Source: Plasmodiophora brassicae (lineage: Eukaryota > Endomyxa > Phytomyxea > Plasmodiophorida > Plasmodiophoridae). From it: 64,000 nt of DNA. Below are positions 1 through 64,000 of this stretch, one piece after another. The notes under the pieces are model-generated. The model had not been told where the DNA came from and made no database searches. It saw only the letters and a program-made list of their open reading frames with translations. Position numbers and translations under genes: made by a program. The stretch lies in assembly GCA_039704465.1 (NCBI GenBank), contig JASFAU010000007.1, positions 930,001 to 994,000 of the forward strand, written 5' to 3'. How positions within the stretch are numbered: position 1 is the stretch's first letter; the number at the start of each line of letters is the position of its first letter.

Positions 1-472
1 CGCTGGAGCTTCGCGGATTCGGACAGCACAGCGTTGGTCCTCGGGACGGCAAAGACATGCTTGGCGGAGATGCGCTTCTTGCAGGTCTGCCCATTTCAAG
101 GGCCCGAGTATGCTGAAACTGACCGTACGAGCCAGGTGCTGCCAACCTTACGTTTGCACTGCCGCATCCGCTTCTCCGCCAGCTGGACATCCGAGGGCAC
201 ATATTTGCCAACTGTGCCAACGTCGTCTCGTTGACTGGTAATGTTGCAACCAGCGTGCGTGTTTACTGGCTGAACATTCGCTGTCAGATGGGTCGCCGAA
301 ACGAGGACAGCTCCGGAAGCTGCTGGCAGACATGCGCGCTTCTGTGGGCATAGGCGTCGTTATTCCTACCCCGGCCGGCCGCGTCGAGCTGAACTATGCG
401 CGTCCCGTCAAGGCGTTCCCTCACGACAGGACCCATCAGTTCCAGTTCGGCATCAGCGCCAACTTTCTATAG
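1..472 (+). CDS. SAM50: SAM50/Omp85 outer-membrane assembly protein, 3' end (partial)
   Basis: C-terminal part of the mitochondrial outer-membrane beta-barrel insertase of the SAM complex; the 5' part lies outside the window. Three exon pieces join in frame: 1-84, 136-237 and 288-472 (introns of 51 and 50 bp). The spliced protein reads RGFG..GP then DMLGGDALLAG, followed by LPHPLL, and ends in the Omp85 beta-signal region: IPTPAGRVELNYARPV and a final QFGISANFL with the terminal aromatic/hydrophobic pattern of barrel proteins. These are diagnostic for the last strands of Sam50. It converges on the multicopper oxidase gene, with about 107 bp between the two stops. Family identity is secure; length and N-terminal POTRA domain cannot be seen. 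Confidence 0.88.
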
Positions 473-579
473 CTCGATGCGTTCTTCAGTACACGATAGT
501 AAGATGGTGTGTGCCACTGGGTCGTAATCTGCACACTGCCTGGTCACGGTCGTTACTTCTGTGACGACGTTGTTGATAG

Positions 580-2502
580 TTAGTGAACGGCGATGAGAAC
601 GACGACGACCGCGATTCCTGTTAGAATCGCCTGCAGTGCAGCCGACGGCGATATGTCGTCGGAATGGAATGCTGCTGGCTTGGGCGACGTTGCAGGAAAC
701 CGTATTCCATTGGACGGCAGGGACAGCGATTCGGTGTCGCGCGTGACGTAGACCGTCCCCATGAGGCCATGGTCGGAGTGCAACGCGTTGTGGCAGTGGA
801 TCATTGCGACGCCATCGTACTTGTCGAATAGGATTCGCGCGCGAACGCCGCTGCCCTTGACCGTGTCCACCCAGTCGCCAGCGCGGAAGAACGTGGACAT
901 GTCGTTCATCAGCTGCATGTGGTACACGTGGACATGCATCGGGTGGCTGCACCGGCACGGTTCAGAGCACGCATCCTTCGATTAGCTCCTCCGGTCACCG
1001 TCACCTGCTGGTTTCCCATGTCCATTCCTGTGGAGGTATTAGCGGCCCGGCGGCAATCACGCGCACGTCGTCGTACCTCGACAGAGTCCAGGACGGGCTC
1101 GTGTAGGGCGAAGGCCCGATCGAACCCGTGGAACATCTGCCGATTGATCTCGAATGCATGCAGGTCGATGTGCAACGCGAACTTGCCATGCAGGGCGGCC
1201 CTCGACGTGTCGGCCAGGTATGCAGGCCTCTGCCAGGACCAGTCTTCCATAACGATGCTGCACCGAGCAACGGCGTCACTCTCCCTCGCTGTCGTAGACA
1301 AGCCAGGCTCACGTGCACACCTACCTGGCCGTGCCAGCCTTCAGGTTCGGGTCCGTCGCGATCGTCGCAATGACGATATCGTGTTCGCTGTCCACGATCC
1401 GGGCCTGTGGAGCCGTGCACCGGACCGCGATATCGACTCGGGTGGCAGGAAGGAACTCCAGCTCGCTAACCGGACGCGGCTTCAGGACATAAACGCCATC
1501 GATCGCCACGAGCACCATATCGCACCCTGTGTGCGGGCCGTTAACCCAACCGCTTCGGCGCCATGCCATCGACGAACCTTCGATGGCGGCCGTCAGCGAC
1601 GACGCCGCAGACGCGTGCGCGATTCGAAACCGGGTCCACAGGCCGACCGGCACTGTGATGACGGGGGCCAGTAGGCCGTTGACCAGGAAGAACTCGGCAT
1701 CGCTGCCTGCGAACCGGAACAGGCGGTCCCCGCTGGCACGCGCGAATTGCTGAACCTCGCTGGGCTGCATGTGCTGAATCAGCAGGAACTGCATGGGGAG
1801 CGTCCCAATCCAGCCGTCGGGCATGTTCGTGTCGTCGTCGTCTACCACGATCAGGCCAACAGCGCCGCCTACCCATGGGCACATGATCTTAGCCGCCGGC
1901 CCTGGTGCGTTCGCACGAGAGCAATGTGGACCTCCGAACTGGAGCGCGACCGACCCATGACGATGCGGGTGCCAGATGAAGAGCCCGCCGGCATGGTCGC
2001 CCGGGATGTCGTACACGTAGGCGAACGATTCGCCGGGTGCGATCGAGATCGACATGTCGTCCCCCGGCCGGGCGCTGCTGATATGGAGACCGTGCAGGTG
2101 GATGTTCGTCGTGTTCGGGTGCCTTAGCCCGTTCATGTCGCGTTCGGGTGCTGCCGGTGGCGCCTCCGGGCCCAGGTCGTTATGGACGGTGATGCGGAGC
2201 GTCTGGCCCCGTTTCACGTGGATTAGCGGCCCGGGAACCGTTGCCACGCTGGACGCTCCCAGCGAGAACGCCCTGGTCGTCATCAGACAATCCGGGTACT
2301 GGATCTGGACGGCGTCAAAGTGCAACTCGATGGGGTCGCTGCTGGCGGTCACCTCCAGCAACGGGACGGACGACAGCGCCTGGCCCGGTCTGGATCGATC
2401 CACGATGGCACCGCCCACCTCAGCACCAGTCGCTACGACAGCGACAGCAACGGCCACAACTGCAGGCAGCATAGGAAGGGATCGACCCCAGCCGCTCATC
2501 AT
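580..2502 (-). CDS. Secreted, membrane-anchored multicopper oxidase
   Basis: Multicopper oxidase of the laccase/bilirubin-oxidase type, expected to oxidise a phenolic or metal substrate and reduce O2 to water at the cell surface. The large first exon (2502 to about 1328) starts with a hydrophobic signal sequence and carries the first two copper-ligand motifs, NIHLHGLH and IWHPHRHGS. After an intron the ORF resumes with DWSWQRPAYLAD and FALHIDLHAFEINR. The last exon holds HPMHVHVYH, GDWVDTV and the type-1/T3 site HCHNALHSDHGL, so all four ligand clusters are present; Leu is at the axial T1 position. The protein ends in a hydrophobic stretch (AILTGIAVVVVLIAV), suggesting a C-terminal membrane anchor. 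Introns between about 1000 and 1110 are small and their exact borders are uncertain. Substrate cannot be told from sequence. Confidence 0.85.
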
Positions 2503-2699
2503 CCTGCCGTCGATCAGCTCTGCGCGAGTATATCTGTGTACGATATGGCGTCTAGTGCCAGAGTCGTCACATGTGAGCGAATATCTGGGGAGGCGCCATA
2601 ATAGTCCCGTTCGTCTGTCTGCTACGTGACGTGTGACGGATCACTAGGCCATTCACTACTAGCGGAGACTGCATTATATCGAGAGTTCGAAAGGGCCAG

Positions 2700-3167
2700 C
2701 TAGGGAGCCGGCTGGCGCTGGCTGACGACGATAGTGGCAGATCGGGATTCGGCGATGCCGGGGAAGTCGGCCAGGCAGAGCGGGTTGGCCATAATGCGCC
2801 CATCGAAATGCATCTCCTGCCCGCAATCAGACGCCCGCCGAGCAATACCGCTGTGTGCACTGCCGTCCAACCTGTGACACAATCGGCAATCCGCATTGCG
2901 CCTCCAGGAACGCCTTCAGCTGCAGGACGTCATGCAGGGCGCTGAACTGCCCGCAGATCAGCACATCATTACGGGCGTGTGACGCGGACGCCCTCCCCCG
3001 CGTACCTGGTGCTCCACCGCGTTCCCGTCGCCCAGGTCGAACCGGATCCTCAGATCGCGTGCGCCCGGGTCGCCATCGCTCTGCTCGCCGCGCACCGCCC
3101 GCACCTTGTCGATCTTCAGCGCCGGCAGCGGCGCCGCCCGCGCACTCCCCAGCCCGGCGTCGTCCAT
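2700..3167 (-). CDS. Small stand-alone ubiquitin-like fold protein (117 aa)
   Basis: Three exons (3167-3006, 2946-2872, 2816-2700) join in frame to 117 codons plus stop. Residues from about 30 on look like a beta-grasp ubiquitin-like domain: LRIRFDLGDGN, then LQLKAFLEAQCGLPIVSQ matching the helix and following turn of ubiquitin (xLKxxLexxxGIPxxxQ), then EMHFDGRIMAN like the LIFxGKxL strand, then a final strand SATIVV. There is no C-terminal Gly-Gly, so it is unlikely to be conjugated; it may be a binding module or the UBL of an unrecognised family. The gene is divergent from the BSD/NECAP gene with only 154 bp between the start codons, so the two probably share a promoter. The fold is inferred from pattern only. 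Confidence 0.65.
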
Positions 3168-3321
3168 GCCGGCGAACGATCAATCGGGAGTACCTCTACC
3201 CGGGGGAGCGCTCTTACTGCCCCGACTGACTGGCCACCGCGACGCAGCTCGACTGCTACAGGGTCCCGGGGGCGACTAAAAATACCGCGCCCGCGCCACT
3301 CGTTCGCTCGCCATTTGGCGC

Positions 3322-4467
3322 ATGGGCGTTGCGACGAGTGCAGCGGCACAGGCGGACAGGTCGGCGTACGATGTCGTCACGGGCGACGATGCGCTGCGCG
3401 ATGACGTCGTCGCGTTCTACGACGCGCTTCTGGACGAGTTCGCCGGCGACGACAACGCGGTGTTCGCGGCGTTCGCCGCGTGCGCGTTCCTGCCCGACGA
3501 GGACGAACCGGACCTGGAGCGACGCCTGCAGGAGCATGGGGCGACCTGCCAGGCCGCCGTGCGCGTCGAACCCCGGATCGCACAGCTCCGGTATCGCCTG
3601 GTCCCGTCGCGAATCTCCGAGACGATGTTCTGGCGGCAATTCCTGAACCGGTTCCTTGAGTTCGCCATGGCTGGCGATCAGCAACGGGTTCAGCGTCGCC
3701 CGGAGGAGCCCGCCAAGGCGCAGGAGCATCCGGAGGAACCGGCGGCAGTGCCCGTGCGGTCGCCGACGACATCGCAGGCAATGACGCTGTTGACGATCCC
3801 GGAGGTGTTCGTCTACAGGTTGCCGCCGCGAACCTCGTCGTCTGGGTATTTCGCGCAGAGCTGGGGGCTCGCGTCCCCAGCCTGGCAGGGCGGGCTTCGT
3901 GCTATCGTGCACTCGCCTGGCCACGTCCTTCAGCTGCGCCTGTACGACACGGCAACCGGGGCCGTGTTCGCCAACAGCGACCTGGTGGACCTGACGGCGA
4001 TCTGTCGGACGCACCCAGCCAGCAGGCAGCAGCGGCTCGCAGCGATCCAGTACTATATCGAGCCGGCGCTGGACACGTCCAGGTACTATGTCGTGCGATT
4101 CCGGAACGGGGAGACCGGGCAAGTTGCGCTGCTGGGCGTCGGGTTCAGGGACAGGTCGACGGCGTTCGACTTCAACGCTGCCGTTCGCGATGAGCTTGGA
4201 CGATGCGAACGGGAACTCGGGACAACGGGCAGCGGGGACGTTGCCGCAGATCCCAGGAAGGATATGGCGGCGCCCGAACCGGAAGCCATCACTGTCGACG
4301 AATCCAAGTACAAGCTGCCCGTTCTGGAATCGTTCGTTCCGTCGCGCGTTCCAAGTGCATTGTCCCCACCAAGGCAGCCGTCCATGTCGGACGACGCTGA
4401 CGACGACGACGACTTTGGCGGGTTCGTCGGCGCCGCTCAACGCGATCCCTCATACGCGCCGTCATAG
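3322..4467 (+). CDS. BSD domain + NECAP (endocytosis) PH-like domain fusion protein, 381 aa
   Basis: Single-exon gene with two recognisable domains. Around residues 85-115 is a BSD-like segment (RYRLVPSRISETMFWRQF, with the paired F-W of BSD domains). From about residue 153 the NECAP domain follows: VFVYRLPPRTSSSGYFAQSW, LRLYDTATGAVFANS, DTSRYYVVRF, then GFRDRSTAFDFNAAVRDEL, all hallmarks of NECAP1/2, which bind AP-2 and clathrin-coat accessory proteins. The C-terminal tail is acidic and ends with DDDFGGFVG, resembling short phenylalanine endocytic motifs. NECAPs are normally stand-alone, and BSD domains occur in SYAP1-like and TFIIH proteins, so the combination is unusual. Because there is no intron between the domains, the fusion does not depend on splice prediction. 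A role in clathrin-mediated uptake is inferred. Confidence 0.85.
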   Translation: MGVATSAAAQADRSAYDVVTGDDALRDDVVAFYDALLDEFAGDDNAVFAAFAACAFLPDEDEPDLERRLQEHGATCQAAVRVEPRIAQLRYRLVPSRISETMFWRQFLNRFLEFAMAGDQQRVQRRPEEPAKAQEHPEEPAAVPVRSPTTSQAMTLLTIPEVFVYRLPPRTSSSGYFAQSWGLASPAWQGGLRAIVHSPGHVLQLRLYDTATGAVFANSDLVDLTAICRTHPASRQQRLAAIQYYIEPALDTSRYYVVRFRNGETGQVALLGVGFRDRSTAFDFNAAVRDELGRCERELGTTGSGDVAADPRKDMAAPEPEAITVDESKYKLPVLESFVPSRVPSALSPPRQPSMSDDADDDDDFGGFVGAAQRDPSYAPS

Positions 4468-5110
4468 TAAGTAATAAGTCGTTCAATGTCGATCCTACCA
4501 ATGCCGCGTTCCCCGCTGGCGGACACGTGTAGGCACGGACGGCCTGCGACGTCGCGTGCAGGACCGCCTGCAACGCTCATCGTACGCTGCGGTCGTGGGA
4601 TGGACGTTCGGGTGCGCAAGACGCGCCGAGGTATTGTGCGACCGCGAAGCGTTGCCTGAACGTCTTGCTCGCTCGGCGCCGCATTGCACACGTGCGGTGG
4701 ACGTACCGCTGGCCGGGCAACGTGCACACAATGAGCCCCCCACCCACGTTCGACACTCGGTCAACGTCGTCGGTCTGGCCAGGGGATCCAAGCCCAACAA
4801 CAGACACCACGATCCAGTTCGCGGCTGACGACCTGCATCCCTTGTCGAGGAGCAAGCCAGGCACGCCAGCACCGCTGCGGTGTACGCCCCGCGAGAACCA
4901 TAAATCCGGTGCCTCCACCAGCCGGTGTAGGTACTCCGGGAGACGCGTCCAGATGTTGCCCATTCCGGCAGCGGCGCGCTGCTGTGTCTGCTGTGTGAAA
5001 GTCCAGCGGCGAGCAGCAGCCGGCAGCGCACCACGGACTGCGCTGGCCGGCCCATTTGGAACGTGGGTTGGCCGAAGCCGGTCGGTGTGGGGTCGCGAGC
5101 GAGCGTCGTC
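4468..5110. other. Stretch without a convincing gene
   Basis: This 643-bp interval lies between the BSD/NECAP stop and the UBC13 start. The minus strand is open over much of it (roughly 5104 down to 4500), including a basic, Arg-rich start and a short hydrophobic segment that could be a small mitochondrial membrane protein. No frame or splicing gives a recognisable family, and the open frames run into neighbouring genes. It may hold a small unrecognised gene divergent from UBC13, or only the UBC13 promoter and the 3' region of the upstream gene. Confidence 0.4.
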
Positions 5111-5825
5111 ATGGCCGCTGCCGGATCTGCGCTGTCCCGGCGCATCCTCAAGGAGACGCAGCGACTGATGAACGAGCCTGGTACGCATGCGCGCCCGTTA
5201 CCTGTGCCGCGCTACGGGCGCTGAAACGTTTGTGCGTCGCTGCCAGTTCCGGGGATCGTCTGCATTCCGGACGAGAACAACCTGCGGTATTTCCACATTG
5301 AGATGGAAGGGCCTCAGGATACGCCGTACTACGGCGGCGTCTTCCGCATCGAAATGTTCCTGCCAGATACATGTACGTTGTGCTATCGACCGCCATCAGC
5401 GGCGCCCCTGACACATGGCCCAGACCCAATGTCGCCCCCGAAAGTCAGGTTCCTGACCAAAGTGTATCAGTGAGTGCAGACGACTTATCGCCGTACAGTG
5501 ACAGTTGCCAATTTGGAATCGTGTATATGTGTATAGCCCTAATATTGATCGACTTGGTCGTATCTGCTTGGACATTCTCAAGGACAAGTGGAGCCCAGCG
5601 CTGCAGATCAAATCCGTATGTCTCTCTATCCAGTGCCTTCTCCAAAGGTATACCCGGATTGCTATCCGCGTTTGCTTTTCCTGTCCGTATAACAGTGTGT
5701 TCGACAGCCCGAACCCGCTCGATCCGCTGGCCAACGATGTCGCCGAACACTGGAAAACGAATGAGGATGGCGCGCTGGCGACGGCCCGCGAGTGGACGAT
5801 GAAGTTCGCGAAGAAATCTGCATGA
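5111..5825 (+). CDS. UBE2N: Ubiquitin-conjugating enzyme E2 N (Ubc13 type)
   Basis: E2 enzyme that with a Uev partner builds Lys63-linked ubiquitin chains for DNA-damage tolerance and signalling. Five exons join in frame: 5111-5180, 5247-5372, 5424-5469, 5537-5647 and 5708-5825. The product reads [42 protein letters not shown], then the active-site segment [17 protein letters not shown] with catalytic Cys and the Ubc13-typical DILKDKW, and ends [15 protein letters not shown]. Length (about 156 aa) matches the family. An apparent GT..AG inside the fourth exon (the codons of SVCLSIQ) is coding because those residues align to the conserved LLSIQ of the family. Relaxed codon use compared with genes further right. 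Confidence 0.95.
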
Positions 5826-6053
5826 CCCGCCATAGTGGTCGTCTTTGGAATTATACAATGCAGCGGCCTCAGGTTTACAAGACTGTTAGCCATTATCGAG
5901 ACCCATCCGGACATAGATGCGCTTCCCACCCCATGAGCGCACATGCCAACATGAATTACGTGACCGACATAGACCCCGCGAATTTCAACAAAGGGTCCAG
6001 GCGGTCAGGGTCTTATTTGAACGACTTGGTGGTTACGTCACGTGTGAAGCGGT

Positions 6054-6386
6054 TTAGGCGCGGCAAGTGCACGAGATATCAGGAGTATTTCGTCGTTCTG
6101 TCGCGCCAGTACAAACGAAGCAACGCAACCTGTGGCAACTCTTCGTGCAACCTTGCATGGGTATCCCATTCCTCTTGAAAGCCTGGTGGTCATCTTCAAG
6201 GACATGTTGCAAGATGCACGACCGCTTGGAGAAGACAGCATCAGGTTCCAAGTCAGGAGATTATTCTGTGTCTGTCGCGTTATCAGGGTCGCTGGGGAAA
6301 TCGCGGTCATCAACCATGCTCTCGCCAGTGCTGGTGTTTTCGATCACCGACTCGGACTCCAGGTCAATGGTGAATCGCTTAGGTGA
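6054..6386 (-). mobile_element. Degraded transposase-like fragment with piggyBac-like Cys-rich end
   Basis: On the minus strand an open stretch contains an acidic segment (TIDLESESVIENTSTGESM), a stop, and then in a shifted frame CTKSCHRLRCFVCTGATERR followed by a CTC motif. The spacing of paired cysteines followed by Arg-Arg and Thr resembles the C-terminal zinc-binding domain of piggyBac-type transposases (RCxVC...RxT...CxxC), although the last pair is C-x-C. In-frame stops and frame changes show that it is not a functional gene. Assignment is tentative. Confidence 0.3.
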
Positions 6387-6762
6387 CACAAAGTGTAATC
6401 CTTGTAGCGGTGCATCATGCCCTCACGGCAGAGCGTCTCCTAGGAGTCGCCGATCGACCCACTTCGTGATCAGAACACGACGTGCGGCAGCCGTGGACGA
6501 ACTAACGTCTCTATCCATTTGGAGTCGAACGCGGCATTCTCGTGCGCTCAGCGACGTCCAAGCCATTTGCTACCCAGTGCTTCATCATCCGACCGGTAGT
6601 CCCGCATCAACATGTACAGGAGTTAGTGGGCGTTCCGGTACCGGCGCCGGCGACCCGGGCAGCATCTCTGTTTGCTTGTACCGTTACAAAAGCACTGTCG
6701 GCTGTACCTGTATCTCTGATCCCGACTGGTGGTTGTTCCGAATTCAGTTCCGGGGTATTACC

Positions 6763-6932
6763 ATCGTTCCCGAATGCTATGCAGTCATGCAGCGCGAACG
6801 AACCAAAACGTATTTGCAGGATGTAGCTTCGACATCAATACACGAAGCAGGTCGCTGAAAATACGCCCCTGGGCATAGTGATGGCGAGGAGAAGATCGTT
6901 CCCGAACGCAATGCAGTCACGAAGCGCGAACG
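6763..6932. repeat. Imperfect 38-nt direct repeat
   Basis: The segments 6763-6800 and 6895-6932 both begin ATCGTTCCCGAA and end AGCGCGAACG, with 4 differences in 38 positions by eye. They are separated by 94 bp and lie in the decayed mobile-element interval. Confidence 0.8.
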
Positions 6933-6980
6933 TATCAAAGGCATTTGAGTGGCACTGCACAACCTAGAACAATCTGAACC

Positions 6981-7184
6981 TATGTCCAGTGTCGGATCCA
7001 TGTCTGCGATGAGCAAGGCGCCTGCGACGAGGTTCACTGGGAGTAACTCCTGGAATCAATCAACAACTACCGTCGCAAGCGCTTCGTTTACGTGCCATCC
7101 ACGCGTGAAGAGCGGCGACGGATTGCCGATGGTTTCGAGGATGTCTGTGGATTCCCAGATGGCATGGATCCAACACTGGACATA
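6981..7184. repeat. 22-nt inverted repeat pair
   Basis: Segment 6981-7002 (starting TATGTCCAGTGT) is the reverse complement of 7163-7184 with one mismatch. The 160-bp spacer contains the Harbinger-like coding fragment. Both arms translate to the same short peptide, MDPTLDI, on opposite strands, as expected after a local inversion or palindromic duplication. Confidence 0.8.
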
Positions 7185-7431
7185 GACTCCCGAAGAATCC
7201 AGCGTTCCCCTTGGTCGGGTCGTTCTCGAGGTGCCAGTACTCCGACACCATCTCGACTATCAGATCAAACGACGCATTCGTGCAGCGCAAGTGCCCTTTG
7301 GACCACCCTTCGGCGTACGAGCATTCGCTACAACCCTCGCGAAACCGGCCGACATGCAGGGAGACGCGTTTAGATGGAGATTGTCGGAGCTTGCGACGGC
7401 GCGTCGAGTACTGGTTACGCGCAGAATGCAC
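7035..7431. mobile_element. PIF/Harbinger-like transposase fragments, rearranged
   Basis: The plus strand at about 7055-7170 reads INNYRRKRFVYVPSTREE followed by RRRIADGFEDVCGFPDGM, which matches the region just before the second catalytic Asp of PIF/Harbinger nucleases (P-s-x-x-E-r-r-x-I-a-x-g-F-e-x-x-x-G-F-P). The neighbouring minus strand (about 7431 down to 7200) reads RCTNASFDLIVEMVSEYW, like the N-terminal segment of such transposases. The two halves are on opposite strands, with the 22-nt inverted repeat at one border, so the element is scrambled and dead. Confidence 0.4.
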
Positions 7432-7704
7432 AGCACGTGCCCGCAGCAGTCAGAGCGGCAGCAATGGTTACGACGGCGCGTCTGGTCGTCTCTGACAAGC
7501 TATCAGTCCTGAACAGCGCGTCACGAATCTCCACCTACCTTTACAGATACCGTCACCTCTATGTCGAACCTGAAATGCGTTCAGTCGTTCCAGGACTCTG
7601 GGGCATGAATATAGAGGTCTCATTTAGCATCCATAACTTATTAGAAGGAACCTCAATAGAAGGAATTACTGTATAATTATGGTTTATCGCATCCCCCAAC
7701 GTAC

Positions 7705-10700
7705 TTATCGCACGCTGCCTTCGAACTTGGCCCTGTCGAACGAGTACTTCGAGCTCTCGGACGACGATTCGGGCACGAGGCGGTTCGGATTGACGTCTTC
7801 ATCTTGAGGAGCATCAGGGGAAAACTGTTTCCGGGATCGACGGACTGGATAACGAGACGTCCCTGTAAACAAGGACGTATCCGTCAGGCGATCCAGAACG
7901 TTTCGTTTCTCCCCAGTAGACTGCATGGAAGGCGTCCAGCACTCGGCCGGTGTACTCTGAGGGAACGGATTAGCGGGCTGCAGATAAGGGTGGTACAGAC
8001 AGGTCGGCTGTGCATACATCACAGTCATCATCGCCAGCCTGTACTCGGCGGTACGGCGTCGACGCTTCCGGTGCAGGCGCTGTTGCCGGTTTCTTAGAAG
8101 AACGTGAGCCAGGGCGGGGAGGTAACTCCGAAATAGAACTCTCGTCGAGACCCTGCATACGAACGATTCGCCGAGATCTGCGCGGGGGAGGAGGCTGGAC
8201 CACGATTGTCACCGAACAGAAACACCCAGCGGATCAGCATACAAACACAGACATGTTCAGCGATTGGACTGAGAAGCCTCGATTGTTGTAGCTTGGCCTG
8301 CGACAGCTGGGTCTCCAGTTCACGGATACTGTCTCGTTCACTTTTGACGTTTTCGTCATCGAGATCAGTGCCGAGGATCGCCTAGGATCCAGTTAACACC
8401 CCCATCAAGATATTGTGTCGGACGCCAACTAACCTGCACTTCACGTACATGGTCCTTTTCAACGGTCATTAGACGACGGTCGGATTCCCGCTGAACGACT
8501 TCGAGGCGAGCAGCAAGAGATTCATTCTCTGACTATAACGTTGTCGATTGAGTGCCTCGTTGTAGACGGCGGCGACTGCTTTGCTGACCTGCAATTGCAT
8601 GATTTCCGATTCAAGCTCGTCAATTCGTCGACGATGCGCTGTTCGATTGGCCCGCTGCCCGACAGCCTGATTGATGAGATATACTGCAAGCCCGCGAAGG
8701 TTGGCAGGGTTATCCGGCGGGACGCCGATTCGCTGCAGCACCTCGTCGCCAAAGAATGATGTGTCGGCTTGGTTCTTGCCCCTCCGCTTGCTTGGGGCCA
8801 TGCGCCGTGAAGCGGAGTCAATTTCGGACAGCTAAGCCGAACTCAATATCAATTGGGATCACGTGCGTGCACACCTCACCTTGGATTTGACAAACTCAAG
8901 CTGTGTCCGGACGTTGTCCACAGTCTCCGCAACCTCAGGGTCGACCGAGTCCTGCGCCTCCTGCCCAGATGTTGCATGCTCCAGTTCTGCAATCAGCTCG
9001 CGCTGCCTTTGCTCCAGGCGCTCCTTTTGAACTGCCATTTCCCTAAGCTCAAGGTCAGGACGTCTTCAAACGCTTCCGTATGAGCATGCGCTGCAAACCT
9101 TGCTTGGACAGCGGCGCTGACAAGTCGACGAACCGCACTCTTGACGTTGATGTTGACAGTAGATGTTCCACGCGACCCTGCTTTCTTCGTCAACCCGGTC
9201 ATACGACGTTTGACATCGGAGAGCTCCCGTTGGAGGACGTTTGCCCTCTCAGTCTTGATTTTCATTACCAGGCCTTGCTGGTGCAACTTCGCATGCATTC
9301 GGCCTATCGCATTTACCGTCAAAACGGTATTGCATTGTACAGCTCGCTTCTAACCAATCTCGACAGTGTCTTTCCGCAGCTGCTTTTGAAGGCCCGCCAC
9401 CTGTCGTTGATGTTCGATCATCCAGCATCTGTGTTTGTCGGCCTCGTCTTTCATTTGCCGCTGCAGGGCGACCTGGGTAACTTTAAATTCACTGCTGAAT
9501 TACTGATGACCGCAGCTCTACCCGTTGCTTCTTGATGCGGGATATATCTTCACGGAGAGCAACAATCTGGGATTCTTCTCTTGGTCGCGAACGAAGAATG
9601 CGTTCATTCTCTTTGTACTTTCGTCGCAGATCTTGCAATTGCACCTGTAGTATCTTGGTTAAGGGACCCTCAAGGACGCGTAAGAGGCGCCAAGTTTACA
9701 GTCAAAGAGACGAGTTTCGACTGAAACTCCGCTTTCACCGCATCAACCTACGTGACAAATCAGCCAGCCCATTAATAAGCACAGCCAGCAGGTCAAACCT
9801 CCTCCTGAGACGACGTTTTGGACAGAGAGATCGAATTCAGAACCTTATCCCGCTCCTGCTGTGTCATCCGAACACGAGTCTCCATCTCCGCTATCTTCGC
9901 TTCATATCGCTGCCTGAAACACTGTTTGTTATTGACGAGCAACACTGGTGATGCGGCCATACCTTAGAGTTTCAGCTTGTTGTTTGCTCTTCAGTAATTG
10001 TTCAATCAGTGCGCTCTTGTGATCAATGTCGGCATCAAATCGCCGAAGTGTTCGGGCATTCTGCTCGTTCATTCTTCTGAACTCGCGATCTTTTCTTTTC
10101 TTGATCACTTCAAGCTCGTCAACCTCGTTCTCAATTTCTGAGTCAGAATCCGACTGATGCCAGTGAGTGAGCACGTACAAGGCAGGCAAACGAAGAATCA
10201 GTATTCGGCAATACCTGCGGTTCTGTAGTTGACGCGCGAGAGAATGCTACCTGGGTATCGGTTTCAGAAACGGGGATGTCAGGTGTGATAGAGCTCCCGA
10301 TATGGTCCTTGTCAACTGTTGTTGCATGCACCACTGGGGACTCGGATACACCAGTCTCAAGTAATTGCGATATCTCTGCACACGTCTCGGGGTTGACAGA
10401 GCCAGACTCTTCCACCTTCAGATGCTCGTCAGTCGCTAATTGCAGATCGTGGGGAGCCCTTACTTGATAGGCAACAGTTTGAAGAAGGTTATGAATTGCA
10501 TTCTTTTGGGCGAGGGCCTCCCGCTCTCTGCTAACCACATCGGCAAGCGTTCGTCGGTCCACTTTGACGACTTCCATTAGTCGAAGGACTGAAGAGCACG
10601 GTTGGTTCAATTTCAGGGCGCGTGCAGTAATCAGGCGTAGCGTACCTTCAGCATCCAGAACAGCATTCTCCGCTCGAAGCTCATTGATTTGCGCACACAG

Positions 10701-12390
10701 GTCATCCTTTGTTTCGACAGGCATCGACGACGCAATGTCTTTATCGGGAGCAAATGGATCGTCTGCCGTCCCAGTTACAGTGGACGCATCGATGCCGAAT
10801 TTGGCAAGAGCAGATTCAAGTTGCATGATCCTTTGTCGGTAGAGCTGCGAAGAACCCGTTACAACACGACACGTCCACATCCGAACGGCACTGTTAACCT
10901 CGAGTTTCTTTGAATTGGGGTCCCTGCCGATGATGGGCTTATTAATAATGTTCCTCGCTCGGGCAGCGTAACGCAACGTGTTCAGTGTTTCTTCGAAGTG
11001 GACGTCAGCAGGAGACACGCACGCGACCACTATGTAGAGGGTTAAAAATGCGAATACTGTAGACCCTTAGAACCCTTACTGAGCGTTTTAGAATTCCCGC
11101 CAAGGGAGTCTTGCAGTAGACGCGTTATCTTGCTGTCTCGAAACGGGACATGCGAGCCTTTGCGATTCGGATCACCAAGTGCAGAGATCACGTTTCCCAG
11201 GGCCAACAGGCCACAATTGATATTTATCCCTTCTCGTCGCCGCTCGCCGACTGCACCAGTTTTCTTCAAACGCTCACTGCCAGCTAGGTCGACAAAGCTG
11301 AACTTCGACGTGATGAACTCTGCTTGCTCCTGAGCGCTGTCAGCAGCGTCCTCAACTGCAGCACACAGACGTCAGCAGGGAAATCTGCGATTCCGGAAAG
11401 CCTAGTTACCGTTTTCTATAGCGGGCGCGGCCACAACGCGTCTCTGGGTCAAGGAGACGGAAAATATGGCGTGCGAGCGGCTTGAGTGAGCCTGTAAACC
11501 CAAGTTAGTGTCAGCACCACTAGGTCAGGAGCAAATAACGCACGTTCATCAAAGTTGATCCCGTGGACCTGTGGACGCTTCCATCTTCAAGGCATCTATT
11601 AAGTTGACGGTTATCAACTAAACATCGTGAGTCGGAACCACGCGCCATACGTTAACAATTCCTGGGCATTATGCACGACACGTTCGACAATGCCAAAGGG
11701 TACAACTTCACCATTTGGCGTTTCGCGAATGGAAATCGATTTGAATGGATTTGCCTGGTCAAGAAGGTCGCGTAGATCTTCGTTGTAGATCTCCAGGAAA
11801 CTATTTCCCATCTGATCAGTCCGTTGTGCGCGGTTCTGTCGGATGATAACGGACCTGCATCGAACAGTGTACTCCAGCGTTGGGCTCGAATTATCTTGGA
11901 TATGCTTAAACAATGCATGGATTACGCGTGGGACGATGCCTTTCTCCTCTGCAGGCGTCGAGAGACCTGTGCTCTCGGTCCCCATTGTATGGGACTTGCC
12001 ACTACCCTGGGTTCACGACGTTCAGAGTCAAAATATCCAGAATCTCGACTCTCTTGGGTCTACCGTTTGTCCATACGCCATGACCGTCGAGTTGAATCCT
12101 TGGATGAAGCTGGCCAGCAGAGGGTCGATACATTTTTCATACATTTCGCTCTGTTGCGTGCCCTGGCCAAAACAGAAATCGTACGAGAACAGGCGCTGAT
12201 CCCCAAGGACGATCTGTGTCAGGCTTTCCCGGCGAACGCACTCGCGGCACTCCTGGACACGCTCGCTGCCCAGCAGCGGCCGGATCTGCCCAAGCATTTA
12301 GCATTGCAGGACCCACATCTCGCCGTCGTGCTCACGTACACGGACCGCCACACGGACGGAGGTTTCGTTCGCGTTTGTCCCTGACTCCAT
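7705..12390 (-). CDS. Kinesin-4 family motor protein (KIF4/KIF21-like)
   Basis: Plus-end microtubule motor of the chromokinesin/KIF21 group. The gene runs from ATG 12390 down to a stop at 7705 with many short introns. The motor domain splices in frame: [38 protein letters not shown] (P-loop split by an intron), a [15 protein letters not shown] segment, [18 protein letters not shown] (switch I), [17 protein letters not shown] (switch II), then [15 protein letters not shown] and [15 protein letters not shown] before the neck. The stalk (about 10.9 to 8.4 kb) is a long coiled coil, and the tail contains [19 protein letters not shown], similar to short repeats of KIF21/KIF4 tails. Intron borders in the stalk were not all resolved. 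Kinesin-4 members act in ciliary length control or on mitotic chromosomes; which applies here is not shown. Confidence 0.88.
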
Positions 12391-12871
12391 CTGGCTGTAG
12401 CGATGATCAAGCCGACCGCATCCCCACGGGCGATTTCAATTCTGCGCCACCGCAAGGCAAAATCCCGCCAAAAATCCAGGACGCCTGTGTGCGCGCCCAC
12501 CTACGCCCTCCTCTGCACCTCATCAGAGGCTACGGCGGCACGACCTACAGTGTCCGCTGCACCGATTCTTCACATAGCCCACGAATGCATGCCTCATGCC
12601 TTGGCATACAATTTTGTACAATGGCATCAATGGTGTTATGCAAGAGGTCTACACAGGTAAAATAAATCGTCCTGACGCGCAGGCGTCCTGTGCAGGAGCC
12701 CATAGCGAGCAGTGTACGCTTATGATTGGCATCTGTCTCGCTCACACTAGTACAATGGTCAAGATCCAATAAGCACAGGGCTTGTTTCATTGTTCAGAGT
12801 TCTGCTTTTTCGTTTCCCGACTCAGATCCAGGTGACGGTTTGCACGCTGTAAATACCGCCAGTCAGTCGCA
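12391..12871. other. Intergenic stretch, nothing recognised
   Basis: About 480 bp between the kinesin start and the stop of the canopy-like gene, both on the minus strand. Short open frames exist but none has a recognisable motif. It should contain the kinesin promoter. Confidence 0.5.
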
Positions 12872-13560
12872 CTAGAAGAGGTGGTGAATAATCTGCGTAT
12901 CACCTTTGACAATGTCGCCACAAATCCTTGCTTTAAAATCAGGTGGATTGCGATGGAAGATGAGGGTAAGTTCGTCCTCGAATTTCCTAACTATATGCTG
13001 GCAGGTCGCGTGCAAACTATTTGCCAAACGCTTCCCACCCGGTACTTGCGTCTCAGGGTCATCGACCACTTCAACTAGTGCGTCGCTTAGCTTTCGGAAA
13101 ACACGTTTCCTGATAGGGTCGCAGACAGATTCTATAACTTCCTCGATGCGTTCCTCCGTACGCTCTATATGAGAGCAAGGTCGTGAGACAGTTTGATCGC
13201 ACGCCTGATATCTGTCACCGTACCGTAAAGAATTTCCTTCTTCTCGTCTAGACGAAATCTACTCAGAACGTAACGCTTGTCAGGCGTCGCGAGGATCTCT
13301 TTCTCGATCTGGTCGACCACATAATTGCACCCTAACATATTCATCCGCGTCAGCTCGATCGACAGGCACGAACGTGGGTTCGCAGGACCTGCGCAGTAAT
13401 GTTCGAATGGATCCATCTTCTTTTGTGTCGATCGTGGAGACTCGTGGACCTCGTCAGACATGGGCCGGCCAGTGTCAACATCGGGTCGCGGAGGCGGTCC
13501 CATGAAGGCGGCGACAGACACCCAGGACAAGACACTTGCCACGACCCAGAGCGCCGCCAT
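12872..13560 (-). CDS. Canopy-like secretory saposin-fold protein (209 aa)
   Basis: Two exons (13560-13224 and 13164-12872) join in frame to 209 codons. ATG 13560 is chosen because it gives a clean signal peptide (MAALWVVASVLSWVSVAAF). The mature part has the layout of the canopy/MZB1 family, ER-resident saposin-like chaperone cofactors: SCLSIELTRMN, then a basic VLSRFRLDEKKE, then RTEERIEEVIESVCDPIRK (the SE-x-L-x-E-x-x-E-x-x-C signature), a later HATCQHIVRKFEDEL and a final Cys in RICGDIV. Six cysteines are suitably spaced. No KDEL-type retention signal is seen at the end (HHLF). Identity is from pattern, so it should be treated as canopy-like. Confidence 0.68.
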
Positions 13561-13886
13561 GGTATTTTTGTGGCGGTGCGAATTGCGAATTGCGATGGCG
13601 CGCGCCGGATCTGTCGGAAACCAGGAACATTCCTGGACTGTTTCCAGCAGCAGCGTCGCGGCAACCACTCTTGCATCGCCTTGCCCGTCGGACATTTGCC
13701 CCAGTCATGTTTCAGGCAGCGAGCCCGAGTAATCTCGCGTTGGTTGCACTCACACGGGGCGGGGCGTTCCTAAAACGGTCCCTCACTGTAACGTGCGGTC
13801 CAGCAATGTGTTTTACTGGCAGGAAGTCGTCGTACAGTCAAAGTTATTCTCTGGAGCTGTGCTGCACCGGCGGTCGGTAGCGCTGG
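13561..13886. promoter_or_regulatory. Intergenic region between divergent canopy-like and TBC1D23 genes
   Basis: About 326 bp separate two divergently transcribed start codons. No TATA box or known motif is certain. It is most simply a shared bidirectional promoter. Confidence 0.4.
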
Positions 13887-16186
13887 ATGGCTCACGGGAA
13901 TCGACACGTACAGGCCGGTGACGATGGACGGATGGGGTCCTGGAAGACGTCGCTATGTGCCCGGCCCATCTTGCGAAGGGCCGCGTCGTCGTCGTCCGGG
14001 CCCCCTGTTCCGAAAGGTGCCGAGTCGATGCGGGCTGCGTCGTCGGAGGCCGATGATGAAGTGATGTTTGGGGCAGACGCGAACCAGAAGGCCTGGATGA
14101 AGACGATGTTTCAGGATCTGGTTAGAACCCGAGCGGATGAGATTTGCTCTGAGGCGAGAGGTCAGCCTGTGCTTCCTGTTTGTTTGGGTGTGGTCTCACA
14201 CCATACTTTAGGTGTCATGTCAGAAATTCTGTTGAAGTATTGCAAGACTAGAAACATAGCCTACAAGCAAGGCATGAATGAGTTGTTGGCACCGCTTGTA
14301 CTCTTGTTTTATTCTGGTGCGACTTGCGAGGGTCGACTCAGCCTGCTTCACTAACCGGCGTTAACCAGATACCGACTCACATCGCAACGACATACTGTCA
14401 ATGTTCTCTGCAATGCTAGACAGATTCTTGCCAGGTGATCGGCTATCCCCGCTGTGTCTTCGGATGCCCTAGGTTGACAGCTGCTGCCCCGGTAGGGTTT
14501 TACGACGATGACGACTTCAAGGCACTGGCTATCATGTTCGACAAGTTTGGACAGCTCATCTTGTATCATTTACCCAAGGTTAACATCTGGTCCGTGCTCA
14601 AGTGATCGCATAGCCAACCCTGTTCAGCAGGTTTCGCGTCAACTGGAGACTCACCTAGTGCACCCTGCTCAGTATGCGACCTCGTGGTTCCTGACACTGT
14701 TCGCACGCCAAATATCGATTTTGACTATCGCTGACCTATGGTACGCCTCGAGAACAGAGCGTCGTCTGCACACCCTGAACCGAAATCTCCGGTTTCAGGG
14801 ATGCGTTGTTTGCCTACGCGGATGACCCGAATTTGTACATTTTCATTGCAGTCGCCCTTGTCAAAAGTCGACAAGACGCGATCATATCTTGCAACGTTGC
14901 CGAGTTGCCAAGCCTCATGGCATCAATCTGCTCGGACGTCCTCGGAACTGAATCCGTTGCGTCCATCGTTGAGGACGCCTTGGCACTTAGCCAGAGGACG
15001 TCCAGGGCTTTTCGACGTGAACTGTTTAGCCCCGATACGCTTCACGTGTGCTCGATACCTTGTATGGCAATTGCACCGTTAGACGTTGTTGCGTCTATAA
15101 CCGGCGACGATGATATCAAGGTAAATCGAGGGAGACACGGCATGGTGTATGTTTCGCTAATCCCAAACGAAACGATTCCTCAGCTATTGTTGCTCGATGC
15201 GAGGTCAGAGACCGAGTTCAACAGCGGCCATCTACCGTGCTCTGTACTTCTTGATCGTCAACTCCTCGACGACACGGAATCGTTCTTCAGTTATATCATT
15301 TCTTTGTCTGGAATGGGTGACGCCCATTTCTGTCTGATCGGAAGTGGCCATGACGATGATGACGTGATCCTGCATCGAGTCGCCCTTCATCTTCTTCAGA
15401 ACAACATCGCTCACGTTAGCGTCTGCGCTGGAGGGTTTCGTGCCGTCCATAAAGCCCTTGTTGACAAGAGTGCACACCATCAGCCAACGTTCGCATTACA
15501 TATTGTCGACCACGACAAGTCGACCTGTCGGGAATGTATATCACCAGAGCCATCAGGTATGGACATGCCTGTGCACCTCCTAACACTACTGATACTGGCC
15601 TTGAAAGCGTCCGACCAGGCTCAGCATCGACTCAGTCTTCGATCGGTGTACGATATGATTTGGGAACGGAGGAAATCGTCAGACGCTGCAACCCCACCCA
15701 ATGAAGAACCCACTGCCGAACACGTCGAAGCGTCATGCGACCTGGATTTGACGAAGCTTTGCGCTGGTGGTGATGTCAGCATGTTCCGAGCCACCTATGA
15801 TGGATCGGAACTCCACAACTCCAACACTGAGGAGTGGTCTCCTTGCCTAGTCGCCCTGTCTTCCGGATACGTCCTCTGTCTGGAGCAACGAAAACAAGAT
15901 CCATCCAAGGTAATCACGCCTTTCTCGTCTAGTCAGGGCGATAAGTAATGCCGGCACCGACCAGGCCAGGGTAATTTATAAGCACGCTCTGCATACTCTG
16001 TCAAGGATAACAAAGTGGAAAGACGACGACGCCGTTGTCGTTTTCTACTGGCAGGCGGAACAGGGCGACACAGGTGACGAAATCGCTTCGATGCCCGTTC
16101 GGATTGTCAAGTCGGGGGCCTGTATCGCCCGCATCAAGGCCTTGGCTGTCCGGTGCCGTCAAGCACGCCTGAAGAATAAACGATGA
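13887..16186 (+). CDS. TBC1D23: TBC1D23-like protein (TBC + rhodanese + C-terminal domain)
   Basis: Golgi/trans-Golgi adaptor that bridges golgin-captured endosomal vesicles to the WASH complex; its TBC domain is usually catalytically dead. The first exon from ATG 13887 contains KYCKTRNIAYKQGMNELLAP, a TBC segment. Middle exons carry FYDDDDFKALAIMFDKFG-type residues, and from about 15.18 kb there is a rhodanese domain with LLDARSETEFNSGHLP. The end, after an intron at about 15.91 kb, gives KHALHTLSRITKWKDDD and AVVVFYW, matching the PH-like C-terminal domain of TBC1D23 (...ITSKKKHPELITF), with stop at 16186. The three-domain order identifies the family. Several internal intron borders between 14.16 and 14.81 kb were not pinned down. 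Confidence 0.8.
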
Positions 16187-16367
16187 GACATCGTGCGCTG
16201 ACAAGGCCGACGCATAATGGATACACGTTTATATATACAGGTTCATACCTAGTTTAAGGAGCGATCGATCGTCCACCAATAAGGGTACCTGTCTAATTTC
16301 GTCTTGCGGTCGGGAAGCCGAGGACGCGTTGGATGGGCTTACCCTTCAACTAGCCACGTAGGCCACG

Positions 16368-17837
16368 ATGAAATGCTGTCGTGGGGGCGGCTCTCGGGAT
16401 GAGGAGCGGTCGCGCAACGCGAAGATCACGAAGGAGATCAAGGTCGCCCAGGCGGGCGCGTCCTGCCCAGTGGTCCTGTTCCTCGGGACGGGCGAAAGTG
16501 GCAAGAGCACCTTCTACCGACAGTTGCGAATCCTTCATGGCGGCTCCTACACGGCCGCTGAACTGACCGGGTTCGCGGAAACGATTCATACGATGCTCAT
16601 CGAGGACGCCGTCCGTATCGCGCAGGCTACGACGAATCCGGCGGTCCTGACCGCGTTCGAGGACGAAAGCGCACCGTTAATGCTGCCGGAATCGACAAAC
16701 GCGATCGTCGAAACCGTCCAGCAATGGTCGGTTAGCCCTCCCGCGACCTTCACATCGGACGTAGCGTCGACGTTGTCGCGATTCTGGAACGACAGCAACA
16801 TCAAGAGGGTACATCACGTTGTCGCGACGGCTGTGCCACCATTGCACTGACGGATGACGGCAGGTCTACGAGAAGCGGAAGATCTTCCACCTGGGCAACC
16901 ATGTCGAGTATTTCATGCAGCAGGTCGACAAGGTCGCCCAGGCGAACTGGCGCCCGGACGACGTCGACCTCGTGCATTTTCGTGTGCGCACGACAGGCAT
17001 CCTGGACCAGAAGATCACGCTGAAGAACCAGAGTCAGTTCGACGGGCGAACACATGGTCCCGTGGCCTGCACGTATTCTGACGTGCGCCCGGGTCAGTGT
17101 TCCGCATCGTGGACGTCGGAGGCCAGCGTAGCGAACGTAGGAAATGGATATCGCAGTTCGGCGACGTCAGCTCCGTTGTGTTCGTCGTTGCCGTATCGGG
17201 TACGTTCATCGTGTTTCGCAGCCTATCGTTGCGTTTGCCGACACGCGACACGTTGCAGAATACGACCAAACGTGCTGGGAGGACAACAGCACGAACCGTA
17301 TTAGCGAGTCGCTGACCGTGTTCGGTGACCTGTGTCGGAACCCAGCGTTGGGCGACCCAGGGGTAAGCGAAGTCGGTCGTCATCGCGTGAGACCCTTCCA
17401 CTGACATTCTCGAAACGCCAGATCATCGTTTTCTTCAATAAGACAGGTAGAGGGCGGGCATTCGCCAGCGAGTATTGCTGGGTCTGAGTGCATGCTGGAT
17501 GGTACAGATCTGTTCCAAGAGAAACTCAAGGCGATCCCCTTTGGGAATTACGTCCCCGGGTATACCGGAGATGGATCGTTGGAGTCGGCGTCAGCCCATA
17601 TCAAGAAGATGTTCGAAGATGTTGCCCGGGACGGTTTCAAGTCCATCGGGCGTCCGGACAAACGACTGTACACTGTGTTCACCACCGCGGTACGCTTGCA
17701 ACGCCGATCGCATTCATCGGGCACCGCTGAACTGACCGCCTAACCAGGTCGATCCCGATAACGTCAAGAAGGTATTCGCAGAAGTCACTGAGCACCTGAT
17801 CCGGGCTGCGTTCCAAAGCGAAGGCTTCATCGACTAA
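16368..17837 (+). CDS. Heterotrimeric G-protein alpha subunit (first of a tandem pair)
   Basis: GTP-binding signal transducer. Exons read through [20 protein letters not shown] (P-loop), then after introns [12 protein letters not shown] (arginine finger region), [16 protein letters not shown] (switch II with catalytic Gln), VFFNKTD with the D made by splicing (NKxD), [13 protein letters not shown], and [16 protein letters not shown] (the TCAT-like guanine-binding motif, here TTAV). It ends FQSEGFID. The N-terminus MKCC lacks the MGxxxS myristoylation signal but has a Cys pair that could be palmitoylated. The C-terminal four residues lack the Cys modified by pertussis toxin in Gi. A second G-alpha gene follows 388 bp downstream in the same direction. 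Confidence 0.92.
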
Positions 17838-18225
17838 GACGACTCGACCGAGTTTTCGCAGCCGCCTGCTCTACCTGCGCGCGGAGCATGCACTATCGGC
17901 TTATTGTGGTTGGATAAAGACATCTCGAACAGGACGCCCAGCTGCCGAAAAGAGCGATAACGACAGGGTCGGGTGTGTCGGAGGGGGCTGTCGTCCACAT
18001 TGTCGCCAGGCACTGCCTAGCGCTGGGTCTGATTTTAAAACATCAGGAGGTTCGTGGTTCGCGCGCTGTCGCTGGCATCCGAACCTCGTCGGGGGCAGCA
18101 GTCACAGAGTCACGTTGGCCCTTGCATCGAGCATGTGCCTGACTAGCGGCGGTCGTGTTCCGATTAGGTCGTGTTCCGATTAGGTCTGGGGCGGCGGTTA
18201 CATCCGGCACGGACGCGTTCCAGAC
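17838..18225. other. Intergenic region between tandem G-alpha genes
   Basis: 388 bp without a coding signal. It presumably holds the promoter of the second G-alpha gene and includes a 16-bp tandem duplication close to that gene's start. Confidence 0.5.
18151..18186. repeat. 16-bp tandem repeat upstream of second G-alpha gene
   Basis: GGTCGTGTTCCGATTA occurs at 18151-18166 and again at 18167-18182, followed by GGTC of a partial third copy. The copies are identical and end 40 bp before the ATG at 18226. Confidence 0.95.
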
Positions 18226-19740
18226 ATGGACTGCTGTGTCCGCTCACCTGATAGAGATCGGGATCGGGTTATCGCCAAGCAGATCGCTGTGGAACAGAGG
18301 GAGGCCAGTGAGGTCCCCCAGGTCCTGCTCCTCGGTACGGGGGAGTCCGGCAAGAGCACCCTGTTCCGCCAGCTTCGCCTATTGCATGGCGCGCCATACT
18401 CCAGTAAGGAGCTCGAGGAGTTCGCGCAAACGATCCGGACGATGATCATAGCAGACACCATCAGTAAGCGACATGAGACGTTGGGCTGTTCACTGGGATC
18501 GTGATTCGGCGCGCGCGCGCGCAGAGCTGGTGTCGATAGCGGAACTGTGTGCCGGAGGAGAGCCTCTGCCTCCTGAGGTGGAGCCAATGATGGCATGTGT
18601 TAAGGAACGACCGTCAACGCTGACACCAGAGCTGGCTGTGGCCATTGCTCAGTTCTGGGCGACTCCGTTAGCACAGAAGGTGACGGCGCACGACCTATAC
18701 ATGCCTGAGGGGTCCTTATCGCTTTGAATTTTGAAGGCGTACGACAACCGGTACGCACACCACCTGGGTGACCACCTGCAGGTGTTCCTGGACAAAGTTG
18801 CCATCATCGCCGAGCCGTCCTGGACACCGAGTCGCCTGGATCTGGTGAACTTCCGCGTACGAACGACCGGCGCCCTCGACCAGAAGATTGTGAAAGACGA
18901 CAAGAGTCGGTAGACGGTACTTGCGTCCGATACGAAACGGTCTGACTCGTGGCGGTGGCACAGGTATTCGCCTGGTCGACGTTGGCGGCCAGCGAAGGTT
19001 CGCCTTGCGGGACACCGAATGGAAATCGTTTGGATGCGCTGATGGCGGTTGGCCACAGTGAGCGAAGGAAATGGATCGGGCAGTTCTCTGGTGTTACTGC
19101 AGTGCTATTTGTAGTTGCGGCATCAGGTAACCGTGCCTTTCGTTTTACGCGACTGGTTCTGATCAACTGTCCTGTGCAGAATACGACCAGAAATGCTTCG
19201 AGGTTTGCTATCGACACCCCTATTGTGATGACTACGGGAGGGCCTAATTGTACCAAAGGATAATGCAACGAACAGGCTAGAAGAGAGTATGGCAGTGTTC
19301 AAAGAGATTGTCAACAACGAACAGCTGGCGAATGCGGGTCTCGTCGTCTTCTTCAATAAGACAGGTGGATCGTGGTCGGCGGCGGTGTTATGCAAACTGC
19401 CAGTCTAATGCCGCACCAGACATGCTGAAGAAGAAGCTGAAGACGATCCCGTTCAAGGATTACGTCCCAGCGTTTCCAGGCGAAAACTCGTTCGCGTCTG
19501 TATCAACATATCTGTCGAAACTCTACCAGGACATCGTCAGAGAAGCCCCCAGGCCGCCCGGCGCCTCAACCCGATCTGTCCAGGTAAGCGCGATCCGAGC
19601 CGCACCTCCGCCCGCGCCCCCTGATACCGGCCAAGGTCCACTTCACCACTGCCATCGACCCCGACAACATCGCGCTCGTCTTCGACGAAGTTACTGAAAC
19701 GATCATCAAGCTACGGTTAAGCGCCGCAGGGATCATGTAA
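18226..19740 (+). CDS. Heterotrimeric G-protein alpha subunit (second of a tandem pair)
   Basis: Paralogue of the gene just upstream with similar motifs: [41 protein letters not shown] joined by splicing to SERRKWIGQF, VVFFNKT, KTIPFKDYVPAFPG, and HFTTAIDPDNIALVFDEV. It begins MDCC (Cys pair, no MGxxxS) and ends SAAGIM, again without a pertussis-toxin Cys. Introns are short GT-AG; the one inside switch II (after GGQR) matches a split serine codon. Sequence divergence between the two genes is considerable in the helical domain and at the receptor-contact C-terminus, so they likely couple to different receptors or effectors. Confidence 0.92.
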
Positions 19741-19853
19741 CGAATACACCAACAGAGCCGGCGCACCACACCACAGATGTTCACGACGGCACGACACGTG
19801 TTTTTTTTTGCGGCTGTTGCCCAGTTGTACACTGGGCACGCTCCCGTTTCCGA

Positions 19854-20882
19854 ATGGCGGCGGGCGACGTGTCGCCTGACGACGGCGGGATCCTGTATGC
19901 GCTCGTGGCACGCGACACTGACGTTCTGGCCGAGTACGCCGCCCTGGGCGTATCCGGGAATTTTTCGCAGGTCACGCGCGTCCTGTTGTCCCGCATCGAC
20001 TCACAGAAGCAGGGCCCCGCGTCATATGTCTTGGATGGGTACGGCCGGCGGTGCGCCTGCGATGGCTTCGTCAGCATGATGGTCGTTGGCGTCAGGTACT
20101 ACTTCCATTACCTGATTTCGAAGGGCGTTACCTGTCTTTGCATGGCCGACCAATCGTGCCAGTCCCCTTTCGATTTTCTTGACGACATCAAAGCACGGTT
20201 TACATGTATGCCCGTGTATGGACATGTGTGCACGCGGCCGCTGCTCTGACGACCGTCCAGCTGCGTATGGGTCGTCTGCGAACACAGCGATTGCTTACGC
20301 GTTCAACGCAGAGTTTTCCAATGGTACCCCAGGTTGCCAGGGACAGTAAGTGTACACGCCAACGTTTGTCCACATGGTAGTCTTGCGCAACCGCATGGAA
20401 TACTTCAACAAGCTCAATCGGAGCCAGACGAAGATCAGTGCTGTTCAGAGCGAGCTGAATCAGGCGCGGAATGTCATGGTTAGCTAGTGAACGTCCGGCA
20501 CTGGGTGCACAGCGATGTGACGATATCCGCCTAATTGCAGGTTGAGAATATTGACCGGGTCCTGGAACGCGGCGACCGAATTGGTAAAACGGCACTTCCG
20601 CTGTGTGGGTTCACAGCACATTCAGCGGTACACTTAACAGAACTGCTGGTTGACAAGTCGGAGCGTCTTGACGCGAGCGCCTTGCAGTTTCGAAAACGAG
20701 CAACAGTGCTCAAACGGTTGGGTGTGGTCATCTGTGCTGTATTTGTTGGCGCTTACCTCGTGACCAGATCGATGTGGTGGAAGAACGTGAAAGCCGTCGC
20801 CTTAATGGTATTCGTCATCCTCGTAGTCGTGTACGTGATTCTGAGTATCGCCTGTGGCGGACCTGGTCTTTCGCAATGCTGA
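19854..20882 (+). CDS. VAMP7: VAMP7-type R-SNARE with longin domain
   Basis: Vesicle SNARE for fusion with lysosomes, late endosomes or the plasma membrane. The N-terminal longin domain begins ILYALVARDTDVLAEY and continues after an intron as YYFHYLISKGVTCLCMAD. The R-SNARE motif, pieced over three exons, reads KISAVQSELNQARNVMV|ENIDRVLERGDRI|ELLVDKSERLDASA with the zero-layer Arg. It is followed by WWKNVKAVALMVFVILVVVY, a single C-terminal membrane helix, and ends CGGPGLSQC as in VAMP7/VAMP72 proteins. In-phase splicing at each short intron supports the model. Confidence 0.9.
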
Positions 20883-21129
20883 TATGACGCAATTCGCGAA
20901 TACATGTTGTCGTCCCATTGTTGGCCCAGCGGCCGTGAAGGAAGACTACCTGCGCTCGTTATCGCATGCACTCGACTCATATTTGCCCGTTGCACCATTT
21001 CTTTGTTCGAACGTTCGAGAATATTTCGGGTCCCAAGTTTAGTTCTGGAACCTGTGCATTCGGGAATGCTTTTAAATATGCGACGCTCGTCGTCAGCATG
21101 GCCCAGTCATTCGTCAAACACATTGCGCG

Positions 21130-24100
21130 ATGAAGCTCCTGGCCGACGTGACGCAGTCGTTCCAGGCCCACGACGACCACGAGCTGACGATCAAACCCGG
21201 CGACGTTGTCGAGATTGAAAGGCAGGACGGCCGGGGATGGTGGGAGGGTCGCATCCAGGGCGCCCCTTACAAATGCGGGTTCTTCCCGAGCGATTTCGTC
21301 GCGCTGAGGTCTGCGTCACGTCGCTGCCATGCCCATTTGTGCCCAGACTGACGGCTGATAGGTCGGATACGCAGTCGTTGCGTATTGAGCAGGACGCGGG
21401 CGGCGCTCTTGAAGTTGTCGGCCCCGCCGCTGAGCTCAGGAACTCGCAGACGCGATTCGGCATGTGGGCAAGCAACATGACCGTCGGGTGCTCTTTGAGC
21501 CTTATTGGTGCCGGCACCGTTGCGTTCTACTGGCTCGCCGCTGGTGGTGCGCCGTTGTTCAAATTCATCGATCTCGTTGTCGACATCTACGCCATGTTTG
21601 TCTGCCGAACTACTGCAACGTTCGCTGGCTGACTTCACCCTGGGCAGTGTCATCGGCACCGGGATAACAATCTACGAAGCCCGGTGGACGAGAAGGTCGC
21701 CAACGAACTTCCCGTGGCGCTCCATCATTTACACTGTGTTTGTTGGACCACGCCGTTGTCCGTCGCCTTTGTGTGCTCATGTCAAGTGTTCAGACTCGCC
21801 GCCCCGACCGTCTTCTCGATCACGACCCTGGTCCCAGGCGTGATGTTGGTGCTGACGGCGGCTGCCCACATGCACTCGTCCCTGAAGAGCGAAGTGTTTG
21901 TTCAAGAGTCCCGCAAGAAGCCGGCCAGCGCATCTGACGATACCTCTTGCAAGGTCCGGTTGTGCCTCCAGTTACTTTAAACGCAGGCTGAGTGTCTTCC
22001 GCATCGTAGAAACGGAGCCGTGGGTTTCTGACTAAGATCAGGGAAGATAACCAAGTCGGGGAGTTCGTCTGGCTGCTGCTGTGGATCGGCGCGAACGCAG
22101 CAATCTTCTTTTACGTCTTGTTCGTCTGGTTCCAGGCGATCGACGCCATGCCAGCGAACTTCGCCGCCTCGCAGTTCGTCGCCTGGGCGAAGGCCTGGGG
22201 TGGTGTTCTCGACTTCAACTGTGCTCTCATCCTGCTTCCTGTCTGTCGCACGTTCATACGGTACCTGTACGATCTGTCCACCCAATCCCAGGTCTGTGCC
22301 CCCGTGCAACGAATGTTAGAGGCTGTGCTTAGAGAGGCCTTTCAACGCAGACACGATCACAGCGGATCCTTCGACGCGTACTCGCGTTCATTCCACTTGA
22401 CAAGGCGCTGGAATTCCACAAGATGGTTGCCTGGCTGGTGCTGTTCGCCGGCGTCATGCACACGCTGGCCCACCTGGTCAATTACGGTCTGTCGCCGGAT
22501 TACACCTGGCAGTTTTACGGGATCTGGCCCTGGACCACTGGCGTCGGTATCTTCATCTGCATGATGTTTATGTACGGGGCCGCTCCGGCCAACGTCAAGA
22601 ACCACCACTTCGAGGTGAGTCTGGGCGACAGCCATTGGGCCCTGCCCGACTCTAATGCTGTTTGTAGATCTTCTGGTACAGTCACCACTTCTTCATCGGG
22701 TTCTTTGTCCTGTTGATCCCCCACGGGCGCGGTGGGTTCAATCGCAACGTCTGGAAGGGCTTGATCATCACCGTGCCCATCTACATCCTCGAGCGCATCT
22801 ACCGCGCGTCTTCGGCGTACCGAACCGTCGCCCTCACCAGCATCACAAACATGGGTCCTTTCTGCTGGCTTCGTCGCCATCGCGTGCCCTTTAACCTCCT
22901 GCGATAGGTAACGTCATCGCCCTTGCATTTGACAGGAAATCGGCGTTCCCGAACGGATACAAAGAAGGCCAGTACCTGTTCCTGAACGCACCCCATATCT
23001 CTGTCGGCGAATGGCACCCTGTATGTGTGTATTGCCCCGCGCTGTCGGTCATGCACTGACCGGCGAACGCCCCGCCCCGTATAGTTTACGATATCATCGG
23101 CGCCGCAAGAGCAGGATGTCACTGTTCATATTCGTGTGCTGGGCCAGGAGGACGGATCCAGCTGGACGGCCCGTTTGGCAGATTATTGCTCCATGCTGAT
23201 GCCCGCCAGAGCCTCGTTCGCCTCGTTCGTAAACAACAACGACCTGACGCGCGGCCGCGGCAAAGTCGTCGGCCCCGACGGTCGCAAACTGTTTCGAGTC
23301 TATGGGCCACATTCCGCACCGACCCAGCACGTCTCCGAGTACCTGATCGCGATGGTCATCGGCGCAGGTATCGGGGTGACGCCCGTGTGCGCCACTGTGA
23401 AGAGCATCGTCCACTATCGGTAGGGGTGGCGCGTACGAAACCGTGCCGGTGATCGGTAATAAGGTTGCCGCTGCAGATGGAAGTTCAGCATCGGGCGCTC
23501 GTACCCCGACCACGCCTACTTCTACTTTGTCGTGGCGTACAAGGAACTGGACTCGTTCCGCTGGTTCATCCGCATGCTGAAATCCGTCGATGACGAGGTC
23601 ACCTGGTGATCACGTTGCCGTCGTAGCGGCGCCGCCTGATTCGACCGTCTGTAGGCGCACAACCTGTGGGCGGCCAACCCCGAGATCGCCAGGACAAAGA
23701 CGTTCGAGTTCCACATCTTCGTGACGTCGGTGCCGGCCAACTGCCCGGCTCCGAAACCAATTGCGGTGCCTGGGCGACGGTGTCCCTGTGAACGTCGCCC
23801 ACATGGTCTGACTCTCTGTGCGGGTCCAGGTGGTCGACGACGACAAGTTCTGGGGCCCGCGCAACCTCGACGACAACGTCATGCGGGTCCGAGCGCCCTG
23901 GGACGAGATGCAGATGCTGATGCTGCTGAAGTGCCCGCCGAAGGCGACCACCGTACTCGGCAACATCCACGTACATAACGGGCGCCCGAACTGGGACGAG
24001 CACTTCGAGACGGTCGCCACCCGGCATGCCGCCAACGACATCGGTGTGGCCTACTGTGGCAACCCGTTCATCGCCAAAGACCTGCGATTGCAATGTGCTC

Positions 24101-24215
24101 GCTACAGCAGCATCAATTCCAAGACGTTCTTCCGCCTTCACAAGGTGATCCCGGCGCCTTCGCCGCGTCGTGAACCGGGTCTGACACTGTTGGCGAACGT
24201 TAGGAAAATTTCTGA
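21130..24215 (+). CDS. SH3-p22phox-NOX fusion: single-chain NADPH oxidase, about 800 aa
   Basis: Thirteen exons join without a frame break: 21130-21308, 21362-21595, 21648-21737, 21794-21953, 22010-22291, 22351-22614, 22668-22854, 22908-23020, 23085-23419, 23477-23597, 23655-23765, 23830-24144 and 24204-24215. Residues 1-59 are an SH3 domain (GDVVEIERQDGRGWWEGR, then GFFPSDFV). Residues about 90-205 resemble p22phox: TRFGMWASNM, IVIGTGITIYEARWTRRS and a last hydrophobic pair. From 222 on it is gp91phox-like: FHKMVAW with H at +14, YSHHFF with H at +13 (all four haem His), HPFTISSAP (FAD), GAGIGVTP, YCGNP, GRPNWDEHF and a terminal HKENF. The NOX part has no ATG before its first membrane helix, so the fused reading is the simplest. 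It should pass electrons from NADPH across a membrane to O2, giving superoxide. No EF-hands are present. Confidence 0.87.
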
Positions 24216-24266
24216 TCGGACTGTCCCTGATGCTTGACGCCAATACACATTGTATAGCCATGAGCG

Positions 24267-25322
24267 TTATGACTGCTGCTGCTGCTGCTGCTGCTGACCG
24301 GTCGGGTCGGCATCCGTCTCCAACGTGGTCATCGGGAGGTCGACCAGCTGGAGCATGGCTGACAGGAACTGCCGGTAGGTCAGCACCGCCTTCCCGGCGG
24401 GGTCGTCACGTTTCCCGCTAGCGATACTGAGCGAGGGCACCGTTCAGCTGCGGAGATCCCCGGATGGCATATCGCCAGACGGTACCGCTTCCTGCAGTCG
24501 CCGTCGAGTTCCATGACCTGGACGATCTCGGCGAACCTGTCCCTCGTGATCATCCCGGTCGACTGCGGGTCGCACCCCTTAAACAGCCATTCGAGCTTGT
24601 CGAACAACTCTGTTGCACGCAGGTCATTCAGTGGCATGCGCGCCGCCTGCGAGAGACGCATGATGGCACAAACACACACACCTTCGTAGATCAAGCACGC
24701 GTTGATCGCCGCTGTGAACGTAGGGATATCGATCAGGTCGGAATCGAACTTTCGTAATCTCTGGGGGCGCCAGTCAGAGCCACGCGCCCAGAGCAGGGTC
24801 AGCTGAGCGATCGTACCCGCATGAGTGGGACGACGACGTCAATGGGGAACTCGTTCGACAGGAGGTATAACAGTTTCGTCAGCTCTCGCCCGGTCAACCC
24901 GCATGGTCGCTGGCCGCCTGTACGACAGCCAGCATGTTAGAGAGGCGCCGAACGGCGGCGCATAACGGGTCCGAATGACTTCTCATCGTGTTCAGCACGG
25001 TGAACGCCGACGCGAGATTCGGCAGATAGGCAGGGCGGCCTCGGGGCGTCATCCGTATGTACCGATAGGCCCTGGACAGCGGCGACGATACCTTGTCGGC
25101 CGCCTGGAAGCTGTGCAGCACATCGCGTTCGCTTCAGGTGTGCTCGCGCGTGGCCTGCACGCGGACGTACTATTCGACGAGGAACATGATCGGATGCTCG
25201 GGGCGGTTCTCCAGCAGCAACGTCAGCGCGTCCTGGATGTAGACGCCGACACCGGACCGCTCCAGGTACTCGTTGCCGTCGTGCTTGTCCGTCGCATTCG
25301 CGTTCGCCGATGACGCCGCCAT
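24267..25322 (-). CDS. TPGS1: Tubulin polyglutamylase complex subunit 1 (TPGS1)-like
   Basis: Non-catalytic subunit of the TTLL1 polyglutamylase that modifies axonemal tubulin. From ATG 25322 the product reads YLERSGVGVYIQDALTLLLE then NRPEHPIMFLVEYF, the TPGS1 signature (GVsxxLrxALLxxLExRPxxPIxFLAxYF, dimerisation/docking-like), the last residues joined across an intron. Further exons give TGRELTKLLYLLSNEFP, an INACLIYE segment, then ELFDKLEWLFKGCDP and RFAEIVQVM, and the last exon ends with a run of eight glutamines and Ser. The GTG at 25394 upstream is not used as start. It converges on the NOX gene with 51 bp between the stops. With B9D2 it indicates a flagellated stage. Confidence 0.78.
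24273..24296. repeat. (CTG)8 microsatellite, polyglutamine in TPGS1
   Basis: Eight CTG units, encoding Gln on the minus strand just before the TPGS1 stop codon. Confidence 0.95.
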
Positions 25323-25585
25323 TGCAACGGGTAGGGCGGCGGTGCCACTCGCTCCACTGTGGCTCTGGGACTGGGTACGACGTTCCAGCGGCACCTTTGT
25401 CGCCCCCCCCCCTGTGTCAGATGAGGCGTCTCAATCGATGATAAAATGCATCGCATCAGTCCAGGCCAGGTACCCGCCGCTCGCAGTGACGCCATAACGA
25501 GGTGGCCGCCCTTAAGTGAGCGCGCAGGTCGATCGCGATCATTTCCTTACGTTAAGGCGCGAACGCGCCGCGACAGACACCGCTC
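25323..25585. promoter_or_regulatory. Intergenic region between divergent TPGS1 and 7TM genes
   Basis: 263 bp between two divergent start codons, with a run of ten C residues near 25407-25416. Likely a shared promoter; no specific element recognised. Confidence 0.35.
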
Positions 25586-27106
25586 ATGGGGCCGCACGCG
25601 GCCGGCCTGTGGGGCGCCGCCTCGATCCTGTTGCTCGGGGCCACATGGGCACGGATGGACGTCTCGGTGCTGTCCGACGGCGCGATCGTCAACGTCAGCC
25701 TACCGTGCCTGGCGGCGTCACAGTACCTCGGGTGGCAGCCGGAAGACGGGCGCCCAGCAATTACGCTGCCGCTGGTCATACTCGACGGCGACCCGTGCGA
25801 CGGTGGCGTCGTCGTTGACGCCGCCGTCGTCCACGGCAAGGCCGTCCTGCTGACCAGCGGCACGACCGCCTGCTCGTACACGCGCCTGTACTCGCTCTTC
25901 GACGACAAGGGCACCCTGGCCCTGCTGAGTAAGCCCGGGTTCGCGTGGGGAACAACGCGCGTCCGCTGAGCGCCGGCCTTGGATGCAGAGCGGGAGGTCG
26001 GGGCGCTTCCCGGGTACAAGACGAACTTGATCGACCACGTCCCGGATCCTCGTCCGCGTTCGATGCTGATGGTGGTGGTCGGCGTCGGCGACCCGCTGCT
26101 CGCCAGCATGCGGTCGACGACGAACCTGACCGCGTCGGTGTCGCCCGATACGAACGCCTGGGTCCCGATGTTCGCCTCGTGGTACTACCTGCTGTTCGTG
26201 CGTGTCATACCCAGCGCCCTGCTGCTGGGCGCCGGCTGCGCCGCCGGCGTGTTCCTCGTGCGCCATGCGCTCATCGTCCGCCAGCGTATCGTGCGGGACC
26301 GATCCCCGAATCGCCGATGCTCGATGCCGTCCGTCTCGCTGTCGAGGCGCGTCTCGGCGGTCCACGTCGTCCTGCTGATCGAGGCCGTCACCTCGACGCT
26401 CCTGGCGCTCGTCATTGCCATTGGCGGTTGGTACTCGACGGCCAACGTGCCCCCCCGGGTCCATTACTTCTTCGCGCCAGGCCTGTCCGGGTTCGGGTTC
26501 GCCTGTTCGCTCCTGGCCGCCTCCATGTGGTACAAGAAGCTGTTCTCCATCGTCCCCGGCCACAGGTCGTCGACGATCACGCGCGTTCTCAGGGGCGACT
26601 ACCCGAACGTGCTGACCGGGACGTGCATCGCGGTCGTCCTGACCGATCTGGGGTTCTCCGCCGTCGAGGCCACCTTCACGAAACCAGGTATTCAGGAGGA
26701 GCTCATGGCCGGCGCCGAGGTCATTCTCCAGTTCACGGTCGGGTGCCATCTGCTGTACGGTGTGCTGCTGTTCTTTCGTGAGACGAGCGCGTCGATTCGC
26801 GAGAACCGATCCACACCGGGCAACAAGGTCGTCCCAGGGAACGGCGCCGCCGGATGTTGCACGGACGACAAGCCGATTCGCGACGACCAGATCAACGGCG
26901 TGTTCCGGCGAATGGCGTTCTGCACGTTGGGCCTAGCCCTGTCCATGATCCTGTACTGCACCGGCGCCATCATCATCGCGCTGGCGTACGACTATTTCCT
27001 GTCCCCTCAGGGGTGGACGCTCGCCTGGGCACTGGCGCTCAACGGGCGCGCCCTCGACAGCGTCTTCCGCGTCGTCATGTTCAAACCGAGCGATAATAAG
27101 CCATGA
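25586..27106 (+). CDS. Signal peptide + extracellular domain + seven-transmembrane protein (486 aa)
   Basis: Two exons (25586-25928, 25989-27106) join through a split Lys codon to 486 aa. Residues 1-25 form a signal peptide. The luminal or extracellular part (to about 190) has VVHGKAVLLTSGTTACSY, reminiscent of the core of a protease-associated (PA)-type domain, followed by ALPGYKTN and possible N-glycosylation sites (NVS, NLTAS). Then come seven hydrophobic spans, including WYYLLFVRVIPSALLLGAGC, HVVLLIEAVTSTLLALVIAI, a stretch at HYFFAPGLSGFGF, LQFTVGCHLLYGVLLFF, MAFCTLGLALSMILYC and a last one near the C-terminus with NGRALDSVFRVVMF. This topology is that of a 7TM receptor with a large N-terminal domain. 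No known receptor family could be named. Two G-alpha genes lie 6-9 kb upstream. Confidence 0.7.
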
Positions 27107-27779
27107 CGACTGTAGATACGCTCAGCTTGGCGGCACACGGGTACTGCTATCCCCTGGGCTGTTCGCTAGGACCCCTATGTCGACCCCGGCCCGTAGTATA
27201 CTGAAGTCTGAGTCTCGATAGGCTCCCGGCCCAGGCGCTCATGATTAGGCCACGGCTGCGGCCGAAACGATTGCCCAGGTCTCTGTCGGCGGTCACTTCC
27301 CTTACGGCAGAGCGCTCTTGTGTCAGGAGGCCCGCGCATCGGTCCAGGGCAGTCATGCGAGTAGGGCCGCACCCGAGCGCCGGCGGATGCCTAACAGACG
27401 ACGCCCCCTGTTCGCGACGATGCGCGCCGTTTGACGACCGTGTTTCCACCCAATTCGGTGTAGCCCTGCCTGTCCCTCGTCCTGCGCATCACCCACCTGG
27501 GCACTCGCACCGATACAGGTCGCGCCCCCGTGGACGCGCGACGTCTTGCGAGTCATCCGGAGGAGGTGTTCTAATAATATACGCCTGGTGACAACAACCT
27601 GAGGTGATCTGGACCGGAACGGACGCCGTGTGCTGGTCCAGGAATAATATTAGGGGCCGGTGCATATATATCCGTCGGAGGGAACTCCGTCACGGAGTCC
27701 GTCGCCCCCGTGGGTGAGCTGCACCACCACACGGGGTCCGCCGGACTGCATTCCTCTTTCCGAGTGTCCGCTCGTAACC
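27107..27779. other. Intergenic region upstream of nucleotide transporter
   Basis: About 670 bp with no convincing gene; the short open frames are basic and have no motif. AT-rich patches (27570-27580, 27645-27672, the latter with a TATATA) lie near the transporter, and a palindrome ACTCCGTCACGGAGT sits 82 bp before its ATG. Confidence 0.5.
27684..27707. promoter_or_regulatory. Palindromic GGAGTCCG motif upstream of nucleotide transporter
   Basis: ACTCCGTCACGGAGT at 27684-27698 is a perfect palindrome with one central base and continues into CGGAGTCCGTCG. Related sequence occurs upstream of three other plus-strand genes in this window. Function is inferred only from position. Confidence 0.35.
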
Positions 27780-29342
27780 ATGGGTTCGCTTTGGCCGGTC
27801 GAACCCCATGAGAACAAGAAGGTGGTTCCCATGGTCCTCATGATGTTCCTGATCTGCTTCAACTACACGCTGCTGCGCGACCTGAAGGATGTCCTCGTCC
27901 TCGAGTCCATGGCGACCTCCGCGATCCTGTACCTGAAGCTGGTGTTCACGCTGCCCGCGTCCATCATCGTCATGCTTGTCTACACGAAGATGTCGCTGAA
28001 GATGTCGAAGCCCAACATCTTCTACTCCTGGATGACGTTCTTCGTCGGGTTCTTCGCCCTGTACGGCGCCGTCCTGTACCCGCTTCAGGACAAGATCGAG
28101 CCGGGTGACGAGTGGGTTAGCCCGTACATCAAGCCGAGCGAGCAGGACATCGCGAACGCCCAGAAGAGCGGCAAGCCTGTCCTCGGCGACCCGAACTCGA
28201 CGTTCCCGCAGTTCCTGGCACCCGTCATGATGATTGTTGCCCACTGGTCGACCGCGCTTCTGTATGTCATGTCGGAACTGTGGGGCAGTGTCGTCCTGTC
28301 GCTCCTCTTCTGGGGATACGCCAACGACATCTGCCGTACCGATGAGGCCAAGCGATTCTACACGCTGTTCAACATTGGCGCGAATTTCTCCCTGATCTTC
28401 TGCGGCCTGATCCTGATCACGATGGGTGCACTTTCCAGCGACGACAAGTCCAAGAAGTCGTCCGGCGGCGATGCCATGTACCTGCTGATGGGCCTGGTGT
28501 GCTTCTTCGGCTGCGTCATCATCGGTATCTACCGCTGGATGCAGAAGAACGTCCTGAATGACCCGCGCCTGTGCAAGCAGGAGAGCGAGTCGGGCGGCAA
28601 GAAGAAGAAGGTCAAGCTCGGGTTCACCGAAGGTCTCAAGGTCATCTTCACGTCGCGATACGTCTTCTTCATCGGCGTCATGGTCATCATGTACGGGATC
28701 TCTGTCAACTTTGTCGAGGTCTACTACAAGGAGAGCTGGAAGAACTACTTCCCGAACCGTGGCCACAAGCTCATGTTCACCGGGTCGTTCTCGCTGGGTA
28801 CCGGTGTTGTCGCCTTGTGCCTGCTGATTTTCGTCGGTGGCAAGGCTGTCCGTGGCATCGGCTGGACGAAGACGGCGCTGATCTCCCCGGTGTCCATCAT
28901 CTCGGTCGGTATCCCGTTCATGGGCCTCTTCATGCTCGAGAAGTACTTCTCGTTCTGCCCCGCCGCCGTCCTGGTCGCCCTGGGCTACATTGCCGTCGTT
29001 ATCTCCAAGTCCTGCAAGTACTCGTTCTTCGACCCGACCAAAGAGATGTCGTTCATCCCGCTCGGCGAGGATCGTGGCCGAGCGAAGGCCGCCGTCGACG
29101 TTGTCGGCGCCCGTCTCGGCAAGTCGGGCGGTGGGTTCCTGCAAATCATGCTGCTGGCGTGCTTCTCCACCAAGGAAGTCGGTGCGATCGTCGAGGTGCT
29201 CGTCGCGCTTCTCGTCGTCATGGTCGGCACCTGGACGTACGGTACCGTGTCGCTCGGCAATCTCTACAACCAGAAGGTCAAGGAACAGGAGGAGCCGCTC
29301 AGGTCTGTCGAGCTGGGCACCGCCACTGGCACCAAGGCCTAA
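27780..29342 (+). CDS. ATP/ADP translocase of the bacterial/plastid NTT (TLC) family
   Basis: Intronless 520-aa membrane protein of the family used by Chlamydia, Rickettsia, plastids and intracellular eukaryotic parasites to take up ATP in exchange for ADP. ATG 27780 is chosen for the start MGSLWPVEPHENKK, which aligns to the family N-terminus (WPixxxExkKxxPm). Other family blocks are FNYTLLRDLKDVLVL, SELWGSVVLSLLFWGYAND, EAKRFYTLFNIGANFSLI, NFVEVYYKESWKNYFP, FFDPTKEMSFIPL and GKSGGGFLQI. About 11-12 membrane helices are visible, and the length is typical. Codon use is strongly biased to C/G-ending codons, suggesting high expression. The absence of introns in an intron-rich neighbourhood and the prokaryotic family fit acquisition by transfer. 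The upstream in-frame ATG at 27660 would add 40 non-conserved residues and is not favoured. Confidence 0.95.
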   Translation: MGSLWPVEPHENKKVVPMVLMMFLICFNYTLLRDLKDVLVLESMATSAILYLKLVFTLPASIIVMLVYTKMSLKMSKPNIFYSWMTFFVGFFALYGAVLYPLQDKIEPGDEWVSPYIKPSEQDIANAQKSGKPVLGDPNSTFPQFLAPVMMIVAHWSTALLYVMSELWGSVVLSLLFWGYANDICRTDEAKRFYTLFNIGANFSLIFCGLILITMGALSSDDKSKKSSGGDAMYLLMGLVCFFGCVIIGIYRWMQKNVLNDPRLCKQESESGGKKKKVKLGFTEGLKVIFTSRYVFFIGVMVIMYGISVNFVEVYYKESWKNYFPNRGHKLMFTGSFSLGTGVVALCLLIFVGGKAVRGIGWTKTALISPVSIISVGIPFMGLFMLEKYFSFCPAAVLVALGYIAVVISKSCKYSFFDPTKEMSFIPLGEDRGRAKAAVDVVGARLGKSGGGFLQIMLLACFSTKEVGAIVEVLVALLVVMVGTWTYGTVSLGNLYNQKVKEQEEPLRSVELGTATGTKA

Positions 29343-29456
29343 GGCGTCCTGCGTTGACAACATCATGTACACTCTGTGCATTCAGCATTCCCTCTCTCTT
29401 CGATAAAGGTCCTTTTCTCTTTTCGTTCATCACACTCGATGACGGTTGTCTATTGT

Positions 29457-31071
29457 TTATTCGAAGCCGAACGCGAACGGTGCCTCTGTGTCGACGCCTG
29501 CAGTGCACGCTGCCCAGACCGAGGCAGGGCGCTTCCGCGCCGATTGGTCCTGGCTTCGAAGCTGGTCGATCAGCCCCGGATGGGATCGGTTGACCTCATC
29601 GGCCAGGCGTTGTCCGAGTGGCGTGTCACCTCGGTATCCAGACACCAGGTCGGGGTTGTCGTTGGCGAACCGGAGGACGTTGAGGAGGTTCCTGGGTGAC
29701 ACGAAGTTCTGGGTGATGGCGATCGACGGCTCCAGGTTTAGGACACAGTGCCACCATCCGTTGGGGACGAAGATCACCTCGCCGGGCTCCACGATCACCT
29801 CGAGCGGCTGGGGTGCCCCAGGCTGTTGCGTCTCCATGTAGAACGTCGAGAACCATTCCATGAGCGACAACGGCGTAACGACCTCGGCACCGTCCTCGGA
29901 AGGGCACACGCCGGGCGGAACGCATTCCTTCGGGTACATGATCCATTTCTTTCGCCCGGTGATCACCGCGTTCCACGCCGACGTCGAGTTTGGATCCTGA
30001 TGGAACGTGGACCCCGACCTGCCGTCCAGATTAGCATTCGAACGCAGCTTCCGCCCGAAGGGTGTACCGTTCTGGGCCGGCCACCATCCACCGGTGGTCG
30101 GGACGGTCGGCACCAAGAAGCTCGAACAGGTCGTCGCGGAAGTAGACGGGCACGGCGAAGTCGTCGGCCAGGGACGGCGCCTTGTCGGCGAACGCCTTCT
30201 CGAACATGTACAATGGCGTCTCGTCCGTCGACTGCGCCGCGTACGTCCAGAACGACCGCATCGTCATGTCGATGACTTGGACGTTCACGGGCGTGTCGGC
30301 GAACGTGTCCGACAGGTACTCGGGCGTCCACTTCGTGAACGCCGGCCAGCGGTTGACAACGTCGGTGATGACAACGGGAACGTTCGGCCGTTCGTACTTG
30401 CCGATGAACTCGTCAACGGACAGGTCATCGGCAGATCGCCGATCGATCGTTGAATTCAACAACCATCGCGACGATATGTCACGAGTCGCATTCAGCCTAC
30501 GTCAACTGAATCAGCAACCAGTGCGATGGAGTGTGGCACAGGGAGGCCCTACCAGGGTTGGAACAATGCGTCAGAGAAGACGCCGGTCAGTTTCAGTGGC
30601 ACGAGACGAACAGTGCATCCCGTGGACGTCACGTAGGTCTGCCTACGTACGGCTGGTTCAGAACGGAAATGGACGATGCCGGTGGAATCCGCTAACGTAC
30701 TTCCATGACGAGTCAAAGTCGAGGTGTGCAGGCGCCTCGCGCAGCACGAGCGTTCGCCACAAATCGTCGTGCTCGCTGAGGGCATACGCAAAGTATGACA
30801 GGCAGGAGAGGCGCGCCACCGATTCCATGGACAGGAACCGCCAGACGTCCAGCAGCAGCTCGTCCGTCAGGACGCTCAGCTGCCCCAGGCCGGCCAGACG
30901 GCGCTGCTGCCCGCCGGCAAACGCGAACGCGTTCCCGCCCGGCTGCACGTTATTCACATGCATGCCGCGAACCAGGTGCGGGCATTCACGACGCCGTTTC
31001 CGGGCGGGCGACGACCCCGACTCGGCGTGAGCGTGCTGCGCGCCACCAGGGACCGGATCGCCGCTGCACAT
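29457..31071 (-). CDS. F-box + JmjC domain protein (JMJD6-related), 483 aa
   Basis: Four exons (31071-30701, 30642-30553, 30496-30068, 30018-29457) join in frame. The first has an F-box (LTDELLLDVWRFLSMESVAR then LSYFAYALSEHDDLWRTL), leading to DSSWKQTYV and GVFSDALFQPW. The JmjC part begins VPVVITDVVNRWPAFTKW and contains RSGSTFHQDPNSTSAW with the iron-binding H-x-D, KKWIMYP, and VPNGWWHCVLNLEPSIAITQ with the distal His, both close to JMJD6. This is a 2-oxoglutarate/Fe(II) hydroxylase or demethylase, probably with SCF association through the F-box, an architecture known in plants, protists and some fungi. Start 31071 is the first ATG; 30963 is an alternative. It converges on the nucleotide transporter (114 bp between stops). 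Confidence 0.9.
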
Positions 31072-31578
31072 CCGTCCCTACTTCGTACGGCTGCTGGCCG
31101 CGATGGCCGCAGGCGCTGCGCAGATCCGCAAATGCTATTCTTAGCTCTGTCCAGAGCGCCGGTGATTCCGTTTGGTGCCAACTGGGGGTTGTAATAATTG
31201 GGTGACGGGGGCCGTCGGGGAAGTACAGGTTGTTATAACTGGGCTGGGTGCTGGGTGTCGTCCGGGACCTCGAGCAGGTGGACGTTGTGGGCGCCCCGGA
31301 GACGTTCGATGAGGAAGAAGCAGCATCCGAGCAGGGTCAGGCAGCCGACGAACAGGAACCAGAGCACCATGACGGCGACCTCCAGGCTCGACATTCTCTG
31401 TGACCACGACATCGCAACATACGCGTATGTTGTCGGCCGAAGATTCAAACGGGCGCGGTACATTCCAAGCGCCGAATCGTATGGCTGTGGGATAATAACC
31501 AATTAGCAGCTGGGGAGGGCGCAGCCTTCAACAGCCCACCCGGAGCGGTGCGGCCTCAGACCGTGACAACGGGCAACG
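31072..31578. other. Intergenic stretch with one candidate small gene
   Basis: About 500 bp between the F-box/JmjC start (minus) and B9D2 start (plus). Apart from the small membrane ORF at 31233-31394 nothing was recognised. Confidence 0.45.
31233..31394 (-). CDS. Candidate single-span small membrane protein (53 aa)
   Basis: ATG 31394 opens a 53-codon frame with one strong hydrophobic segment (VAVMVLWFLFVGCLTLLGCC) and a short polar tail rich in charged residues (LRGAHNVHLLEVPDD). An upstream in-frame ATG at 31412 would add six residues. No family is recognised, and coding status rests only on the membrane segment and position. Confidence 0.35.
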   Translation of the reverse strand: MSSLEVAVMVLWFLFVGCLTLLGCCFFLIERLRGAHNVHLLEVPDDTQHPAQL

Positions 31579-32289
31579 ATGCCCGAAGGTCAGTGGAGGG
31601 CCGATTCCGCCTGTTCGTGGCCTGACGGGATGCTCCTGCAGTCCACTTCATTGGGAGCATCGTCGGTGCATCGGGGTTTAAGGGGAAGGCGGTCTTCGGG
31701 AAGTTCGCCATCGAGAGCGACAACGCACAATGGAAGGTCATTCGCGGGTCCGTTCATGGCCGCACGTTCAGCTCCATCCCCGATGAGGTGGGCATTTGCG
31801 AACGTCCTGCACGACAGCACATGATACTGGTCGCTTGCAGAATACGACGTATGCGTGCTGGAACCATCCCGTCGACGTCTGCTTCTCGTGCACCGGCCTC
31901 CTTGGTTGGCCCAAATTCTTCATCGAACTGTTCTTCCTCGACGATGACGACCGAATTGATTTCGGTACGGCGGCGCCGAGACTGGGATGCGTTGGTGTCT
32001 GAGCGAATCCGCAGCTGGATACGGGTTCTGCTATCTTCCAGCACGCCTCGGCAGAACCACGCTGACCATCGCGACGTTCCGGCCGCGGGGATCGTTGACC
32101 GACGACCTGTCCGCCAAATTTGTCGGCGGGTACCCTCAGTACGCCGACAAGACCGTCGTCATGGACGGCGCCGAACGATGGCGCGAACGGACCGTCTCCA
32201 CCGGCACCGTCCAGCTCGACATCAACGTCGTCCACAAGGGGTTCCGCGACGACATGATCTGCACGGACGGTTGCCCGACGGTCATGTGA
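31579..32289 (+). CDS. B9D2: B9 domain-containing protein 2 (ciliary transition zone)
   Basis: Transition-zone protein of the MKS complex that with B9D1 and MKS1 gates ciliary entry. Four exons: a 10-nt first exon 31579-31588, then 31642-31787, 31841-31964 and 32015-32289, giving 184 aa. The product starts MPEVHFIGSIVGASGF, matching the invariant N-terminus of B9D2 (MAEVHVIGQIIGASGF type), then WNHPVDVCFSCTGLLGWPKF, AGYGFCYLPA, FRPRGSLTDDLSAKFVGGYP and GTVQLDINVVHKGF. Every intron closes in phase. Full length for the family. The tiny first exon would be missed by most gene finders. Confidence 0.93.
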
Positions 32290-32424
32290 ATATGGGCGCA
32301 GGATACAGGAAATGCGCGCGCTCGCGCGCGGAATGCCGCGGCCGATTGCTTCAGGTCGCACAGAGGGGCAGACACGGAGCGTGATTCGTGAATCCCGAAA
32401 TAGGCGCAGCGTGTGAAACTTCAC

Positions 32425-32440
32425 GCGGAGTCCGTGGCGG
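32425..32440 (+). promoter_or_regulatory. GCGGAGTCCGTGGCGG motif upstream of small membrane-protein gene
   Basis: One of four GCGGAGTCCG-type sites that lie in intergenic DNA ahead of plus-strand genes. It ends 9 bp before the first ATG (32450) or 57 bp before the alternative ATG at 32498. Confidence 0.3.
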
Positions 32441-32449
32441 GCCATTTTT

Positions 32450-33031
32450 ATGCAGCTGGCTATCATTGGTGGATCTGTTGCGAAGAACGCCGCCCGCATG
32501 TCCGAGACGATCATGCTGTCGTTGCTGTCGGGGCTGATGTCGGCGGCCGCCTGGATATTGCTCATCGTGTCGTGCGTGTTCGTCGCGATCGCGATCGGGT
32601 GCTCGACACCGATCGACGAGAGCGGTCACTTGGAGAGGGAAGCGGCGACGCGGGATCGGGCCGCGACATCACCGCCGGGTAGTCCCCGACGGCACCCGGT
32701 TAGAGACAAGACATTCGAGGTGCCCATGGCTGAGGAGAGAAGCCCGTCCCCTGCGCCTCCGCCGCCATCCTGTCCGCAGAACGGGTCGTCCCTCGAAGAG
32801 GAGGCATTCCTACGGCAACTTGGCTGGTCGCCATCGTCGTCGCAGAGGATCGAGCCGATCAGCGAGGCGGAACGTTTGCAATGGCTGCGGGGCATGGAGT
32901 CGCTGGACCTGCCGAAACTGCTCGAAGATCGCCGCTCCACGTTACGTCGGCACACGCTGTCAGACATCAGGGTGGCATCAGCGTCGGCGAGAGCGGCCAC
33001 GTCGAAGCTGACCGCACAAACGTCTCGTTAG
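32450..33031 (+). CDS. Small membrane protein with C-terminal FLRxLGW motif (193 aa)
   Basis: Not recognised as a known family. An N-terminal hydrophobic block (LLSGLMSAAAWILLIVSC and on) could be one long or two short membrane spans; it is followed by a Ser/Pro-rich polar linker. Near residue 120 is EEEAFLRQLGWSPSSSQ then EPISEAERLQW, similar to the acidic FLRxLGW motif in vasculin-type and some plant proteins, and the C-terminus is basic. ATG 32450 or 32498 could be used; the second starts MSETIMLSL just before the hydrophobic block. Convergent with the transportin gene (139 bp between stops). Confidence 0.6.
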   Translation: MQLAIIGGSVAKNAARMSETIMLSLLSGLMSAAAWILLIVSCVFVAIAIGCSTPIDESGHLEREAATRDRAATSPPGSPRRHPVRDKTFEVPMAEERSPSPAPPPPSCPQNGSSLEEEAFLRQLGWSPSSSQRIEPISEAERLQWLRGMESLDLPKLLEDRRSTLRRHTLSDIRVASASARAATSKLTAQTSR

Positions 33032-33170
33032 CATAGCGTGTCGTGATTATATACACTCCTCCCGTTCTGTGCGCGTTCTTCGGCGACGCCTGTCCTATCC
33101 GCTCGGCGCGACAGGTTCCGGTCGATGGTGACGTTGTATTAGAGACTTCCTGCCTATGTAGATACATCTG

Positions 33171-36100
33171 CTAGAGCAATGACAAGCTGGCATGGTACTC
33201 GTTCTCGAACCTGAGAACGGCGTCCCGTTGCGCCTCCGGATGCATGGCCGACAATAGGTTCGCCTCGAACTCGGCACGTCCTGGCACGGACGCCGGTAGG
33301 CTGTTCACGACGTTGTCAACGAACAGGTCACAAAGGAAGGTCAGTCGTTGTTGCACAATGTACCATTCGAGCGCGTGATGTAGGAAACGTCCTGCGACGT
33401 TCCGATCGAAAGATATCGCTAGCCGGATGACCCTAGCGAGGTCCAGCAGGCGGTTCTTCGACAGGTCCTCCAGCAGGTGAGATATCAGGGCCTGGAACAA
33501 GGAGGCGCCTTCTTGCTCGACGATCGATGCAATGCCGCTGCGCCAAAGTATCAAACGGGTGCGCTGACGAACATGGGCGGTCCTCAAGTCACCTTCTGAA
33601 TTCCGCCTGCTTCGTACCAATCTCAAAGAAGTTGCACAGGAACGCGAATACGGCGCGCGCCGCTTCTCGATGCTGGACGCGAATGGCGAGCGAGGCACAT
33701 CTCAACGACGGCTGAAGCAGGCCGCTCGCAGTGACGACCGACGGTAGCGACTTCAGGCAGCGGGACAGCAGATTGAAGTAGTCTTCGCAGATGCCCGGGT
33801 TGTCGGTGATTCGTTCGGCCGACGACAGGATCGACAAGGACTTGGTGCCGATCAGAGCGACGGCCTGAGCGAACAGGTCTTGCCGGGTCTGCACGTGATC
33901 GAATTGCTCGACGCCGATGTTGACAATGTAGACGAAGCACGACCAGGGCGTCGACTGGTACAACTGGGTGACGGTGGTGATCAGGTCGACGAGGACGGGG
34001 CATTCGGTGCGAGTGGCCCGCAGGCAGTACTTGAGGACGCGGCACACTTTCTCCATCGTCTTCTCGTCGCTGGAGTACTGCCTGAACAGTTCCTGCAACA
34101 GGGGCCACATGCTGGCGACGATGTCGCAGAGCTGCGGGCACGAGTCTGGATTGACGGAGCGGAACAGGTGAGCGAGGCGGTCCAGGTTGATCGCGAGCGA
34201 CCCGAGATCCACAGAGCCCGACGACACCCGGCCAGCCTGGGCAACGACAGACAGCGCGTTCAGCACTGGATTAAGCAGTTGTCGAAAGTATTCCGCGATG
34301 GATTCCTGAGGGCAGGCACAGATGACGGAACAGACGCCTTCAATGATCTCGCTCTGGTCGTCAATATCAAGGTGGCCCATCGAGCAGTACACCTAACGGG
34401 GCACGTGAATCGATACGACGCCGCACAGCAGTAGTACGCCCTCGGTACCTGCATGACAGCGGCGGTTGAATGCCGAGCGAGATGGTCAGCACAGGACCCG
34501 CACACAAACTTGAACGCCATTGCAGCAGCAGCCTGCGACCCGGTTACAGACAGACCCTCGACCACGAATCGCAGAAGTGGATCAATGGTTGCCGGATTTG
34601 CTGCTATCCAGTCAGAGTACCTGGCCAGCCGCCGAACGCATCAGTCGACGGTCGACAAACACGTTGTGCGACACGAACACGCTTTACCTGCCAATGATCA
34701 TGGTCGCCGTGTAGCGCAGCTGTGGATGGGACGTCATTGACAGTAGGTCGGCCATGATCCGGGCGAGGACGCCGGGAGCGCCGCTTTGCCCAGGACCTTC
34801 CATGGAGACGTTACGCGCGATCGACCTGATGCTGTACATGCATGCCTCGAGCGGCTGCCAGTGCCTCGGGTTCTGCCGGTACTCGACCATGCACGACTCC
34901 ATCTTCTCGACGAGGTGCTCCAGGCAGGCGGAGCTGTCGAAGAACGACGATATATCGAGAAGGGCGTCCGCCGCTGCATACCGGAACCGTTTCGATTCGT
35001 CGTCAGGCTCCCCGACGTCATCCTGATCAGCGGGATACTCGATGATCTTTCGGATGTTATCGATCGCGTTCAAGAATTCCGCCCGGTAGGACGTTGCAAT
35101 CCGCGCGGCACGCTGACTATCGCCTTTCCTCAGCGCGTCCATGTTTCCAGCCAGGATGTACCAGAACGAGAACGTGAGGATGGAGAGCTCAGGGTCGGGG
35201 TTCGCAGTGCAATTCACGACGAGCTGAAGAATGGGCCGACCTTGGGGCAGCTCATCCACGACGGTTCCGATGTTCGACTCGGCCATCTGCATGAACACCT
35301 GCAGAAGGTTCCTGCACGTATCGCGGTTGTCGTCGCCGACCAGCGCGGCATACTGCGGCCACAGCTGGAACACGGCGCTGACCAGCCACCGGTTCAGGTT
35401 CGGCAGGTTGTACTGGTCAGCGAACACGATGAACGCCGATATGACGTCGCATGCAACGCCGTCCAGATCGGGGACCGATACGGCCTGGAAGGTGTCGCCC
35501 AGGATAGTCGACGACAGGATCGCGGATTCTGGTACCGCCGAGAACGAGCAGCGAACCCAGGACAGCAATGCTCTCAGCACCATGCGCTGGATCTTGACGT
35601 TCGGAGCTCGTCGCAGGAAGTCTACGTAGACCGTTCAGAGGCAGACAGCACCATGGAGACACGATTGCAGCATCACCTGCGAGAAGCGGAAGCACCTGCA
35701 CCGCTACCGATGTACAGAGCGAGGACGCCCTGGTGCCGGACGCGCTCTGTCGGGCACGCCTCTCCACGCTTTCGCATTCTTCGGGGAGGACCGTCAGGAT
35801 GTGCAGTAATGCCACAGCCGTGTCGCCGCGTCCTTCGTCTGTACAGGATATCGTGGTCAGGTTCGGCCGCGTTTCTGGCAGATTGCACACGGTTACCGAG
35901 CAGGCCAACGAGTTGCTGGACAGGCTGCTGCCATTCCTGCATGTGGACGGCCAGGGCCGCTATAGTCAGGGACAGCTGGGTCAGAACTATCTCGACGCCC
36001 TTGATATGTTTCGACAGATGCTGAAGGACGGCATCGCGGAACGGGACGCGATCCGCCGGCGACAGATCGCCATACGACGACGACACTTTGGCGTACAGCG

Positions 36101-36360
36101 TACTCGCTGCGAACCAGAGCGCCTCGGTCGGCGCTGACGCGGCACCCAGTATGTCGTGTGCCGCCTACGCGCAACGACGCATCTCAGCACATCGGCATCC
36201 GCACGCGAACGTCCCCAGTAGCGCGTTGCCCAACCTGCCAGGCGTCGCGCGTCCTCTGGAACTCCTTCAGCGCGTGGTCCGCCTGCTTCTTCTTGGCCGG
36301 GTCCGGGTCGTAGTACAGCGTGTTGACCGCCTGCAGGACGGCCGGCACCGTTCCGCTCAT
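33171..36360 (-). CDS. TNPO3: Transportin-3 / importin-13 family karyopherin
   Basis: Nuclear import receptor, in this family for SR splicing factors and other cargo. The first exon from ATG 36360 reads VLQAVNTLYYDPDPAKKKQA and DAWQVG, the N-terminal HEAT repeat. Downstream exons carry LWFAASTLYAKV, FRDAVLQHLSKHIKGVEIVL then TQLSLTIAALAVHMQEWQ, and ILTVLPEECESV, all strongly like TNPO3/MTR10/IPO13. Later exons are long HEAT-repeat stretches (LSILTFSFWYILAG, FLNAIDNIRKII and an LDRLAHLFRSVN block), ending FENEYHASLSLL. Several short introns occur near 35.6-36.2 kb and 33.6 kb. Whether it is the TNPO3 or IPO13 branch is not decided. Confidence 0.88.
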
Positions 36361-36580
36361 TGCTGCTGCTGATCGCGTGCGGGCCCTCCACAAACACCGT
36401 TGCGCAAACGCCGGCGTCAGCCGTGACGCGGAAACTGGGACACATCGGACTCATCGCCCGATTTGGGCGCTGACCCAGACTGGCCAGTGACCCCATACAG
36501 AACCTGAACGCCGAATCGACCGGGCAGTGTGGCCTCAGGCCTGGTGTATGCGATCGCGGCTGTATTGAGACGGCGTGCGG

Positions 36581-37835
36581 TTACTGGGCGGTGTCGTTCG
36601 TCGGTGAGTCGGGCGTTGCCGCAGGGCGTGGCCTGGCGCGCGATATCGCGAGGCGGTACATGGTGGGCGACATTTGCAGCGTGGAGGCCGGCGGCGACGA
36701 GTCCAGGATCGAGCCGGCAGGTTCGAGCTTGAACTCTTCCTCGGTCGGGCTGTGCAGTGTGAACGGCGGGTGAGGGTTCACGAGGCGGAACGAGCGTGGC
36801 GGCGGGTGGGAGGGATCGACGGCGAGCGCGGCCGACTGCCCGGCGGAGGCGACCGGGGATGGCGAACGAGACCTGTCGCCGGCGTACGCATCCGTATCGT
36901 CGATTGGGTCAGACGTGATCTCTCGAATATCACAGGCCTCGAACACGACGAGGTAGTCGTGGCCGTGGTTGTTGTCGAAGTAGACGGGACCAAGGTCGGG
37001 TAGCCCGTATTCGACGTACATCTTCATCTCGAGCTTGCGACGGTCCGTCTCCAGGAACGTGTCCATTAGGTCGACGTCAAACCGGAATATGTCGATCGTT
37101 CTCCGGCCGAGATAGTCGAAATACTGCTTCTGCCAGCGGGACCGGACGCTGAGCTTCGTGTCCCAGTTGTCGAACGTGTAGTACAGGAGGACGTCCTTCT
37201 TCCAGTGGATGTTCACGACGTGAACCAATCCCATCAGACGCTCGCTGACGAACGAGATCGCGTCCAGCGCCACCGGCGTATGCCACGACAGCACGTTTGC
37301 GCTGACAGGCTCATGGTAGTGGTGCCAGGTCACCAGGGGGCTGCTGACCGCTTTCGGCGACTTCTCATGATCGAACGTGTTCACCTCCTGACAGCGCACA
37401 CGGTCAGGTCGGGCGGAATCGCGATGACCGCCCCCCAGAGACGGCACATACCCTGTTCCCCCAGGACACCGACCGTCGGCGTCCCATCATGGCCAGCCCG
37501 GGATCGACCATGCATGCCACGACAAGCACCGCAACGACGATCGCAGACCGCATCGGCGCCCGGACCGCCATGGCGTCGCTGCCGCTCGACGGCCCGCTCG
37601 CCGCCGCCGCCCCGAACGAACGAGATGATGCAGCCGTACCGGCAGCGGAGCCAAATTTGCACCGCCCAGCGTGGTCCGGCATCCCCACACAACCGCGCCT
37701 CATGCCGCACCGAACGACGCGGCCGCGTGGACGACGTACCCCAGGTGACGCTGCCGGGGACTCCACGATTGTGTTTCCCAGATGTGCCCCTCCCCCCCTG
37801 CGACACGCGCTATGTGCACGTCGACGATTAGCCAT
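36581..37835 (-). CDS. CBM21 protein phosphatase 1 glycogen-targeting subunit-like (396 aa)
   Basis: Two exons (37835-37452, 37387-36581) join in phase. The second begins EVNTFDHEKSPKAVS, preceded across the intron by RRRSVSWGNR, which fits the PP1-docking motif [RK]-x-V-x-[FW]. A CBM21 domain follows: SFVSERLMGLVHVVNIHWKK, YYTFDNWDTKL, IFRFDVDL, MKMYVEYGLPDL and VYFDNNHGHDYLV, matching PPP1R3-type glycogen- or starch-binding modules. The C-terminal third is Ser/Pro-rich and low complexity. The N-terminal exon contains a hydrophobic stretch (SAIVVAVLVVACMV) before the PP1 motif, odd for a soluble PP1 subunit; it may be a membrane anchor. Role: bringing PP1 to storage glucan, inferred. Confidence 0.8.
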
Positions 37836-38056
37836 GCGCTGCTGAACGTCGGCGCCTGCTCTCGAACGACCTGAATGTGGGCTGCCAGGGGAGACGCAGA
37901 GAGAGGGAGAGAGCCAGGCCATCGCTACGGGAATCGAATCGTTTCGACGGCGTGCAAGTGCAGGGGTGCCGCTATGGACGGCGTCGGGCCGGGGGCGGGG
38001 CGCCACTTGCGGATCAACCGGTGCCGTGCGGCTGCGTGACGACTGCCGCCGCTCGC

Positions 38057-41000
38057 ATGGCGCGGGTCCGCTGGGACCCGTTCAATCCGGACCGGTTCGC
38101 CGTCAGCTCTGCCGACGATATTCGCGTCTGCGACGTTGCTGGGGATCCCGTTGAGCACCGTCGCGGGGAGCTGTCGTTTCACGTGGTGTCGCGGGAACGG
38201 TGCGTTGCGATCCATGCGCGCTGCATCGGTCGCCTGACACGCCGCACCTTAGATGCTTCGAACGGAATGCAATCGGGCCGCCGACGTGTATGGCGTGGGC
38301 GCCGGACGAGATGGTGGCGTCAGGGTTGGCCAGTGGCAAGGTCGTCCTCCTGGACATGTCCGCCAAGGTTGTCCCGGGGCGGGTCCGTCCCCGTTGGTTC
38401 GGCGCTGTTCTGAAACCGATACGCAGAACGACACAGTGTCAAGGCATCGCATTGTGAAGCAGTTCGTCCCCAAGTACTCGCGACGATGTAACGCGGTCGA
38501 ATTCAACCCTCGCAACCGTGCTCAGTTCGTTTGTGCGCTGGAAAAGGTTTCCTGCGATCTCGTAGTTTGGTCAACGTGGGAAGGTACTGACATGGCGAGC
38601 CCTAACAAACCTAGGTTCGGAACGCGTATTGCGGTCTCTTGTTCGACGTCAACCAGCTCGGTGGCGTCATGGGCCTGGATGACCTGTCACAGGATGACCA
38701 CTGGCTGGATCGTTCGCATGACGGCGCTGGGTCCGTTTGCACGATTCACGAACCGGTCACCAAATTCTCCAATTCGGAAGCAATCACGTGCGCGACCTGG
38801 CTTACCGCTCTTCCGGAATGCCTGGCAGGTATGCCTTTATCCTCGCGTGTTCAGATGCTGCTGAACTTACTCCGATTCGCAGTCGGTGCTGGGCAAAAGT
38901 GGGTTCGTCTTTATGATCTGAGGACCCCCGTTGAACCGGTCCATGCCATCGGCACACATTCGAAAGTTGTCCAAGGGTTGGCGCTGTCCCCGTTCTCGGA
39001 GTACATGTTGGCATCGTATTCGGAAGATGGTAGGCGAACAAGGCTCTTTATAGGATTCCTGCACAACAACGTTCTTCTTGACCGCTAGGAGCTGTCAACA
39101 TATGGGACTTTCGAACGAGTAGGCGGCGGCCGCTCATAATGAGTATGTCGATGTCTCCAGCTATTCAAGAACTACAATGGTCACAAACGAAATCAAGTAC
39201 CGTTGCGATGTCGTTCAGGTGCGACAAGAGTGTCTGTATCCGTATGAACCGGCTGTCCAACCGACTGTTTCTTAGTGGCAGAAACGAGATTCAGATCCAT
39301 GATATCGCGTCGAAAGTTCGGGCTGTAGCAGCCGGGGAGTCGTCGACGACTTGGAAGGTACCAATTCTTCGACGCCGTTTTATTACCAAGAGGGTCATGC
39401 CCCTTATGCGTGCAGGCGTTGCCGACGTTGAAGATATCGTATCTGAGTCCGGTCGTTTCATTCGACCTCCACCCGGCAGATCCAAACCGGTTCCTCGTGA
39501 TGACGTCGGACGGACGATTATTTGTACGCTGTGGCGGCCGCGTTCGGGCAAACAACCTGAACGTCAATTGTGCATGTAGAGCAAAGTCGCGCGCGATACG
39601 CCTGCGCTGGATTTGTCGTGCACGGACCAGCTCGGATACGCTCAGGACGCACAGTTCGGCGTCCTGGATGTTGTCCCGAAGGTGCAGCGTGCTCTATCGG
39701 TAGCAGGTGCCGTTTACTGACACGGGATGTTTCTGTTACGCTTTTAGGACATTGCATCTGTTATTCGTGAGCGTGCCAAAGCCCACTACGCTTTGGACTG
39801 CTCTCATAATGCGTGCATGTTTGCAAGTGGACAGGCGTTTGCGAACCGACGCTTGCATCGCCTATGGAGCTGGATGTCGCGTTCGTCCTACACGCCAACC
39901 TGGTATCCGTGATCTTGCGCGCTGACGCTTTCGTTGGGCAGATGCCTTGTCGCGACCGGATGGACAGTCGATGTCGGTCATGGACTGCGTTGCGAAGAGT
40001 GTCGCTGTGGGTTCAAAGGCAAACCCGGCCCCGTCGCCTTTCGCCAACGTGTCGTATTTCGAGAACCCTTTTCGGCTAAAGGCATGCGAGATGCTCGGTT
40101 GGTGCAGCGTCCACGATGGCGCTGCGGTCGACCGTACCGTGTCGTCGTGGGAGGCTCGAAGCGAGTTTGAGATTGCGGCCACAATTGCCGTCTTCCACCT
40201 AGACCTTAAGAGAGCTCTACTTGCTCTGCGACGCGGATTCGCGAGTAAGTTGTCGTATCGATGGTCGCCGCGTCTGCTGACCCTATAACGCTTCATAGAA
40301 CCTGGGCATGCGGAAATGTCGTTTGTATGCCTAGCGCTTTCCGGGTACGAAGGCGGCACCGGCCATTCTCTGTGGGCTGAAACCGCTGCGACAATTTCAG
40401 GGCAGATCAAGCACCCGTCCGTAAAGGTGCCTTCCTTGTGTGCCCCTACTATCGATAACATTTCATCAGGTACCTGCGAGCCGCGTTCGCATTTCTCTGC
40501 GGAGAAGGGTCGACGTCTTGTCTCTCTTCTATCGTCCACGACGAAGACGGTAATGATGGTTCCATCCAACTGGTTCCCTATTTGGTTCTGACACCGTTTC
40601 CCTCAGTGTCTTTCGCCGACAGGCTCTCGTTTGCCTGCAGATTTCTGGGCGATGACGACTTGAATAATTTCGTCAGCCATGAGCTACGGAGGCAATCTGA
40701 TTGTGGTTAGATATAAACGTGTTTGATCAACTGTCCTTCCTGGGTACTGACGTTTAATGCAGGCAATCTCGACGGCGTACTTCTATTCGGACTGCTTCCT
40801 GACTGCGTTCCCCTGCTTCGCACATACCTGGATAAGACTGGCGATATCCAGACTGTTGCTCTGCTAGGATCGCTCATTGTCGCGAAATCCGGAAAGGAAA
40901 TAGGCATGTCATCTGCCTCACATGACCGCTTCTATTCAGAAATGACGTCCGCCAAATCATGGATTGAGATGTACCGGGACATGCTTGATCGATGGCGACT

Positions 41001-41684
41001 ATGGAATTATCGCGCTCTATTCGACATTGCCAGAAGTAAGCTGAACGCCTCCGGCAAGCATGTGCCTGATGATGGGCAAGCGGTGGCTTCATGGTTGTGC
41101 AGCGGTTTTCAGCCTGCCTTTTCGCTTTGCATCTGAGATCCGTGTGCACAGTCACCATTGTCATCAATCACTGGCGCTTTGCGATCTGTCCTCTCCTAAG
41201 ACTGGTCTCAGATCTAGCCGTGCCTCGTCCGTCCCGACCGCAGGTCCTGCTGTTTCACGACTTCGTGTTCAAGGTTCCTAGCATGATCTCCGATCTCGTT
41301 GACCTACACGGTCTAATCATGTGTGTCCGGCAGGCTGTCCGTCCTGTAAGAAGACGTTGCCCCGTTGCTCGGTCTGCTTAATGTCGTTGGATTGCGCGAC
41401 ACCAACCCCTCGGCGGTGGCAGCCAGGGTCGTCGGGTGAATTCAGTGCCTTGCAATTGCCAGGAACGGCTCACAACGTGGATCGATGGTTCGCCTGGTGT
41501 GTTATGTGTTTCCATTCCGCCCATGCCGCACATCTCGAGCAGGTATGCCCATCGTGATGTCGGATTCCCGAAGCGACGCTCACGGTCCGCACAGTGGTTC
41601 AAATCACATTCGGTGTGCCCTGTTACCGGATGCGAATGCCGCTGCAATCAGTATGCTAGCATGCATTCGGACGATGGCCGATAG
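38057..41684 (+). CDS. MIOS: MIOS/Sea4, WD40 + C-terminal zinc domain subunit of GATOR2
   Basis: Component of the GATOR2 (SEACAT) complex that promotes TORC1 signalling by amino acids. From ATG 38057 the product begins RVRWDPFNPDRFAVSSADD. Exons further on give AWAPDEMVASGLASGKVVLL, KQFVPKYSRRCNAVEFNP, DLVVWSTW, QKWVRLYDLR and LSPFSEYMLASYSED, i.e. WD40 blades of the N-terminal propeller. The C-terminus has the MIOS zinc-ribbon/RING-like module: CPSCKKTLPRCSVCLMSLD, then RWFAWCVMCFHSAHAAHLEQ and CPVTGCECRC, ending at 41684. Many short introns were not individually mapped. Codon use is less GC-biased than in neighbours. Confidence 0.86.
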
Positions 41685-41760
41685 CGGCCTTTGCGGGTGA
41701 ATACAATGATTCGGTGTGCGTGTGTGTATCATCGTTAGCGGAGGGCGGGGCGTCCCCCCC

Positions 41761-42496
41761 TTATTCGCCTTCTGACCCTGCCTCGGTCTTCGAAGCATCC
41801 GTTCGGCGCTTAGAACGCGTCCGCGGTCTCGTATCGTTAAGGACGTCGGTGATATATTCAGGGCTCGTCACCGCCAAGGTGAACGCTGCCGTCATAATCG
41901 TGTTGCGAATAAAGGCCCATTTCCCGACTGTTCCACAGACAACTCTAAGTGGACGTACAGCACCATGGGCGACCACAAATCCTCACAGGGTATCGAGGTG
42001 ATCATTGCAGCGGCAGTAGCTGCCCCGACAATGGTTCCAGGTTGCGCGCGACGCGCGTCCCGCCAGTGGGCTCTCACGTCTACACCGGATCCTGCTGGTC
42101 AGTAACCAGCGTGCAGATTGTCGGGTATACCACACCGTTCGCAGCCGAGCGGGCCGGTGCGCGGACGGAATCGTCGAAGGCGCGGCAGAGCAGGTCGGCA
42201 TTCTCCTTGGACGCAGTGACCATGGCGCAGGCCTTGACGCGCGTACTTCGAATGGCGCGCAGCAGGAACGACCCGCCGCCGCTGCCGTCGTCGCCCATCG
42301 GCAGGGCCGAATGGAAACCTCGCTGGACGGCCTCCTACCTACGTGCAAACTCCAGCCGAAGCCCCGCGCCGGGGCCACCTGACCTGACCTGACCCGTACA
42401 GCGTGTGGAAACCGCGACGGTGGCACCGGCAGCACCCGTGCGCCCTGCGGCTGCGCGACCGAATGCAACGTGCAAAAACGTCGACCAAAATGTCAT
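41761..42496 (-). CDS. Hypothetical protein with basic N-terminus and a C-terminal hydrophobic segment
   Basis: Not recognised. A plausible four-exon model starts at ATG 42496 (MTFWSTFLHVAFGRAAAGRT, like a mitochondrial presequence), passes an intron containing a GTCAG tandem repeat, continues AIRSTRVKACAMVTASKENA and SAANGVVYPTICTLVTDQQD, and after two further introns ends with KWAFIRNTIMTAAFTLAVTS, PEYITDVLND and a charged tail with stop at 41761. Phases can be closed but alternatives exist around 42002-42090. It lies between MIOS (plus) and NDUFB10 (minus). It may be a small mitochondrial inner-membrane protein; this is inference. Confidence 0.45.
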
Positions 42497-42956
42497 TCGG
42501 GTAAAGGCATGTCGGGGAAACAGGCCTGGGGCGATGTAGCTGTGCCAGGAGGAGCGCATGCCGCCCGCATCCCATCATCGCATACGCCGCGCGGCAACAA
42601 GCTGCGCGTCCTCGCGCGCGTCACTGCTGCTGCTGCTGCTGTTCAGGTCCCGCGTCGATGTGCACGCAGGAACGCGACCGCTGGCTAGCGCCGTCATCAC
42701 AGTAGGAACGTCCTGGTTCGCATCCGAGTGGAAACGCGCTACTGGCGTCGGCAAACCTGATCATCGACAAACGCGCAGGCTCAAGGGACCGCAGCGGTCT
42801 GCAGGGCGTCACCTATCGTATAGGTACCCCAGCGTGCCAACCCTTCGCGCGTTCGTCCTGAGCTCCAGCCACGATTGCTATCATACGCGCTCATGTTTTA
42901 GTTCAACGAGGGTGTCTGTAAACGTCTGTAAAGCCAAAGGCAACGGTGCAATACGT
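42497..42956. other. Intergenic stretch with a CTG microsatellite
   Basis: About 460 bp with no recognised gene between two minus-strand genes. Contains (CTG)6 at 42624-42641. Short open frames have no motif. Confidence 0.45.
42624..42641. repeat. (CTG)6 microsatellite
   Basis: Six perfect CTG units in apparently non-coding DNA. Confidence 0.95.
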
Positions 42957-43303
42957 TTACGGGTTGTCCGGTAACGGCTTCTTGAACGGGCGCGGGCGTT
43001 CGAGCTGCTTCTTGGCTTCCAGGTAAGCCAGGCACCACTTCTCGCATTTCCTGTGATGGGTCACGCCGTACTTGCGGTAGCAGTGCTTGAGCTGCTGGCC
43101 AATCAGGAACAGGCGCTCCTCTACATCCATGCAACGATCATCGTCACGCCCCCCATCGATCCGCCCGCCTCCCCCGGCCACCTACCATCCATCGCGCGCT
43201 CGCGAGCGCGCAACTCGATGATCTCCATGGCCGTCACCGGGTCCTTGTCCTCCCACTTGAGGTCGGCGCTGGTCGGCGCCGCTGCTGGCCTCTCTGCTGT
43301 CAT
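42957..43303 (-). CDS. NDUFB10: NADH:ubiquinone oxidoreductase subunit NDUFB10 (PDSW)-like, 93 aa
   Basis: Accessory subunit of mitochondrial complex I facing the intermembrane space. Two exons (43303-43186, 43120-42957) join through a split Glu codon. The product has KDPVTAMEIIELRARERAMD at residues 20-39, like the KDPVAxxExREhxvREkWi region of plant NDUFB10, followed by LKHCYRKYGVTHHRKCEKWC, the family's cysteine motif (CxYRxxGVxHxxKCxxL) needed for disulfides and import through the MIA pathway, and a short basic tail. Length is near that of the plant protein. Divergent from the phosphonatase gene, 282 bp apart. Confidence 0.8.
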
Positions 43304-43585
43304 CCCGACGTGCCCTGACGCGGTCGCCCGCTACCACTTCCCCGCTGTCTCTGTCTGTGACCCCAGCACGACCAAAAAACAAACGGCGATCCTCGTGACC
43401 ACGTCACTGCATAGTTGTTTTTTGCAGGAAGCCTGCGGTCATGCTGCCCCACATGACACAGAGCCAGAGATCTGCTGCCGAGTAACGCACGACGCGACCG
43501 CCAATGGCCAATATGAGTCGCCCGCAATGACTGCGGGGGGCGCTCGGCCGCCCTCGAGTCCGATCCGACCGACCCATACGCACGA

Positions 43586-44644
43586 ATGCTGATTCATGGG
43601 GCGTTGTGCAAGCGCGTGCTGTCGACGGTGGTGCGGCCGACAGGAGCGCCGCCGTTGAATGAGCTGCCGAGTGGCGTTCGGCGGCTGACGTCGGAAGAGC
43701 GGGCGTCGGCCCTGTACAAAGGCCCCGTCAAGGCGGTGGTGCTGGACTGGAGCGGGACGGTCGCCGATGCGCACGTGCTCGCACCCGCTGTCGTGTTCCG
43801 GGACGTGTTCGCCGAGCACGGCGTGCCGATCACGATGGAGGAGGCGCGCCTGCCCATGGGCTTGCGCAAGGATCTGCACATCGAGAAGATCCTGGAGATC
43901 CCCGATGTGCAACGGCGCTGGCGTCGGGTTAAGAACGGAGCTGCGCCCACGCCTGATGACGTCAAGGCTCTGTTCGACGACTTCGTCCCGTTGCAGGTCA
44001 GCGCGCTTCGCAAGTATTCGTCGTTAAGTACGGCTGGTTGCCGTTCCGACGGCGGAGGATGCGTGTGCTGATGGGGTGTCAGTTCCAGGCGCGCGTGAAG
44101 CCGTCCGGAAGCTACGAGAGGAGCTCAGCTGCAAGATTGGCGTTACGACTGGGTTTACTGAGGCCATGGTCGACGTTCTCCTTGAGGATACTGCCGCCCA
44201 GGGTTTCGTTCCGGACGCCAGTGTTGCAGGCGATAGCGTACAGAACGATATGGGGTTCCGGCCGACGCCTTTCATGGTTGGCGCGCATTGCCTTGGCCGG
44301 TTGAATCCGATGCTGATCGGGTGCAGGTGTACGAGAACCTTGTTCGGCTGGGCGTGTACCCGATACAGTCAGTTGTTAAGGTTGACGACACGGTCGGCGG
44401 GATCGGCGAGGGGCTCAACGCCGGCTGCTGGGCGGTTGGCATTGCCGGGTGCGGCAACTACACGAACGTGGCATCCCTGGACGAATGGGAACGCATGCCC
44501 GACGATGAGAAACAACGTCGAATCCAGTACTCCCGGGACAAACTGGTCGGCAGCGGCGCGCACTACGTCATCGACTCCATCCACCTGCTTCCGGACGTCG
44601 TCAACGACGTCAACGCCCGTCTCGCTGCGGGCGATCGCCCGTAG
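43586..44644 (+). CDS. phnX: Phosphonoacetaldehyde hydrolase (phosphonatase), HAD superfamily
   Basis: Cleaves the C-P bond of phosphonoacetaldehyde to acetaldehyde and phosphate in 2-aminoethylphosphonate breakdown. Three exons: the first ends with a partial Ile codon before about 44035, the second starts at about 44089 (IPGAREAVRKLREEL), the third starts VYENLVRLGVYP. Active-site elements are present: nucleophile loop VVLDWSGTVAD, the Schiff-base Lys in MGLRKDLHIEKIL, IGVTTGFTEAMVDVL, GFRPTPFM and VKVDDTVGGIGEGLNAGCW with the HAD acidic pair. N-terminal residues MLIHGALCKRVLSTVVRP look like a mitochondrial presequence. The family is mainly bacterial, so eukaryotic presence with introns suggests an old transfer. 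No transaminase (phnW) gene was seen in the window. Confidence 0.92.
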
Positions 44645-45016
44645 ACCCCACCCCCGTCGCTGACGTGCCGATCCATGTTTCTCTATACGCTCTGTGTGTG
44701 TGTGTGTGTTATTCGATGGGCGCTCGCTGCCTGCGGATGCCGCGTCTCCCACAAGCGGTGCTCTCGTGGGCGCAGGTCGCTGCTGGAGAGCGGCCTCGCC
44801 GTTGGCGTGCCGCTGCCGGTACAGTGGACCAGTGGTAGTAGGTACGTTCCCAAAGACGAAAGTAGCGCGGGGCTGCCGGCCGCCGTAACGTTACGCGTCG
44901 TGACCCGTGGGCGCGCGCTTCGCACCGGGGGCCGAGGGTTCCCCGCGCAGACCCGTTTGTGCTTGCTGCCCTGCCCCTGGTCGTCGTCGTTCGCATCCGC
45001 ATCGCGCGCCCCCGCC
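44645..45016. other. Intergenic region with TG microsatellite
   Basis: 371 bp between phosphonatase and the tandem-SET gene, both on the plus strand. Contains (TG)8 at 44693-44708. No gene recognised. Confidence 0.45.
44693..44708. repeat. (TG)8 microsatellite
   Basis: Eight perfect TG units shortly after the phosphonatase stop codon. Confidence 0.95.
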
Positions 45017-46510
45017 ATGCTGCCTGACACGATCGAGGTGCGCCCGTTCGACGCGTACGGGTTCGCCTGCAGAGGGCTGTTCGCCAAGGTCGACATGCCG
45101 GCCGGTAACGCACTGGGTGGGCCTTGGCGCCGTGACGTTGTGCCCATTAACGGCGCGTGTGTCTGGGTCGGCAGGTGCGCTCATCTGGTGGCACGATAAG
45201 GGCACGGAGCCTGTCGACGTTTACACCCGGACGCAGATCGAGGCGCACCCGCAGCGGGAGAAACTCGTCATGTTTTCCTACATGCTGGGCGACGACCGTA
45301 TGCGTCGACGAGTGCCGGCGCGCTGTCAGGAGGGAACACTAACGGTTTGCATTGCGTCAGAGTTTTCGTCGACGGCGGATCCCGAATCGGACCCGTCCTT
45401 TTTCTTCAATCACTCCTGCTCTCCGAATACCTGGTGACAGCCGCTGCAACGGGTGCCCGGGCACAACAATCCCTGATAGCGATGCGCGCCAGGTACGACA
45501 CTGACGAGCGCATCGTGGCGATGCGGGACATCAAGGCCGGCGAGCAGTTGGTCTACGACTACTCGTTTACCGAGACCGAGGCATGTTGAGGTGCTGGGGC
45601 TTGATCGGACTTGATATGACGACCATTATCGTCGCTAGGCGTCACTGCACTCCGGTATGAAGTGCCAGTGCGGGTCAGGACAGTGCCGCGGCGTGTTAAC
45701 GTTTTCTGAATGGCGAAGCCGGGCGTTCGTGAAACGCTACCATGGGCACCTGACCGAGTACATCTGGCGTAAGCATTCGGAGAACAGGTATGTGTGAAGG
45801 TTGCCCTGCTGCCGACGAGTGACCCAATGGCAATCGCCCAGCTGGTACGATCCGCGTGCCGAACTTCGGCACAGACCCGATGGCGCACTCGGCATGTTCT
45901 GTCGCACGACTCCTGGGATGGCGTTCCGCGCTGGCGAAAAGATCCTTGTGTTCTCCGGCAAAGTCGTTCATCGCGACCAGCTGCTGGAACCGGGCGCGCT
46001 GTCTGCTCGCGACTGGGAGATGTCCCTCCAGGTCCACCAAGACCTTTGGCAGAGTAGTTTTCGCAGGCAGCTCCCCATCAACATTGAGGCTGACATCCAT
46101 TTACAGTTCCTGCATGGAAGGAGAGCGGCGACAAGTGTGAGACGACCGACTACGTAAACCACAGTTGCGACCCGTCCTGTGGCATGCTCGACTCTGTCAC
46201 GGTCGTTGCCATTCGCGACATCCAAGAGGGCGAAGAGATCACAATCGACTACGCGATGGTGAACGATGGCCTGATAACCGAGCCGAGTGACAACTTCGTC
46301 TGCAGCTGCAACAGCAGCATCTGTCGTGGCAAGATCACGTCGTCCGACTGGCGTATCCCCGAGCTCCAGCGTCGCTACGGAGACTACTTCTCCCCGTTTA
46401 TGCGCCAGCTGATCAAGCAGCAGAACGGGAAACTGAAGCACAAGGAAGTCGGTGAGCCGCAGCCACCCGGCGAGCCAGTTGCCGAGGCCATCACCGTTGT
46501 CTCCAGCTGA
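45017..46510 (+). CDS. Protein with two tandem SET domains
   Basis: Probable lysine methyltransferase-related protein with duplicated SET modules. Exons from ATG 45017 (MLPDTIEVRPFDAYGFACRG) join in phase across short introns. The first SET module has FFFNHSCSPNTW, then RIVAMRDIKAGEQLVYDYSF and a post-SET-like MKCQCGSGQCRGVLTFSEWR. The second starts ALGMFCRTTPGMAFRAGEKI and has DYVNHSCDPSCGM, VVAIRDIQEGEEITIDYAMV and another Cys-rich CSCNSSICRGKI. Both copies keep the NHSC AdoMet/pseudoknot motif and the catalytic-region Tyr (YDYSF, IDYAMV). No chromatin-reader domain is present, so non-histone substrates are possible. Residue positions of the two modules are about 1-190 and 215-400. Confidence 0.82.
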
Positions 46511-46708
46511 GAACCACCTCTTCTTGGTTGACCTATCCTTCCTTTGTTGGCACGGTGACGCACACAGGGCACGCTTTATAAAACCCATTCCGGCGAGTTT
46601 CCGCTGCATGCGACCCAGTGCGCGGGGATCCTCCCTTGAAGTTGGCGCGCTCCGCCCGGGTTTGTTCGCGGTATACGTAATTTTAGGGCGCGGCCGGATA
46701 GTTGATGG

Positions 46709-46733
46709 CTCCGCGGCGGAGTCCGTCACGGAC
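46709..46733 (+). promoter_or_regulatory. Double palindrome containing GCGGAGTCCG just upstream of LTV1
   Basis: Two adjoining palindromes, CTCCGCGGCGGAG and GTCCGTCACGGAC, end 11 bp before the LTV1 ATG. The shared core matches sites before three other genes in the window. Confidence 0.4.
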
Positions 46734-46744
46734 TAGCAGACGCC

Positions 46745-48253
46745 ATGGGGAAGCGGGCAGTCAAGTTTCATCTCGTCCATCGCAGTGATCGGGACCCGCT
46801 GATCCTTGACGAGAACAGTTCGAAGCTCGTACTTCAGGAGGCCACCACCGTCCAGAACGTCCGTCGTCGTGAAGCGCGTCAAGCCGCCCAGCGGCGCAAA
46901 CATGCCGAAGATGACGACGGCGGCGAAGTTCTCTTCCCGACCGCAAGGCATTGCGACGAGACGCGTGCTGATGTCAGTGAACAAGTCTCCGTTGGCAATG
47001 GTGATGATGACGAGCTAGAGCACATCCCATCTGCCGGACAATTCCGATCAAGGGTTCTTCTGCCCGCCGAAGCCCTCCCGTCGCAGTACGAAGAAGCCAC
47101 TGGTGTACTTGCCAGGGACGCACTCGTGACTGGCGTTGTTCGTCACCTTCCCACCGATGTAAGTTTGGAATTTGACCCTTTGCTTGCTGGGATCGTGTGA
47201 TGAACTTTTGATACTTCCGAATGGTTGACGCCTGTCCGTTTTGGGCAAGGACGACCACTTTGTTGGGGACTTGTTTCGCTTTGCGATGTCATAGTTACTC
47301 TGACGACTCCTGTCTACTACTGTTTCCCCCATTGCTTGGTGTTTCAGTGCTGTTCTGAGACGCTGTTTGTATAGGTTCAAGACGCGCTGCTTGGCAGGTT
47401 TAGCGACAGCGACGATTTCGATGAGCTCGACGAGGACTTTGTTCAGCAGGCCATGATATCTGACGAGGAGCCGATATCTGACATTGACGATGATCTGACA
47501 GCGTATGTCCGCAAGCAAGACAGGCAGTACGAAGATGACGACGATGATGCATGGGTGGAGCGTGGACGTCCAGATCGCCCTGGGCTACTGGGCGAGCTTG
47601 ACGCCGCTTTCGACAACCTGATGCTGCAGTACGACAGCGACGAAATTGGTGAGCTGGATGAGGACGTCGTTGGCGTGTGCGCGAACGTCGAGGACACCTA
47701 CCTGGACGAGTTCATCTCCCACGCTGAGACGAAATACGTCCCGGGACCGAACGTCTCCGCCGAGGCCGACGAAGTCATCTCCCTGACCCGACATCACGTT
47801 CTGCGACAGATCCAGGAAGGCGAGGCCTACGACACCGAAGAAGACAACCGGGCGTTGGAGCGCGAATGCTGTCCCCCCGTTCGGGAGTCTTGGGATTGCG
47901 AATCCATCCTTTCAACGCTGTCGAACCTGGAGAACCATCCCGTCCTGATTGCGGAACCTCGGCGCGACCGCATAAAGCTGACAAGGCGTGGCCTGCCCGA
48001 CCTTGAGGATCAACACCCTGCTGATACCCAGACGCAGGAACGCGAGGCGAACGAGGTCAACCTGGGCCAGTCTCGTCCCGTGAAGGAGTCGGCTGAGCAG
48101 AAGCGCGAGCGAAAGGCAGCGGTGCGCCAGGCACGAGGCGAACGTCGACAGCAGAAGAAAGCGCTGCGACAGGCGTTCACGAGGGAGGAGAAACTTCAAC
48201 ATTCGGTCGGCATTCAACAGCGCCTTCACAATCCGTCAGCAGTCAAGTTATAA
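46745..48253 (+). CDS. LTV1: LTV1, 40S ribosomal subunit biogenesis/export factor
   Basis: Conserved 40S assembly factor released by casein kinase phosphorylation before cytoplasmic maturation. Two exons (46745-47158, 47375-48253) give 430 aa. The N-terminus KRAVKFHLVHRSDRDPLI is the LTV1 signature (KxaxtFxLVHRSQrDPLi), followed by LPAEALPSQYEEATG and DDFDELDEDFVQQAM. The C-terminal half has WDCESILSTLSNLENHPVLI, near-invariant in LTV1, and a basic tail (AVRQARGERRQQKKALRQAF). The acidic middle is typical. The 216-bp intron is by far the longest clearly mapped in the window. Confidence 0.95.
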
Positions 48254-48316
48254 CCAATCCAGTTGCTCATAAACGTCCTGTAATATATTCTTATCGTCAA
48301 CAGGCACTCGTCCCGG

Positions 48317-49409
48317 CTAGTGCATTTTGAGGGTGTCGGTGGAGACGGGTGAACCTTCGATCCGTTTCGGGTATGCGGACGATATGCGGTCGGCGTTCCA
48401 TCGAAAGACCGTTGCGACGATCAGCATGATCGGGTGCATGATGGCATCGAATATGTACATGCGCCGAGGAGTGACGCCCGACATCAGCGCAATGAGGAAG
48501 TCCTGAATGAGGTCCGGACAGGAGCAGTTGAAGTCGCCCTTGCCGACCGAGTACCATATGTACGAGGCGACCATCGCCGGTGAATACGTCGACGGCGGCA
48601 GCATCTCGACAGTCTCGGCCTGTCCGTTCGATAAGTGTCAGACACGGCCAGGGCAATTGGCGCGAACAGCAAAGACGAACCGGTTTGGTCTTGTTCTCGT
48701 GCTCGAAGCCGGGCGTGTCCGTGTCGGGCGGGTACGCAATCGACACCTTGATGTTGAACCCGGTCAGCTCATTCCTCAACGCCTCGGCCAGGCCACGAAT
48801 GGCGAACTTTGTCGGGCTGTACGACGAGTAGCCCAGCCAGCCCGACAGGCCAGCCCCGGAGCTGATCAGGATGCAGTGGCCCTGCCGGACAGCGGCCATG
48901 TGCGGCACCGCCGCCTTCAGGCAGACGACAGTGCCCATGTAGTTCAACTCCATCGAATCCCTGAACGTTTCGACCGGCTGCTGCAGGAAATACCCAGGAT
49001 GCGACGCGCCGGCCGCACAGATTAAATAGTCGGGCGGCCCGTGCGTCTGCACGGCGCTGTCGATCGCGACAGCCATGGTTTTGAAATTCGTCGCATCGGC
49101 TGAGATCGTGTCGACAGCGCAGCCGGGGTCTGCCGCGCTCGCCAGGACGGCCTGCCTCGCCGCCTGCAGTTTCTCTTGCGACCTGGACACCAGCGTGATG
49201 GCCCGGGCACGCTCCTTCGCAGCCTGGATCGCCATGGACAGGCCGATCCCCGTCGATCCGCCGACGACAATGACGTGCGTGCCCTGGAGCGGCACGGACG
49301 GCTTGATGACGCGGTACCCGACCTCGAGCAGCATCAGCAGCAGCGGGACGACGGCGATGGCGCCCAGCACGACCCATACGACATCGACGCCGACCAGCCC
49401 AGTCGACAT
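48317..49409 (-). CDS. KDSR: 3-ketodihydrosphingosine reductase (SDR family)
   Basis: ER enzyme reducing 3-ketosphinganine to sphinganine, second step of sphingolipid synthesis. Two exons (49409-48681, 48619-48317), 343 aa. ATG 49409 gives an N-terminal membrane helix (VVWVVLGAIAVVPLLLML). The SDR domain has VIVVGGSTGIGLSMA (NADPH loop), NYMGTVVCLKAAVPHM, LISSGAGLSG (catalytic Ser) and YSSYSPTKFAIRGLAEAL (catalytic Tyr and Lys). The KDSR-specific PPDTDTPGFEHENKTKP joins across the intron to AETVEML. The C-terminus has a further hydrophobic segment (YIFDAIMHPIMLIVATVF). It converges on LTV1 with 63 bp between stops. Confidence 0.93.
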
Positions 49410-49897
49410 CCCCCCTCCCGGCCCGTCCTGGACGATGCCTCCCCAAAATCGAAATGGGCCGGCGGCGGCGGCCACTGCACACGACCAGCCCGGCGCCGGC
49501 GGCAGGTCGCGCAGTGGAAAATGGCGCGGCAGTCGGGACCTGTCGGCCCGTCGCCCTTTCCGCGTCGACTGCATGTCCGCAGCATTATACTGTACATATT
49601 GTATTCCCCCTCCGACGTGCAGATGCGGACAGCAGGCAGCCTTCTCGCTTGTGCCGGATGCAGTTGGACGATTGGTGATCAGGGCTAGACAGAGAGGGAG
49701 CTGATCGATCCGGTACGGCGTAGGGCGTTGTTGTTAGGCGGGGAGGTCGCGGGGGATCGACCTAGTACTGGTAATCGCGGCGCGGCGACTACCCCCTCCA
49801 AACGGTCCCGCCGACCATAATCGGTTAGCACGGTCAAGGTAGTCGCCGATTCAAATTCGGGGTCGTCGTCCTCCCGCGCCTGCCGCTGTCGACAAGG
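49410..49897. promoter_or_regulatory. Intergenic region between divergent KDSR and Myb genes
   Basis: 488 bp between two divergent start codons. No gene or known motif recognised; probable promoters of both genes. Confidence 0.4.
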
Positions 49898-50866
49898 ATG
49901 ACGGAGAGTGAATCTGGTGGTGCTAGCGCTGGGTACCGGAGCCCCGAAGACGAGCAGGACCTCGACCAGGAGCAAGGTGAGTCGAGCAACGCGGCCGCCC
50001 CTGCCGAAGAGTACAAGAGAGGATGGGGATCCTGGACGCGAGAGGTCGGTGACCAGGCGGGAACGTATTCTTCACCCTTTCTGACGTGGCCACCATTCAG
50101 GAGGACGAGCAAATCGAGGAATTCGTTCGGGCCTACGGGACTAAGAAGTGGACAAGGGTAGGCATGTTCCTCAAACGGCGAACAGGGAAGCAGTGTCGCG
50201 AACGGTGCGTAAGTTCGTCTTGATCGTTTCATCTGACGCGCTAACATGGCACCCAGATGGCACAACCACCTGAACCCGGCCATCCGTCGAGATCGCTGGT
50301 CAGGCGAGGAGGACCAAACCATCATCCGCGAGCACATGATACGCGGCAGCCGCTGGTCGGAGATCGCCAAGTTCCTGCCCGGTAGGACCGACAATGCCAT
50401 CAAGAACAGGTGGAACTCGACTATGCGGCGCGTGCAGCGGCACTGCTGGGCCATGAACAGCGCGGCCAGACCGGGGCGCCGGTTAGCGCCCGCCACCGGC
50501 GAAGGCGCTGAACTGTACCAGTACTGCCTCCATGTCACCAGAACGGAAATGGAGGGCTGCCAGTACGTCCCAGTGGTCGCTGTCGGACGTTCAGACGCTA
50601 AACGGCATAGTAGGGCCACGTCCCCGGAGGCCAAGTTCAAGTCACGTATGGCGATTGGTGTAGGTGAGCAGCCAGGGGCTCCAGGAGAAGGGTTCCCTAC
50701 CTCCATATCGATCCCCGTTGCCTATCGGAACGGCCAGCCGATCAAGCCACCACGGCCGGCACATTCACCATCGTTCCTAACCGGGGAGGACGTCCCCGCC
50801 CCGATGATTGACGAACGACTGCTCGGCGCCGCCAACATCCTGTTCACGGCCAGGGAACGCTGCTGA
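49898..50866 (+). CDS. R2R3-type Myb DNA-binding protein (286 aa)
   Basis: Nuclear transcription factor. Three exons (49898-50044, 50101-50204, 50257-50866) in phase. Two Myb repeats occupy about residues 42-145: [18 protein letters not shown] ... [18 protein letters not shown] then [40 protein letters not shown] and WNSTMRR. Trp spacing and recognition-helix residues ([22 protein letters not shown]) are those of c-Myb R2/R3. The N-terminus is acidic; the C-terminus is Pro/Ser-rich without a clear domain. Both introns fall inside the first repeat. Target genes unknown. Confidence 0.93.
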
Positions 50867-51294
50867 ACGAGACGACGCCGGGCCATCAAACCAATACACT
50901 GCCAGTGGTGGTCGAAACCCGATCTCCCCAGTTACCGATCGGGCGTTGTCTTGTTCCCCGAATATGGACCGCCGCCATCGGCAGAACCCGCGACGGTACT
51001 GGGTTCCTCAAGGTGCCGGTGCCGCGGTGCTCTCTTGGCCGACAGGGTCGGCAACCGTTGACCTAATGTCCAGGTGGATCTGGCATCGATTGCCTGTATA
51101 CGGCGCTCGAGTAACTTGCTGCGATGCGGGCACGACGCTTCGGCACACGCTCTCGCCAAAACACCCCGTGCGTGCCCGGCGGCATCGGCTCCATCACGCA
51201 CCGCGGCACCGCGTCGCTGTCAGTCACGCACCGGGGCCCGTGCCACGTTGGCATTTTGGGATTGCCGCGCGCGGCGGACACGGGGACGCAGATC
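50867..51294. other. Intergenic stretch, nothing recognised
   Basis: 428 bp between the Myb stop and the phosphomannomutase start, same strand. Open frames on either strand show no motif; probably Myb 3' region and PMM promoter. Confidence 0.45.
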
Positions 51295-52101
51295 ATGACG
51301 GCGTCTCGGCGGAAGATCATGCTGTTCGACGTCGACGGGACGCTGACGCGGCCACGGCTGGTAGGTCCCCGCGTCGGTTGGGACGAGGAATGGCGCTGAG
51401 CCCGCCCCCCGCAGCCAGCCACGTCGGAGATGAAGGATTTCCTGAAGGCGCTGAAAAGGCACGTCGTCATCGGGTTCGTCGGCGGCTCTGACCTGAGCAA
51501 GATCAAGGAGCAACTCGGCGATGATTGCGTTTCGGTCTTCGATTACGGGTTCAGCGAGAACGGGCTGGTTGCGTATCGCGATGCGTCCCCGATCGGGGAG
51601 ACGTCAATTCTCGATTTCCTGGGCGAGGAGCGTCTACAGGCGATCACGAAGTTCTGCCTGCGGTACATCGCTGATCTCACCATCCCGAAGCAGCGCGGCA
51701 CGTTCATCGAGTTCCGCAAGGGCATGATGAACATTTGCCCGATCGGGAGGAACTGCTCGCAGGAGGAACGGGACGAATTCGAACAGTACGACAAGGTCCA
51801 CCAGGTTCGCGCCAAGATGATCCAGGCGCTCAGGGAGAACTTCCCTGACGAGAAGTTGACGTATTCGATCGGCGGCCAGATCAGCTTCGACGTCTTCCCG
51901 ACCGGATGGGACAAGACGTACTGCCTGACGTTCATCGAAGAGGCCGGCTTCGAAGAAGTGCACTTCTTCGGCGACAAGACCCACAAGGGCGGAAACGACT
52001 TTGAGATCTTCCATGACAGCAGGACGGTTGGACACACGGTGACATCGCCAGAAGACACCATGGCGCAGGTTCTCCAGGTCCTTAATCTGAAACAGCTTTG
52101 A
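51295..52101 (+). CDS. PMM: Phosphomannomutase
   Basis: Converts mannose-6-phosphate to mannose-1-phosphate for GDP-mannose, glycosylation and GPI anchors. Two exons (51295-51360, 51415-52101), 250 aa, full length. HAD nucleophile motif [15 protein letters not shown], then [54 protein letters not shown] (the conserved substrate loop), [20 protein letters not shown] and [16 protein letters not shown], all invariant blocks of eukaryotic PMM. Converges on the thioredoxin/PGP fusion gene (143 bp between stops). Confidence 0.96.
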
Positions 52102-52244
52102 ATTGTACGGAAGCGCCGGGCATGGCATCAATTGCCCAACGTTCAGTGTCCCGAAACGAAATACATATGCATGCCGACATGCGTCTAACGGCGAAGCATT
52201 ACGCCGCAGCAGTGCATCGCAACAACCAGTAGGACAATGACGGT

Positions 52245-53687
52245 TTACAGAAGGTCGTTGATACATCGGAGGATATAGTGGGGGGTCGCCGTCCCGGGTT
52301 GACCAACCTGGTCGAGTCTGCTGACCCCGGAAAGAACGAGCACCGTACTGGTACCGGCATTGTGGCCGAAGGCGATGTCAGTGAACAGGTTGTCGCCGAT
52401 CATCAGACAGCGTTTGCGGTCCAGGCCACCGAGTCGCTCTGCTAGCAGATCGAGCATGAACGTGGTCGGCTTGCCGAGGTCGACCGGTTCTCGCTGCGAG
52501 CCAGCAGCAATGGCAGCGACGCAGCTGCCTGCCCCGGGATAGACCCGAACGGCAGATGGGAACGTGGCATCGCGGTTCGTGCAGATAAACTGCACGGACG
52601 GGTTGTTGTGAAGGAGCCAGGTAGCGTACGCGACCTTCGCATACGTTAGCTCGGGGTCGAACCCAACCACGACAGCAGTAATCTCCCGGTCGACCACTAC
52701 TGCGTCCATCTGCGGCCTTGGAACGTTATGGCCGTGCAGCTGTCGAGAACGATGTTAACGGCACACCCCATGAGCCAGAACGAGGATGCGAACCGTACAA
52801 GTCGTCCTTCAACAGGTTCAATGCCCACGTTTCGCAGTTCGATGCCGATGCCTTCGTTGCCGACCACATAGACCTTTCCGGAGTGGTTCCTATCTTTCAG
52901 GTAGCGGGCCGCCGCGAACGACGTGCATAGAACGTCATCCACGACGGCGGGGATGCCCATCGCGGCCAGCTTCGCAACGTATTGTTCCCGGCTCGACATG
53001 GAATTATTCGATACGAAATAGACCCGCTTGCCCTATGGACAGGCCACACAGTTCAGGGAACGACCGGCAACCCAGCCTCCGCAACACACCCGTCGACGAA
53101 GCTCGTTGACAACCCGGACGGCGCCAGGCATGATGCGGGGGCCGGTCCACAACACGCCATCGCAATCGAGCAGGACGGTATCGTACGCATCCAGATCGAT
53201 TCGAGGGCTGAGCAGCACGAACTTCTCGACGCGGCCGGCATCCAGGCAATCGTTCTCCACAAGGGTCTCCAGCCAGGGGTGCGCGTCGCCGTCCTGGATT
53301 CGATACAGTTGAGGGATCGCCTTCAGCTGCAAGGCACTATGCCGCCGGTAGGCGTACGCGGGGTTGCCTTTGTACGCCGCTCGCTCCACCGTTATCTCCA
53401 GCAGGCACGCCGATGGGGCAAGCGCCTCCATCGCGCCGATAATGACCGGGTACGCAGCATGGCACTGTCTGTCGTTAGAACAGTCCACAACGTGGCGGAA
53501 ACGGCACGCAGCGTACATCAGGGCACCACGATCGGCCGGTGTCAGGATCCCGCTGGCCGAACGCCAGGATGAACAATGGCACGCCTCGACGTCGCGCCTC
53601 GTCTTGCGCGACCCGCAACCGCGCGTCGAATTCATCGGGCGTATCACAGACGACGTGGTACAACGCCGATGACGTCCGGTCGCCCAT
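52245..53687 (-). CDS. TXNDC17-like thioredoxin fused to phosphoglycolate phosphatase (414 aa)
   Basis: Four exons (53687-53517, 53464-53090, 53032-52799, 52709-52245) join in phase with no stop. Residues 1-145 match TXNDC17/TRP14: VPLFILAFGQRDPDTGRSW, then the WCPDC active site recreated across the first intron, YKGNPAYAYRRHSALQLKAI and PQLYRI. From about residue 150 it is a PGP/4-nitrophenylphosphatase of the HAD class: YDTVLLDCDGVLWTGP, GKRVYFVSNNSMSSREQY, GKVYVVGNEGIGIELRNVGI, VVVGFDPELTYAKVAYA, FICTNRDATFP and MIGDNLFTDIAFGHNAGTS. Both halves look active. Exon 2 runs through the junction of the two domains, so the fusion does not depend on a predicted splice there. PGP enzymes remove phosphoglycolate or glycerol-3-phosphate; a redox link with the Trx domain is inference. 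Confidence 0.9.
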
Positions 53688-54134
53688 CGATCCGCCAACC
53701 TGCAAAATCGCGCCGACTTGTCATCCGCGAGCGGCCGCAGGCCATGCCATGCCACAGGCGCCAGTGGTTCCAGTGCTCGAACCGCACAGAATTACGTGAA
53801 CGCAACAGTTCGCCAACGAACGTCACGCGGTATCATCGCCGACCATTTCGCAATGCGGACTTACCTAGCCTTGTCCACCGCCGACACGATCGTTGGCAGT
53901 TCAAACATGCAACAGCGCATCAGGCACGGCAGACAGATTCATCTGCAATGCGTTCTTCTCTACAGGTAGGTATGGGTATGTAGTCACATGTTATGCACGT
54001 CCTCGGTGCCTTGACCTGCTGGACCGTCGCGCGGAGTCCGCTGCGGAGTCCGTGGCCACGGCTGAGCGCAACGACTTCAGCGTTCGCTGATACCATCTTC
54101 CGCTGCCTCAGGAAGAACTGGGCGGCTTTTCGCG
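53688..54134. promoter_or_regulatory. Intergenic region between divergent Trx-PGP and RPA49 genes
   Basis: 447 bp between divergent start codons. It contains two direct copies of GCGGAGTCCG at 54031-54040 and 54043-54052, the same core found upstream of other plus-strand genes here. No gene recognised. Confidence 0.4.
54031..54052 (+). promoter_or_regulatory. Tandem GCGGAGTCCG motif upstream of RPA49
   Basis: Two identical 10-bp copies two bases apart, ending 82 bp before the proposed RPA49 start. Confidence 0.35.
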
Positions 54135-55600
54135 ATGTCGACCCGCGTCAAGCTTACCTCCAACAACTGTGATCAGGCGGCGCTGCACCCGCAGTTATGT
54201 AAGCGACCGAAACATATCTGGTGTATTATAATAATGGCATCTAATTCGGTTCAGTGACGTTCCCATCGGGCATCCCTGCTGACGTTGTGTCAAAGTCGAT
54301 GCGTTTCTCATTGTCCACATCGGGTGATGCGAAGGAAACGATTGTGGAAAGTTCAGGTGATTGCGCCTTCAACTATCGAGGCTCTGTCCGAAAGGAGGAC
54401 CCGCAAGCCACCCGGTTTGCGATCGGAATTTTCGATCCCGATGCGGGCACCGTCACCCTGTCGTCGCAGGGCATCAACTTGTTCTCGATGCAGCGCGAAC
54501 CCAGGGATTCCATGCTTGAACACGATCGCTCCGGGTCGACCTACGCTGAGACGAAACGCCTTCTGATCGACGACTTCGGCAGCAAGAAACGGAAACGCGC
54601 CATGAAGTCGGCGGACATGAACCGAATCGATGTTGAAGAGGCTACCGCTCAAGGTGCCATTCAGCAAGCCCTGATCGCGGGAAAATCGTCCATTGGGAGT
54701 ACGCGCTGTTGCCATCGTTTTGATGGACGGTCCCCCCTTAACGGCGTTGTTGCAGATGTGCCATCGGCAGACGCGGTGCGAGAATTCCTACCTCCGTACG
54801 ATGCCAACGCGCTGGATACACGTGACATCTACCCCCTGGATGACAGTACGTGCGGCGGTTGCTATCAATGCACCCGATGCTAAGAGTGTGTACGCTGTAG
54901 TCATCACTACGGAACAACGATGCAGTATCGACACGAAGCCCATTGCGAAACTGTTCAAGTCTGGGCGGCTTGAAGACGATTTGATGTTTCCGTTCGTGCT
55001 TGACCGTCTGGCGGCGCTCAAGGCGGCTAATCCAGGGCGTGAAGTCGTCCGCAGCAAGCTGGGCGTTCTTGTATGGCCCACGGTCCCCTGTTTCCAACCG
55101 GCATCCTAACTTGGTGTCCAGGTGTACCTTGGATACCTGATTGACCTTTATATACAAGGGAGGTCGCGTATCTCGTCTGCGTCCGACCTGGCGGCGATGC
55201 TGGGATGCTCCGAGATTGTTGCCGAGAGCCTGCTGTCCCGGTTTAGGCAGGTACGTACGAAGCGCGTGCTCTACCCGGCCTGCATATTTGACTGGCACCG
55301 TAGGAGCGAACCCTCGAGGACGGTCGCGTGGTTTTCTCCACGACCAGCTCGAACCGCGTCTCTCTTCTCTGTTACATCTGCGTCCTGGCGCTAACCGTTT
55401 CCGACTTCTCCCTGCCGAAGCGGGCCGTGGACGCGCTTCAGTCCGATCTGAAGATCGCACCCAGTCTGCTGCTGACGCACTTCGAACAAGTCGGGGCCAC
55501 GATCAAGAGGAAGCCGTCCGGAGACGACCAGGCGATGGTGTCGTTGACCGCTCCGCTTAAGTTCCCATCTGCACAGCGAGCGCGTCCAGGAAGAAAATAG
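54135..55600 (+). CDS. RPA49: RNA polymerase I subunit A49 (POLR1E/RPA49)
   Basis: Pol I-specific subunit that acts like TFIIE/TFIIF in rRNA transcription. A first exon 54135-54198 (MSTRVKLTSNNCDQAALHP) is joined to 54255 by a split Leu codon; without it the conserved start of the dimerisation domain (LTFPSGIPADVVSKSMRFSL) has no ATG. Then RFAIGIFDPDAGTVTL, YAETKRLLIDDFGSKKRKRA and MKSADMNRIDVEEA, the A49 signature (FGTxKkxRAmxxxxxNRV). Later exons hold LPPYDANALDTRDIYPLDD, FPFVLDRLAALKA, and the tandem winged-helix end VSLLCYICVLALTVSDF and ALQSDLKIAPSLLLTHFEQV, stop 55600. Intron borders between 54.86 and 55.33 kb are approximate. Confidence 0.85.
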
Positions 55601-55703
55601 ACGATTCGGAAGTGCCCTCCAGCCTGCTTGATGGGTGTGACTAACAAGTAGAGTTGGATGGCGAGTATATGACTTTATGGCAACGTACATAGTTGGGCGT
55701 TAG

Positions 55704-58366
55704 TCAGCGTGTGCGTCTGCTGAGGCCAAGAACGCTCATGATGGATCGGCGCACACCAATTCGAGAGTTCTGCACGAATCGTGCCAGGTCGTTACGAAGC
55801 TGTTCCGGGTCCTTGCTGCGATCGATGATGTGGGCCAGCTTCTGGCTGGGCAGCTGCAGCATAACCGGGAACGACTGGGGCGCCGTCCGCTTGCAGCAAA
55901 CGACGAACCCTTGCCAGAGCTCCTGCACCGGCATGTCCCAGATGCGCTTGTTGACGAGCTTGGCCAGGATCGACATGCCGAAATCGGTCAGCAGAGGATG
56001 GGCGACAATTACTTGAATAAGCGTTCGCATAAACAGGACAGGGATCGGCGTGTGCTCGACGATCTGCTGAAGGACAACGGCCAGCACCTTCTCGTTGTAC
56101 GCTTCGCGATCGAGGATGCATAGCTCAATGGCCTCCAGGACCTTGCGGAGCAGCGGGTGATCGGGAGTGGGCGCCACCAGATGCAGGCGGACCAGGACCT
56201 CAGACGGGGAAACGGGCGAACGCGCACCCAGCAGGACCTTGAACGCCTGTTGCACGTGGTTCTTTGGCAGGGCGATGATGTGCGGCAGCGCATCGAGCAC
56301 GTCGGCGCGTTTCATGCCCGATATGACCGGGATCAGGAACCGAGCATCGCGGGCACGGCCGTAGCAGACCCGTGCGGCATCCACCAGGGCGGGGTGGACA
56401 ATGTTGTCGCCGCCGTCCGCGCTCTCGGTCAGAATATGCAGGATGTGCAGGACGAGCGGCTCGGCGCCGGGAGGCCCGCTGGCGATCGCGTCGATCATCG
56501 CAGGCGAACCGACGCCGATGGCGCGAACGACGCGCACGATGTGCTTGTGGATGGAGGCGCGGACACGAGTGCCCCGGGCGGACACCAACGCGAACTCGGC
56601 AAGTATGCCATGCAACAGATCGGGGCGCAGGCCGGCGCACAACGCGAAGTACAGGTCCAGGCGTCGGTGCGCCTCGGCCTCAATCAGGCCATCGGCGGCG
56701 TTCGCCGGCCCATCCTCGGGCTTGCCCTGGCCCTGCTCCGATCCGGGTTCGCCATGGTTGTTGTCGTCACCACTCCTCTCAGGCGGCTCGAGCCCCGCGC
56801 CCGTATCAACTTGAGCGTCAGCTCCTGTTGTCTCTTGTTCGTCGCCGTCAATCTCCATCTTGTCGTCCTGTGCTTCGGTCCGGTCGGCGGCGGCAGTACG
56901 ATCGTCCCCGGGCAATGGTTCAGGCTTGGCCGCGACCCGTTCCTCGATCTCGCGTTCGAACGGTTCCGACATCGTGCCGAAGAGGCGCGTGGCGAACGCA
57001 ACAATGGGGTCCTGGATGGCGGGGCCGGACGGCGCCAGCTGGGTGGCGATCAGGTTGACGGCCGTCTTCCGAAGGATCGCGTTCGACGATGCACAGTACG
57101 ACAGGACAACGTCCAAGATGGCGCTGCGATCGGCGGGGCGCTTCATCACGACGTCGCGCAGCGCGAACAGGGCCACCATTCGCGCCCCGCTACCGCCCTC
57201 GGCCACAATGTGCCGATCCAGAGTCTCGACGACGTGCTTCGGCAGGACGGGGCACTGACAGAGAAGGCGGGAGAGCTCGGCCGGCGGAACCGACAGCAGG
57301 ATCTCGACCATGTCCAGCAGAACCGACTCGTACAGTGCGTCCAGGCCCTTGCCAACCAACGCGTAGCAGAGCTGAAGCAGGGCGCTGCACCATTCCACGG
57401 GTGCCTGCCGGAACCGCTCGATCAGCATCGGCACGCGATCGACCGCGACCGATGCAACCAGCCGGGCGGCGATCGCCTCGGCCATTGGCGACCGTGTCGC
57501 GGCCGACGCGACCCGGTCGAAGCACGCCTCAATCTACGAATCCGCTCGTGGGTGCCAACGCTAAGAGGATCGGGCGAGACGACGTTCCTGACCTGTTCAG
57601 TGCGATACTCGTCGGTTGATGGCAGGACGGGGATGTCGGGCACGGTTCGTCGTTCGATCACGACGGGCGGTGCCGCGGCAGCCGGTACAGGGAGGCCGTC
57701 CTTGCCGATGATCTTGGCGAATGCGTCGACGACGACCTGCAGGTCGGTGTCGATCGTGGGCGGGGCCGATCGCAGACGTGGATCCCGCAGCCGGGCCGCG
57801 TTCTGCTCGTGCAGCAGCGTCAGCAGGCGGGCGAAGGACGCGGTGACGCGGTCGAGGGTGGCGCCAGGTTCCACGCCGACGCTCGGCGTGCACCGCATGA
57901 TGAGTTCGACCTGGGACGTCATCGGCAGCATGTCCAGGCGTTCGTGGACGAGCCGCTGTTCCGCCGACGTCTGGCTGGGCACCAGCGGGGCTCGTGGCCG
58001 CTTCCGCGTCACGCCCTGATCCACACCGATCTCGGACGCCAGCGCCGCCAGCGCGTTCCCGTGCTCGGGGCTGGCCCGGATCAACCGCAGCAGCGGTACC
58101 CTGGCCATTCGTATACACCTCGGGAACGACGCCGTTCGCATAGCGGTGATCGTGGGCAGCACGGCCGGCAGCAGCGACAGGTCGCTGGCGGCCAGGTCGC
58201 AGATCGCGGCGAACGCGAAGCAGGCCGTCGTCTGGCACGCCGCATCCGGCGTGCACAGCGGCAGCAGGTCCAGGGCGCGGCCGGCCATCGCATTCACGTG
58301 GATGGCGCGCAGGCGCTCGCCCAGATGCGGCGACGACAGGCCGTGTCGCGCGACGGGATCCCCCAT
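55704..58366 (-). CDS. SYMPK: Symplekin/Pta1, mRNA 3'-end processing scaffold (867 aa)
   Basis: Scaffold of the cleavage/polyadenylation factor complex. Two exons (58366-57593, 57533-55704) joined in phase over a 59-bp intron. The N-terminal exon has HEAT-like segments (FAFAAICDLAASDLSLLPAV, VPLLRLIRASPEHGNALAAL). The second exon has LVGKGLDALYESVLLDMVEI, RKTAVNLIATQLAPSGP, an acidic low-complexity linker, and the family's C-terminal domain: LRKVLEAIELCILDREAYNE, PIPVLFMRTLIQVIVAHPLL and RIWDMPVQELWQGFVVCCKR followed by SFPVMLQLPSQKL. It is shorter than animal symplekin because roughly the first 150 residues are not found; an unrecognised upstream exon is possible. ATG 58366 has a good context. 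Confidence 0.85.
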
Positions 58367-58687
58367 GGCTACCGTGGCGCGTCGTTCGCGGCGACCGCTC
58401 CGCCGACGCGCAGTCCGACGCTGCACCCGCGCGCTCGGTCCGCTGCACCTGACGGTCGACCCCGCCCGCCTGGAGCGTGTCCCCTGCTGAGGTGGGCTTC
58501 GTCGTACACAGCTGCCGTCCCCTCGTCACCAACATGTCCCGTCTCGATATGCGCGTCCGACTGGGTGGTGTGTGTGCCAATTCGTTGACGGTCCGTACCT
58601 ATACGTTAAGTGTTAAGTTGTCGGTCGCGGAGTTGCGGGGCGGATTTGGGGGTGGCACTCCGCCGACGACGACGACGACGGCGACGA
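58367..58687. promoter_or_regulatory. Intergenic region between divergent symplekin and CDC27 genes
   Basis: 321 bp between divergent starts. It might also hold a missing 5' exon of symplekin. A CGACGACGACGACGG run lies just before the CDC27 start. Confidence 0.4.
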
Positions 58688-60969
58688 ATGGAGGTCGATG
58701 ATGACGCCACGCAGGAGGTGGTGATGGATCGGATCGAGGCGTACGCGGATGCGTTCGACTACGATGGGGCCGTGTGGTGGTGCGAGCGCCTGTTCGCGTC
58801 GGCGCCGACGCTGCCGAACCTGCTGCGGTTGGTGCAGGTGCATCTGCGGGCGCATCGTCCCGCCCGGGCCTATGGCATTCTGTCGACGTATCAGGCGGCG
58901 CCCGACGACCCGGTCGCCCTGGACCGGAAGAGGAGATTCGCACTGGCGACGGCATGGTCCGGTTTGTTGCGCTCACCAAGTGCCCTGCCCTCAGGCACTG
59001 ACTGACCTTGTCCCGTCAGTTTCCAATTGGGGAAGTTGACCGAAGCTGAGAAGTGTTTATCGGAAACGATCCCGTCGTACGTCGCGGCGGCGTCGTCGAT
59101 CGATGCGGGCCATGTGCCGGGTGGCGCCAACGGCCTGTACCTGCTGGGGCGCATCTGTCTGAAACAGAACCGCCGAACGCACGCCCTGACGTACTTCGCG
59201 CGGTGTGTCGAGGTCGACCGGCTGCACTGGTCGGCCTATGCGCAAATGTGCCAGATGGGTGCCGCGCATCCCAACGCGTGCCGGATCGATCCAGTGCAGC
59301 CAGGGCAACCTCGCGAACCCATCCAGCAGCAGCAGCAGCCGTCGTTGCCATCGCCTGCCGCGTTGGGGTTCCGGACGCCTCAGTCGAACCCGCCGAGGAC
59401 GTCCCAGTTCCTGTCGCAGATGTCTGTACTGTTGCTGTCGTACCGGGCGCGCCTTCTGGGTTGAACGCTGACGCCCGCGACAGGGCCGATGAGTTTGAGG
59501 AAACGCCGCTGTCGAAGCCGCCCCCGACGCGAAGGTCCCGCGCCTCTCGCCTGGACTGCGCTATCACGCCGGTAGGGTGGGCGCTCGTGATCTCATGGCC
59601 GGATGGTGTCGCTGACCGGATTTCGACCAGGGTCCACCTAGGCCGGCCCTCGTTCTGCCCGGATCGCGTACGCCACGACGTAGCGAGCGCCTGTCGTTCT
59701 CGTCGGTGGCGGATTCGACCGACCAGGCGCTAGGCGAGCGTGTGGCCGGCAGAGGCGAGCGCCTGCGCCGGTCGACTCGGCAGGAGAAGACGCAGGCCAG
59801 AGCGCCCGGCAGGCCCGCAACGGCACGCGTCGCTCCAGGCGAGACTCCCGACCGGCCCCTGGACATGTCGGAACCGTTTGCGACGGCGACCTCCTTGCCG
59901 CAAGTGGTTGCGAATGCCACCGAAGGATATCGGTTGCTCTGCGCGTATCAGTGCCAGGAAGCCATTGATACATTCATGAGGCTCCCGGAGTGCCACTTCA
60001 ACACGTCGTGGGTCCTGGCGCAGGTCGGCCGCGCTTACTTCGAGCTGAACAAATACCAGAAGGTAATCGGCTCTCCGCCCTGCTCTCTCTCTCTTGTGGC
60101 GGTGACTGACGGGTGGGTTGGCGTAGTCGATCGACATGTTCGAGGCGGCGTGTCGGGTCGATCCGTGCCTGACGAGCGGCCTGGAAGTATACTCCACCGC
60201 TCTGTGGCAGCTGAAGCGAGAGGTCCAGCTGTCGTTCCTGGCGCAACGGGCCGTCGAATGCGACCGGTTGTCTCCATCGGCATGGCTCGCCGTTGGCAAC
60301 TGCTTCTCTCTGCAGAAAGAGCACGACACGGCCTTGAAGTTCTTCCAACGCGCCATCCAGCTCGACCCGTCGTGTGCCTACGCGTACACCCTAAGCGCGC
60401 ACGAGTACATTGCGAACGAGGATTTCGACAAGGCGGTCGCCGGCTTCCGAAACGCTATCCGAATCGACGAACAGCACTACAATGCCTGGTATGGCCTCGG
60501 TGCCATCTACTACCGGCAGGAGAAGTTCGACGTCGCAGCGTACCACTTCCGACGGGCTATCAAGATCAATCCGCGCAACTCGGTCCTGGAGTGCTACCTG
60601 GGCATGGTCCTGCATGCCAACAAGCAGTACGACGAGGCGCTGCATCATCTGCAGCGATCATGCGATCTCGAGCCGGCGAACTTGCTGCCCAGGTTCCAGA
60701 AGGCCAACGTGTTCTTCTCGATGGAGGACTACGATGCGGCGATGGAGGAGTTGCAGTATCTGGCAGATGTCGCCCCCAGGGAAGCGTCCGTCCACTTCCT
60801 CATGGGCAAGATCAGCAAGAAGCGCGGGCAGCTGGGCGGCGCCCTGATGCATTTCCTAACGTGCCTCGACCTGGACCCGAAGGACCGAAATCTGGTCAAG
60901 TCTGCGATCGACAAACTGCATTCATCCAGCCCCGACTTGGATGATCCCAGTGACGACGACGAATTCTAA
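58688..60969 (+). CDS. CDC27: CDC27/APC3, TPR subunit of the anaphase-promoting complex
   Basis: Homodimeric TPR scaffold that binds the IR tails of CDC20/CDH1 and APC10. The first exon from ATG 58688 gives DAFDYDGAVWWCERLFASAP, the N-terminal dimerisation TPRs, then LGKLTEAEKCLSETIPSYV and LYLLGRICLKQNRRTHALTY after an intron. A low-complexity loop with a Gln run follows. The C-terminal TPR array is continuous: YRLLCAYQCQEAIDTFMRLP, then LSFLAQRAVECDRLSPSAWL, HYNAWYGLGAIYYRQEKFDV, HFRRAIKINPRNSVLECYLG and MVLHANKQYDEALHHLQRSC, which is characteristic of CDC27, ending DDPSDDDEF. Introns are mapped at about 58.96-59.02 and 60.06-60.13 kb; others in the loop are uncertain. Confidence 0.92.
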
Positions 60970-61073
60970 GGCCCTGATGTATTATGGGAGACGCTTCGCG
61001 CTTGCCTGTCATAAATTCATTCCATCCTTATTGTACAAACAACTGTTTCCTACCTCCTGGAGATCGGCGCCAT

Positions 61074-61295
61074 TCACTCTGACAGTTTGGTTTCAGAGGG
61101 GCCCAGTTCGCGGACGACTTCATCAAGTATCTGTAGTGGGCAGGTGGTTCAGCTTGTTATGTATACGATGTCGCGAATCCGACCCACGTTATCGACGGTC
61201 GCTTTGACCACCCGATCCAGGTCGTCGTTGCCGGATTTCGATAGTCGCTCCTCAAACGCCCCGATATCCTGGACGGTTTCCGTCTTCTGTACCAT
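61074..61295 (-). CDS. Small helical protein, two exons (61 aa)
   Basis: ATG 61295 opens a 43-codon exon (to 61167) joined in phase over a 36-bp intron to a 19-codon exon ending at 61074. The product is polar and helical (TVQDIGAFEERLSKSGNDD, RVVKATVDNVGRIRDI, ILDEVVRELGPSETKL) with heptad-like spacing of hydrophobics. No family was recognised. It lies 27 bp after the WD40 stop on the same strand and converges on CDC27. Coding status is supported by the in-phase GT-AG intron and lack of stops, but the protein is short. Confidence 0.45.
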
Positions 61296-61322
61296 TGTCC
61301 GTTCGTAAGAAAGCGGGTCGCG

Positions 61323-63665
61323 TCAGGCATGCACCTCGGTTACCTCGTCACTGGCGGTACCCCATTCCACATTAGCGTCCAGATCTGCGCCACTCGCGTA
61401 CAGTGCACGCAGGTCAGCTGATACGTTCCTGGACTTGGCTCGTCCTGGCACGGCATCATTCCGGATAACGGGTGCCACGCTCTTGTCGAAGAACGACGAG
61501 TGTGGTTGCTCCTCTCGAGGCGATGGTGGCGCTGTTGACAATGGGGACTGTATCGTCGACGAGGCCCCGATATACTTTTGTCCAGGTCGCCTGTCCCCGC
61601 TCGCCAAGTTCAACGGAAACCTGTGCCCTCTAGTCAGAATACGCCGCTCCCCAATGTCAGCGTCATGGGAGAACCTCGACCAGAACTCCCGCAGTGATGT
61701 TGCCGACCCGAGCAGGGTCTTCACGTACTCCATATTGCTCCGGACGGCACCCGGGACGCGCCACACGTCCACGGTGCGCGGGCGCGCCACGACGAGCGTC
61801 GACTTGGACAGGTACGCGCCGACAAGCCCATCTTCGTCGCCACCGGCGTCAACGCGCCCGCACGCCTGCCCGGTGCCGGCCTCGACGACGTCGACGTGGC
61901 CGGACACGAACCCGAGGCACGCGTAGATGCCGAGCGCATCGAATGATAGATGGGCCACGGGGGCGCCCACGGCGTACAGGCCGCACCATTCCCCCGATGC
62001 GACCCGCCAGACACCCACTTCCCCTGCCAGCGTCGCTGCGACGACGTACAGCGACGACGGGTGCAGGCGTGCTGCCGTGATGGGCGCCCCGACATCAATC
62101 GCGACGGCTTCGTCGACGGCGTCGGTGGCCGTATCGGCCCGCGTCACCTTGATGACGTGGCCGTTGGCGCATCCGTGCAGAACGACGACGGCAGGGCCGT
62201 CACCCGACGATACGAAATCGACGAACGCGACCGCGGCCGTGTTGACGTTATCGTCGGCGCGTCGTTGCAGAACGACGCCGTCGTGGTAGTGGGCGGCGCT
62301 CCACAGCACGGTCACCCGATGGTCACCCTGATACACGCCGATCGATCCGTCGCTGGCGAACGTCAGCGCCCGAATCGCGGTGGGCCCCAGGTCGATATGC
62401 GCGTCCGTCTTCGTGGGCGTCATCGTCATGACGCGCAGGTCGCCGTCCGAGCAACCAATCGCGACACGCTTCCCGCAGGATGTGACGGCGATCGACGTCA
62501 CCGGCGAAGGCGTAACGGTGACGCACACAGGGGGATCGCCTGGGTTCCCGCTCCACGTCTGGATCCGTCTCGTTGTTGTCGCCATGACGATCGGGGGACC
62601 CGTGCAGAACGCAACCGAATCGCCGATCGGCGCCCCGCATCGGTACGCGACGATGCGCGACGCCAGCAGGTCCAGCACGTGCACGTCGTTGTTGTCGTAC
62701 GCGACGACGATGTGCCGATGAGAGCAGGCAGTGATCGACACAACGCCGGGTGCCACTGGCGCCCCCGCCGATTGACGCCTGACCTGGAACTGGTACGTGA
62801 TGTGCCGGATCAGCTCAAACGTCGACGGGGTGTACAAGCGCACGCTGCCTCCTTCGTCTCCAACGAACACGTACGTCCCATTGGTTGCGATCGTTGTCGC
62901 CCGCTTCGGCAACGACGCCGCCTGGCGGCGCGTAACATGGCCGGTGGCGACGTCGACGACGGCGAAGTCGGCGTCGATTGTGACACCCAGGAGGGAATCA
63001 GCGTTACCCGGATGGGTACAGACGGCGATGATCAGTGGCGACGTTACGGGTACGATGACGGCGCTGGAACCCAGGCTGGTTACGTCCACGGTCGCGAAGC
63101 GGTCGGCGCCGACGACGACGATCACGTTCGGGTTGTTCGTTGGCAGAATCGCCTTCGGGCTCGTTATCGTCGTCGACCACTGGCGCCGAGCCGTGCCGTC
63201 CGACAGCGCCCAGAGTGTGACCCGCCCGTCGCGATGCGCGGTGACCACGGCCCGGTCGTTGTCAACGAAGGCGACCGTGGCCGCCAGGCGGCAAGGGACG
63301 CTGGCGGCGATGTCAAAGTTCGTCAACGACCAGATGGTCAGGTTACCACCTGCGTCGACGACGGCCAACAGCGTTTCGCTGTCGGATATAGCGAGGCCGT
63401 TGACCGCACCGCCGTCTACCCGAAGGTACCTGTGTTTTGCGGATGCGTAATCCCATAACAGCACGGTCGACGATGCCGCCAGGCAGATGAACCGTCGGGC
63501 GCGAGCGGCGACAGGCCGAACGCCAACAACGTCCAGGCCTAGCTGGGCGACCAGGTGCCCGAATCGGCGACGGTCATGTCGCAACGCAACGCCGTCGTCG
63601 TCGTCGTGGGCGAGACGGGGGCGCACGGCCACCGGCACCCCGACAGCACCGCCGGTCCCACGCAT
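61323..63665 (-). CDS. WD40-repeat protein, likely double beta-propeller (780 aa)
   Basis: Intronless frame. ATG 63665 is the first ATG; the frame is open further upstream only through non-ATG codons. Blade-like repeats are visible throughout: SSTVLLWDYASAKHRY, NGLAISDSETLLAVVDAGGN then LTIWSLTN, RAVVTAHRDGRVTLWALSDG, GVTIDADFAVVDVATG, VFVGDEGGSVRLYTP, VVAYDNNDVHVLDLLAS, VAIGCSDGDLRVMTMTP, VVVLHGCANGHVIKV, VAATLAGEVGVWRVASGEW and VDVWRVPGAV. That is enough for two propellers. The last 150 residues are a Ser/Pro-rich, polar tail without a domain. No specific WD family (ciliary, trafficking or signalling) could be named. Confidence 0.78.
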   Translation of the reverse strand: MRGTGGAVGVPVAVRPRLAHDDDDGVALRHDRRRFGHLVAQLGLDVVGVRPVAARARRFICLAASSTVLLWDYASAKHRYLRVDGGAVNGLAISDSETLLAVVDAGGNLTIWSLTNFDIAASVPCRLAATVAFVDNDRAVVTAHRDGRVTLWALSDGTARRQWSTTITSPKAILPTNNPNVIVVVGADRFATVDVTSLGSSAVIVPVTSPLIIAVCTHPGNADSLLGVTIDADFAVVDVATGHVTRRQAASLPKRATTIATNGTYVFVGDEGGSVRLYTPSTFELIRHITYQFQVRRQSAGAPVAPGVVSITACSHRHIVVAYDNNDVHVLDLLASRIVAYRCGAPIGDSVAFCTGPPIVMATTTRRIQTWSGNPGDPPVCVTVTPSPVTSIAVTSCGKRVAIGCSDGDLRVMTMTPTKTDAHIDLGPTAIRALTFASDGSIGVYQGDHRVTVLWSAAHYHDGVVLQRRADDNVNTAAVAFVDFVSSGDGPAVVVLHGCANGHVIKVTRADTATDAVDEAVAIDVGAPITAARLHPSSLYVVAATLAGEVGVWRVASGEWCGLYAVGAPVAHLSFDALGIYACLGFVSGHVDVVEAGTGQACGRVDAGGDEDGLVGAYLSKSTLVVARPRTVDVWRVPGAVRSNMEYVKTLLGSATSLREFWSRFSHDADIGERRILTRGHRFPLNLASGDRRPGQKYIGASSTIQSPLSTAPPSPREEQPHSSFFDKSVAPVIRNDAVPGRAKSRNVSADLRALYASGADLDANVEWGTASDEVTEVHA

Positions 63666-63968
63666 GGCGCGCTCGACACCGAACCAGATATCCCGACGTT
63701 CAGATCTCGCGACCGTACCTGCATCCAGGGTAACGACGGACCGTCTGGGCAGGACGCCCCTGTTCGCAGACACGTCCCGCTCCCGGTCTCGGGCATGGGC
63801 TGCCTGGTAGGGCGACTTGTGGCAACGGATGATCGTTCTGTGTGTGCTGCTGGCCCCTGGGCCTGGGCCTGGCCGCAAAACGATCGGGCAGGAAGCGGTA
63901 AATTAACGAAAAGTCTCAATCAGATTGGGCCGTCGGCGGCGTTTTGCGTCGTCAGGCAGACGCCGATC

Positions 63969-64000
63969 ATGACGGTTCCCGGGGCGCTGCCCGCCGTCCT
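63969..64000 (+). CDS. Possible start of a gene running off the window
   Basis: An ATG at 63969 opens a frame (MTVPGALPAVL) to the end of the window, divergent from the WD40 gene. Only 10-11 codons are visible, so coding status cannot be judged. Confidence 0.2.
   Translation, partial: MTVPGALPAV

Follow-up and report, generated by a model that had tools for sequence, protein, structure and literature searches.

Can a NADPH oxidase of the NOX family and the p22phox-like protein that accompanies it in the membrane be made as one polypeptide chain, with an SH3 domain at its front, from a single gene? This question is raised by a locus of Plasmodiophora brassicae, located in a window of 64,000 nucleotides (assembly GCA_039704465.1, contig JASFAU010000007.1, positions 930,001 to 994,000 of the forward strand), to which all coordinates below refer unless a contig is named. 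The original prediction, made from the letters of the window and their open reading frames, read the locus as one long spliced frame in which the three parts follow each other. The answer depends on the gene model, on the identity of the middle part, and on whether the parts are truly joined.

Gene model and the two outer parts

The gene at 21130-24215 (forward strand) was rebuilt from the raw sequence as 13 exons with 2403 coding bases, corresponding to 800 codons and a stop, and the rebuilt model agrees with the original prediction in its exon number, its length and both of its ends. All 12 introns are GT-AG introns of 52-64 nt, and these sizes fit P. brassicae because its introns average 60 bp, with four introns in an average gene, according to extracts of the genome paper PMC4471660. 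The features are arranged as follows.

Exon 1, 21130..21308 (+): residues 1-59 and two bases of codon 60; SH3 domain
Intron 1, 21309..21361 (+): 53 nt, phase 2, between SH3 domain and linker; GAG/GTCTGC...TGATAG; donor rank 7/221, acceptor rank 13/122
Exon 2, 21362..21595 (+): linker (residues 60-88) and p22phox-like helices M1-M2; residue 89 from 21447
Exon 3, 21648..21737 (+): end of M2, Glu148 (human Glu53), short loop, Arg162 (human Arg90)
Exon 4, 21794..21953 (+): p22phox-like M3-M4, ending near residue 204, then the cytosolic tail; alignment with human p22phox runs collinearly as far as residue 133
Junction intron 4, 21954..22009 (+): 56 nt, phase 0, between p22phox-like part and NOX; AAG/GTCCGG...ATCGTAG
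Exon 5, 22010..22291 (+): NOX N-terminus, first helices, LDFNCALILLPVCRTF; phmmer alignment to human NOX2
Exon 6, 22351..22614 (+): His338 and His352 (NOX2 His101 and His115), NOX helices 3-4; NOX2 alignment and Ferric_reduct
Exon 7, 22668..22854 (+): His409 and His422 (NOX2 His209 and His222); NOX2 alignment
Exon 8, 22908..23020 (+): FAD-binding domain; FAD_binding_8 at 464-539
Exon 9, 23085..23419 (+): remainder of HPFTISSAP, then NADPH-binding GAGIGVTP
Exons 10-13, 23477-23597, 23655-23765, 23830-24144 and 24204-24215 (+): NADPH domain to the C-terminal HKENF; NAD_binding_6 at 593-782

Splice sites were ranked by leave-one-out scoring, each intron being scored against the other 21 introns of this gene and of its paralogue described below, among 221 GT and 122 AG sites for the window gene and among 214 GT and 154 AG sites for the paralogue. 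In both genes the sites of the junction intron score better than many others, with the donor at 4/221 and the acceptor at 18/122 in the window, and the donor at 5/214 and the acceptor at 5/154 in the paralogue. Intron 3 of the window gene is weak at both ends (donor 157/221, acceptor 72/122), as is the donor of intron 7 (120/221), and owing to such poor ranks the borders of several low-scoring introns rest on frame and homology.

An SH3 domain had been placed at residues 1-59, and the Pfam profile SH3_1 exceeds its cut-off there, at residues 11-54 (E 3.2e-8; 33.5 bits, cut-off 22.9); in the paralogue, the same profile matches with E 5.3e-15 and 55.2 bits. We take ALYDY, Trp-Trp and FPSDF to be the motif features of the domain. 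The window copy retains Trp-Trp and FPSDF and has a degenerate ALYDY box (VTQSF), and the paralogue has an intact one (ALYEY); the predicted SH3 domain of the window gene has lost part of its ligand box. Given this difference between the boxes, the two copies may have different partners; alternatively, docking by the window copy may be weak.

The NOX part has the domain order of the NOX family: Ferric_reduct at residues 325-420 (E 4.7e-11; 43.3 bits, cut-off 28), FAD_binding_8 at residues 464-539 (E 7e-12; 45.9 bits, cut-off 22) and NAD_binding_6 at residues 593-782 (E 1.4e-17; 64.6 bits, cut-off 22.2), and neither an EF-hand nor a peroxidase-like domain is found among the Pfam matches of the chain at E up to 10. 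Among the best 60 of 63 PDB matches, human NOX2 comes first with 177.7 bits, in four collinear stretches running from the first helix to the last residue, and NOX5 (124.4 bits) and DUOX1 (84.8 bits) score lower. His338, His352, His356, His409 and His422 align with NOX2 His101, His115, His119, His209 and His222, respectively, and His338, His352, His409 and His422 occupy what we take to be the haem-ligand positions of NOX2, in helices 3 and 5. The four haem histidines, HPFTISSAP, GAGIGVTP and the terminal HKENF that had been read from the sequence are thus all present in the model and in the NOX2 alignment. The last residue of the chain is the C-terminal Phe, as in NOX2, and Lys282 is found at the position of NOX2 Arg54.

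The genome (25.34 Mb in 21 contigs) was searched with the 800-residue chain. A paralogue was found at C4:971890-968780 on the reverse strand, with 11 exons, 10 introns and 839 amino acids, and weaker, NOX-only matches were found on contigs C3, C11 and C6. The order of parts in the C4 paralogue is identical, namely SH3, four-helix part and NOX, with all three NOX domains over their cut-offs.

Some general observations on the genome were made along the way. The contig C21 (114,743 bases) carries cox1, and the TTTTAGGG telomere repeat is absent from the first 600 bases of all three nuclear contigs examined, at one end each. The polyubiquitin units of this genome are separated by one Thr, which is a mark of Cercozoa and Foraminifera. 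Two genes are presumably EF-like (EFL) elongation factors.

Relationship of the middle part to p22phox

The middle part had been predicted to be a p22phox-like four-helix segment that would give a significant match to p22phox. No such match is obtained with the single sequences. The Cytochrom_B558a profile (PF05038), though collinear with the cut-out window segment, stays below its cut-off (E 1.8; 8.6 bits, cut-off 25), and is absent from the Pfam matches of the C4 paralogue at E ≤ 10; the window segment alone has no match in the PDB at E up to 10. Of the profiles expected along the chain, SH3_1, Ferric_reduct and NAD_binding_6 therefore exceed their cut-offs and Cytochrom_B558a does not. When an alignment profile of both paralogue segments was searched against 177,635 PDB sequences, two matches were obtained at E ≤ 10, both of them human p22phox and both weak (E 0.93 and 0.94), and a third p22phox chain in the PDB (8kei_A, 133 residues) was missed.

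The match expected by the original prediction emerged from a direct comparison of the two-paralogue profile with human p22phox by hhalign, which gave P 1.7e-5 and a score of 38.5 over 108 columns, spanning human residues 3-133 and pairing window residue 89 with human Gln3 at its start. None of 300 class-preserving shuffles, in which the hydrophobic pattern was kept, reached this score (maximum 24.2), and reversed p22phox scored 14.2. Twenty other membrane-like frames scored at most 20.7; the set comprised 22 frames, from which the two belonging to the window and C4 genes themselves were set aside. The case for p22phox needs both paralogue segments, because each of them alone scores 26.9 (window) or 21.6 (C4) against the human protein.

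In 12 of the 108 columns the window protein, the C4 paralogue and human p22phox share one residue, and these invariant positions include human Trp9, Ala10, Tyr41, Gly46, Glu53, Arg90, Pro100 and Glu129. Human p22phox contains a buried polar network of Asn11, Glu53, Arg90, His94 and Tyr121, which is mutated in chronic granulomatous disease, according to extracts of PMC9711523. Two of these five residues, Glu53 and Arg90, are identical in both paralogues, and the others are changed: Asn11 to Ser/Thr, with an Asn one residue past this position, His94 to Tyr in both, and Tyr121 to His/Asn. In the predicted proteins, the replacement of His94 by Tyr together with that of Tyr121 by His/Asn reads like an exchange between partners. 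Ahead of NOX helix 1, four hydropathy peaks are found in the paralogue and three in the window protein at the threshold used, compared to four in human p22phox.

Two features of the animal protein are missing. The loop between Glu148 and Arg162 has 13 residues, compared to 36 between Glu53 and Arg90 in human p22phox, and the amphipathic, polybasic stretch or loop helix in cytosolic loop 1 of animal p22phox is not found. Human p22phox also has a proline-rich tail; here such a tail is missing and an SH3 domain stands in front instead. The window tail (residues 205-238) contains one Pro and no PxxP, and the paralogue tail has few Pro, without an animal-like run, and one PxxP (PALP), so that a weak tail ligand is possible there. 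Homology of the claimed p22phox-like segment is borne out only by the two-paralogue profile. Taken together, the aligned residues and profile scores make it very likely that the middle part is homologous to p22phox, yet it is not a complete animal-type p22phox.

It is unlikely that the four helices joined to the NOX belong instead to a protein unrelated to p22phox, such as one of the COPI_assoc/Tvp15 kind. In single-sequence searches COPI_assoc indeed fits the window segment better than Cytochrom_B558a does, with E 4e-4 and 20.9 bits (below its cut-off of 30) against E 1.8, and the genome contains four COPI_assoc matches, one of which is over the cut-off. However, the segment of the paralogue fits COPI_assoc at E 0.27 only, and in the profile comparison p22phox scores 38.5, whereas pieces taken from three of the four COPI_assoc-like genes score 12.0-17.9 (17.1 for the one on C8; the one on C9 was left out). 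The position-specific p22phox residues common to the middle parts also argue against an unrelated protein, as does the fusion partner, which is NOX itself. p22phox and COPI_assoc may be distant relatives.

The paralogue segment also fits Bestrophin, with E 1e-3 and below the cut-off. After the hhalign controls, COPI_assoc, TMEM72, Bestrophin and DUF996, all of them below cut-off, were judged to be membrane-protein noise.

A genome search with PF05038 found no separate p22phox gene, with one match on C14 below the cut-off (16.2 bits, cut-off 25); this negative result is weak evidence because the search reads exon by exon and misses both fused copies. Relatives were also looked for elsewhere: the p22-like alignment gave 19 pattern matches in viral contigs, and the paralogue gave five in prokaryote genome contigs, none of which was confirmed as a relative.

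One chain or adjacent genes

There is a slim chance that two or three adjacent genes, for an SH3 protein, a p22phox-like protein and a NOX, merely seem joined in the window. The junction intron had been predicted at 21954-22009 in phase 0 and is the same in the rebuilt model, and its retention (56 nt) gives the claimed in-frame stop and also a frameshift. The unspliced p22-like frame stops at 21980 and the NOX frame starts at 22010. The 29 bases between them leave too little room for one gene to end and the next to begin, barring an overlap of the two, and the NOX frame of the window gene has no Met before its first helix, as had been pointed out. A possible start can be seen in the paralogue, where Met M281 (...QNGMGTIIF) lies directly ahead of NOX helix 1.

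The paralogue, on the other hand, also provides the main argument against adjacent genes. The two proteins are identical at 310 of 570 positions in the NOX part (54%), 37/116 in the p22-like part, 24/58 in the SH3 domain, 8/27 in the linker and 11/33 in the junction region, and not one of the 10 paralogue introns shares place and phase with any of the 12 window introns. A single paralogue exon (residues 40-201) encodes the second half of the SH3 domain, the linker and p22-like M1-M2, and the link from SH3 to p22 is therefore independent of any splice in this gene. The junction introns of the two genes are 13 bases apart on the alignment and differ in phase (0 and 1). As a result, the four residues opposite the first ones of window exon 5 are continuous with the p22-like part in the paralogue and with NOX in the window gene, although this overlap is short and the alignment there has 33% identity. 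Adjacent genes would have to mimic a joined structure twice, in a diverged second locus that is in frame with its introns in other places.

That a diverged paralogue has its parts in this order, too, excludes chance, and, since the paralogue keeps the three parts in frame with differently placed introns, it is very unlikely, judging from the two gene models, that SH3, p22-like part and NOX are separate genes. The predicted C4 gene is the strongest support for the single-chain reading. A non-functional gene or an assembly chimaera is hardly credible: the degenerate ALYDY box and several weak splice sites would suit a pseudogene, but the 800-codon frame is open with the four His, the FAD and NADPH motifs and the C-terminal Phe in place, and the paralogue, which lies on a different contig and is 54% identical in the NOX part, looks just as intact.

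The order of SH3, p22phox-like part and NOX in one chain, which the original prediction had put forward, is thus the best reading, and a second gene with the same order adds to its support. We can conclude that this gene likely encodes a natural single-chain NADPH oxidase in which an SH3 domain at the N-terminus is followed by a p22phox homologue of four helices and then by a complete NOX2-like subunit.

Comparison with known oxidases and proposed mode of action

The closest counterpart is the human NOX2-p22phox complex (flavocytochrome b558), with which both the NOX part and the four p22phox helices align, but which is encoded by two separate genes. We know of no SH3 domain on either protein of the fungal NoxA-NoxD/Pro41 pair. 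In this pair, a NOX likewise has a p22phox-like small membrane partner, but from a separate gene (extracts of PMC9421330). The chain of a protist NOX from Naegleria gruberi (model M17) also contains an SH3 domain, but within the C-terminal NADPH domain, and a p22phox part is unmentioned in the portion of PMC3591440 drawn on here; the window chain has its SH3 domain at the N-terminus together with a p22phox-like part. In NOX5, RBOH and DUOX, too, the NOX chain bears its own regulatory module, but this consists of EF-hands, and the window chain has no EF-hand Pfam match. Literature searches for a natural p22phox-NOX fusion and for a P. brassicae NADPH oxidase found no paper among the matches listed, and the main text of two P. 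brassicae genome papers and of the Phytomyxea phagocytosis paper gave, for oxidase and NADPH terms, only cytokinin oxidase, sulfite oxidase and references.

In the human complex, the four helices of p22phox leave both of its ends in the cytosol, and M1 and M4 pack on NOX2 helices 3-5, according to extracts of PMC9711523 and PMC9568551. Because an even number of helices keeps both ends cytosolic, a chain running from SH3 through p22 to NOX would require no change of topology. By analogy with the human complex, the p22phox part of the single chain would pack against NOX helices 3-5. Electrons would be handed from NADPH to FAD and then, by way of the two haems, to oxygen on the opposite side of the membrane.

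Activation might differ more from the animal system. The proline-rich tail of human p22phox binds the SH3 domains of organizer proteins (extracts of PMC2121648), so that in animals p22phox bears the proline-rich motif and the activator bears the SH3 domains; here we propose the reverse. Since the proline-rich motif is missing and the SH3 domain is on the membrane core, a reversed dock would be the simplest model, in which a cytosolic partner with a proline-rich motif would dock on the SH3 domain of the chain. A search of the genome for PB1 proteins, as candidate activators, gave two matches, neither of which has the p67phox order by eye; one is a 459-codon frame in which a PB1-like stretch is accompanied by a membrane helix and by TPR-like repeats. 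A distant link of these matches to p67phox may exist. The oxidase could produce superoxide, either at the surface of the plasmodium or in phagosomes.

p22phox is the common membrane partner of mammalian NOX1-4, and p22phox, p47phox and p67phox are confined to opisthokonts with calcium-independent NOX, as stated in the portion drawn on here of a 2022 survey (PMC9421330); a p22phox-like protein of Dictyostelium is described as a disputed non-opisthokont case in extracts of PMC2121648. The p22phox-like part of this chain lies outside the opisthokonts, since P. brassicae belongs to the Rhizaria (Endomyxa, Phytomyxea). A wider interpretation, offered tentatively and with less assurance than the single chain, is that in Rhizaria the p22phox lineage exists only within a single-chain oxidase, that docking is reversed, and that p22phox either predates the opisthokonts or has moved between eukaryotes.

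If a p22phox-like half is fused to NOX in a rhizarian, then either the origin of p22phox shifts or a transfer is shown. A one-chain enzyme of fixed 1:1 make-up would be of use for structural work on the NOX-p22phox assembly, and it would offer a direct test of the role of p22phox when the proline-rich tail is absent. For P. brassicae itself, an organism described as needing a living host, the gene names its likely oxidase.

Frames upstream of the NADPH oxidase gene

Frames at two places in the window, recognized by eye only, lie upstream of the gene predicted to encode the 800-residue chain of SH3 domain, p22phox-like part and NOX (21130-24215, plus strand), and the second of these places is directly 5′ of it.

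18184-19700, plus strand: frames similar to the alpha subunit of a heterotrimeric G protein
20535-20882, plus strand: frame that looks like an R-SNARE (VAMP-like) C-terminal part, including a membrane anchor

Related and other frames elsewhere in the genome

C3:1792554-1793846, plus strand (L005): additional ferric-reductase/NOX-like gene, 431 codons
C11:1912-5130, plus strand (L006): 1073-codon frame, DOMON-like repeats followed by a ferric-reductase-like part
C9:882017-885175, minus strand (L042): 459-codon frame, PB1-like stretch, membrane helix, TPR-like repeats

The gene on contig C3 shows 36% identity to residues 322-536 of the chain, and neither a p22phox-like part nor an SH3 domain was seen when both were looked for by eye in its frame. 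The DOMON-like repeats on C11 and the features of the C9 frame were likewise assigned by eye, and the combination found in the latter is unusual. A pair of genes that are alike, L031 on C2 and L032 on C10, resemble EF-like (EFL) elongation factors.

Matches to the COPI_assoc family

The four-helix family COPI_assoc, a rival match for the p22phox-like part, has four matches in the genome (L039 on C16, L048 on C8, L049 on C14 and L050 on C9), one of which is above the cut-off. p22phox, COPI_assoc and TMEM72, the last being another match of this part below the cut-off, may be remote kin of one another.
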